A DNA stretch of 64,000 bases from Dillenia suffruticosa. Lineage: Eukaryota > Streptophyta > Magnoliopsida > Dilleniales > Dilleniaceae. Every line of letters begins with the position of its first letter. The first letter of the stretch is position 1. Location: contig JAVTVX010000030.1 of NCBI GenBank assembly GCA_033439265.1, positions 4,714,501-4,778,500 of the forward strand, written 5' to 3'. Shown one piece after another: positions 1 through 64,000 of this stretch. The position numbers and the translations under genes are program-made. Under the pieces are notes generated by a model. The model searched no databases. It worked only from the letters and a program-made list of their open reading frames with translations, and was not told where the DNA came from.

Positions 1-364
1 AGAACAATTTTGTAATTTTATATAATAATAATAATAATTTATACCATCGTTATTAAATAAAAGTAATATTTTATGAAAATTGTAGAGAGTCTCGTATTAA
101 AAAATAAGTATATTTTTGTATTTTTAAAAAAGTTAAAATTTTAATTATATTATAAAATATATAAAAAAAATTTATAGAAAATGAGATAGAGAGTTTATTT
201 CTCTATTTCATCTATATTTACAAATAAGGTTGTGGGGCATGTATATAGATAATTGAAGTGAGCACGAAGAGTTACCCACGTTAAATACTATCAATCTAAA
301 AGAACACTCAAGAAACCAAAAGTCAAGAGTTATATATCAAAATCACATGTTAGAAACTTTAATT
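1..364. other. AT-rich flank, no gene seen
   Basis: Strongly AT-rich sequence with short ATT/ATA runs. I see no coding or RNA signal. Its right part may already belong to the terminal repeat of the copia remnant that follows. Confidence 0.4.
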
Positions 365-3300
365 TACATGCACAATAATTCATAACATTTATAATACTCC
401 CCCTCAGATATCCATTATATAAAAATATGTCTCGTTAAAACCTTATTGGAGAAAATTCCAGTGAAACAAAAACCTTAGTGACGGAAAAATGGTACATCAT
501 TCCTTTTACATGTGCTTTTATATTATACTACTCCTATTAAAAATATCACTTAATGTCTTTAAGATGTCGTATTCCAATCTTATGAGTCAACTTCTCAAAT
601 ACTATAGTAGATAATACTCTTGTGAATAAATTTGTAGGATTCTCGTGTAATTGAATTTTTTGTATACTAATATCTCCACTTTGTAGCAGATCATGTGTGA
701 AAAATAATTTTGGAGAGATATGTTTTGTCATATCACCCTTGATGTATCAACCTTTTTAATTAGACTATATGAGCTGCATTATCTTCATGAAATATCGTTG
801 GAGTTTTCTTGTTTACTAACAAATTGCATGATTCTTGAATATGATTAGTTATTAACCTGAGCCACACAAATTCACGAGTTGCCTCATGAATTGTGTGAAT
901 TGTGATTATTTTAGCATGATTTGATGAGATAACAGTTATAGTCTGCTTCATAGATCTCCGAGACATCATCATGCCACTATATGTGAATACATAACCTGTT
1001 TGAGACCTGGTTTTATGCAGATCAGATAAGTATTATATCTGCATACCTAATTAATTGTGCATTTGTTTCATAAGGATAAAATAAACCCATATCAATCGTT
1101 TATTGGAGATATCAAAAAATATGTTTAATTTCGTTCCAATATCTTTTGATTGGAGTAGAATTATATCTTTCTAATCAATTTATAGTAAAAGTAATAATAG
1201 GTCTGATATTATTAGCAAGATACATTAAAATACCAATTGCACTTAAGTATAGTATTTGAGATAAAAAATCTTCTTATTATCATCCCGAGAATGGAAAGGA
1301 TCATTTTGTATATCAAGTAATCAAACAACCATTGGACTGGTTAATGGATACAAGTTGTCTATGTTAAATCATTTTAAAACTTTCTCAGTATAAATTAATT
1401 AATGAAAATACTTGAACTACAAGCTGAGATAAAATTTTGTTTTTCTAACATCTTTCATTTTGAATTCTTTTTTTAAATAATTTATTGCATTTGAGAGCTT
1501 TTTAGGGGTGCAAATAATATTTAAGTTTTCAACATTGTTAAGAAAATTGTTATCTCCTTAATTTTGATAATTACAAAATCTCTCATATTGTTCTAATCAA
1601 TCTATTTAGTGTACAGCGGTCATAGAATCTGTCATAGAAGTAAGACTTATTTGGTTATAGAAGTAAGATTTGTTTTTTATATTCGTTGAAAATCTAGCCA
1701 GCAAAATAAGTGTAACTTGGGTACTACACTTAACCTATTATTAATTCTAAACATACATAAAAGATACCCCAACATGAGGACAATTTATATTCCACCACTT
1801 AGAAATTTTTCTAAATGTTGAAATATGATCATTTGGATATATTTGAATAGCCACATTTTCTTATGTGCTGAAATATTTTTAAAACCGAAAATTATGTTTA
1901 AAAAAAGGTGTGTAAAATTTCAATTTCAAGCATTTATAGTTCAAATATCTTGCGGATATATTGGAGAAAAATCAACTGGAAGTTGTTGGTTACCCATTTT
2001 TCACAACAGAATTACGTCAGAAAATAGTTATCAAGGGATATTTAACCTTCGATATCTTCACCATTGGTTTTGGACTTTTGAATTTAATTATACTACATTA
2101 TAATACTATAGTTAAAGAGCAGATATGATAATTCGTTGCACAATTACTTCAAGATTTTGGTGGAGAAAAAAAGTGGGCAAAATTAGCTAATTGTTCTGAA
2201 AAATTTAGAATTGGGAGCAGTTTTTCTGCAACAGTTTTCAATTTTTTTTGGAAAAACAATCTTTTGAATATAATTAAAACAACTCTTGAATATATTAGAG
2301 AGATATTTAAAATTCAGGAAAAAAATATTTACTCTCGGTAAATATTAAAATTCAAGTGCATTTGGAGGCTATTTTTCTGGGATAGTTGCTGAAATGGTTA
2401 CAGTAATTTTGAAAATTTTTTACTACTGTTTGTTAAGCCTCTTTGGTATCAAATACAGCAGCTATTAGCATGATTTTAAGGTGTGAGAACAGAGGACGTG
2501 AGTGATTGAATGATAATCATTCTTTGAGATTTCAAAGAACCAAAAACTCAACAAGAAGTTTACTGTCACATTTTCATTTTACATACTTTGTAAACTTTTG
2601 GTTGAACTTTATGTGATTTGTCTTCCATTGTTGGACGAAACAATTTTCGTGATGTGAAGATCAAAAGTCAACAAGTTGATATATATTGTTATTATGGATC
2701 ATAGTGGAAACTAGTAAATTACGAAAGTCCGACTTGTTTAACTAGAAGAGTGGATATAGACACAAGACTGAACCACTATAAACCAGATTTGTCTCATTAC
2801 TTTCTCTTTTATTTTTGCCATATATTTTATAGGTTGACCATAGATTTGTTTAGATCTAAATGGGGTTAGATAAAATTTTGAAAAGTAAAATTTTAGACAA
2901 CCAATTCAACCTCATTTTTTGTTGTCTTTGGGACCAACAAACATATATAACAATTATTACGAAACCATGTCTAGACTTCTTTATAAAAACACATGGGCAA
3001 ATATGACTATTTATATAACCCTCTTTTAACACATATTCACTGAGGTGATTATACCACATGCACCCAGATTATTTTAAACCATACAAAGATCTTTGTAATC
3101 TAATAGAAAATAATTCTCAAAAATTGCATGCTTCTAACATTTTTAGTTCTTATGGGATTTTTATGCATATGTCATTATCTAGTACACCATATAGACATAC
3201 TGTAACAACATCTATCATCTGCATATGAAGTCTTTTATGTGCTACTAAACCAATAAGATAGCAAAAGGTAATAGTATCCATTATGGTGGAAATGTCTCTT

Positions 3301-3560
3301 CTTAGTTAATGCTAGGTCTTTGCAAAAAAACTTTTTTCTACTAATCGAGTTTTGTATTGCACAATCTCATTTTTCTCATTTCTTTTTTGGCACAAATATC
3401 TATTTGTATCATATTAGTTTAACACTTTTAGGTATTTCGACTATGATCCAAAAACCTCATATTTTGAGAGATATGTTAGTTCTGCCTGAATTGCTTCATC
3501 CATTTAGGCCAATCATCTTTTGATTGACATTCCTTTAAAGTTGTGAGTTCAAAATTCTTA
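365..3560 (-). mobile_element. Ty1/copia LTR retrotransposon remnant
   Basis: On the minus strand this stretch keeps recognisable pieces of a copia-type Pol protein. Reverse-transcriptase-like text lies at about 2950-3540 (for example MWYNHLSEYVLKEGY near 3059) and continues at about 1000-1540. RNase H-like text lies at 546-972 (EATREFVWLR and FHEDNAAHI). The part at 365-545 resembles the AT-rich end of a copia LTR with the adjoining Pol tail. The order of the parts is normal for the family. The element is clearly broken, with many breaks, and is interrupted by about 1.4 kb of other sequence in the RT region. It looks old. No matching pair of LTRs or target duplication was found, so the ends are approximate. 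Confidence 0.75.
1560..2930 (+). mobile_element. Foreign insert in the copia remnant, probably an LTR fragment
   Basis: RT-like homology on the minus strand stops near 2950 and resumes near 1540, so the sequence between looks like an insertion. Its right part on + (about 2735-2850: a 'GAACCACTATAAA' stretch followed by a T-rich tract) resembles the 3' part of plant copia LTRs. I could not define its ends or a target duplication. It could instead be several old fragments. Confidence 0.35.
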
Positions 3561-3884
3561 TTTTCACTCAAAATATCAATTGCCACATTATATGCAAATA
3601 CATCATCAACATTTGTATTTGTTCAATCCCATGTTCTCATTGTAGAAATGTAATTTATTGATATTTTATTTATTTCAACTTTTTTGAAAGTTTTTCTTCC
3701 TGGATCGAACAAATTGTTAGAGTTGAAATCTAAGATTGTTTCGTATTTTTAAAATTATTTCAAAATATTTAACCAAATCAAGATTTTCAAAATATAGGTT
3801 AATTTAACATATTAAAAATTACTTTTTTTCTTAAATATACATTTAAGCAACTAAAAATAAAACTATTATGAAAGAAATGTCTTT

Positions 3885-4006
3885 CAATTGAATATTTTCA
3901 ACCATACAAACTGAAGACCGATAAAAAGAGAGATCATTCTTGATTCAATTAAATATTTTCAACCAAACAAACTGGAGATCGATAAAAGGAGATATTGTTC
4001 TTGATT
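3885..4006. repeat. Tandem duplication, 2 x 61 bp
   Basis: Two adjacent 61-base units (3885-3945 and 3946-4006) both begin CAATT(G/A)AATATTTTCAACCA and end TTCTTGATT. They differ at a handful of bases, so the duplication is moderately old. No gene overlaps it. Confidence 0.85.
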
Positions 4007-4031
4007 CAAAAATTTTGCTTCCCATATAATT

Positions 4032-4358
4032 TCAAGATATGCAATTCTCATTGAAAATAGCTTTATCTATTTGAACCACCACCAAAAACAAGAATTGTTG
4101 CGATGTCAAATAGTGAAAAAAATAGATCAAGAAGCAATCCAATTTGTGATGAAAAAATAGCTTCACAGAAATAGTCATTGCTACTTCCTTACAATGAAAA
4201 ATATCGCAAAAGTTTGTAACAGCACGTCTGGGGTTACAAAAAACACATTGCAAACATAATGACCCTGCGGTGGCATCACTATGTTTTACAACGGCAAAGT
4301 TCATCACAAGTAACGTGGGAGAAGTAGATGACTCGTGATAGGTGAGCAAGGTACACAC
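4032..4358 (-). other. Unrecognised 108-aa open frame
   Basis: An ATG-to-stop frame on the minus strand between a tandem repeat and an LTR element. The predicted protein has several Cys and Phe residues but no motif I recognise. Codon use does not stand out. It may be chance or a decayed transposon part. I do not claim it as a gene. Confidence 0.12.
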
Positions 4359-5534
4359 TTATCACAAGTGTTGTCGCATGTCTTTTATTGAAGATGGATT
4401 TTGTTTTATAGATAAACTGCTCTGCTGACTTGAGCGAGGAGCCGATACTGTGTAATAACTATGGTTAATAATTAATCATAATTAAAAATATTAATTAGCA
4501 GTTAATAAAATTAATTAGTAGTTAATAAATTGGTTAGTAGTTAAACGAAGTAGTTAAATAGTTAGTATAATTAATTAGTAGAAATAATATAAATAGTAAT
4601 CTCCAAAACATATAATGGTGTTGAATAGAATGTAATGAAATCCCTCTTTCTCTCTCTCTATATCTCTCTCTAGTCTTTCTCTTTCTATCTCTCTTTCTCT
4701 CTCTATCTCTGTCTCTGTCTCTATCTCTCTCCCATGTCAATTCAGAACAAATTGCTATTAGAATTCACGATTCTTAGTATAATCAATAGTAGAAGATATT
4801 TGGTTTGAGGAATATAAAAAGAAGAAATTTGCAGGCAATAATGGAAGAAAAAATAGGAGGAATATGACAAAAGGATAGACACTCTCATAACAAATATTGA
4901 TGACAAAGTAAATATTCTATTAAAAATGTATGGTATCAATGAGAATATCAAAACTTTAGTAGAAAACGAGTAAAAAAATGAAAAGAAACTGAAAAGTAGT
5001 AAAATAAATCAAGTGGAAGAAGAAATAATGTCAAAACCCATGGAAGAACAATGTATTAAAACACTTTTTAAAACTCTCAATTTACCTACTCTTAGTGAAA
5101 AAATATTGAGGGTAAAACGATTTCAATTCTCCAAAAAAGAAACTGTTAATAATGAGTTTTTACCAAACTCTCCAAAGATTGAACGCTAATATTTATCGGG
5201 CAAAATCTTTCATTAAAACGAAGTTAAAAAAAAGTCTATCTCAATCTCCTCCGTCTCTATTTTTCTTACACTACTCTCCTTGCAATGCAAATAACATCTA
5301 TTATTTTTTTTCATCACCTTATCTCTCAATACAAATGTAAATTTTAGCTCAAAATTCAACATTCAAAATCTCAATTCTTAATTTTCTATTTTTGAGGATA
5401 AAAATGTTTTCAAAGTGGAAGTATTGTAACAATTATGATTAATAATTAATCATAATTAGAAATATTAGTTAGTAATCAATAATATTAATTAATAGTTAAT
5501 AGATTTATTAGTAGTTAGGTGAAATAGTTAAATA

Positions 5535-6547
5535 CAATACAAGAAAATATATTATCAGAAATGAAAAATTACCGACGGAAAAAAATCCGTAGCAATAGCG
5601 ATAGATTTGCGATGGATTAACGCCAAACTGAATACCAAGAGATTAACGACAGAAATATTTTCGTCGCTAATCTGTTGTTATAGTGGTCCACGAAAAAAAA
5701 AAATTTGTTAAACGCATCAATGACAGATTATCGACGAAATTTTTAGCGACGGAAATTTTTCGTCGCTAATCTATCGGTATAGTGGAGAAGAATAAAAATA
5801 AATAAATGTAGCTATTAGTGACAGATTAGCGATAGAAATTTTAGCGATGAATTACCGATGGAAAATTTAACGACGGATTTTTTTAAATTTTTTTAAATTT
5901 TTAATTTTTTTAATTTTTTTTAATTTTTTTAATTTTTAATTTTTTATTTAATAATTCTTTTTCCTTTTCTTTTTATTTTATTTTGTGAAAAAATAATAGT
6001 ATTTTATTTTTTAAAATTTTGTAATATTTTATTTTAAATTATTATTTTATTATTATTAATTTATAATTAATATCATTTTATTATTTCATTTTTGTAATAT
6101 TTTATTATTACTATTTTATAATAAAATATCATTTTAATTTATTTTTTATTATTAAAAAGTGTGTGATGAAGAGAACAAATAAAAAACAAAGAATATGGTA
6201 AGAAAATCTAATGTGGTGTGGTTGTTATGGTGTCCTATGACTTGGGCGGGTGTGTTGGCCGGGTCGGGCGGGGGCGGGTGCCACATGGCAGAGCGTGGAG
6301 CCGTTCCTGAGAGCTTAAAAATGTGCTAAAAAATCAGCGACGGAATTTTTTCTATTGCTGATTTTTTCCAAACTTTTTTCCTATTTTTTTTCAGCGACAG
6401 ATTTTTTTCCGTTACTAATCCGATACTGATATTTGTGACAGAAAAAAAAATCTGTTATTGAAAATTAACGGGGTCACTTTTAGCGACTGAAAAAGAAAGT
6501 TTCAACGACGAATTTTTTCATCAGTGAAGCCATTTTTTCTAATAGTG
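5535..6547. mobile_element. Non-autonomous CACTA element, 1013 bp, TSD ATA
   Basis: The left end reads CAATACAAGAAAATA, a one-base variant of the usual CACTACAAGAAAA. The right end reads TTTTTTCTAATAGTG, the inverse of CACTATTAGAAAAAA. Subterminal zones carry many copies of GCGACGGA and its complement TCCGTCGC, some slightly changed. The 3-bp target duplication ATA (5532-5534 and 6548-6550) is confirmed by the sister LTR at 4554-4570, which holds the same flanks joined with a single ATA (4558-4560). The core has AT-rich sequence and a GC-rich patch at about 6235-6300. No transposase is present, so it would depend on a CACTA (En/Spm) transposase elsewhere. Confidence 0.9.
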
Positions 6548-6627
6548 ATAGTTAGTAAAAATAGTATTAATATTAATCTTCAAGACATATAATAATATGA
6601 AATGGATGTAATGAAATCCCTATTTCT

Positions 6628-6755
6628 TTCTCTTTATATCTCTCCCTAGTCTTTCTTTGTCTATCTCTCTTTCTCTCTTTGTCTCTCTATCCCACTCTCT
6701 CTCTCTCTCTCTCTCGCTCTTTCTCTTTCTCTTTCTCTCTCTCTCTCTCTCTTGA
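6628..6755. repeat. CT-rich low-complexity tract
   Basis: Nearly pure pyrimidine sequence made of TCTC, TTTC and TCTT steps. It matches the CT-rich end of the left LTR (4640-4735) and so belongs to the right LTR. Apparent open frames across it (Arg/Glu-rich on the minus strand) are products of the repeat. Confidence 0.8.
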
Positions 6756-6760
6756 GCTGG

Positions 6761-7770
6761 TTCATGACATGCTAAGCCTTCATGGATGAAAAGACCTGCA
6801 AATACTCGTTGAAGGAGGTTTGACAAAGGAAACTCCAACACTCAAGTCAGAAAATGAAGTGAGAGAAAAAGAGAACACACTGAATCAAGTTTTAGATTAG
6901 TTTTGTGTAGCCTCCGTGTGATATGTGTATATAGAGTTCTTGAATGTATCTAACGGGTTGTTAATGCTTAGTATATGTATATTGCATGTGCGTGCATGGT
7001 AAGTCTCTTATTTGAGAGTGTAGAAATTCTAATTCCCTTATGGAGAGATGGCTGGAAATCTTTTGAAATTATAGGAACTATAGTCAAGAATCTTTAGAAA
7101 ATTTAGAAACCTATAAATTAAGAGAAATTCAAATCATCACAGAGATTCACTACTTTATCGGGCAAGATTATGAGAATTTACTTCATTATTAGACAAGATT
7201 ACTCCTAGAAACGCTACACAGTGGGAGACCACTCAATAGTAGTCAAGAGATTTAATCGAGAGGATTTAATTGAGAGGTGACTAAAAGGTTTAATTGAGAG
7301 AGTTCGATCGAGAGAGTGTTCGATCAAGAGCGTGTTCTGTTATTTCGGGTGTTTGCCGAGAGACCCCTTGGTAGTCTGTGTACTTTGTGTTTGTGGTTTA
7401 ATAAACTTGGTAATTTCTGAATTTTATGATTATGAGTTGTTGGGTCCTGTACCATCATCTTGCACTTGCAACGTCAATATGTACTCTTTTAATTAATTTA
7501 TTCCTTGGAATCACAAAAGCCATTGCAATATATATTAATTTCTTTAAAATATATAACTTATAAAAAAATAATTATTTTTTACTAATTATATTCATTAATT
7601 AATCATGAAATTTTTAAAAAATTTTTAACAAATAAAAATTCCTACTAAAAAACATATTTAAAAACCAAAATATATTTCAATTTATGAAAATATATCAAAT
7701 ACACGCATAAAAAAATCAAAAAATAAAATTGAAAATATACATAAAAATATATATATTAAAATTAATATAA
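6761..7770. repeat. Gene-free stretch with short GAGAG-type repeats
   Basis: No gene is visible. Around 7255-7330 variants of the decamer-like motif TTTAATTGAGAG / TTCGATCGAGAG recur five or six times. The surrounding text (TATATAGAG near 6930 and a T/G-rich section near 7390-7440) could be part of an old LTR, but no partner repeat was found. From 7500 to 7770 it is AT-rich. Confidence 0.4.
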
Positions 7771-9155
7771 TGTCTAAGAGGCCCATCCTGGCCAACATAA
7801 AAAAAGGGATGATAAATAGGAGCGTTGGGTCATGTGTTACGACCCTTTGTAAGGTCATCCAGAACGCATGAGACCAAATAAGACGAGCAGCAGCAAGGCG
7901 CACTCAAATAGATGCAATGGAGATTCGCACAGACAAAACAGCACAGGTTGGGAGCAGCGAGTCACAAGCAGCAAGCGATAGGACACAAGCACAAATCTTG
8001 AGCAGCGAGCCACAAGCCACAAACAAGCAGTAAGCACCAAAGGATGTAAGCGAGTCACGGCAATACACTAAGGATGGAAAGACACCAGGAGAGCCCAAGG
8101 AAACAAGCGAAGAAGGAGCAGCACATGGAAGGACACAATCGCCCATCAAGCCGGCGCATGAAAAGTTGCTAAGGCCTAGCGAAGTAGTGCTAACATCCAA
8201 GAAGGCACCAGCAAGGAGAGAGCAGGCGCCCATGCTCGAAGACACCTGCTTACAGGCATGGATGAGCCAGAAGCCACGTGCACAGGCACTAGCACTCGAA
8301 AGGGCATGCACCCAGCGCCCGAGCGAACCAACACTAGGATGTAGTGCACTATGCGAGCACTCGAAAGGGCATGAGCAGCCTGTGTAGTAACCACCCAGGC
8401 CAAATTACTTCTAGCATACCTCTAAGCCGGTGACAAGATGTAAGAGGATAGTTATAACTATGTGGTAGTTATTTGTATTAGGAACCTTTTAAAGCAAATT
8501 GGCACATGTAATAAGGGCCTTTGGCCCCCCTGACCTGTATCTGTAAATAGGCCCCATTCTCATTTGTAAGCATCCTAGTTTGAAGAATTAAATCAGTGCT
8601 TTAAAAAAAAATGAAAATTCTAAGTATTAACCTACTTTTTATATTTACTTTAGTGCGAATTAGTGCACGACCCAAGGCAAATTGCATAAGGACATGATCC
8701 CTTCCATTCCATAAGAGCCACCTTGTGCATTGGACATGAGTGCCATGCTACAAGTATACTCTACTATCATTATCAATGTGTCCAGCAATCTCTTCAAGCA
8801 TCCCGTCAAGCCAAACACCCAACATCATGCCATGCTAATGCTGGACCTGGCACGGCTGAGGTCGGGCATGGGCACAGGCATATGGTTGAGCAAGTAATGA
8901 AGTTTGCAAATCAACTTTTGAACTTGACCTTTCAATTGAACATTTTCACGTGACAGTACCTCGACCACTCCTGGATTGGCTGCATTGATTCTTTGAGGGT
9001 TTTGCAACAATGGAACCAACCTCTTGTTTATAAGTTTTGGTGATCGGACACTCTCCCGTCCATAAACCCGACGCTTCAACTTTTTTTCCGTCAGCTTCTT
9101 GGATGACTGCACGAGATGCATGGCCATCCTCAGCTAGAAGACGAAAGTTCATTTG
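7771..9155. mobile_element. GC-richer retroelement-like block
   Basis: Base composition rises sharply above that of the neighbours. The first part (about 7771-8620) has overlapping open frames on both strands and ends with TATA-like and T-rich text (TGTAAATAGGCCCC near 8551), which resembles the 3' part of an LTR. The second part (about 8640-9152) is open on the minus strand in two frames and encodes a charged, helix-prone stretch (SRENVQLKGQVQKL), possibly a Gag-like or transduplicated piece. It looks broken. I found no RT or integrase motif and no paired LTR, so the assignment is tentative. Confidence 0.35.
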
Positions 9156-9159
9156 TAGG

Positions 9160-10919
9160 AGAAAACTATTTGGTTAATACCCGCGCGCTGTTAGAATCTT
9201 TTCATACCTCTCCTAAAAATAAACATATATATATATATATATATATAAGATTTAATTTGTAATGTCAAAACCAGTTATATAAAAACCTTAAAATGAATAA
9301 TATAAGAATACAATAAGTAATAATCATACATATAATCAAGATCCGGGTGGATTTATTGTGTTATCTTCTTTTTTTTTTTTTTAAATCAATCTTAAAAGTC
9401 TTGAGGTACTCAGGCGGCCTCCTGCAATTCTCAACTTGCAACATGATAAACAAAATTTTGTAAGTAAATAACAATAAAAATTTAATTAATTTAAACAAAA
9501 TATTAAATAGTAAAATATTGCATAAGAGCAGTATTTTCTATCCATAAAAATCTATAGACTAATTATTGACATTTCATTTTTTGTAAAATAAAAATACGTA
9601 AAGAAGTGGAAAACATGGAGGTGAGAGTGAAAAGGGGAAGAAACCATTGAGGCTGGTAAAACGAACGGTTAATTGGTTTAGTGAAATATGGTATTAGATT
9701 TTTTAACTAAAATCTCATATTTGACTCGCGATTTGGAAAGGTAACAGATTATGTTTGGAGGATAGTTCTTTTAAACGGGTCACTGTAAATTCTGAACCGG
9801 ATTAGTCAGAATAAAATTCTAAATATCGGTTGATATAATATAACAAAAAATTGAGGCTGCCAAACAGTGGTATTAATATTCATAAATTCGATTTTATCTT
9901 TACTTCTACATTTATTACGAGAGGTTTAAACTTTTTATATTTTTGAAAATACAAATTCTTAGATCGTAAGTAAATCAATCAATGAATTACATTTTACATT
10001 ACACCATTTTGTGAATTTTTTCTTAAAATCTGTCCTAAATTTAGGAATTAAACATGAAAATTTAAAAAGAAAATTTCTAAAATATTATTGGAGATTTAAT
10101 CTAAATTTTGTCAATTGAAGTAAAGAAAAAATGCTATCAAAGAGCTATTTTGACTCTGATTTCTTTAGAATTTTGTCTTATAACTCGATTTCTTCCTTTT
10201 TTTTTTTAAATAAAAGATCATAATATTACAATATTATATGCATTTAACAATTAATAAAATTGTATTGTAAGGCTACTCCTAATACTCTCCAAATAAATTC
10301 TTTTGACTTTAGAGAATGATATTATGTGTTATAACATATTCATATACGTCTATGGTTATATCCATACATACCATGCATTAGTCCATATACATATATATTA
10401 TATATATATATATTAACTTATGTAGAATTACTACTTATTATATTACATAAAAATAATTTTCTACGTATTTGATAATAACATTCTTTTTAAATATGCATGA
10501 AATGAATAATATCAAGTATTGTCAAAATAAGAAGTTTTTATATTATTGTTTCTTACTTTTTATTTTTTTGCGATCCAAAATTACGCTATACTAAAAGTGA
10601 AAATGAATTAATTAAGCTTAAAATACGGTAGCGTTTTAATTTTTTATAATAAAGTTAAATTTAAAAATATATTATTGAATGAATAATTCACAAGAATAAA
10701 ATTAAGTTTAAAATGATTTAATTTAATAAACGAGATTCAAACTCAACTCGTTTATTATAATATAAGCGAGAAAAATTTAATATTATCGCGAATTTTAAGG
10801 AGCTTTTGATGAGTTGAACCTAAGGTTAGAGCCATTTTAATTATTTTGTAATCCTACCATCTTCATAATCTTAAATCTGTAAAATTCTTTTTTTTATTTT
10901 TTTTCTTCATTACCCTTTT
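9160..10919. other. Intergenic AT-rich DNA with a SINE-like trace
   Basis: No gene is visible. At about 9670-9850 on + there is a degraded tRNA-SINE-like unit: an A-box-like TGGTTTAGTGAAATATGG, then CTCATATTTGACTCGCG, and a downstream CCGGATTAGTCAG motif shared in form with SINE-like units near 42.9 and 62.4 kb. The rest is AT-rich, with a T-run at 9369-9382 and ATATAT runs near 10390-10415. Confidence 0.35.
9225..9247. repeat. (AT)n microsatellite
   Basis: Uninterrupted AT dinucleotides, about 11 copies, in AT-rich intergenic DNA. Confidence 0.95.
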
Positions 10920-11111
10920 ACCCCCATCCTGTTTTCTTATTTCTTACTCTCCTCTCCTCTCTATCCCTGGGTCCCATCTCCTGGCTCTCTCAAAACTCTC
11001 TTGTCCTCGCTATAATAACCCTCTCCCTCTCTCCCTCCCTCCCCCCCTCTCCCCCCTCTCTCTCTCTCTGTCTCTCTGGAGTCTCGTCCGCGAAACAATT
11101 AGCGTATCCAG
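10920..11111 (+). promoter_or_regulatory. Core promoter and 5' leader exon of the LIF2-like gene
   Basis: A pyrimidine patch (11015-11075, CT-rich) typical of plant core promoters and leaders follows a possible TATA-like CTATAATAA at about 11009. The presumed first, non-coding exon ends ...GCGTATCCAG at 11111, followed by GTGTGTTATTTG, a good 5' splice site with a T-rich intron start. The nearest + strand coding gene is the RRM protein starting at 19422, so I infer that this is its leader. The link is positional and needs transcript support. Confidence 0.5.
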
Positions 11112-11368
11112 GTGTGTTATTTGATTTTTTTGTTCTTGTTTTGTTTATTTTATTGCTTTCGGTTCTAATTTGTTTATTAGCATTTTTGTTGCATCGCTTG
11201 TCTAAGCTGTGTAATTAAGGGTTTTTTTTTACATTGATTTCTGTTCAGATTTTATCATAATGGTTTCATTAGGGTTTTGGTGATGATTTTAATCTAAAAA
11301 TATGATCTTTCCTTGTTATTGACACAGTCTATGATTGTCTGGTTACCTTCTTGGCGAAACAACGTTGG

Positions 11369-11370
<2 letters not shown>

Positions 11371-11400
<30 letters not shown>
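11371..11400. repeat. Poly-T run, 30 bases
   Basis: Thirty consecutive T directly follow GGGG. It could be the antisense poly-A tail of a retroposed copy, but no SINE or LINE body was recognised next to it. Confidence 0.95.
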
Positions 11401-11401
<1 letters not shown>

Positions 11402-14400
11402 GAAAATCTTTGGAAAAATAAGAAAGGGCCATTGATTATTTTTAATTTCTGATAGGGTTTGCGAATGGAGTTTCGAGTGTGGTATTCGTGAGATGAAATG
11501 AGTGAGCAAAGCTAGAATTGACAACGACGCAATTGGTTGGTCGAAATATGGTTTGTTCACTTATAGGATAGTTTCAAGTCTATGATGGATCAAAAATCTT
11601 TGGTATATTTTGTGAACTGTCATTAAATTCTGACGTCGAATGTGTGGAATACTTGGTAAAGCAGAGAGGAATTTCGAGCTTCATTGTCCTCCTGAGCCAT
11701 TGGATGCTAGTATTTTCGATGCCCTATAGATGATAGAAAACAGAAAATAAGAGCAGAAACAACTAAGAATTGGGTGAAATTTGAAGTAGGAACAATAGAG
11801 TGAATTAGGGTTTGATGTCTCATGTTCCTCTTGTCAAAATTATAAAACGCGCCGTGAAAAAAAAGTCTTAGAATCCTCTTTAAACTAGGGCTACATTAAA
11901 TCTATAACTGTAGCCTTTCATTAAAATAATCCTCTTTTAATTTCAACCTTCAATTCTCATTAAAAGTCATATGCTAGTCACGTGACTAATTTTACTGAAT
12001 AATGCTATTTGTCACTAAATTAATTTCACCATTTTGTCACACTTACTAGTCATGGAAAGAATCTTATTTCCTTGTTTATTTTTAACACAAATATTTTTAA
12101 AAATTTTACCATGTTTAGTAGGTGATGTAAGATAGGTGAACATGCAATGTATAACTTATACTTTTAAAAACAAAGTCTGGAAACATAAATAACATTTTGA
12201 GAATTCAGTGAAATAAATAATTAAAAGCTATTGAAATCAAAACAGTTAGATAAGCTTCTGGAATGCTTCTACATCCTTTGCATATTAGGTGCTTTTTTGC
12301 CATATACTTGGACAATGGGGGTGATACATATAGCATAGCTCGTCATGTCTTGTAGTGAGATCAATTGCCAGGGTATGTGTCCTTTAAAACTTGAATAGGA
12401 TGTACTTTGTGCCAATGGGATTATTCTAAAGTCTGTTAAACTGAAGCATTCAAAGGGCTAGTTCCAAAAACCTGGAATCCACATGTGAATATAAAGAAAC
12501 TCGACATTTTCAAGCTATATTTTATTACTTTAACATAGAAAAAAAAAGTTCCAAGCAAATGTAACTATTCATTTTGAGACCTAAAGTGTCTGTAGCATGG
12601 GAATCAAGCAAGAGGAAATAATTTCTAGTTGTTAAAAGAAAAAAAAAAACATAATAAGTGAACAAGTGGTCCTGCATTCAATATTTTGATGACATGTACA
12701 CAATGTTGGGGTATAAAATGTCCTTTAAATTCTCTCCTCTTTGGTAACATGTTAGTTCTATGTATACCATTAAAATTACTTGAGATCTAAAAGGCAATAC
12801 TTTTTTTTTGCAAAGACAACTTACTGTTTTCCTCTTGAAAATATTTTCTGTTGTGATGCTTATTCACATCTTTTTATACTTGGCATTTGTCTCTCTAGCT
12901 TCTTCACTTTTATCTTGGATTGCATGCTAGTATTTGGCCATGTATTTGCCTCATACACTCACCTCTTGAGCTCATGACTCGGTCCACAGCATCCCTAGCA
13001 GGCTTAACATACTCCACCATCAAGGCTAACTCTATTGTAGTACTGCGAAGCATTGTTTTAAGAAAACATGGCTTGATGAAACTTATTAGATAATTGCTTT
13101 GGATGATTACCACAAATACTTCTCGACATGTATGCTTCACAATCTCCGCTTGGTCATTGATTTGCAAATGTATTTTTTTTTTTTTAAATAATATTTTGGT
13201 GAACATAAAAAATGGCTTAGGATTTACCATCAGAGTTGTAAACAATTGTCTTTGGCTCTACTACATGCAAATGAACCACTTCATCAAAGAATACCAGTAC
13301 TGTGCGAAGGATTCTAATCGTCCAAATATAAAGAATGCCAATTTAGAAATTTTAACACTGAGCAGTGTATTCCATGCCTCATTGTATCATTAGTGATCCT
13401 GGCAAAGATCCATAAGAAGACATTTTCAAATACCTTGAGCACTGATAAGGGGATACGCAATTCTGTGTTTTGCTTTTTTGTCTTTAAGCTTCTTTACATG
13501 CATAGCATTCGAAAACATAATACACAACATCTCTATTTTAGACATTTAGATTATTTTTCATAGTGGATGGAGTCAAACCATTTTTCTTAGTGAATATAGG
13601 GTTTGATATTGCTTCCCTTTTGCTTGAGTCGGCTTCCCACAAATATTAGAGATGGTCATACTTATTGCAAGGCTCACCTTATGCAAACAACATGTGCATC
13701 ACATTACTTTGAGAAAGCTAATTAAGGCAGAGTAAGTACCTACATTATTCTTAATTTCTTTTGATAAAACAGACCTCGCTTTCTTGTTGCTTTACTGGAA
13801 CTTATCCTTGTTGCATTTGGTTAAAGAAGACAAAGAAATGTTGAAATTGCATAGACGCAAAAGAGGGTGGATAAACCCAACTACGGTTTATTTGCTATTG
13901 AAATGGCATCGCCACCCAAAACACTTGCTTTATTATGAAAGCTATTGACAATTCCTTAGTTGATACAATTTCAATGATGTTCACTTCATAAATTTTTTCC
14001 CATAAATCCAAGCTATTTGACATATCCTTTAATTTGGAAATGAGAAATTCATTGCAATCAATGATCTTCTTAGTGCTCTAGCATTCACATGGCCAACTTC
14101 CTTCCTCTGCTAGTGTTAGGGACCTATGGAGTTGTGCGCTGAGGGATTTACTTTGTCTCCTGTGTATCTTTCACAGTTGCAAAGTATTTCTCCCCATGAC
14201 TTAATATCGCAGTTTGCTAAGTAAGGCAAAATCCCCTGGGATAAATCTATTTGACATTCGCCCTTGTAAATATCGCAGTGTTGTCATTTTTGGTAGCAAC
14301 TCATTATCTTTCTCCAATGGCTGGTTGAATCTGAAAGTAGTCATCCACCATCTTTTTATTCATGTCTACTTTTGGATTTACTATTTAATCATCAACTTCT

Positions 14401-16209
14401 ATGCTGTCTATCTGATGTCACTTTTGAAATAAGTAGTGGTGAGAAAGGCTTTTTCTCCACTCTGGAAGCAGTGAGTGATGTTAAACGTGCTGGGACAGGA
14501 CCCCCTAGTGCTTGAGGCTCTAGGCTGTTGCTGAAGTGAGGTAGGTTGATTATATAGGAAAGAGGGGTATATTGAAAAGCGAAGTTAATTCTTTGACAAA
14601 GGAATAAATTGAAAGAAATTGCCACAGATCATCAAATTTGCTTCAGCATTGGTATAACAGTGTGTGATATACTTCTGTATATAGTTGTATCAACATAAAA
14701 TTAATATTTTTCTGTAATAAAAAAAAAAAAAAACTCAAATATAAATTTAAACATAAGCATCAGGCAGACCTCATAATACAGATGGAATTGGGACTGATGG
14801 CAGAAAAAGGTAAAAGTTAGAAGGAGATTTAGGAAAAAGTTGATTCCTAATTGGATGCTCACTTACTGGCTTGGTATCTAGGTGCAATAGGCAATTGTCT
14901 AGGTAATGGGCTTGCGCTTCGAGTGTCTTGAAAGTATAGGTGAGCACTTGGAGCTCTCTGTTGACACTGACCCTGGGTCAAAGCTTTCCTTTCACTGCAA
15001 CCAAGGTAACCTTGTCCCATTCTTCATAATTTAGCAAAACTTTTTTTTAGATGTGTGAGCAACAGAGTTCCCACATCACCACAGCTTTAGATTCAAATTA
15101 TGCAGGCTGACATCAAATACTGCCATGCCATCTGGTAAATTTACGTGGCCTTAGAAAGGCATTTGTTGGAGTAACAGATCATCCCTTAAAAAAAAAAAAA
15201 AAAACACTCCTATCTTGGGCATAGCATTGCTTTTGAGTTTGTTTGATCCTTCATGGTTGCATTTCTTTGTTTTGTTGTCATATTATTACTTACACTTGTT
15301 ATACTTATGTTGTTGTGGAAGATTGAAACATCTTTTCCTTGTTTGCTAATGGCCTTTTTAGAAGCAAGCAAGATGCCTTGCTCTGGCATTTGACGGCAAA
15401 AACTGGGCCAAGGTTTAGGCCAGAACGGAAATCATTATGACTGAATTGGGTTTAAATTTGCATATGGAAAAGATTAATTGGGATCTCAGGAAAATTTCTT
15501 GTAGAATGGAGTTCATATGACGTGCTTATGGACTGGTGAGTCTCCATCTCCTTGGATATCAGTTCATGTAGTTTAATTATAGGAAATTGATCCTTCTCTT
15601 CGCTAGGTATCAAATCAAAATTTGCTCTTAAACTAAGAACTGAAGGAGGGACTAAAAGTGCGCTCTTTTGAGCATACATTTGTTGATGATGAAGGCAATC
15701 ACTCCGGTAGGGATTTAATATTCAGACATTCAGTGGAAAAGGCATTTGTATTACTCTGCTGCTCTCTATCATGGGTGGTATGGGAGGAAAGCAATAAAGA
15801 GAGTTTGTTGGGAAACGATAAGCTGCTCAAGGCAATAGTGTATACTAGGTTTAGGGTTTTTATTTTTTGGCTTCCGTGAAATCTTCTCCTAATGGTTTGG
15901 AATTTTTTTAATTATTTTGGAATGATTTAAGGTTGCAACACTTTGCTGCTTTAATCTATTTTTGCTTATTACTTTTTTTTTCTCTCTCTCTCTCTCTTGA
16001 ACATTACTGCCATTTATTAGCTGCTGTATTGATTATGTTTAAAATTATGAAGCATGGGCACTTGGGGGTTACCACGTCATGTGTTTGACATTCAAATAGC
16101 CAATGTGTATTGACAGGCTATTTGATTTGTGTTATGTTCTACTCAAAAAGTTGGCAACAAGGTGATACTAGGTGATTTAATGGGTGGTTTTCTAATTTCT
16201 TTCTATAAA

Positions 16210-17054
16210 TAGGGGCGGATCTGAGATTTTTGCTTTCAGAGGGCCAAAATGAAAATAAGTTATGATAAAGTTTATGATGAAAAATTGTTGATGATATAAC
16301 AAACAAAACAAGAAAAATATTACTTAAATCAATATTAAATAAAACAAAAAAAGATAAATTAATGAATAAAGGAGGGCAAAAAAAAATTAATGAAAAGAAT
16401 CATATCCCACACTATAAGAACCCAAAACTAATCTAGTGAAATTAATAGCCTAAAATCAGTCAAATTGATTACAATAGATACTTGCACAAGTATCTGATCA
16501 TCCGCACTCAAACACGTACATATTTATATGCATGCGTAGGGGAAAAAGGAAAATTGTAATTGCATAGATGAGAAACTTGTGGAATTGCATTATGTAACAG
16601 ATGCCAAGAAACCTAATAATCATTAACTGAATGAAGGTGAAACTGCTAATAATCAGAAATTGGAAAAAACCCTAAAGTTGGGTGTGGAAGATTCCCTTTT
16701 GAACCCCCAAAGAGAGAGAGACGCAGACTTGTTTGGTTATCATGAAACTATCCCACTTGGAAATTATAAGAAAGATGGAGTGTATATATATAATATGAAT
16801 GCGCGCATGTGTGTGTATATATATTATAAACAAAGAGACAAAAAGGGGACCAATATAAAATCCCATGTCAGAAGTAAGACAGAATTAGGAGAGAGAGATA
16901 CATATAAAAGGAAGAGACAAAGGGTGGTCAATCCAGTATTAATAGGAAGGGGGAGGGGATCCAGCGTTAATAGGAATTTTCCTTCATAATAAAAAAAATT
17001 TTAAATTTTTTGGGGGGCCATGGCCCTCACCACCCCCAACAAAATCCTTCCATG
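16210..17054. mobile_element. Non-autonomous hAT-type element, 845 bp, perfect 8-bp TSD
   Basis: The octamer TCTATAAA occurs exactly at both edges (16202-16209 and 17055-17062), as hAT transposition leaves. The left end TAGGGGCGGATCTGAG and the inverted right end CATGGAAGGATTTT share about eight of the first eleven positions. Inner flanks are purine- or pyrimidine-rich (AGAGGGCCAAAAT on the left, GGGGGGCCATGGCCC on the right). No transposase domain is present; a 109-aa frame at 16660-16989 matches nothing I recognise. The perfect duplication suggests a fairly young insertion, although the terminal repeats are imperfect. It lies inside the inferred leader intron of the LIF2-like gene. Confidence 0.75.
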
Positions 17055-19421
17055 TCTATAAACACGGGGGTCTTAATTAAAACATAAAATTATTGTGATT
17101 AATGTTGAAGAGTTATTTTATAGGAGAAGGGTGGGTCAACTATGAGTTATGTAGCAAAGCACGTCCAAGAAGTGAAACTACCATAAGTTTATGCAGATTT
17201 AGAATCTTTCAATGATACATGCTTCAGTTGGTATAAAACTTGACATTATTCTGATGTGTCCTACTTGTGTTGCTCATTGAAAATTATGGTATCATGTGTT
17301 TGTCTGTGTGTTTCATAGCTTTCACTGAACCTCATAGCATATACCATGCTTGCACTATTAATTTGTATTGCAGTTCCTTTGTTAATTTAATTTTACTTAG
17401 CTTTAAGTAGCCGAAAATGCAGTAATAAACAAATTCATATGCTTGTCCTTTCTGTATCCTTTTGGTATTTGTATTATTGGTTCAGCATTTCTTTTTTGTG
17501 TATGGTATAACAATCATATTCTGGGCTCATGAGAAAAAGCCACTTAGTTTTGAGCAGTTCTTACTTTACAAACTGTCTTTGCGCTAGTAAGTGTTGAATG
17601 AGCTTACTACGTCGGTGAATATATTTTTTTGATCCTACTGCATAATGTTGAGTCATCTTGTGTATGTCTCGTAATTTCTGTGATATATTTTCTCTGTTTA
17701 ACCTTTGCATTTATGTTATTGCTTTTTGCTTTTTGTTTTTTTTATTTGTTTTTGTTTTTTGTTTTTTGTTTTTTGTTTTGGTTTTCTTTTTGGTGGCTTT
17801 AGTGATGTGTTTGTGAGTATAGATTGAGAGGAAGGGGAGGGACCAGAGTGTTTTGGGGGTCTGGGCTATGAGTATGCCTCCATCTTTGGAGATTTTCTTT
17901 ATGAGGAGAGAGAGGTCACTGAATGTTTTCTTTACATCTGCCGCCTTCCCTTCCCATTCTGTGGCTTCCAATTATACCATGGAAGGGAGACCTTGATTTA
18001 TGAAATTTTCTATTATTAACTTAATATCAAGTGTGTGTAAGTTCATTTTCTGAGTCTAATTTTATTCAAAAGCTTTCTGCTGTCCTCCCCCCTGTACTAT
18101 TAATTAAAGAAGAAAACGGACATCATTTTTGCTTTCACAGCCAATCTTTTATGTAAACATCCAAACATGGGAGATACGTAACTTGCATTTAGTAAGCTTT
18201 CCTAGCCGATCACCTTGTTTCCTTTCATACCTTTTTGCATGTGTTTCCTTAAAAAATCTCTAACTTGCATACTTTTGTGGTGGTCTCAACATGAATGTGA
18301 TATCCTAACCCAATCCACTGTTTGGCATAGGAACATTTTACTATCTTCAACCCTGTGGGAGACCATGCTATGGCTTTTTGTGATCCTTTTAACTTTTCTC
18401 AGTGCCATTAACTTGTGTGTCCTGCTCCTTTTCCTATTTTTAATTGTTATGGTGTCCTTGGCATAAACAGGATTTCTCTTTCTTCAAGCCAAAAATCTAG
18501 TTGCATGTGTAAAGTGTGATGATCATATTCATTATTTGATTTTGAGTCGATGCTTAGTAATAATCAGATTTTTATTTATTTTTATTTTTATTTTTATTTT
18601 TTTTTTGGTGATGTGTGGGGTGAACATGCATTGTAGTTGTTTGTTTTGTGGATGAACTAGCCCAGCGGTTTTGTTACTCTGTAAATTCATTTAGCCGAAT
18701 GTATTTGTAAATAAACCCATATTATAAACTTTTTCAAGCTTGACCTCATTCTTCTCAGTAACTTGTGGTAGACCTGGAAGATGATCAATGATGTTCATAT
18801 TCAGAACTGTTAGCCATTGGGTTTAAAATTGCCAAAATGTACATTGTTGGCAGTTGTTGAAGTATTTGGTTTTTCATCCTTCAACATATGCATTCGAGGA
18901 AAGTAGGGACTACTAGTTATATGGAAGTGACTTGACTTCAATCAAATATGAGGCAGCGAGATAATTTGAACTGTTGATCTGAGGAGATAACTGAAGAGCT
19001 TCTGATTGCTCATGCTGGGAATTGGGAAACATGACAGGACTATTCCGGAATTTAATTGTAGTAGTATCCTTCAAAATATTGCATTCCTGTTTGTGATGAT
19101 GCAGTTACTTATTTTTGCTTAGCTCTTCCTTGCCTTCCTAACTGCTGCACTCCCTTTTCTTGTGTTTTTTGCTCAGCAACATTATTTTGCTAATTAAGAG
19201 GCCACTTATCGAAATTAATTTAAAAAATTATGTTTGTGTGAAATGCATGGATCTTCTAAAAATGTGCCTATAATTTAAAGTAGCGTCCATGGGGAAAAGT
19301 CCACATTAATGGTTCAATGGAGTGCAAGTATTTACACCTTGGTGCATCTTCTGTTGTTGAGATCTAGCAGGTAATTTAGGCACTGGATGACTGTGGTTGA
19401 TGACAAGAAGTAGAATCTGAA

Positions 19422-22222
19422 ATGACCATGGCAGAAGGTACAGAACACGAAGAGCGTGTTGATCTTGATGATGATAACTACATGGAAGAGATTGACGATG
19501 ATGTTGAGGAACCAGCAGAAGATGCAGTTGGAACTGCTGGAGGTGAAAGTGTTGAAGAGCATGAGGATGCAAAAGGTAGGGAAGCGGAAGCAGACCCATT
19601 GCCTGAAGCTGATGAAAGTAATATTACCTCAAAACCTCTAGAAGATGAAGAAAAGCTGACTGCTTCAGTTTGTGAAGAAGACAAACAAAAGCATGCTGAG
19701 CTTCTTGCTCTACCTCCCCATGGATCTGAAATTTTTATTGGAGGAGTTTCTCGAGATACATCAGAAGAAGAATTGAGGGATCTTTGTGAATCAATGGGTG
19801 AAATTTTTGAGGCAAGCAAATTCTTGCGTTGCTGAACTAGCTTTTCTGGATTTAACTATGTCTGAATGATGCCATGATATTCTTACAGATTAGGATAATG
19901 AAGAATAAAGATACTGGTGAAAGCAAGGGTTTTGCTTTCATATCATTCATGACGAAGGAGGCTGCACAAAATGCCATTGAGGAGTTAACTAACAAAGAAT
20001 TTAAGGTGAGACCATTATGATATCAATGCAGTGAATTAAAATATTCACGGTTGAAATTTGTTTCATGCGTGTTTGAGTTCTAATTGTGTTTTCACTGCAG
20101 GGTAAAACATTAAGGTGCTCATTATCTGAAGCTAAGAACAGGTTATTCATTGGTAATGTCCCAAAGAGTTGGACTGAGGACCAATTCATAAAAGTTGTGG
20201 AGGAAGTTGGTCCTGGGGCAGAAAATATTGAGCTCATAAAGGTGGAATTTCGGAAGAAAAAATATTTTCCTTGGAGAATAAAAAAATTGTTCAGATATGA
20301 TAATTAACTTATATGATGGTCCTGCTTTTATCTACACACTAGAATTCTCTATTTATGGATTTCTTCCATCTATTCACTTCTGCAGGATCCACAAAATTCG
20401 AGTCGCAATCGTGGTTTTGCTTTTATTGAGTATTACAATAATGCTTGTGCTGATTATGCAAGACAAAAGATGCTAGCTGCAAATTTTAAGCTGGATGATA
20501 ATACCCCAACTGTCACCTGGGCTGATCCAAAGATTTCCCCCGACCATTCTGCTGCTGCTGCTCAGGTATATTTTGAAAGAAATGGAAGAGGAACAGTGAG
20601 ACAAATTAGAATTAGGATGACACCATTTTTATGAAGTTAGGGATGTTGTAACTCCAGGTGTTGGCACTTTCTTTATCTTTTATTTGCCATGTAAAGATGT
20701 TTAGCATGTCTTGCTATTCTGATGGAAAAACTTCTGAGCCAGCTCAACTTGTTTGCTTGCATTGTGTTCAAGATGTTGTTAACCTGTTAATTTAATAAAA
20801 TGTGATCTCTGTTTGGTTCTCAGGTGAAGGCTCTCTATGTGAAAAATATACCGGACAACATTGATCCTGAGCGGTTAAAAGAACTGTTCCAGCGTCATGG
20901 GGAAGTTACAAAGGTGGTAATGCCCCCTTCCAGAACCGGGAGTAACAAAAGGGATTTTGGATTTATTCATTATGCTGAAAGGGCAAGTGCGCTGAAGGCT
21001 ATTAAAGATACAGAGAAATATGAAATTGATGGTAGTATTCTCACTGCTTATTTCTCTTACTGATAACAAAATTATGATATAGACCTATAAAGTATGAAGA
21101 AAGTTAGAAAAAAATCATACTTTTCTTACTAAATTGAGCAGTTTGGCAAGCAATTCATGAGTACATGGTGCAGAGTCTTCTTTACTTTTTGACGTATAAT
21201 CTCAGTATCTTTCCAAAATGATAGAAGTAAAAGGCATATAGTGCCATATACTTATCAAAAAGATGTATATTCATTCTATCGTGTATTCTGCAAATTATAA
21301 ATTGATAATTGACCTCTTCCAGAGAATAGGATGTTATATTTAATCAAACCACAAAGCCCAAATATAGTGTGGAATCTTCTTCCAAAGTGATAAAACATCT
21401 GAAATTAGTCCTGATGTTAACCATGGCTAAGACATCTGGGACTATTGTATGGCATTTATTGTTAATAGTTGGTCAGTATTGTGAAGCCATTCATAGGCTG
21501 CAATAGATAAATTGGTTGGAGATGGTAGCAGCACCCATTCTTTAACTACAATCACATGCACCTTTTTTCTCCTAGTTCTTTTGTTGTGTTAGTTTATAAC
21601 TCAAAGGTAGCTCCTTGATTGTTTTGTAGATTGATGATTTTTATGGTTAATTACAGGCCAGGTGCTAGAAGTTTTCCTTGCTAAGCCTCAGACAGAGAAG
21701 AAGTCTGATGGTGCATATCCTCCGAATGCTGGTCAATATCCAAGTTATCATTCACATCCTGGGTTTGGTGGTTTTGCTGGAAATCCATATGGATCAATGG
21801 GAGCTGGATATGGTGTTACAGCTGGATATCAACAGGTAATGAAGGGTTTTTATCCTTATCCCTGTCGGCATAATTTCCTTATAGTAAAACTCTACTCACC
21901 TGGCTTTGCATGCATGAACAGCCGATGATATACGGTAGAGGTCCAATACCAACTGGAATGCAGATGGTGCCCATGGTTCTACCAGATGGGCGAATAGGCT
22001 ATGTTTTGTAAGTGCCGATTCCCTTAACATAGAGCATTTTTGCCCAAAAAAGTTCCTTTTTGCTTGGACTAACTTAAAGATCACTGCAGTCAGCAGCCTG
22101 GAGTACCAATAGCACCTCTAGTGCAGCCACCGAGGAGGAATGACCGAAGTAATGGATCAGGGGGGCAACAAGGACGAGCTAGTGATGACAGTAACCGTAA
22201 TAGAAGATACCGTCCTTATTAG
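19422..22222 (+). CDS. LIF2: hnRNP-Q-like protein with three RRMs, LIF2-like
   Basis: The exons I place are 19422-19811, 19889-20005, 20101-20241, 20386-20565, 20824-21031, 21657-21835, 21922-22007 and 22090-22222. They join in frame to 477 aa. An acidic N-terminus (1-100) precedes RRM1 (RNP2 IFIGGV 104-109, RNP1 KGFAFISF 143-150), RRM2 (LFIGNV 184-189, RGFAFIEY 225-232) and RRM3 (LYVKNI 280-285, RDFGFIHY 319-326). A Gly/Pro/Met/Tyr-rich tail ends RRYRPY. Order, length and tail match plant hnRNP-Q/SYNCRIP-like proteins, best LHP1-INTERACTING FACTOR 2, a nuclear RNA-binding protein that acts with the Polycomb-associated LHP1 on chromatin and gene expression. The first intron inside the coding region starts GC instead of GT (GAG|GCAAGC); without this splice the frame stops at 19835. 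The start is the first ATG of the frame, with a second ATG two codons later. The symbol is by resemblance; a paralogue is possible. Confidence 0.9.
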
Positions 22223-22700
22223 CTGCAGAAGGCGTAGGCACAAATAGTGAGCTAACTTTTTGCCTAACCAAATAGCTGATTTGAGCCCAATAGTCCCTTT
22301 TCCCTATTTTTGTGCAAAAGCTTAGAACTCAAATTGGAAAGCATAGACTACAACCAGAAATTCATAATACTAGTTCTGAAATGTTTTGTTCATTCCTGAG
22401 GGCTGATGGGAAGAATATCTGATAGTTGAGGTATTATGATGCAGTTTTTAGGGCTGGTGGATATTACATAGTTGAGTGTTTTCAAGCATGATGATGCTTT
22501 GATGTCCTTTGCTCTACATCAATTATTGAACTAGCCAAAAAAGGGGACTTCCAGCACAATACTTGCTACTCATAAGGGATCAATGCTCGGTTAACTATTT
22601 GTTTTTGTCTGTACATTGATCATCATATTGCTTCAATTTATAAGTAAGTTGTCAAGAGATTTGCTCATTCTCTGGCTTTCCATTTGTGTCTCTAAGGGTC
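22223..22700 (+). other. Probable 3' UTR of the LIF2-like gene
   Basis: Moderately AT-rich, T-rich transcript-like sequence follows the TAG at 22220-22222. The 3' end is not marked by a clear AATAAA; T-rich sequence and ATAAGTAAG near 22640 are compatible with plant polyadenylation. The end is a guess. Confidence 0.4.
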
Positions 22701-24110
22701 CATCTTACTTATATTTTATGTGTTTTTATGTTAATTTTATTAATTCATTTGTGTATTTGATTGTTGAAATATTGATGCTAGGTATCATCCTGTAGTATTA
22801 GATAAGGTTTTTCCCGACCGTGACACCCCTTACGATGTAGGGCAAGATGAGAGGCACAGATCAAGTAGTGAATACGTTGTTATTTTGATTCAATTTGATT
22901 CCTTGATGCTTTGCATCCACATTAAATGGAACCTATTCGAGAGGGATGGAATGCCAATTAAAGAGCTACTACCCATTTGCTTGCTCTTTGCAATTATAAG
23001 TATATTTAGATGGATGGCATAAGATATTGAGTTTCTTAAAAGATAAGCTAGATTCTTTCTCATGTTCTGGAAGAGAGAATCCGATGCTTTGCAAGTATCC
23101 TATGATAAATTTATTGCATCATTAAAGCTTCATTAGATCTCATAATCACGAAGGAATCATTCCTCTTATTTCACTGAAGACGCAAGCAAGTTGAGAGTGG
23201 CCCAAGTCTTTTACCTATAAATGTCTATGTAGTCCTATAATATAATTATTGCATCATTCAAGCTTTATCAAATATTTTAAATGTGAAAGGAGTCATTATT
23301 CTTTTATCTTACCGTGTGATAATGGGGTTTAGTTATATCTTTGAGTATACACAAGCGACCGTGTAGTGTTACACCCATTGGCATTTGATTTGTTAACACC
23401 ATAAATCGTGTGTCCTCAAGTCTTCGTGACAGCTCATAGTCTTTTTGGTGGTCCAATGGACTTTGACTTACCCACAAACCTCTTGGTGTTATTGAAGGGA
23501 TTTTGTCCCCAAAAATTCATGCTACCTTAAAATTAAAAAATTTTGTACTAATTGAAGTTGTTGAGGCTCATGGTCTTTGTTCTTGTTTTTTTAAACCCCC
23601 CCCCCCCCAAAAAAAGTATAGGTTAGCTCACTAACCTTGTAAACAGAGAACTCCGGCAAGTGAAAAAGGTTGTTCTGATAGAGGATAGCGATTGGGTACT
23701 CCGGCCCCAGGAAATGTAGTCATCCCAAAGCACGTATTGCAGATCCTGCTTTCCAACGTTTCTTCGTTTTACAGCTCATTAGAGATGCTTCCCAAGTCTC
23801 TTTCCAACTCAACATTAAGCAGTTTCATCGGATACGATATTCCGAGTATAATGAACTTGTCCATAAATCCGTGACATTAGAACTACAGATTGGGAAGTGT
23901 TTGGCTTTGGTCTAGTCAAGCAAGTATTGTTGTGTGGGGGTGGTGATGCTTGCTATGAGGCGTCTGTAGATTACCAACATCCACCACGGGCAGGTGTTTT
24001 ATTTATTTTGTTGGTGCCTTGGTGTTAGTCTCAAGGTGGCCGACATGGGTTGCTATATTGACATTAAGCTTAAGCTAGCAAGATGCAATTACCTTTTACT
24101 TGAACAAACC
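22701..24110. other. Gene-poor stretch with an unrecognised short frame
   Basis: No convincing gene. A 60-aa frame on + (23692-23874) and broken minus-strand frames over 23640-23880 lie in sequence of slightly higher GC, which might be a fragment of a gene or of organelle DNA, but I recognise no protein. A C13 run lies at 23596-23608 and is followed by A-rich sequence. Confidence 0.3.
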
Positions 24111-24126
24111 AAAGTTAATCCTTAAA

Positions 24127-24438
24127 TTGGTCTAATTCAAAAATTTCACCCAATTGAGCACGTCTAGCATATTTTTTTACAGTAGCGGGATCACTATAAC
24201 TAACTCCATTGAGTTCGCCACCATAGAACTCAACAGTTACGCCTACTTGTTCGACACTATACTTCGATTCTGCCCTTCTAAAAGGAACATCCGCTCTAAC
24301 AATTCCATCTCCGTCTACCAAAACGACTGGAAATGTTTCAAAAAAAGTCAGCATACGTACAAAAAGTTCACGTCCCCCTTTATCTCTAAAGATGGGGTGC
24401 CCTAACCATCCAACAGCTATGCCATCCCCGTTGTCCAT
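24127..24438 (-). pseudogene. psbB: Plastid psbB fragment in nuclear DNA (NUPT)
   Basis: The minus strand encodes a stretch of photosystem II CP47 from [15 protein letters not shown] to [13 protein letters not shown], about 104 residues of the large lumenal loop. Residues such as [14 protein letters not shown] and [13 protein letters not shown] are unchanged from the highly conserved plastid protein as I know it. The fragment has no CP47 N-terminal membrane helices or C-terminus, and both ends run abruptly into unrelated sequence, so it cannot make a working CP47. Against the usual RRMPT it reads RMLT, meaning one codon is lost in frame and one residue changed; DKEG has become DKGG. The frame stays open and runs on into flanking sequence (24115-24546). 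The high identity suggests a fairly recent plastid-to-nucleus transfer. Confidence 0.85.
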
Positions 24439-24879
24439 GTTTTGCGATTTAAACGGTTTTCCTGAAACCTTAACATAAAAAACACCAAATATTAAGAATT
24501 TGAATTGGGTTGGGTGTAACCTTTTATGTTGTTTGACTCTTTTCAAAGTTTCACTGTTATTTTTTTTTTTTTTTGAATTGTATTACTTAATAATTAAGAA
24601 ACATACGAACTCGTAGAAAAAAAAAAAAAATTTCAGTAAAAAAGCAACTTTTTCTAAATTACAAATACGAAAATTCTCAGAAAAAGGGACATCTTTAGGA
24701 ATAAGAGGATTTTCATCCTAAAGCCAAACAATTAATTTCTATGATAACAAAGCAAAGGAAGCATATCTATGGTAATAAGAAAATTTTCATACCAAATCCA
24801 ACCCTTAATTTTTGTAATAACAAGGAAAACGAAGCATACCCCCACCCCCCAACCAAAAAAAAAGGGTAGAAAAAAAAAT

Positions 24880-25380
24880 TCAAAGAGCTTGGCTCTTGAG
24901 TTCCTTGAGACGCTTCTCCAACTCATTCAACCTAGAAACCCAATCACTCTTCACTTCAAAAGGTTTAACATTGCTATAATCAACACCATCATCATTATCA
25001 CTCCCGTCAGAATTTAAACCCCTACTCTCTCTCTTCCTTTTCTTCTTCACATTTTTCTTCTTTTTATGAACGCTTGCTCTTTGCAGAGCCAACAACACAT
25101 CAGACCCACTCAACTGGGTTTTCTCCTCTTCCTTCAATTCCTCATTTTCTGTGGTTTTTCGATCAATTCGAGTCGATTTGGGTTGTGGGAATGTCGAATT
25201 TGAGTTAATAGCCAAGAGCACTACTTTGCCTAGACCCTTTATGTCTCTGTCTTCTTCATCTTCAGGCCTTTGGTTTCTTTGTTTAGGGCGTTGTCGTGTG
25301 GAGAGAGAGAGCGGGATTTGAGGTTTGGAGATGGTAGCGTTCAATCTAAAAAGATTTAGGGATGATGGAGCCGAGAGCAT
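24880..25380 (-). CDS. Small basic protein of unknown function, 166 aa
   Basis: A single intact exon on the minus strand from ATG (25378-25380) to TGA (24880-24882). Residues 1-30 are rich in Ser, Leu, Arg and Asn with few acidic residues (MLSAPSSLNLFRLNATISK), which looks like a plastid or mitochondrial targeting peptide. A central SGSDVLLALQRAS motif precedes a Lys/Arg-rich block (KKKKNVKKKRKR) resembling a nuclear localisation signal. The C-terminus has VDYSNVKPFEVKSDWVSRLNELEKRLKEL, partly a short amphipathic helix. I believe similar uncharacterised proteins exist in other plants but know no function. The tail motif suggests real coding constraint. The basic block could equally direct the protein to the nucleus. 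A pure poly-A/T stretch lies just downstream, and the psbB fragment lies 440 bp further. Confidence 0.75.
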   Translation of the reverse strand: MLSAPSSLNLFRLNATISKPQIPLSLSTRQRPKQRNQRPEDEEDRDIKGLGKVVLLAINSNSTFPQPKSTRIDRKTTENEELKEEEKTQLSGSDVLLALQRASVHKKKKNVKKKRKRESRGLNSDGSDNDDGVDYSNVKPFEVKSDWVSRLNELEKRLKELKSQAL

Positions 25381-26479
25381 TGTTTCTCTCTTTGAGATTT
25401 TGGTGTGAAGGTGCAGCCGTGTGATTTGTCATTTTGTGCTTTTATTGTGGCCGTGTTTAAAATTTGTTTTTTTTTTTTAATTTATTTTTATTTAGAAGGG
25501 GCCAGAGGCCCAAACAAAGAAAACAAAACAAAGAAGACCACGAAAGAGGCCCAAAAGGAAATCAGAAGGACGGAAGGCCCTGCCTGTCCTCTCCAACCTC
25601 ACGCTTAACTCCAGCAGAGGAGATTGTAACACAATGCGCCCAGATGTGGAATTGATGGCAATATGTAAGTCAGAAGTGATTGCACAATATAAAAAAGAGA
25701 AAAAGAGACTTTAAAAATTGGGTTTGAGAGATTGTGGGTGTGACTAAGGGCCATCCACCCGAGTATCTGATAATTGTATTACACCCGGATTAGATTTAAC
25801 ACAAATTCAAAACAGCTCCTTTCATGCTCAACTCTATAAGATTCTGAAGTTTAAGCCACCTACAAGAAGTGGAAATCATGCTTCGTGATCCTCAAGTCAT
25901 AGATTTTTGCTCTTTAACATTCTCCCCCCTCCCCCCCTATTTTTTTTTTACCGATTGGTATTCGGATTTTATTCGACTAATCTAATTCAAGCACTATTGG
26001 CCCATTAGGATATTGGCTCTCTCAAATTCCATTTCTCTATTCTTACGACTCGAACCCAAAATCTATAGTTAATGGAATACAACGTCCTACAAATACACTG
26101 ATGGGAGTTTGGTAAAAGGTAAACTGGGGGAGAAGAATGTTGACTCAAGAACGGGAAATTATCAAGGGAGTGGATAAGGAACTTTTATATTAAAAAGAAA
26201 AATATTAATAATTAGTCAAGTCGATAAGGTTTCTCTGGTGACTATTCCATCAAGCACAGAGGAACCAAGTCAATCCACACCTTGCATTTCGCGAGCTACT
26301 TCAGAACACCATTGTTCATGTCCCATTCACTTGTGCCCAGAAGGATGTAAGGTTTATTTTCATTAGTAAATTTTAGAACGCCCGAATTGTATTCACACAC
26401 TTTTTAACTATTCATGATCGTCACCACTCATTATTTCCGATTCAGAGTTTTGAGCCTTTCAAAACTTTTTTCAAATTTT
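25381..26479. promoter_or_regulatory. Upstream region of the small-protein gene, then intergenic DNA
   Basis: The sequence next to the start codon is the likely minus-strand leader and promoter. Between about 25498 and 25590 there are several GGCCC/GGGCC-type elements (GGGGCCAGAGGCCC, GAGGCCCAAA), which resemble TCP-bound site II elements of plant housekeeping promoters. Beyond 25700 I see no gene; a C-rich run lies at 25925-25939. Confidence 0.35.
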
Positions 26480-27140
26480 TTTGACAAATGGAATCCCGCT
26501 GTGATACCACTTAACGGGAGTAAACCTACAACACCACGAACAAAACAAAATATGAATGAACAGAGACAATTGTTATACGTGGTTCGACAATCTTTATCTA
26601 CGTCAGTGAGAAACTCAAATTCTTTTATTATGAAAATAAATATAAGTAATAATGTCCTATTTGAGAATTCACTTAAACCAAATACCTTTTGTATACTTTC
26701 TCACAAATCCCAAAAATCCCTCTATACTGTCGGAACTGGAGAAAATTGTGGAGTACACAAAGTGTCTTCCTCCAAATTTTACCCTAAACATTATGTGTAC
26801 TCAAAAGGGTTGTGTAAAATATATATATATGTATATGTATATGTGTATGAATTTATATATATATTACCATGACCCTCTTGAAGGGTAGAGGCAATTACTC
26901 ATAATGCCTCTGCTGTATTTGGCTCAAAGAAAACGCACTCTTAGGGCATCATTCTCTTTGAGGAACCTGCGTGCTAATTTGTGTAGAAGGGGCTCATTAG
27001 AGATGTTCATTTTAGATTCCTAGATCTCATTTGCCTGCCAGACAACAAACCACATCCTGCTTGACCAAGTGATCTTTCCTCCTCTCAAGTAGCAAATGTC
27101 ACAATTTGTCCAGCCATATTCTCACATAGATTTCATATTA
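26480..27140 (-). mobile_element. Copia-type LTR fragment, probably solo
   Basis: Read on the minus strand, a GGTATCA-type primer-binding site (plus-strand GCTGTGATACCAC at about 26498-26510) directly follows the end of a terminal repeat. Inside the repeat the plus strand reads TTATACGTGGTTCGACAAT and CTACGTCAGTGAG, motifs common in plant copia LTRs. No coding part lies next to it, so it looks like an LTR that lost its body. Right end uncertain, somewhere near 27140. A TATATG-rich patch at 26820-26870 lies within it. Confidence 0.5.
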
Positions 27141-28368
27141 CAATAAAGGCATAAATTTTAAGAGAAAAATCAAAAGTGTAGCCCACAGCCCTCAAATTGT
27201 CAAAAATAGCATAAATTAATCAATTGCAACAAAATAGTATTTCTTTCACGCCATCGAATTATTTTCAACTTATCTTCTCCTTTTAAGGAGAAGTAAAAAT
27301 TAATTTCTTTAAAAAAAAGTTAAAAATTGTTTGATTTTTTTTACTTTTGAAATAAAGTTAAAAATTAAAATTTTATTTTATTTTTACTTTTTTACTTTTG
27401 AAATAAAATGAAAAATGAAAAATTAATGGATATATTTAAAATTTTACATCATTTAAATGAGGATATTAATGGAATAAAAACAATTGTGTGAAGATATAGA
27501 TAGAATAAAAAAGCCTATATTTTTGGAAAAGCTGTAGTATTGAAAAAAAGGAGAAGAAAAAGCTCCTCCAAGGAGTCTTTTTTTAAAAGCTATTTTAAAA
27601 TTTTTTTCATAAAAAAAACTCTTTTTTTTAAGGGTTTCTAAAAAATATTATTTGGTAAGGTTTTTCCATATAAGGAGAAGAGAAACCATAAAAAGCTATA
27701 CCAAATAGGCACTAAGTTAACAGAATATTCAAGTAAATGCTTTTTTTTTTTCTTTTTTTGATTTGAAGGAAGCCCTGAATATATCATGATCGTTGGATAC
27801 GATGGGGAATGAGATTTCCAACCTATGAATAAGGCCAAGAAACTTGATAGGATTTTAAATGAATATAATATTTATGGTTTATTTTATTTTATTTTAAAAT
27901 AAATATTATACTGATATTTATATTTTATGGTATTTGATATAATAGAATTAATAAAAGAGGTTTATTAAGAAAAATGAATAAAAATAAGTTAAATTGGAGT
28001 AAAATGATAGAAAATTGGATAACAATACTCTTTTATCAGTATGTGGGCACGCATATCATGATAACTATTACAGATTTTTTGGAGGCAAGTCAACAATATT
28101 TTCTCGTTGTTTGCACGAAAATTCAAGAAAATTTGAGTTTAATTTGGAGATATTGAAAATTTTGAAAATTTTGTTCCATTTCTAATATTTAGAGATAAAA
28201 AATTTTAGAAATTCAACTCTCACGATATTTTATCTTTTAGAATTTTTTTATTTGAAATTTCTTAGAGTATTATCTTTTAAAAGTTTGTCATTTTTTAAAA
28301 TAAATGAAAATAATTTGTTAAAATTAGGAAAAAAAAAACGGGACTTCACTTTTTTTTTAGGGTTACTA

Positions 28369-28371
<3 letters not shown>

Positions 28372-28409
<38 letters not shown>

Positions 28410-28440
28410 GAGTACTACATTATTTTTGGGGGGGGGGGGG
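28372..28440. repeat. (AT)n microsatellite followed by G13
   Basis: AT dinucleotides fill 28372-28406. After a short spacer a run of 13 G occupies 28428-28440. Confidence 0.9.
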
Positions 28441-29705
28441 TCTTGTGCAACCTGAAAGGGAAGAACGTGTTTTTCTAACTTTCAAGCATATATAGCAGTG
28501 AACATTCTCTTGTTTTTCCATTACTTTTCGGCAACAATAAATTATTGTGAGTTTTTTTTATTATGTTTTATTTCTAATTAATTTTTTTAATTAAAAAATT
28601 ATTGAAATATTGATAAATGAAAATTGTGAGATTTAAATGATTTTATTGAATTGATATTTATGAATATTTATTTAATTTCTATACCCTAATGTTTATGATT
28701 ATTTTGGATTTGTTAAATAGAGATCTATATTTAATAATCCTAAAATATTTTACAACCATTAAAAAAACAGTAAAATTTGTTTGTTTTTAATAAAATGGTA
28801 ATTGATATGGTTTTATGGACTCACAAGCATTTAATTTATGTCAAGAGATTAAATAATTTAATTTAAATAAATTCATGTTGGAATTTGTTAATTAGAATCG
28901 GATCTCTCAAGATCTTAATACTATCAAAACACTAAATCCAATGAGCGTATCTTGGGTTATTTTTCGATTAGAAAAGTAGTTAATGATAGTATTTTAATTA
29001 TCGAAAAAATAAGGAGAGATTAGTCGTTTTGTGATACTTAACGGCTATAATTAATTTATTTACATAATATTGAGTAATTTTTGTATCAATAATCAATTAA
29101 ATATATCAAGGTGGAAATAATTTATTTGGCTAGATTTTATTATCATTGATATTTATTTTTTTAATTTGTATTATTTAATTATTTTGTTTTAGTTAATTTT
29201 ATTGATTTATTTATTTTTGTTAATTTTGGATAATTTTTCAAACTCTCATATTTTATTTTTATTTTTTTCTAAAGAAATAAATTCGTCGTTTTCTATATAT
29301 TCGATTTTACTCATTCTAAACTCATTTTTTATAAAATAGATATTTTTATTTTTGATTGAATCGATACTTATCGAAACTCTAATATTATTTAACCAAATGA
29401 ACGAGTATGATGCGAATTATCTTTCCGACAAAAATGTTTTCTTGGATAAACTGATATTCCCTTGCCAGGCCAACTCCAGGAGTGAAGCCAAGGGCCAAAA
29501 AGTAGAGGAGCCAATTCAGACTCGCGTTGGGTTACCTTTTTCTTCCTCGGTTTTTGTTTTGTTGCATAAAAGTGATATTTTCCTCAACTAAAATTCCTAT
29601 ACATGTGTAACCAATCTTAATTAAATTTTGAAAATAAGATTTAAATTTGTAGAATAACCAAACTCTAAAATTTCTTGAAGCACTTCCTTTTTAGCTTATG
29701 CAACT

Positions 29706-29709
<4 letters not shown>

Positions 29710-29744
<35 letters not shown>
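29710..29744. repeat. (AT)n microsatellite
   Basis: About 17 uninterrupted AT copies, in AT-rich intergenic DNA downstream of the KCS copy. Confidence 0.95.
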
Positions 29745-29747
<3 letters not shown>

Positions 29748-29972
29748 AGGAATTTGTATGATTATTATTATTATTATTTTTTTATATAAGAGACACTACA
29801 ACTCAAAATTTTAAAAAAAGAAATAGATGGTGTTATTTGATGTATAGTTTATTTACGTATAGTGTGATTACCGATCAACGTTTCAAACATACTTCATACA
29901 GCATCTCATAGTGTTTTCAACTAAGAAAAAATTTAGTAGATAATAAATCGGAACAAATGCCACATCATCCTT

Positions 29973-31577
29973 TCACCCAATAACGTTCTGCCACATAAGC
30001 AAACCTTGCCATGGGGACTTTGACCGGATACCGGTCAACACAACGGCCCACGGGTTATCGGCGGACTCGCCCTTAGGAATCCCCCTTAGGGCCCTCCAAA
30101 CAGCACTGTTGCACTTGAACACTGAACCGAATGCAATCTGCCAAACCCAGTCCCCTCGTGAAACCCGACCCTTAGCCTCGGAGTAAGCCAGCTCATACCA
30201 AAGTGAGCTGCTTGAAGTGTTGCCGAACCTATGCAGGTCATCCGAGATGGCTCCATATGCCACTCGCCAAGCCTTAGATTTTTCTGCAGTTCATATCCAA
30301 CACAGCCTGGCCTCCAGCATGAATGCAAAAATACTCAAAAGAAAGCTTGAAGTCGGCAATATAAGGCTTCACTTTAGTCTTCAAAAGCTTTCTTCTAAGC
30401 AAAGTCACAATGAACATGAATTGATCTCTTAAAGGCAAAACAAGAGGACCCAGAATGGTAATATTAGTCTTCTATGCATCGCCGGCGACTGACATTAAGT
30501 CACGAGCCAAAGAGACTCCAATAGTTCCTTTATCATCTTCTCTTTGGTCCACACAGTTGTAGCTATTGTCATCCGAGTCCTAGTGGGTTCGAACCGTGTG
30601 GACCCATTGGTATTTGGACCGGAACCGGTCCGACCGCTTGTTGGATAGCAAGAGAGCTGCGCCGCCCATGCGGAAAATGCAGTTGCATAGCAACATTGAG
30701 CGGTCATTGCCGAAGTACCAGTTCAATGTAATGTTTTCTGTACTGACTACAACCGCGTATGAGTTTGGATTTGATTGTAGAAGATGTTTCCCCAAGTCTA
30801 CTGAAATTAGACCAGCACTGCATCCCATACCACCCAAGTTGAAGCTCTTTATGTTGCTTCTTAACTTGCAATGATTGACAATCATGGAAGACAGAGATGG
30901 GCTTGGATTGAAAAGGCTACAATTCACAATGAGGATACCAACGTCGGCCGGTTTGATTCCGGTTTTTTTGAAAGGGGAATCAAGTGCACCGACCATAACC
31001 GCCTCGGCCACGGCTCGAGCCTCTTTCATGTTGAGTCTTGGCGGTCGGGACGTAATGCCTTGGGGGCAAGTACGTCTCGTCCCCAAAACCGGCTGAACCA
31101 AGATCCGCTTTTGGAACTGGACCGTTTCTTCTTCAAACGAGCCGTTATCTTCTGTCATCTTCAAAAATGACTCAATTGACATCTTGTCTTTGTCTTTGGG
31201 TCTGTAGCAAGCACAGTACAAAAGATAAACTGGTCTGGGTTGCTTCACCCAGTAGATGGTCAGGGCCATGAGGACAACTAAACCGGTTAGACCAGTGGCA
31301 ACGTCGACATAGTTGAGTCTAACCGTTTGGTCCGACCATAGATTATAATCCCGGTCCAACTTTAAACCGGTGAATTGGTAGATACGACGAAAACAGCCAG
31401 AAACATGAAAATGTTTGCAATGTTGCTAGAATAACCATACCCCAATTTCACATACTTTGGCTTCACAGATTGCAAAAAATCAGGCAATCTTCGCCTGATC
31501 TTGATCACAACCGATGATGAATCCTTAAAATCCATCTCAGCCATCAACCTCTCTTGCTCCATCTCTATAGTAGTCAT
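29973..31577 (-). pseudogene. 3-ketoacyl-CoA synthase (KCS) gene with a disrupted frame
   Basis: KCS enzymes condense malonyl-CoA with long acyl-CoA in the endoplasmic reticulum to make very-long-chain fatty acids for waxes and sphingolipids. Read on the minus strand the family order is complete: [18 protein letters not shown] (N-terminus), a membrane segment [26 protein letters not shown], the active-site loop [14 protein letters not shown] with its Cys (about 30815), [16 protein letters not shown] with the active-site His (about 30318), and [12 protein letters not shown]. The frame shifts between the N-terminal part (31362-31577) and the main part (30580-31359), again just after VRTH near 30580, twice around [10 protein letters not shown] (30230-30290), and near the C-terminus (about 30045). 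A TAG interrupts GDA/KTN near 30496. No introns are needed, which fits many KCS genes. If the base calls are right this is a pseudogene. Clustered single-base errors in the assembly would be the alternative. Confidence 0.85.
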
Positions 31578-31899
31578 CTCTCTGATCTCTCTCTCTCTTT
31601 CTCTACACTAACACTTAACCACAACAGAGAAGAGAAAAAATTCTTCGCTATTGCCACCAGTCACTTGTCTGAGTTTGGTGGGTGGCGTGATCCAAATTGA
31701 AGGGATGAGAGAAGAGCTTTCTATCAGTGAAAAGACGTAGAGAAGAAGCTGAACTACATTAAAGCCCAGCTAGGAAAATTGAGAAGTGTAGGAATTAAAA
31801 GCAAAACCACACGTTTTGGTGCAATTAGTTGGAATGCGAAGAGAAAAATGAATAGAGAGACAAAGACAGGCTTTTAAGTAGCTTAGACAGCTGACTTTG

Positions 31900-31939
<40 letters not shown>

Positions 31940-32917
31940 TCGCCCCCCCCCTCCCCAGGGGTTTCGAATTGAATTGGTTGAGTTAAGTTCCGAGAATAGA
32001 TACATCTGTTGCTCAGCTACCAAAATGAAAGAGATTCAAACCACAAGCTCAGGAGCTCTCTCTCTTTCTCTTTTTGGTGAAAAAATAAATAATGGGACAA
32101 GGGGTTCTTTCCAATCTACTTAATATTGTTATAGTAGATTTTTTCTTTGAGTATTATTTACTATTATGATTTTTTGTAAAAATATCGTATTAAAATCGAC
32201 TAAATTCAGTTTTAATCAAATTGAGGCTCTTAATGGATAAAAACTCTCATGAAATATGTTTTTCTTCGTAGGAGATTCAAATTTGATATTTTGATTAAAG
32301 AGTATCAGTATAAGCTATGATTATTTACAATTACGCTATTTATTAAAGGAATATGAATGTTGATTATGACATGTCTATTTTTTTCTTCCTATCAAGGGAT
32401 TCATGAATTTAGTTAGAGGTAACAGAGAAGAAGAAATAACAGTACAAGAAATTTTACCTGTAAAAATAGAAAGCTGAACATTTTGATTCGTCATTGAGGA
32501 TAAATGCCAATATACTGAATTCCCTTTTTTATGAGATGTTATATTTTCCTCGGTTGAAAATTAGTATCATAGACTATTCTTCTTAATAATGACTAATATA
32601 TTTTCAAAGGCATTTTTAAGAATGCATTACTTTTGAAAAACAAAATAAATATTTTTAGGAATTGAATATCTAGTTTCAACAATTAACAAGATATTATTTT
32701 TTTAACTATATTACTTTTTTTTAGAAAGGAAGTTGATTTAACTAGTAACGAATTTTTACTTTTATCATAAATAAGAATAAAAAAATATGTATAATGACCG
32801 AAAAACGTACGCTTTATTGTATATAAGAGATTAAAAAATTGTTTTTCCTTTTTTAGATTTGTCAATTGTCCATCTTTTTGCAGAAAATAAAAAAATACAA
32901 AATATTGAATTTAACAT
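31578..32917. other. Upstream of the KCS copy, then AT-rich DNA
   Basis: Next to the KCS start the plus strand is CT-rich (CTCTCTCTTTCTC at 31582-31604), the likely leader. A (TA)17 microsatellite fills 31901-31934 and is followed by a C9 run at 31943-31951. From 32000 to 32917 I see nothing but AT-rich sequence. Confidence 0.5.
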
Positions 32918-33659
32918 CCTTTTGGTAGAGATGGACATGGGCCGATTCTGGCCTGAAAGCTAGCCCAACCACTCCGTGAAAGCCCGGACTCGAAATCAGT
33001 CCTGGGACCGAACCAGCCTAGCTACAGGACGTGGGCCGGTTCGGTTCCTTTTTTTTTTGAATCGGGAACCAACCCCACCGCACAGAACCAATCCAGCCTG
33101 GCCAATTCCAATAGCTAGTGGAACCAGTCCAACCAAATTGGTTCCAACGGACAAATTTGCTTTTTGAAAATTTTCATTTTTACCCATCTTAACAGATATA
33201 AAAAGGATAGTTTGAGTGGTATTTTTGTCCATAAACTCAAAAATGTTACTTATAAATAAGCCACAATTCATTTATGAATCTCATATGATCTATTCTCTCT
33301 ACCTACAACATTTTTTACTCTCTCACACAATCTTTCTACTTACACATCTCCTATTTATATTCTCCCTCCTACTTATAATATCTCTCAAGATTTGGTAAGA
33401 TTTTAACTTTGTATTAAAATTTGATAATAAACAATTGCGATCTCCATCAAATTGGTAATATCTTAATTTATTTTTTGTTGTTGGTTGTGTTTACCTTTTT
33501 CATTTACATCTTTAATTCATTCTCATTAAATTTTAAATTAATTTTTTTTATATATAATGGCCAGAAAATATTTCTCACAATTTTTTCAATAATCTACTCT
33601 CCTCCCATTTACAATTTTCGATGAGTGCATTCCTTAACACATAGATGTTGTTGGTTTAA

Positions 33660-35975
33660 AAGAAAATAAATCTAGTGATACACAATCTTTCACAATACGC
33701 AATAAAAAAGATGATTTTAATTTATGAAATTATTTTATAAGAAATTATAAGGAGTAAAAGGCAACATATAAAATTTGTATACAAAAATACAAATTTATGA
33801 AGAGTTGGGGAGTGAGAATACTTAAAAGACATATGATAAGAGATCACTCGAATCAATTATCTCAAATTATGCAAACACAAATCACCACTGGTGGGGAGAA
33901 TGTCTCAGATACGTTCAGATAAAATCTAAAAGCAAAAAAAAATGGACAAATAGAATGGATAATACGTTGGGACTTATAACTTAGTATAGTAGAATGTGAA
34001 ATATTTGAGGAGATCATACAAAAATATTTACAAATATTTACAATCGTGTTATAAAAAAAAGTAATAGAAAAACGGGTAGGAGGAAAACACTAGAACAATT
34101 TCAAATAATGAAAAATGTTTTAATTACAAATTTTATAACATTTTTTGTAAATTTTCTATAATTTTGGATAGTTGGAAGGGACGTCAAGGTAAACATTATA
34201 TTATTGTAACACGTCATTGAATTAGTGATTCATGGGATCTACAAAAAGAATTTTATCTTGTCAATATTGGGAACCCCAACATTCCGGTTTTACTAAAACT
34301 AAAATAATTACTAACACTACTAGAAAATGAATTTTCAGTGACGGAAAATTACCGACAAATTTTTTTCATCAGTAATAGCGATGGAATTGCGATGGATTAG
34401 TGACTGATTTTGTATAATTTTTTAATTTTTTTAATTTTTTAATTTTAAGTTTTTTTAATTTTTTGTAAACCTATTAGCGACGGATTACCGACGGATTTAA
34501 AATTTTTTAAAAAAAATTTTAAAATTTTAATTTTTTTAATTTTTTATAAATCTATCAGCGACGGATTACCAACAGACCTAGTCCGTCACTGATTTTTTTT
34601 TAGCGACGGATTTTTTTCTGTCACTGATATTAGCGACAAAAAAAATCCGTCGCTGATATTTAGCGAGATTACTATTAGCGATGGAAAAAAATCTGACGCT
34701 GATACTCTTCAGCGACGGAAAAGAGACTTTTAGCGACAGATTTTTCTATCGCTGAAAGTCCATTTTCATATAGTGTAATATTTATCATGAATATGATATT
34801 AGTGATAGAATTTTTTATATGTTTTTAGATAATGTATCGGTTAATACTAGTGTCATTAGTACTTTAAAATATAATTTAAAATCAATATTATATGGAACAT
34901 TTTTTTTAATAATAAGTATGTATGTCATATATTGAATTTATGTATTAAAAATGATCTTTCAAAATCTATTCGCGAATTAATATTTTAAATTAAAAATTTT
35001 TTGGTCAAAACACAAGAAATGAGATATTTATATAATTTACATAATATAAAATGTAAACGATTAAACAAAAAAAGGTGACACCAAATGAACTCTACTTATG
35101 ATATGTTATAATATATTATTTCTTTTAAATAAGTTTTAATTGAATTTATTAATTCTAATTATAAATATTGTTTTATTTGTACTATCTCTTTTGATTTTGT
35201 AAATATACTAATTGAATTATTAAAAATTTTTTATACATATACAAATTTATTTTTTAAGATTTACTATCTAACAATTCATTTGATGTTAAGTAATATTTGT
35301 CATAGTTGTTATGTATTTAGTTGATTTGAAAATAAAAATAGAATTAATGATATTATTCAACTAATGAAAATAAAACTTTTAAAATATTATGAAGAAATTC
35401 CTCATTTGTATTTTAGATCCACGTGTAAAAATTAATAGTGTTGAAACTTTAATTAATTGTTTTATTGTTAGTTTTCTTACAAAAACATGTTAGTACCACT
35501 CATTTAAAACAACGCACTTTTCCTACTTTATAAAATATGTTTGCATTATACAAAGAGAAATATGATAATACATGTGGTAATGATGAAGATTGTGGTAGTA
35601 ATATATCATTGTCCATCTTTAATTTCCTTTAATTCTTACAATATGTTAGGAAAAAATAAAAAATATCATTATCGTCTTCGTTACTAAATGAATTGATTTT
35701 ATATCAACAAACACGTGAATTAAAGGGTTGTGATGATAATTATTTCGATATTTTAATTTGATGGAAAAATAATTCAACTTACGTTTCAATTTTGGTCACA
35801 ATGGCCAGAGACATTCTAACCCCTCCGGTGTCTATAGTAATATCGGAAAGTGTTTTTAGTGCAAATGGTCAAGTTTATCGGAGAAGCGTACAAAATTGAC
35901 AGACAATACTTTGGAAGCGTCGATTTATCTTAAAAATTGGCACAATGCAACAAAAAGGAAGTAAGACATGGAAAA
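33660..35975 (+). pseudogene. Decayed hAT transposase
   Basis: Three parts of a hAT transposase can be read in order. A BED-type zinc-finger remnant lies at about 33780-33925 (SWGVRILKRHMIRDH; its Cys pair is not clearly kept). A core piece after the nested CACTA lies at about 34820-34905 (LDNVSVNTSVISTLKYNL, compare the family's LDNAS.N motif). The C-terminal dimerisation domain lies at about 35715-35935 (MARDILTPPVSIVISES, then FSANGQVYRR). Stops and frame changes occur throughout, for example a TGA after FDILI and stops after SVQN, and a CACTA copy splits the gene. It cannot make a working transposase. Confidence 0.8.
34315..34775. mobile_element. Non-autonomous CACTA element, 461 bp, TSD TAA
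   Basis: Starts CACTACTAGAAAATGAAT and ends ATTTTCATATAGTG, with TAA on both sides (34312-34314 and 34776-34778). Nearly all of the interior is subterminal-type repeat (GCGACGGA, TCCGTCGC and variants) plus AAATTTTTTAATTTT spacers. It sits inside the hAT element and splits its transposase. There is no coding capacity. Confidence 0.9.
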
Positions 35976-36323
35976 TAGATCAAAGATGGAAGATGAAGAA
36001 TAAAAATGAATTTGTATTTCATTAAAAAATTTGTAAATATATAATGAACAATAAACACGAAAACGGAGAAACAAGGCATAAAGAAACAAAAACCTTCTTA
36101 TCTATCTTTTTTATAAATATGTAATGAAGAAAAAAATTATCTATTTTTTTTTATAAATATGTAATGAAGAAGCAAGACATGAAGGAAAAAAAAATTGTAA
36201 CTATGTAATGAAGAATGAACATGAAAACCGTCATGATTTTAATTTTTTTATATTGCATATTTTATCAATTTTTTTAGTACCTCTATCCAATAAAGAAAAA
36301 AAATTAATAGAAAAGTCCCCTTT

Positions 36324-37373
36324 CACCACTAGAAAACGGACTTTCAGCGATAGAAAAATCCGTCGCTGAAAGTTTATTTTTTGTCACCGAAGAGTATTAG
36401 CAACGGATTTTTTCCATCGCTAACAGTGACCACGCTAAATATTAGCGACAGATTTTTTTTGTTGCTAATATCAGTGATGAATTAGCGATGAAAAAAATCT
36501 ATCGCTGATATTAACGATGAAAAAAAATTTGTTATTGAAAAACAAAAAAATCAGTGACGGACTCGATCCATCGCTAATTTTTGAGTTCTGCAAAAAAAAA
36601 AGAGCATGCTCCCGCCCGTGGACTGCCTCCTTTAAAATTTGGGAAAATTCATTTGAGAGGAATCGAAGATGTGCATGGTAAAAGCATTAATAACATCACA
36701 ACCATCAGACCTCAAGGATACATCTATTCATATATTTTTTTATTTGTTATCTTTATCACATAATTTTTTTAATAATAAATAAATAATTTAAAATGATAAT
36801 TTTTTATAAATTAATAAATTATTATCTTAAAATAAATTAATAAAAATGTTTAACAAAATAAAATAAATAGAAAAAGATAAATAATTATTAAATAAATTTT
36901 AAAATTAAAAAATTAAAAAAAAAACAAAAAAACAAAAAAATAAAAATTCCGTTGGTATTCCGTCGGTAATCCGTCGCTAAAATTTCTGTCAGTAATCCAT
37001 CGGTAAAATTTCTGTCGATAATCCATCACTAAAATTTTTATCGATAATCCGTCGTTGATACCTGTACAAATTTTATTTTTAATTTTTTTTACCTTTCTGC
37101 ACTTTATCGACGGATTAGCGATAGAAACTTTTTGTCACTAAAAATTTATTGGTAATCCGTTGCTGAAATGTTTACAAATTTTATAAATATTTTTTTTACT
37201 GTTTAGCAAAGGATTAGTGACGAAAATTTTTCGTCACTAATTTCTATCGTTAATTTCTCGTTAATCCCTTAATATTCAATTCAACATTAATCTGTTAGAA
37301 ATCTATCACTATTATCAATGGATTTCATTCTGTCAGTAATTATCCATCGTTGATATTGCTTTTTCTTGTAGTG
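36324..37373. mobile_element. Non-autonomous CACTA element, 1050 bp, TSD TTT
   Basis: Starts CACCACTAGAAAACGGACTT and ends TTTTTCTTGTAGTG, with TTT on both sides (36321-36323 and 37374-37376). GCGACGGA-type repeats fill the outer parts (36340-36580 and 36945-37370). The core at 36598-36720 is less AT-rich (GCATGCTCCCGCCCGTGG) and next to it lies a possible tRNA-like unit on the minus strand (B-box-like CTTCGATTCCT at 36658-36668, A-box-like TGATGGTTGTGATG at 36694-36707). No transposase is present. It is nested in the 3' part of the hAT element. Confidence 0.9.
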
Positions 37374-37689
37374 TTTCTTAAAAAAGGAAAAAAAAAACTT
37401 TCGAACCGGCCTGGCACTGTGGGCCAGGCTTGTTCCAACCAAACTTTTTTTGGAACCGACTCAGCACGGCTTGGGATATGCCTTGAAATCGCAACCAAAC
37501 CAACCTGTGACTCTTGAGTCTGTCCCGAATCGAACCAAACCGGCTCAACCCGGATCAGACCCATCTCTAGTTTTTGGTAGCCAATCAAATCCCTTAAATT
37601 TCTTTCCAGATTAGAAAGGGTCAATCAACCTTGACTCAATAGGCACTTACTACATTTTGAGCAAAAATCTCACATTTGTCTAAAGAATT

Positions 37690-38640
37690 TTTAAGATTTT
37701 TTTTTTTTAAAATCTCCTATGCTAACAAAGCAGCCAAGCGGTTGAAACAATCTCACTCTAGAGAGAGAGAAAGAAATAGAGAGACAAAGAGAGAGAGAAA
37801 GCTCAAAGATGAATTCCATTCCATGCATGGCTTTTTTGTCTTCCCATATCAAGTATTTATCCTTTTTTTTCTCCAACTACCAACCATTTTACTAAACTAT
37901 TAACTACAAACCACTGTTACTAATTGCTATTAACTACTAACCAGCATTGTTAACTACTATTAGTAGTTGTTGTGATACTTATGGAAATCAATAATTGAGA
38001 CTTTATTGAATCCATAAATCATAAATCAAGATTTGTATCTGTGTTGAGAGATAAAGTAATGAAAACGAATGACAGATGTGACTTGGGGAGAGTAGTAGGA
38101 GAAAAATGGAGATAAGAGAACTTAAGAGAGATTTTTTTTTTTTTTGAATTTCTTTTTTATTAAGGACTTTTTTGAGTGAATATTGGAAATTCATTCTTTG
38201 GAGGGCTTCACAAGAAACCACAATTAACAGATTCTTTCTTGGACAATTAAAATCCTCCATCTACTATTATTTTTTTTTCACTAGGAGTAGGTAGATTGAA
38301 AGATTCAGTCTCAATATCTTATTTTTCATGCTTGTTCTTATTCATCATCTTCAAGGTGTCAATTTCTGCTTCTATTCTAGCCGCAAAAGCTTCAAATTTT
38401 TTATATTGTTCATCCATTCTTTGTTCCGATTAGAGACGATTTTCTTTGATTTTTATGGCGAATTCGTGACACCATGGTTCTACAACAGCGATGTTATTGC
38501 GGTTGCCATTTGACTACAAAATAGTTCGGTAGCCCTAGACCTTCCATATAGTAGACCATTTCCTACCACCAAGGTTGCCTTTTGGTCTCTCTCTACCATC
38601 GATGGTAGAGAGAGGCTTGATACCATCGAACGGCAGTTTG
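37690..38640 (-). mobile_element. Relative of the small LTR element at 4.5-6.8 kb, reversed
   Basis: Read on the minus strand, a repeat rich in TTAGTAGTTAATAG and ending in a CT-rich tract (plus-strand 37740-37975) matches the style of the LTRs at 4451 and 5426. The sequence just inside it (CTCAACACAGATACAAATC) matches CTCTCAATACAAATGTAAA at 5313-5337. At the other end a TGGTATCAAGC primer-binding-like site (38614-38626, minus strand) and the start of a Gag-like, helix-rich frame (from about 38511 on the minus strand) are visible. A second LTR was not identified with confidence. The element is broken and has no Pol. Confidence 0.55.
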
Positions 38641-39103
38641 ACAATGAGGCCATGGCCTTGATTTTTGCCTATACTGTGTTAGAAAGCCAACATGGTGGTG
38701 GCAATCGAGGCCATTACCGTGCCTCGCAGCCGATGGTGGTGCCTTGATTGTGATCTGACAACAAACACAAGGAGCGTTCGCCCACAACCACCACCACCCT
38801 CATCGTGGGTGGCTCTCAGTCCTTTGTCAGTGGTAGAGAGAGAGAGAAATGCACAGAGGGTGCTTGGGATTGCTTATAAATTAATCAAATCAGTTGATAT
38901 ACCAAAATTATAATTATAATTAGTTGATAATTAAAATTTATACAAATACTTATAACCCCAAAAAATGCTTATAAGACAAAAAAAATAAACTGCTTCCCCC
39001 AACTTTTTCATTTTGGTACTTTTAAATACAACTAGCATAAGCTACTTTGATTAATAAGAGTACATTTTCACCATTTAACAAAAATTATAACTATATCAGA
39101 GGC

Positions 39104-39529
39104 TAGACATGAGCCCGGACCGGTTTGGGCCCGAAAACCGGCCCGGCCGGCCCAGAAAAAGCCCAGCCCTGTGCTACAGTAACCAAAACCGGCCCGAATC
39201 GGTTACTGTAGCGGCGGCCCGGTTCAAGGGTTTTTGGAACCGTGAACCGGCCCGGAACCGGCCCAGCCTGGCCAGTTCCAACGGCTCTTTGTTCCTCTTT
39301 TTTTTTTGAATTTTTTTAATAATTTTTCCCCTTCTTGTTTGGCCAAACCGGCACGGCCCGATGTGAACCGGCCCGCCGGTTCCGGTTCAGCGGGCTGGGC
39401 CGATTCAAGTAAAAAAAATTGGAACCGACCCGGCCTGACCCCGATTGACCTAGGAACCGCAGCCAGCCTGGCCCGTGGTTCCTGGAACCACCCTTGAACT
39501 GGACCGGGCCTGGCCCGGTTACATGTCTA
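39104..39529. mobile_element. hAT MITE, 426 bp, 8-bp TSD
   Basis: The ends TAGACATGAGCCCGG and TAGACATGTAACCGG (inverted right end) form the terminal repeat. The flanking octamers TCAGAGGC (39096-39103) and TAAGAGAC (39530-39537) agree at six of eight positions. The interior is rich in CCGGCCCGG and GGTTCC steps, like the subterminal zones of the larger hAT element, and has no transposase. Open frames across it are Pro/Arg-rich by-products of the repeats. Confidence 0.8.
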
Positions 39530-41652
39530 TAAGAGACTTCATATTCTCAGTAATTTGGTAAAAGCATCTTATATCAATTATGGTCTTTTTTCTATTTTAT
39601 ATAGTTTATAAGTACTCATTTTATCAAACGATTAACTATTTTAAATAACAATTGTGTAAAAAAATAACAACTTATTTTTTGAAAGAATTAAAATGGGTTT
39701 ATAAACTAAAAAGCTAAGTGCGTATAAATGGCATTTTTAAAATAATACCAAATGGTCTCATAGAGAAAGAAAGAGAGCGAGAGATTGAGAAAGGGAGAGT
39801 GCAGGTTAGAAAGAGAGAGATTGCTTGCCTTTTGTAACGAAGGAAAAGTTGAGAGAGAAAGAAGAGGGTGAGAGGAAAAGTTGAATTTTTTTATCCTCAA
39901 TTTTTTAAATAAAATTGAATTTTAATATTTTTTATTATTTTAACAAACGGAACCATACAAAGAGTTAATTTTATATATTTCCAGGGAAGGTTTTTATATT
40001 TTTTAAAATCTTGATGTCTTTTTATATTTCGGTTATAGTTTATAAGGTATTTTTTCATTTCTTATTTCCTAAAAGATATAACATTTGACCTCTGCATTCT
40101 GGATATGTTGTATTATGTTCTCTCACAGTATAAAAATTTTACTTTGCTCCACATATATACACCAGTTAGATACAAACTCATAAAATAAGTAACGTTTGCA
40201 ATCCATTTAAAATCTCAATTTTAATGGAGAGATCTTCATATGCTATGGTTCTAAGGTGGTCGGACTTAACTCTGATTCAGACTTAGTGCGAGTGTTGGAC
40301 TTTAGTAAGTCTTTTGAGGGCTAGACTTTTCTAAATAATTTATTTTTTCTTGTAACTATTTACATAATTGATCGTAAAAATTATAAAAATATATTATCTA
40401 TAAAAATTCAAACACTATATTGAATAAGAGTTCTTTACTATTAGAATGTCCTTACAAACACAGACCTTTCTAAATAATTAGTGCTAGACCCATATGGTAT
40501 GAGAAATTGTTATGAATGATTGATTTGAATTATTAATGAACAAATGGATATGGACAATGCCTGACAATTTGTATTCATATATTACGTGAATGGACTAATA
40601 ATAGTTGTAATAGCAATACATAAGATGAATCAATTGGATTCTTGATTATCATTAAACTTAATATAATTAACATTTAGCATACAGAATAAGAAAAAAACTT
40701 CCATCCAGAAGGAAAAAGAAAGAGAATTTGTAAAAGTAGTGTCTGAGAACCTTTTACACACAGAAAAAAAAAAAGGAGTGCAGTTCTGTGTAGCCACCTA
40801 ATTTTTTTTTTTTCTAATGAATAGCTTAATCTTATTATCAAAACAAAAGAAAAAATAGACTTTAGATGTTCTTCTGATAAATTCTAAAATGTTCGGAATT
40901 TGAACCATATAAGATGTCATTCAAGCGTTGGAAAAGGAAAATTATGCGTTTTTTAAGTGAAAGGAAGAGAAAATTGAAAATTAGTAAATGAAAATTATAG
41001 TCACGACTTAGAGAGTGATAACAAGTCTATTTGTTTTCATTAGAACCATTTCAGGAGAGAGGCTCAACAGGAAACCGAAGGGTTTAAAAAGGGTAAATGG
41101 AGAATAGAGAGCTTGTGTATGATCACACATAACTACACAATGGTTTTCCTTTTTGTAGGCATGACAACAATAGAGATTAACGAATTTTTTGTGCATTAAT
41201 CAGCTGTATACATACCCGGGAATAGTTATACAAAGATGTCTCAGTTGCATCCTTTAGTTCTATTTAAACAGTGGTTCTCTTTAAATTAGGGGAAAAAAAA
41301 TCATAATCGAAGGGACCATAGAGAATAGCCTCAAAACCTCAAGAAATGACTATTCATGTGAAGCCGAGCGTTGCAGGAAAAATTGCTTACTTGGGAAAAA
41401 TACTTGAGTAAGAACTCTTTATCACTCATGTGTCCCTAAGAGGAGTGCAAGCAGTAACTATATATGATAATGATGTAGGCCTACCCAGAAGCAGTTCAAC
41501 TATGAAATGACTTCGTTGGCAATTTGAACCTAAAATTTTCTTAATTATAAAGGAGTTTCAACCCACTAAATTTTGTATTGTTTTCCACTTTAGAGTAATG
41601 GTTATTCTATAAATAGACCTGAATTCAAAAGGTACACTACTTGATTAGCAAA

Positions 41653-41669
41653 CCCCCCCGGGGGGGGGG
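41653..41669. repeat. C7/G10 palindromic homopolymer junction
   Basis: Seven C are followed directly by ten G, a self-complementary run in otherwise AT-rich DNA. It could be a real hairpin-forming site or an assembly artefact. Confidence 0.85.
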
Positions 41670-42779
41670 ACACTATTAATTGCCCCAATTTGTTCCTAGT
41701 TTGGTGTGAATATGTATATCATGCGACATAAAACAAATAACACGTACTAGCACAGCCCTAGTTTTTGACTAAGACCAAACATGCCATGCATGCTCATGGG
41801 CATTGATGTCTGATTCAAAGAACCTAGAATGTAAGAGGTTCAAAGAGGGGTCAAACATTTGCTTTTCCCAAGTTTCCATGAAGTCCTCGGACTTGAAATG
41901 GAATTAGAAACAGCCACACATGTTTAAGAGATCGAATAAACAGATGATACAGATCGTTTGTTAATTAAAATCAAAAATTGAATATTTGAATTTAAAGATT
42001 AGTGAACAAATCTATGGTTCAAATCGATTCCAAAATTATAATTAGGGCACAAAATGAGATCATCAAGCCCGATTGAACAATCAGACTCAACTATCTTAAG
42101 TGTCATAGTGGTGCCTCAAGAATGCAGTTTGCGCAACTTTTAGTCATAAGAGTGCACTAGTGGCGCCTCTAAGCGCCACAATGCCCAAACTAAGCATTAT
42201 TGAGTCTTTTGCTAATTTTCTTTGTTATTTTTGTTTATTTTATTTTATTTTTTTAATTAGAATGAGTTTCCTCTTTGAGCTATATAAGCATCTAATATCA
42301 TTGTGAACATGTTTTTGGAATATTAATATAATTTTGAGACTTTTCTTTCGATCTTAATTAGGTATATATTATCTTTTGATGTGAATTTGTATGTTGAACT
42401 TTGTTTCGACCGATCAAACTCGATCATTGTTTCCTTTCGTATCATTTTTAATTTCTCTCCACATTACTACAATTTATTTTATCATATTTTTTTGAAAAAA
42501 ATTCTTGACTAGAAAGTTATTTTAATTAATTCAAAATTACTTAAGTCAAAAGTACAAAATTATTTGTAATATTAATGTTGAATTTAATCTATTTAGTTCA
42601 CGAATCATTTACTCTAATTATATTCTAGATTTGTATTTTTCATTATTTACCTGACTACATTAACTGCATGTTACTTACAATGATGAGAAAATTAGGGGGA
42701 AGAAAACAGCATTTTTCTTGTTCAAATTAATGAAAAGGGAGTTGTCTGTTACATGTTTCCACACTGAGTGGGGAGGGGA

Positions 42780-42985
42780 CCTCTCAAAATGAAAAGTATG
42801 TAAGGTTAGAATCTCACAAATAATCGATGGACAGTTGATTTAATAAAAAGAATATTAAATTTTTTAATCAAAACTTAAATTCAAATATTAAGAATAGAAA
42901 AAATTACAATAGAAAATCTCTCCTTATAGAGAATTCGACAACAGTTTGAGTCGGATTAATCGGACTATTACTCCAAATAACAATA
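42780..42985 (+). mobile_element. Degraded SINE-like unit
   Basis: It contains AGAATCTCACAAATAATCG, an AATCTCTCCTTATAGAG section and GAGTCGGATTAATCGGAC. The last two resemble the body of the SINE-like unit at 62.3-62.5 kb (GAGAGTTCATCTCTTAATGG and AATCGGACTAATCG). The tRNA-like head is poorly kept and no tail is visible. Tentative. Confidence 0.35.
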
Positions 42986-43091
42986 GGACACTCACAAACA
43001 AAAGCCTTAGATTGGAAGGGATACTGTCAACCAAAGCCCACTAACCGGAAACTAAATTCAATCAACGTGCACAAGTTGGAAGATTCAACAA

Positions 43092-43417
43092 GTGGCTCAG
43101 AATGTAGCAATCCCAAAACAGAATATTTGTACAATATTGCAAAATCCAGCATGTGAATTAGCTAGCATGGCATTGACATATCATTCCCTTATGTTTTCCT
43201 TATTCCCCAAATCAACATTGAAAAGGGCATGGTTGAGGGTCATAGTGTTGCACACACCTGCTGGTTCTCCATTGATGGAAGCTGGAGGTCAAAGATGGGT
43301 TCCTTTCTTTTAAGAGAACCGCTGAGATTTCATGTTGAAAATCCTTCTACTCCCACTCTTAAGAGTGGCCGCCAGACATTTCCCATAACTTGCATTTCTG
43401 TAGAATTAATGCCTTGA
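43092..43417 (+). other. Unrecognised coding-like patch
   Basis: Overlapping + strand frames (43092-43313 and 43229-43417) and a minus-strand frame with few stops lie in slightly more GC-rich sequence than the flanks. I recognise no domain. It could be a fragment of a gene or of a transposon. Confidence 0.2.
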
Positions 43418-43429
43418 CAAGGGCTATAT

Positions 43430-45760
43430 GCAGACAACTAATATTAAGCAGAGTTTACTAATTGTGGGGATTTCCTAATGATATTCATAACTTTATAGCC
43501 GTTGAAAGTAAAATGATTGGTTAGTCGATAAATGGAAATCAAATGGTGTCATTATTTTTGCATATATATATATATATAGAGGTATATATATTAATATTCA
43601 TGAAAATAATAAAAAATCTTGCTAATTATGACTACAAAAACTCTTATTGGAAATGCAAAATAACTAAGAGCACATATTGGGTCTCTCAGGGGGTAAAGTC
43701 TCTCCACTTTCATTTTTTTTTCTCAAATTCGATTCCGTTTGATTATATTTTTTTATACTAAAAAAATAAATAAAAAAGAGCTCGTATCGGGTAAAGCTGG
43801 ATAATATTTTCACATTGTGGAGACAACATGCATACATCAAGAATAATTGTAATAATTGTAAAAACTAAAGAAGTAAATCACTTTCAATAATATTCTGAAT
43901 ACTTGCAATTTGAAATATGGCTGAATTTGAAAATTCTAAACAAATTAACCTACATGCTTTAAAATAATAATGTATCCTTTTAGAAAAATCATATAATTTT
44001 TATGAAATGAATTTAAAGAATTTAAATATTATGTGAATAAGTACGTGTAATAGGATAAACTAAACATTCATCCTCTCATTTTACAAGTGAATTTTAAAAT
44101 TTTACACCTACAATCCAAACAAAGTAGGTGTATTATTAGAGATTGGTACTCCAATAGGGCTCATATTCTTCAAACAATTAATTAAATTAATCTATCAATT
44201 AAACAAGAAAAAAAAAAAGAAAATCTATGGTGAAAGAGAACAAATGAAACCAATTTTTATGATAAGAAAAGCAAAATTAACAATCTATTGGATGGTGGGT
44301 TTTGCTAGGAGGTTTTTAAAGAATCCATACAAGTTCGATAAAACGTTTTATTAGAAGGAAAGATTTTGGAGGGTTTCTATGCTCTGTATCCATTTTTTTT
44401 TAGGATTTTTTTTTTAAAAATTTAAATATTAAATTTACGTTTATACTATCTATTTTAAAAAGAATAAATTTTATAAATTTACCTTTATTTCCATCTCATT
44501 TTTTGTCGTGTTTTTTTCTTTAATTTTTAACTTCCTTTCACTCTTTTTTACATCAATTCCCCTTTTTTCGTTTACCTTTCTTTTCCGTGAAATTGCCAAA
44601 CACATTATAAAGGAATTTATTAATATCGATCAAAGAAGAAAATTTGATAAATTAATCATTAGGAGAGGGAGTACATATGGGAGTAAGTGGGTGGGAAAGA
44701 GAGAGGGCTTCAACCCCCCCCCCCCCCCGGGTGGAGGGGGGGAAGAAAAGGTATCTTGTGCACCTGGGTCATAATTCCTCTGCATATGAAAATTTTAAAA
44801 GCTAATTAACATTTGAATTTTTTTTCCTTAAAATATTTACAGGGAAATATTTTATTTTAAATTTCAGGGAAAAGTTATAAATTCTAAATGGGGAGTACAA
44901 TTTTTAAGGGAGATGACCACTCAAGAGTTACAATTTCTTACTTTACAACTGGGGTGGAGGAGGCCCTTGCCCCCTGCACCCCGCCCCCCTCCTTCCATCC
45001 GCCCATATTTGTGCTCATTGATCTTAATATGGAATGACAAAAAATTGCCCCACCATATATTACTTTCATTGTTTTGCAGGTTGCCCAAATGTGTGTGGTG
45101 AACCACAAAGTAACCAGTCACAGAGGGGAAAAAGGATTTTCAGAAGGTTCATTTCAAAAAGTGGAAACTAGGAGCAGTTGAATTTATGTATATTTTCCAA
45201 TAGATGATGTTAATCTTTTTTATGAGGAAAAAAATAATTTTTATTTACAAAATTTAATATTTTTCTAGCTTTTTTTTTCGTTTTAATTAAAAATATTACA
45301 AATAGAAAAAGAAAAATTATAAACCAATTAAGATGAAATGAGCTCTGGATCAAAATGGATTACAATTTTGAAGAAAAACAAGCCAAACGGATTTGATTTT
45401 TCTTTCCACAAAATGGGAGATTTCTCAGATCATCCGCACTAGCCATATCACAGAGTTATGTGACTTCAACCAAAGCAAAGGAAAAGAATAAGAGAAGCTC
45501 ATTTTTTGGGGACTCTGTAGTCTGTTTCAACCCTCTCAACTACAACATACAATCCGCAGAGCCCTGTCTGCCTCGCTGTAATCTCCTCACCCTCCCCCCC
45601 CCACCCCCCACTTTTTATTTTTTCCCAGGGACCATTATACATTGCGCAGTTTTCTGATCAATAACCGGTGAAGAAAGCTCCATATTTAATTGCGAAAAGG
45701 CTTCAATTCTTTAATGTAGGTAATCAATGCTGGAAGGGCACTACATTTGGCAGGTTTTGG
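43430..45760. other. Intergenic DNA downstream of the CIPK gene
   Basis: No gene is visible. TATATA repeats lie at 43562-43577, and C/G homopolymers at 44714-44728 (C15, followed by GGGTGGAGGGGGGG) and 45593-45608. The part just left of 45761 is presumably the 3' UTR of the CIPK gene on the minus strand. Confidence 0.45.
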
Positions 45761-45816
45761 TTAAGACCTGCAAGAAGAGAAGTCAGCAACATATGACTTC
45801 GGCATTGAGCACCATA

Positions 45817-45848
<32 letters not shown>

Positions 45849-48800
45849 CACCTTGTTTCTGCAGCACCTTCCTCAGAATTCCATACTATATCTTGTAATC
45901 CAGATGAGAAGCTCTTGTAGAACTGCATTATGATCAGAAGATCAGAAATCGGTCGACAAATAAGAAGTCAGACTTGCCACTGTATCATGAATAAGTTTTT
46001 GATGCCATAAAAGATCTGTAAACAGCACTTGCCTTGTGAAACTCCAACGTGTCACCGCCGGTCTTCCGAAGTTCCACCATATGCAATGAAGGAGCCACCT
46101 CAAACACCTGACAACCAAGAAGTGTCAGCGTCTTCCTGTGGATAGTGGCCTAAACTTAATTGACTTTGCACAATAAATAAATAGGGGAAAAAAAACAAGA
46201 GGGCGGTACTTGTTGATGCAAGGTGCCAAAGGTGTTAATGAAGTCTTTAACTATGATCTTAAGAATTAGGACAGTAGAACAGTTGAATAATTATCAGAAA
46301 ATGATTTCATCATGCGCTTCACAATAACTTCTGCTCATGGAGCATAAGCTAACAAAAGATTCTGACTGAGGGATGCAGAGAAATTTAATGTACCAGAAAT
46401 GAACTCAATACCTCTGTGGCGACAGAGAGGTGTCCCTTTCTTCCAGTCTTATCTCCTTTCAACTTCATCTGTCATGAATTAAAATTCACATAATTTGTCA
46501 GAATTTGAATGTCTTCCTCTATCACGGATCAAAAAACCTTAAATAATCTGCAGAAACCAGCAAAAGTCTGTGACATGGTTACCTTGTAGTTTTTCTTGTG
46601 AACATTGAAACCCAATGGTATGGCAGCTTCCTCAATTCTAGACATAATTTCATTAGGTGGGCATTTAGAAGCAAAATGAGTTTCGGGCTTCACAAGACCC
46701 TGAAAGATGATTATCCAAATGTAGAGCATAAGACTAATTGAGCCAGCAAAATTTTGTGTTCAAATGCTTAATTTGTTCTATTATTAAAGATTTTTCACTA
46801 ATCTCAGATGTTAGTACAAGTAAATGTTCCCATACATTCCTTCATCAAATCATGCTATGTCTATTGTAAAGCAATGGTCTCTGTTATAAGGTGCATTTGA
46901 GCATGGAATTAAACTTCACAATGTGACTGTTTTTATCTTTTTTGGAATTGTAACTTTTAAGGAAACAAAAATAGGTATGTGAACATATTGTTTGAGACAA
47001 ACCAACTTTTGACAAGGCCCCCTTCGCTAAAGTGGTTATAGATAGAAACAAAATTTTAGGACATAGTACCTGTTTCTCAAAAAGATTTTCAAGATTGAAG
47101 CTCTGTGACCTAGATATAAGCTCAAAAGCGTTCATACATACAGGCTTTTCTTTCTTTTCCAATAATAGATTTTCCTGCAAATAGAAAAGTACATAGACAA
47201 AGTTAGTAGGATGTCTTTTGACAGATCCCCAAGTCCATGATGCCATGGCAATAAGGATCCTTATGATCTAAGCCACCGAACATAAGTGCTATTTCATAAC
47301 AGTTACAAAAGCAATTCAGATAACAAGGACCTGCCAAAATGCAGATGCAAGATTTCAAGAAATCACTCACCATGGAGTCATTGAAAGCAGCATCGACATC
47401 ATCAAGGTTCACATCGTCTTCCTCCTGAAAATGTGGTGGCTTATATCCTTTCTTGAACCAGGGATCCTCCAAAACTCCTGCAATAGTAATCCGCTTCAAA
47501 AACAAGCAACTGAAACTCGTCAAAGCCCATCCAAGGGCATACAGTTGTTGAGGAAAAAATATGACAAAAGACAAAATTCAAACAAGAAAAGAAGTTGGAC
47601 CCTACAGTTAGAGGGTTGGGGTCAAGAATGCGCTTGATCAATTTCTTTGCACCCGAGGAAAACCATGGTGGAAATGTGAAATCGGCCTTGAGAATCTGCA
47701 ATTCAGAAAAATTTTGAGTCAATTGCAAACAAGATTTTCAGTCAAGACAGAGGAAGCAAAAACCGGAGGATGCATACTTTCTTATACAAAGCCATGAGGT
47801 TTGCCTCATCAAAAGGTAAATATCCAGCCATTAGAACAAAGAGGATAACTCCACATGACCATAAGTCAGCAGCTGAGCCATCATAACCTTTATCGTTGAG
47901 TACCTATGTAAGATGGTCAAATAGTAATCAATATGGGTAGAATGATAGATAACAGTGCTTTGTTTCCATAAGTTTATAAATGTGTACCTCAGGAGCCACA
48001 TAATTTGGAGTCCCACATGCCGTGTGCAGTAACCCGTCTTCCTGCAGCAAAAAGATTATCAATAAGCTCAGCAAAGTCATCAGAAAGACCCATAATTCAA
48101 TTAGAAATCCAGCAGATTGTGCTTATACTAATAACCCAGAAGTTCTACGAATTATTTCAAACTCTAGAAGTTCCATTCAGGCCACCTTCCACAATTGAAA
48201 CAGATCAGTGAAAGCATTGACTAGTACAAAATAGCAATTTTCTGCAATATATTGCCAAAAGTTGCCTAGAATTGGCCAAATCAATGGGTCAAATGATATC
48301 ATTGATGTTGAAGTTTGGCAAAACCCGGTTGGGAAGTTGATCAAATAAGTGCATCAGACCAATTTTCAAGTTTGTTTTACAACCATGTAGCATGAATGAG
48401 GACATGGCACATAGGACAAGACAAACATGGAATGAAACATGATGTGATTGGGACAAACTCATATTTTGAAATGTGTCTGTACAACATAGTTTTTCAAGAT
48501 AAGAATTTCTTTTTCCTTTTTATTGGTACAAGAAGCCCATAGAAGCTCAAATAGAATTTATGTTAAACAACACACTCCGCACCAAATCTTACAAATTCTT
48601 GATTCGTAGTCACATGCTATGTGTTCATGCAAATTTGTATTCAGAGAAGAAGCCATCACATTTTAAATTGTCTCAAAAGTACAATTGAAATTCATAAAGA
48701 AGCATAGCCTTGTCACTCATCGTTTCGCTTGAAGCAGTCCGCAAATCACAAGTCACATATCTTCCATGTGCATTATCAATCTTTTCAGTCAAGCAGTTAG

Positions 48801-51119
48801 TAATGGACCACACCATCAAATAGTTTCAATTCAACTGGTTAGTGACAACACTAAAGTAGGTTGTTTCTCAATTGATAGAGTCTGCAATGACCAGATGATT
48901 ACCCGAATTTGCTGGGAGAATGCACTGAGTCCAAAGTCTGAAACCTTAAGGACACCATAAGAGTCCAGGAGCAGATTCTCTGGCTGTAAAACATGCAGAT
49001 AATTCCACAAGTTAGAGTAATGGATGCAAATACAGCTCAAGTCCCATTAACAATAAACCAAGAAAAGAAGAAGAAGAAGGTTAACCTTCAAATCTCTATG
49101 GTACACTCCCCTACTGTGGCAGTAATCTACAGCATTGATAAGCTGCTGGAAGTATCTCCTGGCTTCATCCTCCTTCAATCTCCCACTCTTGGCCTAGAAA
49201 AAGAATGCCAGTAAGGAAATTTTCTTTACTGAGAACATATCTTAATGCATTTTTATACAGCATGAAAAGTGTTTGAATGCTGATATAATCACTTGGCAAG
49301 TTTAAGAATCAATTAAGACAATTGATTTAAGGCTCAAATTATGGGCTTTGTAGACTATCTTACTATTTTGTCAAAGAGCTCCGCTCCATCAACATACTCC
49401 AGCACAATGTAAATCTTTGTTTTGCTTGCCATAACCTAAGCACAAGAAAGATAAGCATACGTATTACATTAGCATATTGAACCAAGTTTCTCCATTTTGA
49501 GATTGTCTTACAAAGTTATTAACAACCCAACATGTGAAATTCTCATGAAGGCCAATCTTAGGCATTCTGATTACGAAAAAAGCCTATGTTTCTTAGAAGA
49601 TCACTTCATAAGTAACTGAGTGGCCCTGACAATGCCTCGAACTCTATGAAGTATGAAAATGCTAAAGTTACCTCATAGAGATTGACAACATTTGGATGCT
49701 TGATCTCCTTCATGGTTGATATTTCCCTTTTTAGCTAGCAAAAAACAAAATAAATGGTGAACAACAGTCAGATATAAAAACTAGGAGAGCTTCCCTAGCT
49801 GTTTGCACCACATTACAGTCTCCCCATTTGAATACAGCATTTCCAATCTTCAGCATTACGGCTGTAATCCAAACATAATTTATTTTAATCCAAACATAAT
49901 TGATCAACCATTAATTGTTCTTCAAGAGTTAAACAAGTAATCAAATTTCATTTTCCAAATAAATTTTCTGTGAACAGCACCTAATAGCAAGTAGGAGTCA
50001 ATAATTTTTTTTTTTAGTTACATAGAAGTCGCAAAAATTACGAAAATACATATGTCAAAATATGAAATCTTAGGAAAGACTGGGGTGTCGTCTAAGACAG
50101 AAGTCAATAATTTAATGCATAATAATAAATGTGTTAACTGTTCAATTTCCACTTGCCGGTAATTATTTTAAGTTCAGTTGCCAATTTACCGGTACCTATT
50201 TTGATTTTAAATATAATAGTCAGTGCAGTCCAATGTTAGATTTGAGTATTGACCCAACTTATAATAGGAAAAAAGTTGAGCTCGGGTTCAAGCTCTGAGG
50301 CTGACGCCAAGTTGAGCTCAGGCTTTTCTAGCTATTTTTCTTAGCAAGCCTACGCCAGGCCAGGGTGAGCTAGGCCGCCTCGCTCGTGCATAAGTCAACT
50401 CAAGTCTCACATTCACGTGTTTTGTGCATGCCAAAATATCATCAAGATGTATTAGTCCTTTGTATAACATAGCCTGCTCTGCTTATAATCCATAAACCAA
50501 TCTCCAATCCTTATTATTATGAATTATAATTTAAAGAATTCTTTCTAAAATTTATGAATGATTTAGTCCCACTTCATGCACATGCGACATGCCGACTCTG
50601 ACAGATTTTGTCGTATCCAAAATCATCCTAAAATACCCATCTTTTCAACCACACGCAACCAAAACATCCAATCTCTCACCATAAGAAATTACATCAACAG
50701 TAAAAAATTCCTGTAAAAAAATGATTTAAACGTGAAACTTTAGGGGAATTTCAGATGGAGAATCTTTCGACGCATACTAAATAAAAAATTATCAGTGATT
50801 TGATTTTGAGTTTTAAACATAAAACAAACAAAGATTTCATAACAAAATAATAATAATGATTAATCAACTTCATGAGATATCGGGGAGAAAAAAGGAATGG
50901 AAGAATGAAATTTACATGTTCAACCATCTTATGACGGAGGACGTGTTCACGGTCGAGGATTTTGATGGCGACACTATCACCAGTCTGAACATTTTTGGCG
51001 AACTTGACCTTTGCAAAGGCTCCTTCTCCAATTGTTTTACCCATCTCGTACTTTCCGACACGCGTTCTCGATCCCGGTGGCTTCGTGCCTTTGTGCTCTC
51101 TCTCTTTCTCTCTCATCAC
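45761..51119 (-). CDS. CIPK9: CBL-interacting protein kinase, CIPK9-like
   Basis: The fourteen exons, in transcript order, are 51119-50916, 49734-49672, 49435-49364, 49193-49086, 48983-48903, 48041-47988, 47903-47778, 47695-47606, 47493-47371, 47174-47070, 46699-46583, 46468-46412, 46107-46033 and 45922-45761. They join in frame to 478 aa. The kinase domain has GEGAFAKV (31-38), the ATP-binding Lys in VAIK (53), HRDLKPEN (145-152), DFG (165-167) and APE (192-194). The NAF motif that binds calcineurin-B-like calcium sensors is MNAFELIS (NAF at 322-324), followed by a PPI-type region ending [20 protein letters not shown]. Intron-rich CIPKs of the CIPK3/9/23/26 group have this structure; [12 protein letters not shown] and [14 protein letters not shown] favour CIPK9, which acts with CBL2/3 in potassium homeostasis. 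The last intron uses a GC donor (AAG|GCAAGTG). A (CT)14 repeat sits in the last 30 codons and makes an unusual SLSLSLSLS tail. Confidence 0.92.
45821..45848. repeat. (AG)14 microsatellite inside the CIPK coding tail
   Basis: Twenty-eight bases of AG on + (CT on the coding strand) lie in the last CIPK exon and encode the SLSLSLSLS run (451-459). A change of one repeat unit would shift the frame of the final 19 residues. Confidence 0.9.
49735..50915 (-). other. First intron of the CIPK gene
   Basis: At 1.18 kb this is the gene's longest intron. At about 50270-50400 it holds a GAGCTCGGG / GCTCAGGC-rich patch, probably an old non-autonomous transposon of the kind also hinted at near 54835-55090. 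The fifth intron (48042-48902) is also long, with nothing recognisable in it. Confidence 0.6.
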
Positions 51120-51490
51120 GCACCACCCACAATCACAATTCTCAGATTTCTTTTTAGTTTCTTCTGATTTTGTTTTCAGAATCCTTGTTTAGGTCCCCCA
51201 GTATATTTTCTTTCGAAGAGAGAGGCAACGATGAGGGAGAATCAATGATTCTTACGAAACTAGCTAGTTGGGATGATTGGGGGCGTTTCTTATAACTGGG
51301 GAAATGTGGGACCGAGTGTGGACCAGAACGGGCCATACACATTTCACTTGTTGCGTTATATGTTCACTCTGATCCAAAACACCCAACCATTTACGCGGCT
51401 GGCCCGCGGCATTCTGAATTTCGTTGGACCAAAACACCCTTGTTTCCATGGATGTAATTTTCTTTCCTTCCCATAATTACCCCTACTTTG
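51120..51490 (-). promoter_or_regulatory. Leader and promoter region of the CIPK gene
   Basis: Upstream of the ATG the coding strand runs through GA-rich leader sequence (plus-strand TCTCTCATCACGCACC at 51109-51124 spans the start). Overlapping short frames between 51150 and 51476 have no recognisable product. No clear TATA box was found. Confidence 0.35.
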
Positions 51491-54400
51491 GCAATATGCT
51501 TAATTAACAAGTTAAGACTTGAATTATATAAAGGTTTATATAAAGTATGAAAATGGAAGTGTGATGCTAAGAAGTATATTCACACAAAAATACTTAAGTT
51601 TAAACAAAAATTAATAAATTTACATACTTAAAAGTATAATGGTTTTGAAAAAATACTTTTTTGCACGCACTTATACTTTCTCAAAAATAATTTATTAAAA
51701 TTCCCATTATTACTCAATATAAATTACTTCAAAATTTAGACTAAAATCCAATTTATAACTTTGTTTTAAAAATTACAATTTGCAATTTTGGATGATATTT
51801 TTAATTACACTTTAAGAGTTCTATACTCAAAAAAACTAAACTCTCGTGGACGTAGCTATAAGAACATTGCATTCTCTTAATCATATGTTTTGATTTTGAC
51901 TTATGAAAATGAAGAAATGAGATTTAGGAAAATCAATTCTTAACGAATTTCATAATAATTGAATTGAATTAATCGAAATATAATGTTATAATGTTATAAC
52001 TTTGGCTCTTGTAGTTGTATAACGTTTTTTGTCTTACCAATTGGTCAGATGTTCAAGTTCCTATTTTCCAAGGAGAATAGTAAAGAAATGCGTGTCTGAA
52101 TTTTATATATTAAAAATTTATGAAATGGATCCCAGACGCCTTATATATTAAAGATTTATGAAATGAGTTCCTAAGGGACAGTCTGGTAGTTACAATCCCC
52201 TTCTCTCCCCTAACTCTAAAATTCAGAATTTAAATTTTTATGTAACAAAAAAATTTTTATGAAATGGTACTATATCTCAATTAAATTCATAAAAAAGGAT
52301 GTTTTTGCCCTGCTGAACTTTATAATGCCCATCAAAATAATGGATGGGGACCAAAAGAACCACAGTGAACTTTTACCCTCTTGAAGGGTTTTTTTTTTTT
52401 TTTTCCACTAGAAGAAAAACGACCATTGCTGATTCTTGAACCATTGGATGAATTTTACTAGTCATGAAAATATAAAAATAAAATTATAATTTTTTTCTAA
52501 AATACAGAATAATTTTATTACATAAAATAAATATTTAAGGTATAAACTTTTGGAAGACCCACTTTCAAAGTGTTATCAAGTACAAGATACGAAGGGCATT
52601 ATTGGTAAATTACTTAAGTCTTGATTAAGAAATTTGTTTCAGAATCCTACCCAACCTGTAAATAATACCGCCTTTGGTTCAACATAGCCAGCGTGAGTTG
52701 ACGCTAAGGGTGGATTTTTGGTGTCTGTAAAATGAGTTTCCAATTTTGACCATGCCATGGGTTAATATTTTGGTTTTATTTGCTAAATAATATAAACAAT
52801 TTTGTAACTTGATATTTCTAAATTTGACGTTCTATTGCATTTTCGAAGAAAGTTCAACTCTATATTTCCATATGGGTTTTAGCTATGGGGCATTTTATTT
52901 GTAAATTTACAAATTTTAGGTAAAATTTGGTAGCATGCTTTTCATGATTTGAGATTTTCAATCAATTGCATGGAATGGTTTTTTTATTTCCTTCTAAGTT
53001 AAAATGTAGACAAATAATATTTACATAATTATTTTTTTGTATGTTATTATAAAATTTCTTACTTTATGTAAATGTTTAATTTGTATTTCAATTTTTGCAT
53101 ATCAAGCAATTTATCAGCAAGATTTTATTAGAATAGTGATTCTTTAACGCTCTGTTAATAAATAAATTAAAATTACAACTTTGCAAAATAAAAGAATTTA
53201 GGGTTGAGCAAAGATCAAGAGGGCTACCACTCTCCGGAAATTTTGCAAAATATAAAATTAAGGTATAGTACTTTTAATAATATTTTAATAAATAAAATTA
53301 AAAGTATTACAAATGTATTAAAAATCTTTAAAATATTGTTAAGATTTTTTTTTAAAAAAATAAAGTTTTATATTTCGTCTCTATAATATAAATATCTGAA
53401 TTTAATCTTGTTTGGAAGTCATGTAAACCAGCAACTTTGTAAATAAAAAAAGAGGCTAAAACATAACACTTTTCCTCATCCCAGAAAGTAAATAAAGTTT
53501 AAGGTTTGACTATTTATTACTCTTGATTGTTTGAATGAAAATGACACCCGAGTTCTGTTTGTCATTGACAACATCAAAGATAATATTTGTGAGATGACAG
53601 AAGACCGACTTACATAACAATACATACGATAGTTCAGTTAATTGAGATCCCTTAATCATAATTAAGAGTTCGATTCCTCATAAAAATAAAAAAATCAGTA
53701 TTGGGAGATCTATCCCTCAATTGAACCCTACAAGTGATTGACCCAAATTAATCAAAACGAAACTTCAAATACTGAATTAGTGGTCTAACCGTGATAAAAA
53801 AATAAAAAAAAAAAGACCGACTTAAGTGGTACCAACTTGTTATTATCTATGAACAAGAAGGCACATAAATAAAGCATATACATTAATAATTTATATATAT
53901 AAACTATTCGAGATTGCCAACAAATTGGCCTGTTACTGCTTTATAATTTTCTTTTTGTTTTAACTTATTCATATTTGGTTATCCGATTAATTCAGTTTGA
54001 ATATTGTAAAATCCATTTTAAAGTTAATTCTTTCGATATTTATTTTTCATCTCTAAGACTCGAATAATTAAAGAATTTGACTCGTGTCAAGTTGATATTA
54101 TTTTTTTTTTTTTTTGGTAAAGGTTGATATTAAAGTTTGATAAATATCTATGCAACCCCAAGACGACCGGGGGGATTTTTCAATATATAATCATTTCTCG
54201 AATCCATTTTAGGGAAATTTTATGTTATTATGTTCTTCAACTGGGGTGGGGGAATTCCATCATAATCATATCTATATTTAATCATGTCGGGCCATTGAAT
54301 AATGAGCAATGAAACCCAATTTTCAAATCAAAATTATTGGCCCATATATTCTCAAACCAATCATAAGTTTTTTATTTTCATTTTGCTTATAATTTTGTGG

Positions 54401-55642
54401 GTCGAAAAATAGGCATTTCGCACAATTCCATCCATATAAAATTAAAGTGAGCAATTTCAGTAAATTTAGTCCTAATCTAAATTGTTTTTAGATTTTTTTT
54501 AAGGTTAAGGTTTCTTTGGAATTAATTAAGATTAAAAACTGCAACTTGAATGCAATCTAGGTTGGGCCAGCCAACCATATCTTGAATCTTGTATTAATAT
54601 AACATATGTAAAGTTAGTGTAATGTCAATTAGTTAATATATATATTAAAAATATATTGTTCATTTCATATAGGTTTTAAGGGTTTCAGAAGATAGTTTTA
54701 GGATCATTTTTTCTTTAAATTCTCAATATCTGATTTTTATAATGCATAAGAAATTTTTTCTTTGAGTTTTATTTTGAACAAAGCCCTAATTTTAATTTTT
54801 CATGACCCTTCCTTAATTATGTTCTCATTGTAGTGTTGGCCGGCTCGACCCAATAAAATGAATAATAATTATATAGTTTTGGCTCAAATCTAAATGGGCA
54901 AAGGTTGAGCTTGTGTTGGTAAGCATGGATTGAACTGAAATTTGATTAGAGTTTGGGTTGCTATCATGGAATTAGCTTAAATAAGTTCTCAACCTGACCA
55001 AAACTATAGTAAATTTGAAATAGAGACCAGACCTTAGTCTTGCTTGATCATTCCTAGCCTTGCTAGCCTTTAAAAATAAACATTCTCGAGCCTTACATCT
55101 AAAAATAAGCATTCATTGTCCCTTTGTTTCCAAGTTGTATGCTCTGATCGGGAAGGATGAGTCGTTTCCGAAAATGAATCTATCAATTTTCTCCCAATTG
55201 TTGGACCATGCATGCAATTATTTGCTTTACAGGTGAGGTCTCTTGTTCAAGTTCAGGATAAGGAAAAAGATTAGAAGAAATATCTGACCCCTTAGAGCAA
55301 GCTCCACTTGGCTTAGGGGAGATAGTTGAGTCGACAGAACTTTGCTCTAACAATTGGGTTGCTGTGATTATGGATTGGATATCTCATTGTCCAAACTGTT
55401 ATTACTAAAAAAAAAAAATTGTTCTATTTTAAGTGTCATTTTAAAAAATTTTAAAGTAAATATTTTTTAATTTTGTCATTATCTTTAATTATCTCTATCA
55501 AATATTTAATCATAACATGATCAAAATGACTTTTTAAAGAGTAATTTAGTTAATTAGTACTATTTTTATATAAATTTATGCTATTTAATTTTTGTACATT
55601 TTTTAAGAGAAATTAAAAGTGGAATAAAGTAGGCGGAGTAAT
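51491..55642. other. AT-rich intergenic DNA
   Basis: No gene is visible. Besides the SINE-like unit listed separately there are T-runs (52389-52404 and 54102-54115) and a GGCTCGACCC / TTGAGCTTG patch near 54840-55090 that resembles the patch in the CIPK intron. Confidence 0.5.
53625..53813 (+). mobile_element. tRNA-derived SINE copy
   Basis: A tRNA-like head has an A-box-like TAGTTCAGTTAATTGAG (53630-53646) and a B-box-like AGAGTTCGATTCCTC (53666-53680). An unrelated body follows and ends in an A-rich tail (AAAAAAATAAAAAAAAAA). The spacing fits Pol III type 2 promoters. The copy has diverged and was probably retroposed long ago. Confidence 0.55.
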
Positions 55643-55740
55643 AACTTAGAGTTTTCTCTTAATAATGAAAAGCCTCCCTAGCTTTCTTGTTGAGCTTCGC
55701 CAAAAATAAATAAAACATAAAACGAGGGTAGTTTTGTAGT

Positions 55741-55742
<2 letters not shown>

Positions 55743-55787
<45 letters not shown>

Positions 55788-55830
55788 GAGACAGAGAGAG
55801 ACAGAGAGAGGACGGAGAAGAGAGAGAAAA
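55743..55830. repeat. (GA)n microsatellite with GACAGA variants
   Basis: Perfect GA copies fill 55743-55779, followed by ACAGAGAG variants to about 55830. Ser/Leu-rich frames on the minus strand over it are by-products. Confidence 0.95.
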
Positions 55831-56939
55831 ACACATGGATGAAGTGAATGGAATGCGCAATAATTGAGACAGTCCAAAATAGATGAGTCGCTTTCGTCTG
55901 GTATGTGGGTCTTGTCCTTCGATGCCGACTCCCCTTTCACGTTCGCTTTCTTCAACTGAATTGACCAAAAAGCCCTCAGCACTCACCTTATCTTGTTAAA
56001 CCTTGGCAGGCAGACTTTGTCCTTCCCCTCCCCCCCCCCCCCGCCACAAACTCGAATTTGGTTTCTTCTCTTTCTGTCTTTCAATTTTGGGAAATTCTTT
56101 CCTACTTTAAGGACCATAATAAATAAACCCACGGCTCGGCGGTCTTCGTTTGGTCGGCCTGAAGCTTAGACCGGCTGAACATTATCTAGAGAAATACATA
56201 CTCAGCTTTAAACAAGGCCAAAACCAAAAGTGATTCCATCTTATCTCATGATTTATGATTGTAGTACTCCTCAAAATCACAATATGATATCATTCACATG
56301 GTTTGCTAGGACAATTATTCAGATTGGCCATGGCCCACTTTGCCAAACTTCAAATTTTCCCTTTATTTAATTTATTTTTATTTTATTTCATTTCATTTAT
56401 AATATTTTTCATTAAATTATAAATTTAATCTTAATTTTTTCAAACTAGCTATAGACCATATTCTAGGAATTTATCGTTGTGAAAATGGTGCTTGTTCTTA
56501 ATCTTCCATTTGTGTGATTGATATTCATGCTCCCTCCATGTGCAACTTCTTAAAAAAAGAAAAAGGAAGAAACTCGGACAAATATAAGAATTTTAAGTTA
56601 TTCAACTAAATGAACCAAAACTCTTGTTCTCAGGTGCATTTGTATTGCAACTTAAGAGAATGATATTTCCTATGAATAAGTTTCTTGTTCTATCACTATT
56701 TATTATCATTATCGCTATCCATAGATCTCCGTGTATGTCTTACCATATATCACAATATATCAATATTTTGTTAGTATATATTATAATATATTGATATATC
56801 ATATATTTGAAAAAATATTTGATTAGTTTAATTTTAATATTTTTCTTAAATGCGTACACTTAATTTGTATTTTATCTATCTTCCTTATTTCTACATGGTA
56901 ACAAAGTTCTTTTTTTTTTGGAAAAAAAAGAGAACAGTA
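55831..56939. other. Intergenic DNA, no gene seen
   Basis: A C12 run lies at 56031-56042. Minus-strand frames ending near 55986 run into the GA repeat and show no domain. The remainder is AT-rich. Confidence 0.4.
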
Positions 56940-57180
56940 AAAAGGACTACACTAGCAGACCAAAACCTTTAGGCATGGTCGTCCTAAAACTATTTTTGAC
57001 GCTTATATTCTTAACTCCCATAGCATCGTCTTGAAACAGTGAAACTATAGAAGGTGGAGCGAGATCAAAGACATGATCCCTGATTGCAAGAGTGCCCGAG
57101 AGTAGCCAAATGATCAACACATTTGTTATCTTCTCTCAAAACATGACAGATCTTGATCACATTAATCTAATACATTTTGT
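56940..57180 (-). mobile_element. LINE-type RNase H fragment
   Basis: The minus strand reads HVLREDNKCVDHLATLGHS, matching the conserved H.xRExN..AD.LA..G core of RNase H domains found at the C-terminus of plant LINE polyproteins. In another frame FDLAPPSIVSLFQDDAMGV follows, also typical of the end of these domains, so at least one frameshift separates the two parts. The His and Asp of the active site are present, but the upstream RT part is missing. It is a dead, 5'-truncated fragment. Confidence 0.65.
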
Positions 57181-57299
57181 AAAATTGTAAAAAGATTATA
57201 AAAGCACTTTTACCCTTCTAGATTCTCTACCTAGATTCGATACTATTCATTAAGTTTTTTTTTATGATCATTTGATATATACTAAATAGTTTTATTTTT

Positions 57300-58010
57300 T
57301 GAGATGATCCTAATGGTCAACAGCCCTTTGGAGAGTTCTCTACACACCCTCACACACTGCTTGAAGGTCCCCTTGTGTTCACAGCATCTTTTCCGGCCTC
57401 TTGCCACTTGTCCGATCATCTAGTTGTTTGGTACATACCGAACTACACTACTTCACAAGACAATCAATGATCGTAACCAAATGCCAAAAAAATCTCCCAT
57501 GCACCATCACGTGTCGCCTAAAAATCACCGATCCGACTTGCTAAATGCTTTTGTTCAAAGGATGAAAATGACTCAAATTTATATCATTTTAATTTAACAA
57601 AAAAAAATTTGACCTGATTTCATCCTTTGTTATCATCTCTCCACCCTGCCATGTGTCTTTCTCTAATTGGTCACAAATGTCCGATCAGCATCACGTGTTA
57701 CACAGTCAATGACATGTTTCCTCCCATATCTTTAACCATGTCATCGGTGAGTAACTCAGGCTCCACCACATTAGTATCCACACGTCGCCATATTAGCATC
57801 CACGTGTAGGCACATTAGTATACATGTTTCACCATGCTAGCATACACGTATCCAGACACATCGTCTTTTTTGTGCTATGTTTTTCTCCATGTGGACTCCA
57901 CGTCAGCACAATCTAACACGTCAGCATCTCACAACAACACTTAGCCCTATTTGGTTCAAGCAGCTCGGTTCAACCATTGACCAGGATTTTGAACGCCCAG
58001 TTCAACTATT
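57300..58010. repeat. Degenerate repeats rich in CACGTG and TTAGCAT motifs
   Basis: Between 57505 and 57925 the ACGT core recurs (CACGTGTCG, CACGTGTT, CACACGTCG, CCACGTGTAG, ACACGTATCC, CCACGTCAGC, ACACGTCAGC), interleaved with CACATTAGTAT / CATATTAGCAT / CATGCTAGCAT. It looks like a loosely tandem unit of about 25-30 bp. It may be the untranslated leader of an old retroelement. No gene is seen. Confidence 0.4.
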
Positions 58011-58794
58011 TTTCACCTGATTTTTCTCATCAATCAGGTCGATTTCCAAGTTTTTGAATGTCCTAAATCAATTTTTGGAGTCAAATTGGTCAAATTCTAA
58101 CACTAAAAATATGTTCATTTTATTTTTGTGATTCTCAAGTATTGTCATTAAATATTTTTTAGTGTGTACACCTGGATATTTTCAAATTCTAACAACACAT
58201 TATTCAACCAAGTAATATCATCTTTGATGACTCTAACTATGTTTTGTGGAATGAAGAAATACATAATTTTCTTAAAGGTAGGCTTTTTTGGCATATAGTT
58301 GCTAGGGAAATACCCAAACCCATACAAAAAATAAGAAGAAAGATAAATTCATAGAACGTATCGTAATTTGGGATGGATTGAGTTATTAGATTCTGATATG
58401 GTTTCAAAATACCTGACAAACTCGACCTCCAACAATGTTTTGATACTAGTAAAATGATATGTGATTTGTTGAAAACCAGCTATTTTATCTCTTGTGATGT
58501 CAATCAATTTTAATTATATAGTCGTTTGAATCGCATGTAACAATCTAGTCAAACCATCCATAATTATGTGTTTAAATTACAAGTTTTGGGATCAGTTAGC
58601 ATTTAAAAATCATGTTTGACCTAATACTAATGTAACCACTATATATATGCTAATTTTTGTAATCATCTACACGTATGGTCTTTATCTATGACTATCAAAG
58701 TTGGATCTTCTTCATCATGACTCTCTACCGGATCTATTAAACACTCCATCTCCTTTATAATGACTCTCTACCCAATCTATTCAAACACTTACCC

Positions 58795-58925
58795 TTTCTT
58801 CTTTTTAGTTTGCTCTCCTTCGGCCTTCGTTCTGACATGCAAGCAGGAGACTCGAACTTCTGACATATTTGTTGGAAGGGCAAGAGGATATCATTGGGCC
58901 AAACATCATTATAAGTTCCCCCCCC
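58795..58925 (-). mobile_element. tRNA-derived SINE-like head
   Basis: On the minus strand, TTTGGCCCAATGATATCC (A-box region) is followed by AGTTCGAGTCTCCTGC (B-box region, plus-strand 58843-58858). This resembles the GGTTCGAGTCC core of plant tRNA-type SINEs. A C9 and A-rich stretch (58918-58965) adjoins it. Body and tail are not resolved. Confidence 0.4.
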
Positions 58926-59885
58926 CAAAAAAAAGGGTAAAAAAAAAATTAAAAAAAAAACCCAACCCCACACTTCTTTACATGTTAGAGCTATTTGGTT
59001 AGAATTACTTCACTACAAAAAAACACGGTTTTAGCCACGGATTTTCGCGACGGAAAAAATTCGTCGCTATTTTGCGACGGATTTAGCGACGAAAAACTTT
59101 TTCGTCGCTAATTGGCCACAAAATTTGCAACAAAAAAAAGTCGTGGCTAAATTAGCGACGGACACATTATTCGTAGCATAATTCGTCGCTAATTAGTGAC
59201 GAAAAATTTTCGTGACTAAATTCGTCGCTAATTAGTGACGAAAAAAGTTTCGTCGCTAAATTCGTCGCCAATTGGGGACAAAAAATTTTTTGTTGCAAAT
59301 TTCGTCGCTAAATATGACAAAATTTTGCCACAAATTTAAAATTCGTCGCAAAATTTAATCTTTTTTAAATAAATAGAATTTTTTTTTTTATTTTTATTTT
59401 TCTTTTATTAATATGTAATATTTAAGTTAAAAATTAATTTAGCGACAAATTTATTTTCCGTCGCTAGATGAAAATCCAATCCGTATATCCGATAATTTAG
59501 CGACGAATTAAAATCCGTCGCTGAATTTATTTTATTTTTATTTTATTTTAATAATTTCAGCGACGGATTCCAAATCCGTCGCGTAATTTTATATTCTTTT
59601 AATTATAATTTTATTTTATTTTAATTTTATTTTACTAATTTATATTAACAAATCATATTATTATTTTATAATATTTTAATTTACATTTTATTTTATTAAG
59701 AATAATGTTATTTAATTCTTAAAAAAACCATATATTTTATTTTATTTAAAATATATATATTTTTTAATTAATTTATTATTTTTTTTACTTTTTTTGTTTG
59801 ATTTAATATTTTTTATTATTGTATAGGTAATTTTATTTTATTTGTATTATTTTATTCAATAATATAAATTAAAATTAAATATTAA

Positions 59886-60235
59886 TGTCTGCGTGGGCGC
59901 GGGCGCCGGCGCATGCACGCACGGGCGCCTGCCTGCCTGGGCGCCCGCGCCCTGCGTGCGCCTGTCTCGGCGCTCGCGGGTGCCTGCCTGGGCGCCCGCG
60001 CTTGGGCTTGCCTGCCTGGGCGCCTAGGCAGGCGTGCGGGCCCCCGCGCCCCAGCAGGAGCGCGCGCACGCCCGCGCGCCAGGCAGGCGCGCGGGCGCCC
60101 AGGCAGGCAGGCGCGGGCGCCCGCGCCCCAGCAGGCGCGCACGCACGCCCGCGCCTGGGCGTGCCTGCAGCAGGCGCCCGCGGCGCCAGGCAGGCAGGCG
60201 CGGGCGCCCGCGCCTGGGCGCCCTTTCTTTTAATT
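59886..60235. repeat. GC-rich tract with inverted GGCGCC/CAGGCAGG repeats
   Basis: About 350 bp of nearly pure GC in a very AT-rich setting, built from CTGCCTGGGCGCCCGCGC on the left and its complement on the right. The 22-base near-palindrome CCTGCCTGGGCGCCTAGGCAGG lies near the centre (60011-60032). Open frames exist in most phases because stop codons need A/T; they are Ala/Arg/Pro-rich and not proteins. Confidence 0.9.
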
Positions 60236-60245
60236 CTAAAAAAAC

Positions 60246-60325
60246 ATGCAGGTGGAGGGATTCAAACCTTGGACCTTAGACTTCGGATTTGAGCAGATCA
60301 CCATTGCACCATTGCTTGGTGTTAG
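60246..60325 (-). other. tRNA-like (Pol III box) module
   Basis: On the minus strand TGGTGCAATGG (plus-strand 60301-60311) resembles an A box and GGTTTGAATCC (60258-60268) a B box, about 35 bases apart, followed by CACCTGCATGTTTTTTT, a possible Pol III stop. It does not fold as a clean tRNA from what I can see. It points left, into the GC-rich tract. Confidence 0.45.
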
Positions 60326-60879
60326 TGTTTTAGTGATGATATTTTTATTTTCTTTCTTCCACCTTTTTGTTTCCTATTCTTACTTTTTTTTCTTTTGGTT
60401 TTTTTTCTTTTTATTTTCATTTCTTATATATAGTAATTTTATTGAAATTTGAATAAAAATATTTTGTGATTAAATATATAGATTTTTTAAATTATTATTA
60501 TATTATAATTTATTGATAATTATAATTTTATAGTTTTGAGATACATTTTTAAATTATGGATTAAAAAAATAAAATAAGAATGAAAAAGAATAATAAATTA
60601 ATAAAATAAAAGAAAAAAGAAGAAATCAAAATATAATATTAATATATTTTTTAATTAATTTATTATTTTATTTTCAATTAGTATTTTATTATTTTTTATT
60701 TTATTAAAAATTATAATATTTATTAGTTTTAATTAAATATTATTTTAGGTTGGTGGTATAAATAAAAATAGTTTTTATATTTATTATTTTAAATTGTTAT
60801 TATATATTATTTTATTATTATTAGAAAAATGTGAAAAAAAGATAATAAATAATAAAAAAAAAACTTTATATCACAATAA

Positions 60880-60960
60880 TATCGTTGGCTCGGTGGTTTA
60901 CAGGTTGCGTGTGTGCAGGAGTTCGTGTAGGAGTTCGGGGTTCGAACCACGGTGGAGGCA
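60880..60960 (+). other. tRNA-like (Pol III box) module
   Basis: TGGCTCGGTGG (60886-60896) matches the A-box pattern and GGGTTCGAACC (60938-60948) is a near-ideal B box, about 42 bases apart. It points right, into the second GC-rich tract. There is no convincing acceptor or anticodon stem, so it is better seen as a SINE-type or captured tRNA remnant than as a tRNA gene. Confidence 0.5.
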
Positions 60961-61003
60961 GGCAGAAGGCGCGGCATTTTCCAGCAATTAAGAGTTGATG
61001 CTG

Positions 61004-61135
61004 GCTCGGGCGGGCAGGTTGCAGGGCGGGCGGGCGGTCAGGTGGGGTGCTGGCTTGGGCGGGCAGGGTTGCAGGGCAAGCAGCTTGGGCGGGCAGGGTT
61101 GCAGGGCAGGCAGGTTGGATCTGCCGGCTCAGAGG
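61004..61135. repeat. 30-bp tandem repeat, about 3 copies, GC-rich
   Basis: Units starting CTTGGGCGGGCAGGGTTGCA at 61054 and 61084 are exactly 30 bases apart; a diverged first copy starts at 61004 (CTCGGGCGGGCAGGTTGCA). It lies between the plus-strand tRNA-like unit and the right subterminal repeats of the CACTA element. Confidence 0.85.
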
Positions 61136-61530
61136 GGGCATATGGAATCAGCGACGGATTTGGAATCCGTCGCTAATTCAGCGACGGATAATTTTTTGAC
61201 GGGTTTGTTTTCCGCTAAATTAGCGACGGATTTTAGCGACAAAAATTATCTGTCGCTAAATTTAGCGACGAATAATTTTTCGTCGCTAAATTTTGTGACG
61301 AATTTTAGCGACGAAAACTTATTTGTCGCTAAATTTAGCGACGGATTCCAGATTTTCGTCGCTAAATTTAGCGACGGATTTCTAATTTTCGTCGCTAAAT
61401 TTTTGCGACGCGTTATTAGCGATGAAAAATTTTTCGTCGCTAAATCCGTCGCTAATGTTTTTAGCGACGAATTTTTTTAAAATTTTCGTCGCTAAATTTG
61501 TGGCTAAAATACTGTTTTTTTGTAGTGCTT

Positions 61531-62289
61531 GCATATAGACTTTACAAAGATAAAAGTAACATAAAAACCTAAATTTTTTCCATTTACAAATGGTTTGAAA
61601 ATGGGGAAATCTATAAATTTACTCCTCCCAAAGTTTTTGCGTGAATTTGCAGAGTTTTTTTTTTTCATGAAATCTATTATCACTTAGAAGCAATAGAAAT
61701 ATACACAAAAAAAAAAAAAAATTGAATTAAAAAATTTCCACCTATTTCTTTTCCTTCATTTTTGTTTTTGTAAATATCTTTCTTCCTTCTTATCTTCTTA
61801 ACCTATCAACACTACTCAATATAGTTTTTCCTTATAAGTTGCTTGGCCCACTAGTAACACCCTGAGGATTCAGTAGTCTATATGACTCAAACACAATATA
61901 ACTTGAGGAATCAAATAAAATAGACCCATAGAGGGAATATGGTTGCTTTGCAAAGAAAAGTTGCAATTAGTCTCAAGTGAAACTTAGAAATATTTATGCT
62001 TTTTGACTTCTGGATATGTTCATGAGAATATATAGATCAAATATATGCAGAATTGAGTTGGAGGCTTCAAGAGGCCAGAATTTTTTACGTTATTCAAATA
62101 TTTGTAACCTTAATCGAATGGTTCTTACCTTTCAATTGATATTTTCTAAACTAATTAAAAATTAAATTTAAATTTAATATGCATTTCTAGATGTCCCAAA
62201 TGCCATTTGATTTAAAGGTTCAATCTCTAGTTCTGTGAGAAATTTAATTTGAATTCTGCATTTCACAAAATTTAAAGAATATGACTAGA
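61531..62289. other. Intergenic DNA, no gene seen
   Basis: AT-rich sequence with T- and A-runs (61656-61665 and 61708-61721). No coding or RNA signal was recognised. Confidence 0.4.
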
Positions 62290-62503
62290 ACAAGTAATGT
62301 GCATTGATATAGTGATAAGAGCATTAGATTCTCTTAATCAAATTCTCGATTTCAATTATTGAAAATGGAAAGAAAAGATACTAGGAGAGTTCATCTCTTA
62401 ATGGACTCGATCGTAATTCAAATCGGACTAATCGATATCAATAAATTGGTTATCGGATATAGATCAGTCAAGAGAGAAAAATATAAAATTAAAAAAAAAA
62501 AAC
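62290..62503 (+). mobile_element. tRNA-derived SINE copy
   Basis: The head has an A-box-like TGATATAGTGATAAGAGC (62305-62322) and a decayed B-box region (TTCTCGATTTCAATTATTG). The body carries AGGAGAGTTCATCTCTTAATGG and TCGGACTAATCG, seen in form in other plant SINEs. An A-rich tail (AAAAAAAAAA) ends near 62503. Confidence 0.6.
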
Positions 62504-63883
62504 TAAAGTTTTAGTTCCAAATTAGATCAGAGACTAAAAAATATTATTTTCCCATTCAATTCTATTTAATGTCATTTCGAAAATATGTCAAAAATTTCAC
62601 TTCTGTAAATATATATATTTTAATTTGCTACATATTTATATAACTCGATGAAAAATGATGTGCTTAGGCTTATAGAATGGCTAAGCTAATGGGTTCATGG
62701 TAGGTAAGCGAGCTACTAATTGGGCTAATGGGCTATCTTCTGGACCGGTGGACCGGTTTTCTTCCACTGGCTCCGGTAAGAACGGCAACTTAAAATGCTT
62801 CTCAAACTTTTATTTTGGGCCTGTATGGGCCAAGAGGCCTTATTTCGGGCCAGAACAATCTCTCGTTGACACCTAACGGTTCCCAAATTCGAAATGGAGA
62901 AATGGATAGGCTGAAAAACTAAAGGGCTTGGAGATGGTCCAACCCAAACCTGTTCAGCCCATTTTCATTTTTGGATTAGTCCAATTTCAAAGTTAAAAAC
63001 GAATAGGAAACCAAATGATTTCGATCCCGAGTAGTAGCCCAACCCAGCCCAAACAAAAATCTTATTTATTTATTTATTTATTATTTTTTCTTTTTTTAGT
63101 ACAAAGCAGGACATAGCAATCTTGGGACAAAAGAATTCTTTGTGAAGAAGATATGTTTGAGGTTTGTACCGAATTTAATAATTGAGTATTACAATTTCTT
63201 GATAAGATATCGAGTTTGAGTTTTTGAAATGAAAAAGTATCATTAGAAGAGACCACTTCTAAATTGCTCCCAATAGTCGAAACAAATTAATCAGGTAAAT
63301 TAATTTTTTTTGAAGCACAAACATATTTTTTCTTCTATTTTCACATTTTACTTTTTAGATTCGGAGTCTAATGGAGTGAAGTTAAAATTGAATTGAGAAT
63401 TACAAATCTTGCATTATCACTCAAAAAAGAGAAGAAAAAGAAAAACAAAATGTGTGTGCTTATTTCCATTCCCATTTTCCTTGACTTTTTCATGAGCTCG
63501 TTGTCAAAAACAAGAGGAACCCAAGACGAGTAAAGGAACAAACCAAGAAGGAGAAAACCAAGGTAGAAGCATGCAAGAAATATGAGAAGATTAAAGCAAA
63601 AGAACCCAATAATGTCATGATGAAAGACTTGCGAGTGTGTCTATTCCAAATGTGTTTCAGTCAGAATACATATAATGGGACAGAGGGGATTGAACCATTT
63701 TCCATACAACCCCAAGCATTTCCCTTTCCCTACCCTTCAAGTTCTAAACTAGCTTTCAACCGGTCAATTTCGCCAATCTAGTATTAAATTTTGATTGTGG
63801 TATTAGCATTCAGGCCGTGATTCGAATTACATGAATTTTACAAGAATTATAAAATTTGTTTACGATTCTAATGTTTGTTACTT

Positions 63884-63885
<2 letters not shown>
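62504..63885. promoter_or_regulatory. GGGCC-motif cluster in gene-free DNA
   Basis: Between about 62690 and 63055 the motifs TGGGCT, GGGCC, GGCCC and AGCCCA recur more than ten times (GGGCCTGTATGGGCC near 62817, CGGGCCAG near 62848, CAGCCCATTTTC near 62956, CAACCCAGCCC near 63042). Such site II / TCP-type clusters are common in plant housekeeping promoters, but no gene can be seen next to it inside the window. The rest, to 63885, is AT-rich with no gene signal. Confidence 0.3.

Positions 63886-63919
<34 letters not shown>
63886..63919. repeat. (AT)n microsatellite
   Basis: About 17 AT copies near the right edge of the window. Confidence 0.95.
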
Positions 63920-63923
<4 letters not shown>

Positions 63924-64000
63924 TTATTCATAATTCTTACTTCTTCACAACAGATCTGTACCTCTAAATCAGGAAAAAAAAAAAGATTACAAATAAATTT

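Follow-up and report, generated by a model that had tools for sequence, protein, structure and literature searches.

What are the paired box A and box B matches that face outward from the interior of a CACTA transposon in Dillenia suffruticosa, and are they parts of the element or later arrivals? The transposon lies in a stretch of 64,000 nucleotides, here called the window. The reading we prefer, to which we give a probability of roughly 0.7, is that it belongs to a family of non-autonomous CACTA (En/Spm-type) elements with old, outward type-2 Pol III-like units on the inner side of their GC tracts, each unit ending in a T run.

The element and its two outward units

The sequence at 59011-61527 (about 2.5 kb) is an intact, non-autonomous CACTA element, and the original prediction of such an element at these positions is borne out by matching ends, a CTT duplication and dense subterminal repeats. 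Its termini read CACTACAAAAAAA at 59011 and the inverse ending at 61527, with 14 of 14 terminal bases identical, and the 3-bp target-site duplication CTT occupies 59008..59010 and, in identical form, 61528-61530. Inverted-repeat detection delimits the CACTA terminal inverted repeats, the left one starting with CACTACAAAAAAACACGG at 59011..59045 on the plus strand (34 nt, 85% complementary to 61494-61527) and the right one at 61491..61527 on the minus strand. With up to two mismatches allowed, the subterminal motif TTAGCGACGAAAA occurs 43 times in the window, where shuffled sequence gives 1.55 on average, and none of 100 shuffles has as many. Left subterminal repeats of the TTAGCGACG type, found in both orientations by motif and repeat detection, extend over 59046..59590, and the right ones, located by motif detection, over 61145..61490. 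Rfam microRNA-precursor matches also fall on these repeats, under the gathering cut-offs of the families concerned; we take them as a likeness to CACTA-like hairpins. A tnp2-type transposase, as expected of an autonomous CACTA, was not found in the focal element, where the longest stop-to-stop frame is 162 aa, and a Pfam search on 5 of its 15 frames of at least 60 aa gave no transposase and a single unrelated sub-threshold match (E 0.32). From what is known of the family, a CACTA transposase would mobilise the element in trans through its ends and subterminal repeats.

On the inner side of each GC tract there is a putative outward unit, in which box A and box B are separated by about 32 nt (42 in the focal right unit) and followed by a T run. 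We applied the type-2 Pol III consensus given in PMC7279448, namely TRGYnnARBGG for box A and GGTTCRAnYCY for box B, with the boxes 30-40 bp apart. On the minus strand, left box A, TGGTGCAATGG, lies at 60301..60311 and matches at 11/11 positions, and left box B, GGTTTGAATCC (family-majority form GGTTCGAATCC), lies at 60258..60268 and matches at 10/11; with 32 nt between its boxes, the left unit fits that definition and is a candidate type-2 promoter. A T7 run resembling a Pol III terminator (A7 on the plus strand, 60238..60244) starts at base 14 beyond box B, ahead of the GC tract. On the plus strand, right box A, TGGCTCGGTGG, at 60886..60896 and right box B, GGTTCGAACCA (family-majority form AGTTCGAACCA), at 60939..60949 each match at 10/11, with a spacing of 42 which is slightly beyond the 30-40 bp range. 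The right spacer contains a 12-bp tandem duplication (60913..60937) that is missing in copies L057 (spacing 33) and L033 (spacing 30). A T4 run at 60977..60980 starts at base 28 beyond right box B and precedes the right GC tract; it lies within ATTTTC, which is invariant across the 12 sequences of alignment A2.

The box matches exceed those of shuffled sequence in two controls, as the original prediction asked. Among 1000 shuffles of the element, a pair with at most one mismatch occurs in none and one with at most two in 7. When the whole window is shuffled (n=300), a pair with at most one mismatch appears in 8, and the observed number of pairs with at most two, 5, is matched in none (mean 0.55). 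The second control, with a coarse matrix, agrees: none of 2000 shuffles of the element attains the score of the left or the right unit; among 200 shuffles of the whole window, 5 attain the right-unit score and none the left. That the boxes are mere coincidence is extremely unlikely, given the element shuffles, a left pair that is perfect in 20 of 38 family sequences and the recurrence of a unit in another family, although the right pair taken alone would not be rare in 64 kb, in which 0.55 pairs with at most two mismatches are expected. Elsewhere in the window, a unit at 13569-13625 weakly resembles the left unit (2 of 500 shuffles, as one among 21 pairs compared).

The units had been described as tRNA-like modules, of which the promoter boxes survive and the tRNA structure does not. 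The covariance search proposed at the time came back empty, RF00005 giving no match at E≤10 for either focal unit, nor for the left unit of copies L018 or L057. ARAGORN predicts no tRNA in the window and none in 13 loci, and the units, as RNA, are no more stably folded than shuffled sequence (z 0.74 and 0.17). We thus reject a tRNA gene or pseudogene, since the structural signal is lacking. SINE copies inserted into the CACTA element would explain type-2 boxes at tRNA-like spacing, and a third box pair, with two mismatches, is indeed found at 58848-58901 on the minus strand, 110 bp outside the element. This scenario is nevertheless very unlikely. Body and tail are absent around the units, the left one being followed by T7 and then by the GC tract within about 20 bases, and no insertion duplication was seen flanking the left unit when inspected by eye, without a program. 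Furthermore, the genome matches of the left unit (40 scored) and of the right unit (40 scored) are all within CACTA copies, although stand-alone or divergent units may be missed among these best-scored 40 of 266 and 40 of 1001 candidates.

The family in the genome and a second CACTA family

The focal family has 4938 candidates in the genome, 40 of which were scored and fetched. Besides the query, 24 of these are single-piece matches spanning at least 2295 of the 2517 bases, at 83-94% identity. Matching 3-bp target duplications are found in 34 of the 40 fetched relatives; all 40 have a perfect 13-bp terminus on one side or both, and element length is mostly 2.3 to 2.6 kb. The viral collection returned 0 loci, and the bacterial and metagenome collections 9, which were detected by a palindromic motif and taken for chance matches.

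The original prediction would have failed had other full-length copies lacked the modules or carried them in random orientation. Instead, of the 38 other copies aligned, 37 have the left unit in the same orientation (box A is partly deleted in L029) and all 38 have the right unit, its orientation likewise unchanged; the sole exception is the rearranged copy L096, in which the left-unit sequence is inverted. Copies L050, which has no good left end, and L051 were omitted from this alignment; L051 consists of two elements, entered as L051a and L051b in the tract-length and substitution-rate analyses, and L057 was excluded from the identity averages and included in the box counts. The left pair has no mismatch, with its boxes 32 nt apart, in 20 of 38 sequences, and at most one mismatch in 34 of 38, the focal copy counted. 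The right pair is less regular, with 2 to 5 mismatches across 39 sequences and never fewer than 2. In the subfamilies L057 and L051b (71-75% identity), the alignment shows both units retained, with T7 preserved in the left one; in L051b the left pair has a spacing of 41 and no right pair with at most three mismatches was found.

Two further CACTA-type stretches in the window were compared. E4 (36327..37373), which belongs to a second, older family and shows no matching 3-bp duplication at its ends, has one outward unit at 36659-36712 on the minus strand. Within the window alone, this unit, with 4 mismatches and spacing 32, is near chance (9 such pairs observed, 4.3 expected), and it gained support only after sampling of its family. 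Twelve E4 relatives were hand-picked from 40 scored because their match spans the unit; in 9 of them the boxes of the best minus-strand pair are 32 nt apart (0 to 4 mismatches), one of these pairs, in L110, being perfect. In the E4 majority unit, box B is perfect, box A has two mismatches and the end reads ATTTTCC; its alignment score with the L057 right unit is attained by 0 of 1000 shuffles. Comparison with the focal right unit reveals no homology (112 of 1000 shuffles attain the score), and similarity is weak to L051b (43 of 1000) and to the focal left unit (27 of 1000). The E4 unit is probably homologous to the right unit, a case that is built on the L057 comparison. E1 (5535..6547), a CACTA element recognised by its ends and the target duplication ATA, has a GC tract on its right side; within the element there is no match to box B with at most one mismatch, and its arm is no more similar to E4 or to the right units than shuffles are.

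Alignment shows that both units predate the split of the known subfamilies; together with a right-unit homologue in a second CACTA family, this argues that the units are old element parts and not recent insertions. An ancestral element might have captured them as degenerate tRNA or SINE-head sequence.

GC tracts, T runs and sequence constraint

The left GC tract (59890..60222) is self-complementary and folds exceptionally well (z -7.6), with 85% GC measured over 59890-60225. The right, G-rich tract (60990..61140, plus strand) contains 30-bp tandem repeats and its folding is unexceptional (z -1.4), with 68% GC over 60960-61140. The idea of hairpin-forming GC-rich sequence on both sides therefore applies to the left tract and fails for the right, and we reject symmetric GC hairpins. 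In other copies the left tract measures 55 to 439 bp by a sliding-GC rule, with L043, L053 and L074 set aside as mis-delimited and, among 15 additional copies, those without both ends by pattern left out of the set. As regards the nearly symmetrical plan first proposed, it is valid as a scheme, but neither the units nor the tracts on the two sides are related. The left and right units share no similarity in the focal copy (the score is attained by 414 of 500 shuffles) and none in L057 or L051b, and the two tracts are likewise dissimilar to each other (75 of 200 shuffles one way, 46 of 200 the other way). A single unit copied, or inverted, to both sides is thus unsupported. The right GC tract resembles that of E1 (1 of 200 shuffles, as one among 12 comparisons).

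The units had also been thought to feed each into a GC-rich tract, which the data do not support: in almost every copy a T run separates box B from the tract on its side. On the left, the first run of at least four T is the T7 in 30 of 38 family sequences; on the right, 37 of 39 have a T4 that begins 22 to 43 nt beyond box B, an insertion disrupting it in L022 and L025. T7 is described in PMC7279448 as an effective Pol III terminator in a mammalian gene. Given the position of these runs, Pol III would most likely stop ahead of the left GC tract and perhaps ahead of the right one, where T4 would be a weaker stop. If active, the units would give rise to short transcripts, about 80 to 110 nt long, that stop at the T run, the left ones most likely before the GC tract. 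Alternatively, the units might bind TFIIIC without being transcribed.

Have the units been maintained by selection? Across 47 sequences, from which L043, L053 and L074 were removed, the left unit has 2.0 changes per site and the right unit 1.24, compared with 0.33 in the AT-rich core (60340..60860), which evolves more slowly than any other long region measured. The units change faster than the core and so show no additional conservation as a whole, a comparison which is confounded by the faster decay of GC sites. Left box B has 22 changes at its fixed positions, at least the count seen in 19969 of 20000 matched-site sets, and this decay is partly C-to-T and G-to-A at its CpG. At the five fixed positions of left box A there is 1 change, and none of 20000 matched sets is this low, drawn from a pool of 59 sites in the rest of the unit. 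The four sites of the right T4 have no substitution in the 47 sequences. Constraint is mixed: box A looks protected and box B decays.

These rates bear on two views of what the units are. They may be inert passengers, tRNA- or SINE-derived pieces captured by an ancestral CACTA that persist only through their location inside a replicating unit. This has a little under an even chance, being consistent with the fast evolution of the units, with the decay of left box B, partly at CpG, with left and right units as unrelated as separate captures predict, and with the acquisition of satellite and gene fragments by CACTA elements reported in PMC8978399. It sits less easily with the perfect left boxes, spacing of 32 and T7 retained by the family majority, with the single change in box A (small as the pool of sites is), and with the recurrence of a unit in a second family, one pair there being perfect. 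The opposite view, in which TFIIIC/Pol III sites at both inner borders open the ends, insulate them from methylated GC-rich DNA or yield small RNAs, is somewhat doubtful. Placement and orientation maintained in two subfamilies, the right unit in a second family, the box A constraint, the unsubstituted T4 and the frequent left T7 all speak for it. Left box B is nonetheless unconstrained, the T4 argument concerns four sites only and an insertion breaks that run in two copies, no unit accompanies the GC tract of E1, and E4 shows one on a single arm.

Implications and comparison with known systems

A broader proposal is that this CACTA lineage employs TFIIIC/Pol III sites functionally, its border units recruiting TFIIIC or giving short terminated RNAs and thereby opening the transposase-binding arms or insulating them from the methylated GC-rich interior. 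We regard this as unlikely; were it true, the mobility or silencing of a DNA transposon would depend on the Pol III machinery. To our knowledge, cut-and-paste DNA transposons are not expected to retain Pol III internal promoters. Closely related copies with two units, the left one perfect in the majority, and the second-family homologue make a direct test feasible. The preferred reading, of old units belonging to the element, also brings a caution for SINE and tRNA annotation: box A/B matches in the D. suffruticosa genome can belong to DNA transposons.

We found no description of a CACTA subtype with this plan in the open-access literature, and the available portions of PMC2613891, PMC4219821, PMC8978399 and PMC9033089 mention neither Pol III-like units nor long GC tracts for CACTA elements. 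Like tRNA genes, the left unit has both boxes and, by our reckoning, a T run about where the tRNA terminator falls, but neither unit has a cloverleaf by Rfam or ARAGORN. The units are like tRNA-derived SINEs in having both boxes, spaced much as in a tRNA; they differ in that no body, tail or insertion duplication of their own was seen and in that they sit within a DNA transposon. In maize Spm, a GC-rich downstream control region adjoins the subterminal repeats; the focal element similarly has GC-rich sequence inside its subterminal repeats, but on both sides, without genes and bordered by box A/B units. Finally, the focal family resembles non-autonomous CACTA elements ('SNAC'; En/Spm, Tam1 and Tgm type) in its CACTA ends, 3-bp duplication and subterminal arrays and in that no transposase was found in it, and it departs from those described in its long GC tracts and in the Pol III promoter-like units that face outward from the inner border on either side.

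Anatomy of the focal element

An intact CACTA transposon occupies 59011-61527. Its ends share 14/14 terminal bases, it is flanked by a CTT target duplication, and each of its arms (the subterminal-repeat regions) is densely filled with TTAGCGACG-type repeats. The longest stop-to-stop frame spans 162 aa and no transposase was found; the five frames submitted to Pfam, from the 15 of at least 60 aa, gave no transposase match.

Two outward-facing box A/box B pairs lie at the inner border of the GC tracts. Scored against the type-2 Pol III consensus taken from passages of PMC7279448, the left unit (minus strand) matches at 11/11 positions in box A and 10/11 in box B with a spacing of 32, and the right unit (plus strand) at 10/11 in each box with a spacing of 42. 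A pair with at most one mismatch arose in 0/1000 shuffles of the element and one with at most two in 7/1000; none with at most one mismatch occurs in 77,424 bases comprising the flanks and the window outside the element. The original prediction of tRNA-like units thus holds for the box pairs, which exceed those of element shuffles, but not for tRNA itself, of which Rfam, ARAGORN and folding gave no signal. An extra pair with two mismatches and a spacing of 32 lies 110 bp outside the element (58848-58901, minus strand), the first run of at least four T sitting 239 bases downstream; this pair may be the relic of a separate SINE or tRNA.

The left GC tract (85% GC, measured over 59890-60225) is strongly self-complementary (z = -7.6), as in eight further copies (z = -4.0 to -12.9), and its length, wherever the sliding-GC rule located the tract in the family, lies between 55 and 439 bp. 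The right G-rich tract (68% GC over 60960-61140) folds unexceptionally, both here (z = -1.4) and in the same eight copies (+1.7 to -2.6), so that the hairpin-forming character proposed for both tracts belongs to the left one. The two tracts show no similarity in shuffle comparison. The right tract resembles that of E1, another CACTA element in the window (5535-6547), the score being reached by 1/200 shuffles in one of 12 comparisons; no box B match with at most one mismatch was found inside E1. Separately, the right subterminal repeats (61150-61527) fold extremely well (z = -17.9) and resemble, below Rfam cut-offs, the plant microRNA precursor families MIR6297, MIR774 and MIR9563. Some catalogued precursors may therefore derive from CACTA-like arms.

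Recurrence of the units

We searched the genome (596 Mb, 37 contigs) with the focal element, scored the best 40 of 4938 first-look candidates, and retrieved 40 copies for family analysis, 34 of which are flanked by identical 3-bp target duplications. When 38 of the 40 were aligned with the focal copy, the two-unit plan was confirmed as a family trait: the left unit is present in 37/38 relatives (L053 being the sole exception) and the right unit in 38/38, with constant orientation. In one copy, L029, part of the left box A is deleted. The best left pair, in 38 sequences including the focal one, has no mismatch in 20, one in 14, two in 2, three in 1 and five in 1. Since the family-majority left unit is perfect, the focal left unit is a slightly decayed member. 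The best right pair (39 sequences) carries two mismatches in 16, three in 15, four in 7 and five in 1, and even the family majority is imperfect, matching at 10/11 positions in box A and 9/11 in box B. Across 47 sequences, the median divergence from the family majority amounts to 2.2%.

Two diverged members at 71-75% identity, L057 and L051b, retain both units by alignment and the T7 run at the left unit, with boxes weaker than those of the main family. The left unit has a spacing of 33 and three mismatches in L057, and 41 and two in L051b. The L057 right unit has a spacing of 33 and lacks the 12-bp duplication; no right pair with three or fewer mismatches was found in L051b. The L051 locus (G000:C37:6627440-6632630) holds two related elements of different subfamilies, head to tail and touching, the second without a recognisable CACTA left end. 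An exception to the orientation rule is a rearranged copy in the first 260 bases of L096 (G000:C16:3515900-3516900), where a CACTA end is directly followed by left-unit sequence that points the other way (plus strand) and is bracketed by a 24-base inverted repeat, and then by the right arm.

Searched on their own, both units led back to CACTA copies. The best 40 of 266 candidates for the left unit all lie within such copies (25 in copies already in the set, focal included, and 15 checked separately), as do the best 40 of 1001 for the right unit (33 in the set, 7 checked separately).

Sequence comparison also points to a homologue of the right unit in a second, older family, that of the CACTA-type stretch E4 (36327-37373). 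Here the best 40 of 2546 candidates were scored, mostly at 66-80% identity apart from E4 itself, and the unit region was sampled in 12 relatives. The best minus-strand pair has a spacing of 32 in nine of them, with 0 to 4 mismatches (both boxes are perfect in L110); in L104, L106 and L107 it lies elsewhere or is poor. In the E4 majority unit, box B matches the consensus fully and box A departs from it at two positions; ATTTTCC and a G-rich tract follow. The proposed homology rests on L057, whose right unit gave an alignment score reached by 0/1000 shuffles, since the comparisons with the focal right unit and L051b were matched by 112/1000 and 43/1000, respectively. On its other arm, E4 lacks both a GC stretch and any box match with one mismatch or fewer. 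Nearby, a short CACTA-type element of 461 bp (34315-34775) has TAA as its target duplication and 12 subterminal motifs, and AT-rich sequence at 35800-35950, between two CACTA pieces, resembles by eye a decayed hAT transposase end.

Termination, constraint and probable origin

Outward transcription through the left GC tract, as originally predicted, is not supported: a T7 run lies between box B and the tract, beginning at the 14th base past the box. A run of at least four T follows the left box B in 38/38 sequences, and the first such run is T7 in 30. According to passages of PMC7279448, T7 terminates effectively in a gene of mammals; on the assumption that plant Pol III would stop there likewise, the left unit probably does not feed its tract, and the predicted transcript would therefore be short and outside the hairpin. 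On the right, the T4 run of the focal copy starts with the 28th base after box B. A T4 is found in 37/39 sequences, being broken by insertion in L022 and L025, and across 47 sequences its four sites showed no substitution. Termination at T4 may be leaky, and read-through on this side is therefore possible.

By parsimony over 47 sequences, changes per site amount to 2.0 in the left unit, 1.24 in the right unit, 0.33 in the AT core between them and about 1.0 in the arms. The faster change in the units is partly a matter of base composition, because GC sites outpace AT sites in nearly all regions. We compared the boxes with matched-base sites drawn from the rest of the left unit (59 sites). The five fixed positions of the left box A show one change, and 0/20000 matched sets were as low; the six of box B show 22, and 19969/20000 were as low or lower. 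Thus, the left box A looks protected and the left box B does not. Such a pattern would fit units that are maintained in source elements and decay once copies have inserted; it is no proof of function.

The CACTA literature compared comprised parts of PMC8978399, PMC9033089, PMC2613891 and PMC4219821. Among the papers listed by searches of an open-access library, none describes such units in CACTA elements by title or abstract, including those that link CACTA with TFIIIC; our claim of novelty is limited to this open-access literature. Most likely, the units are old captured Pol III promoter-like sequences, of putative function, in a non-autonomous CACTA lineage. In maize Spm a GC-rich region lies inside the subterminal repeats, and the focal family is likewise arranged.
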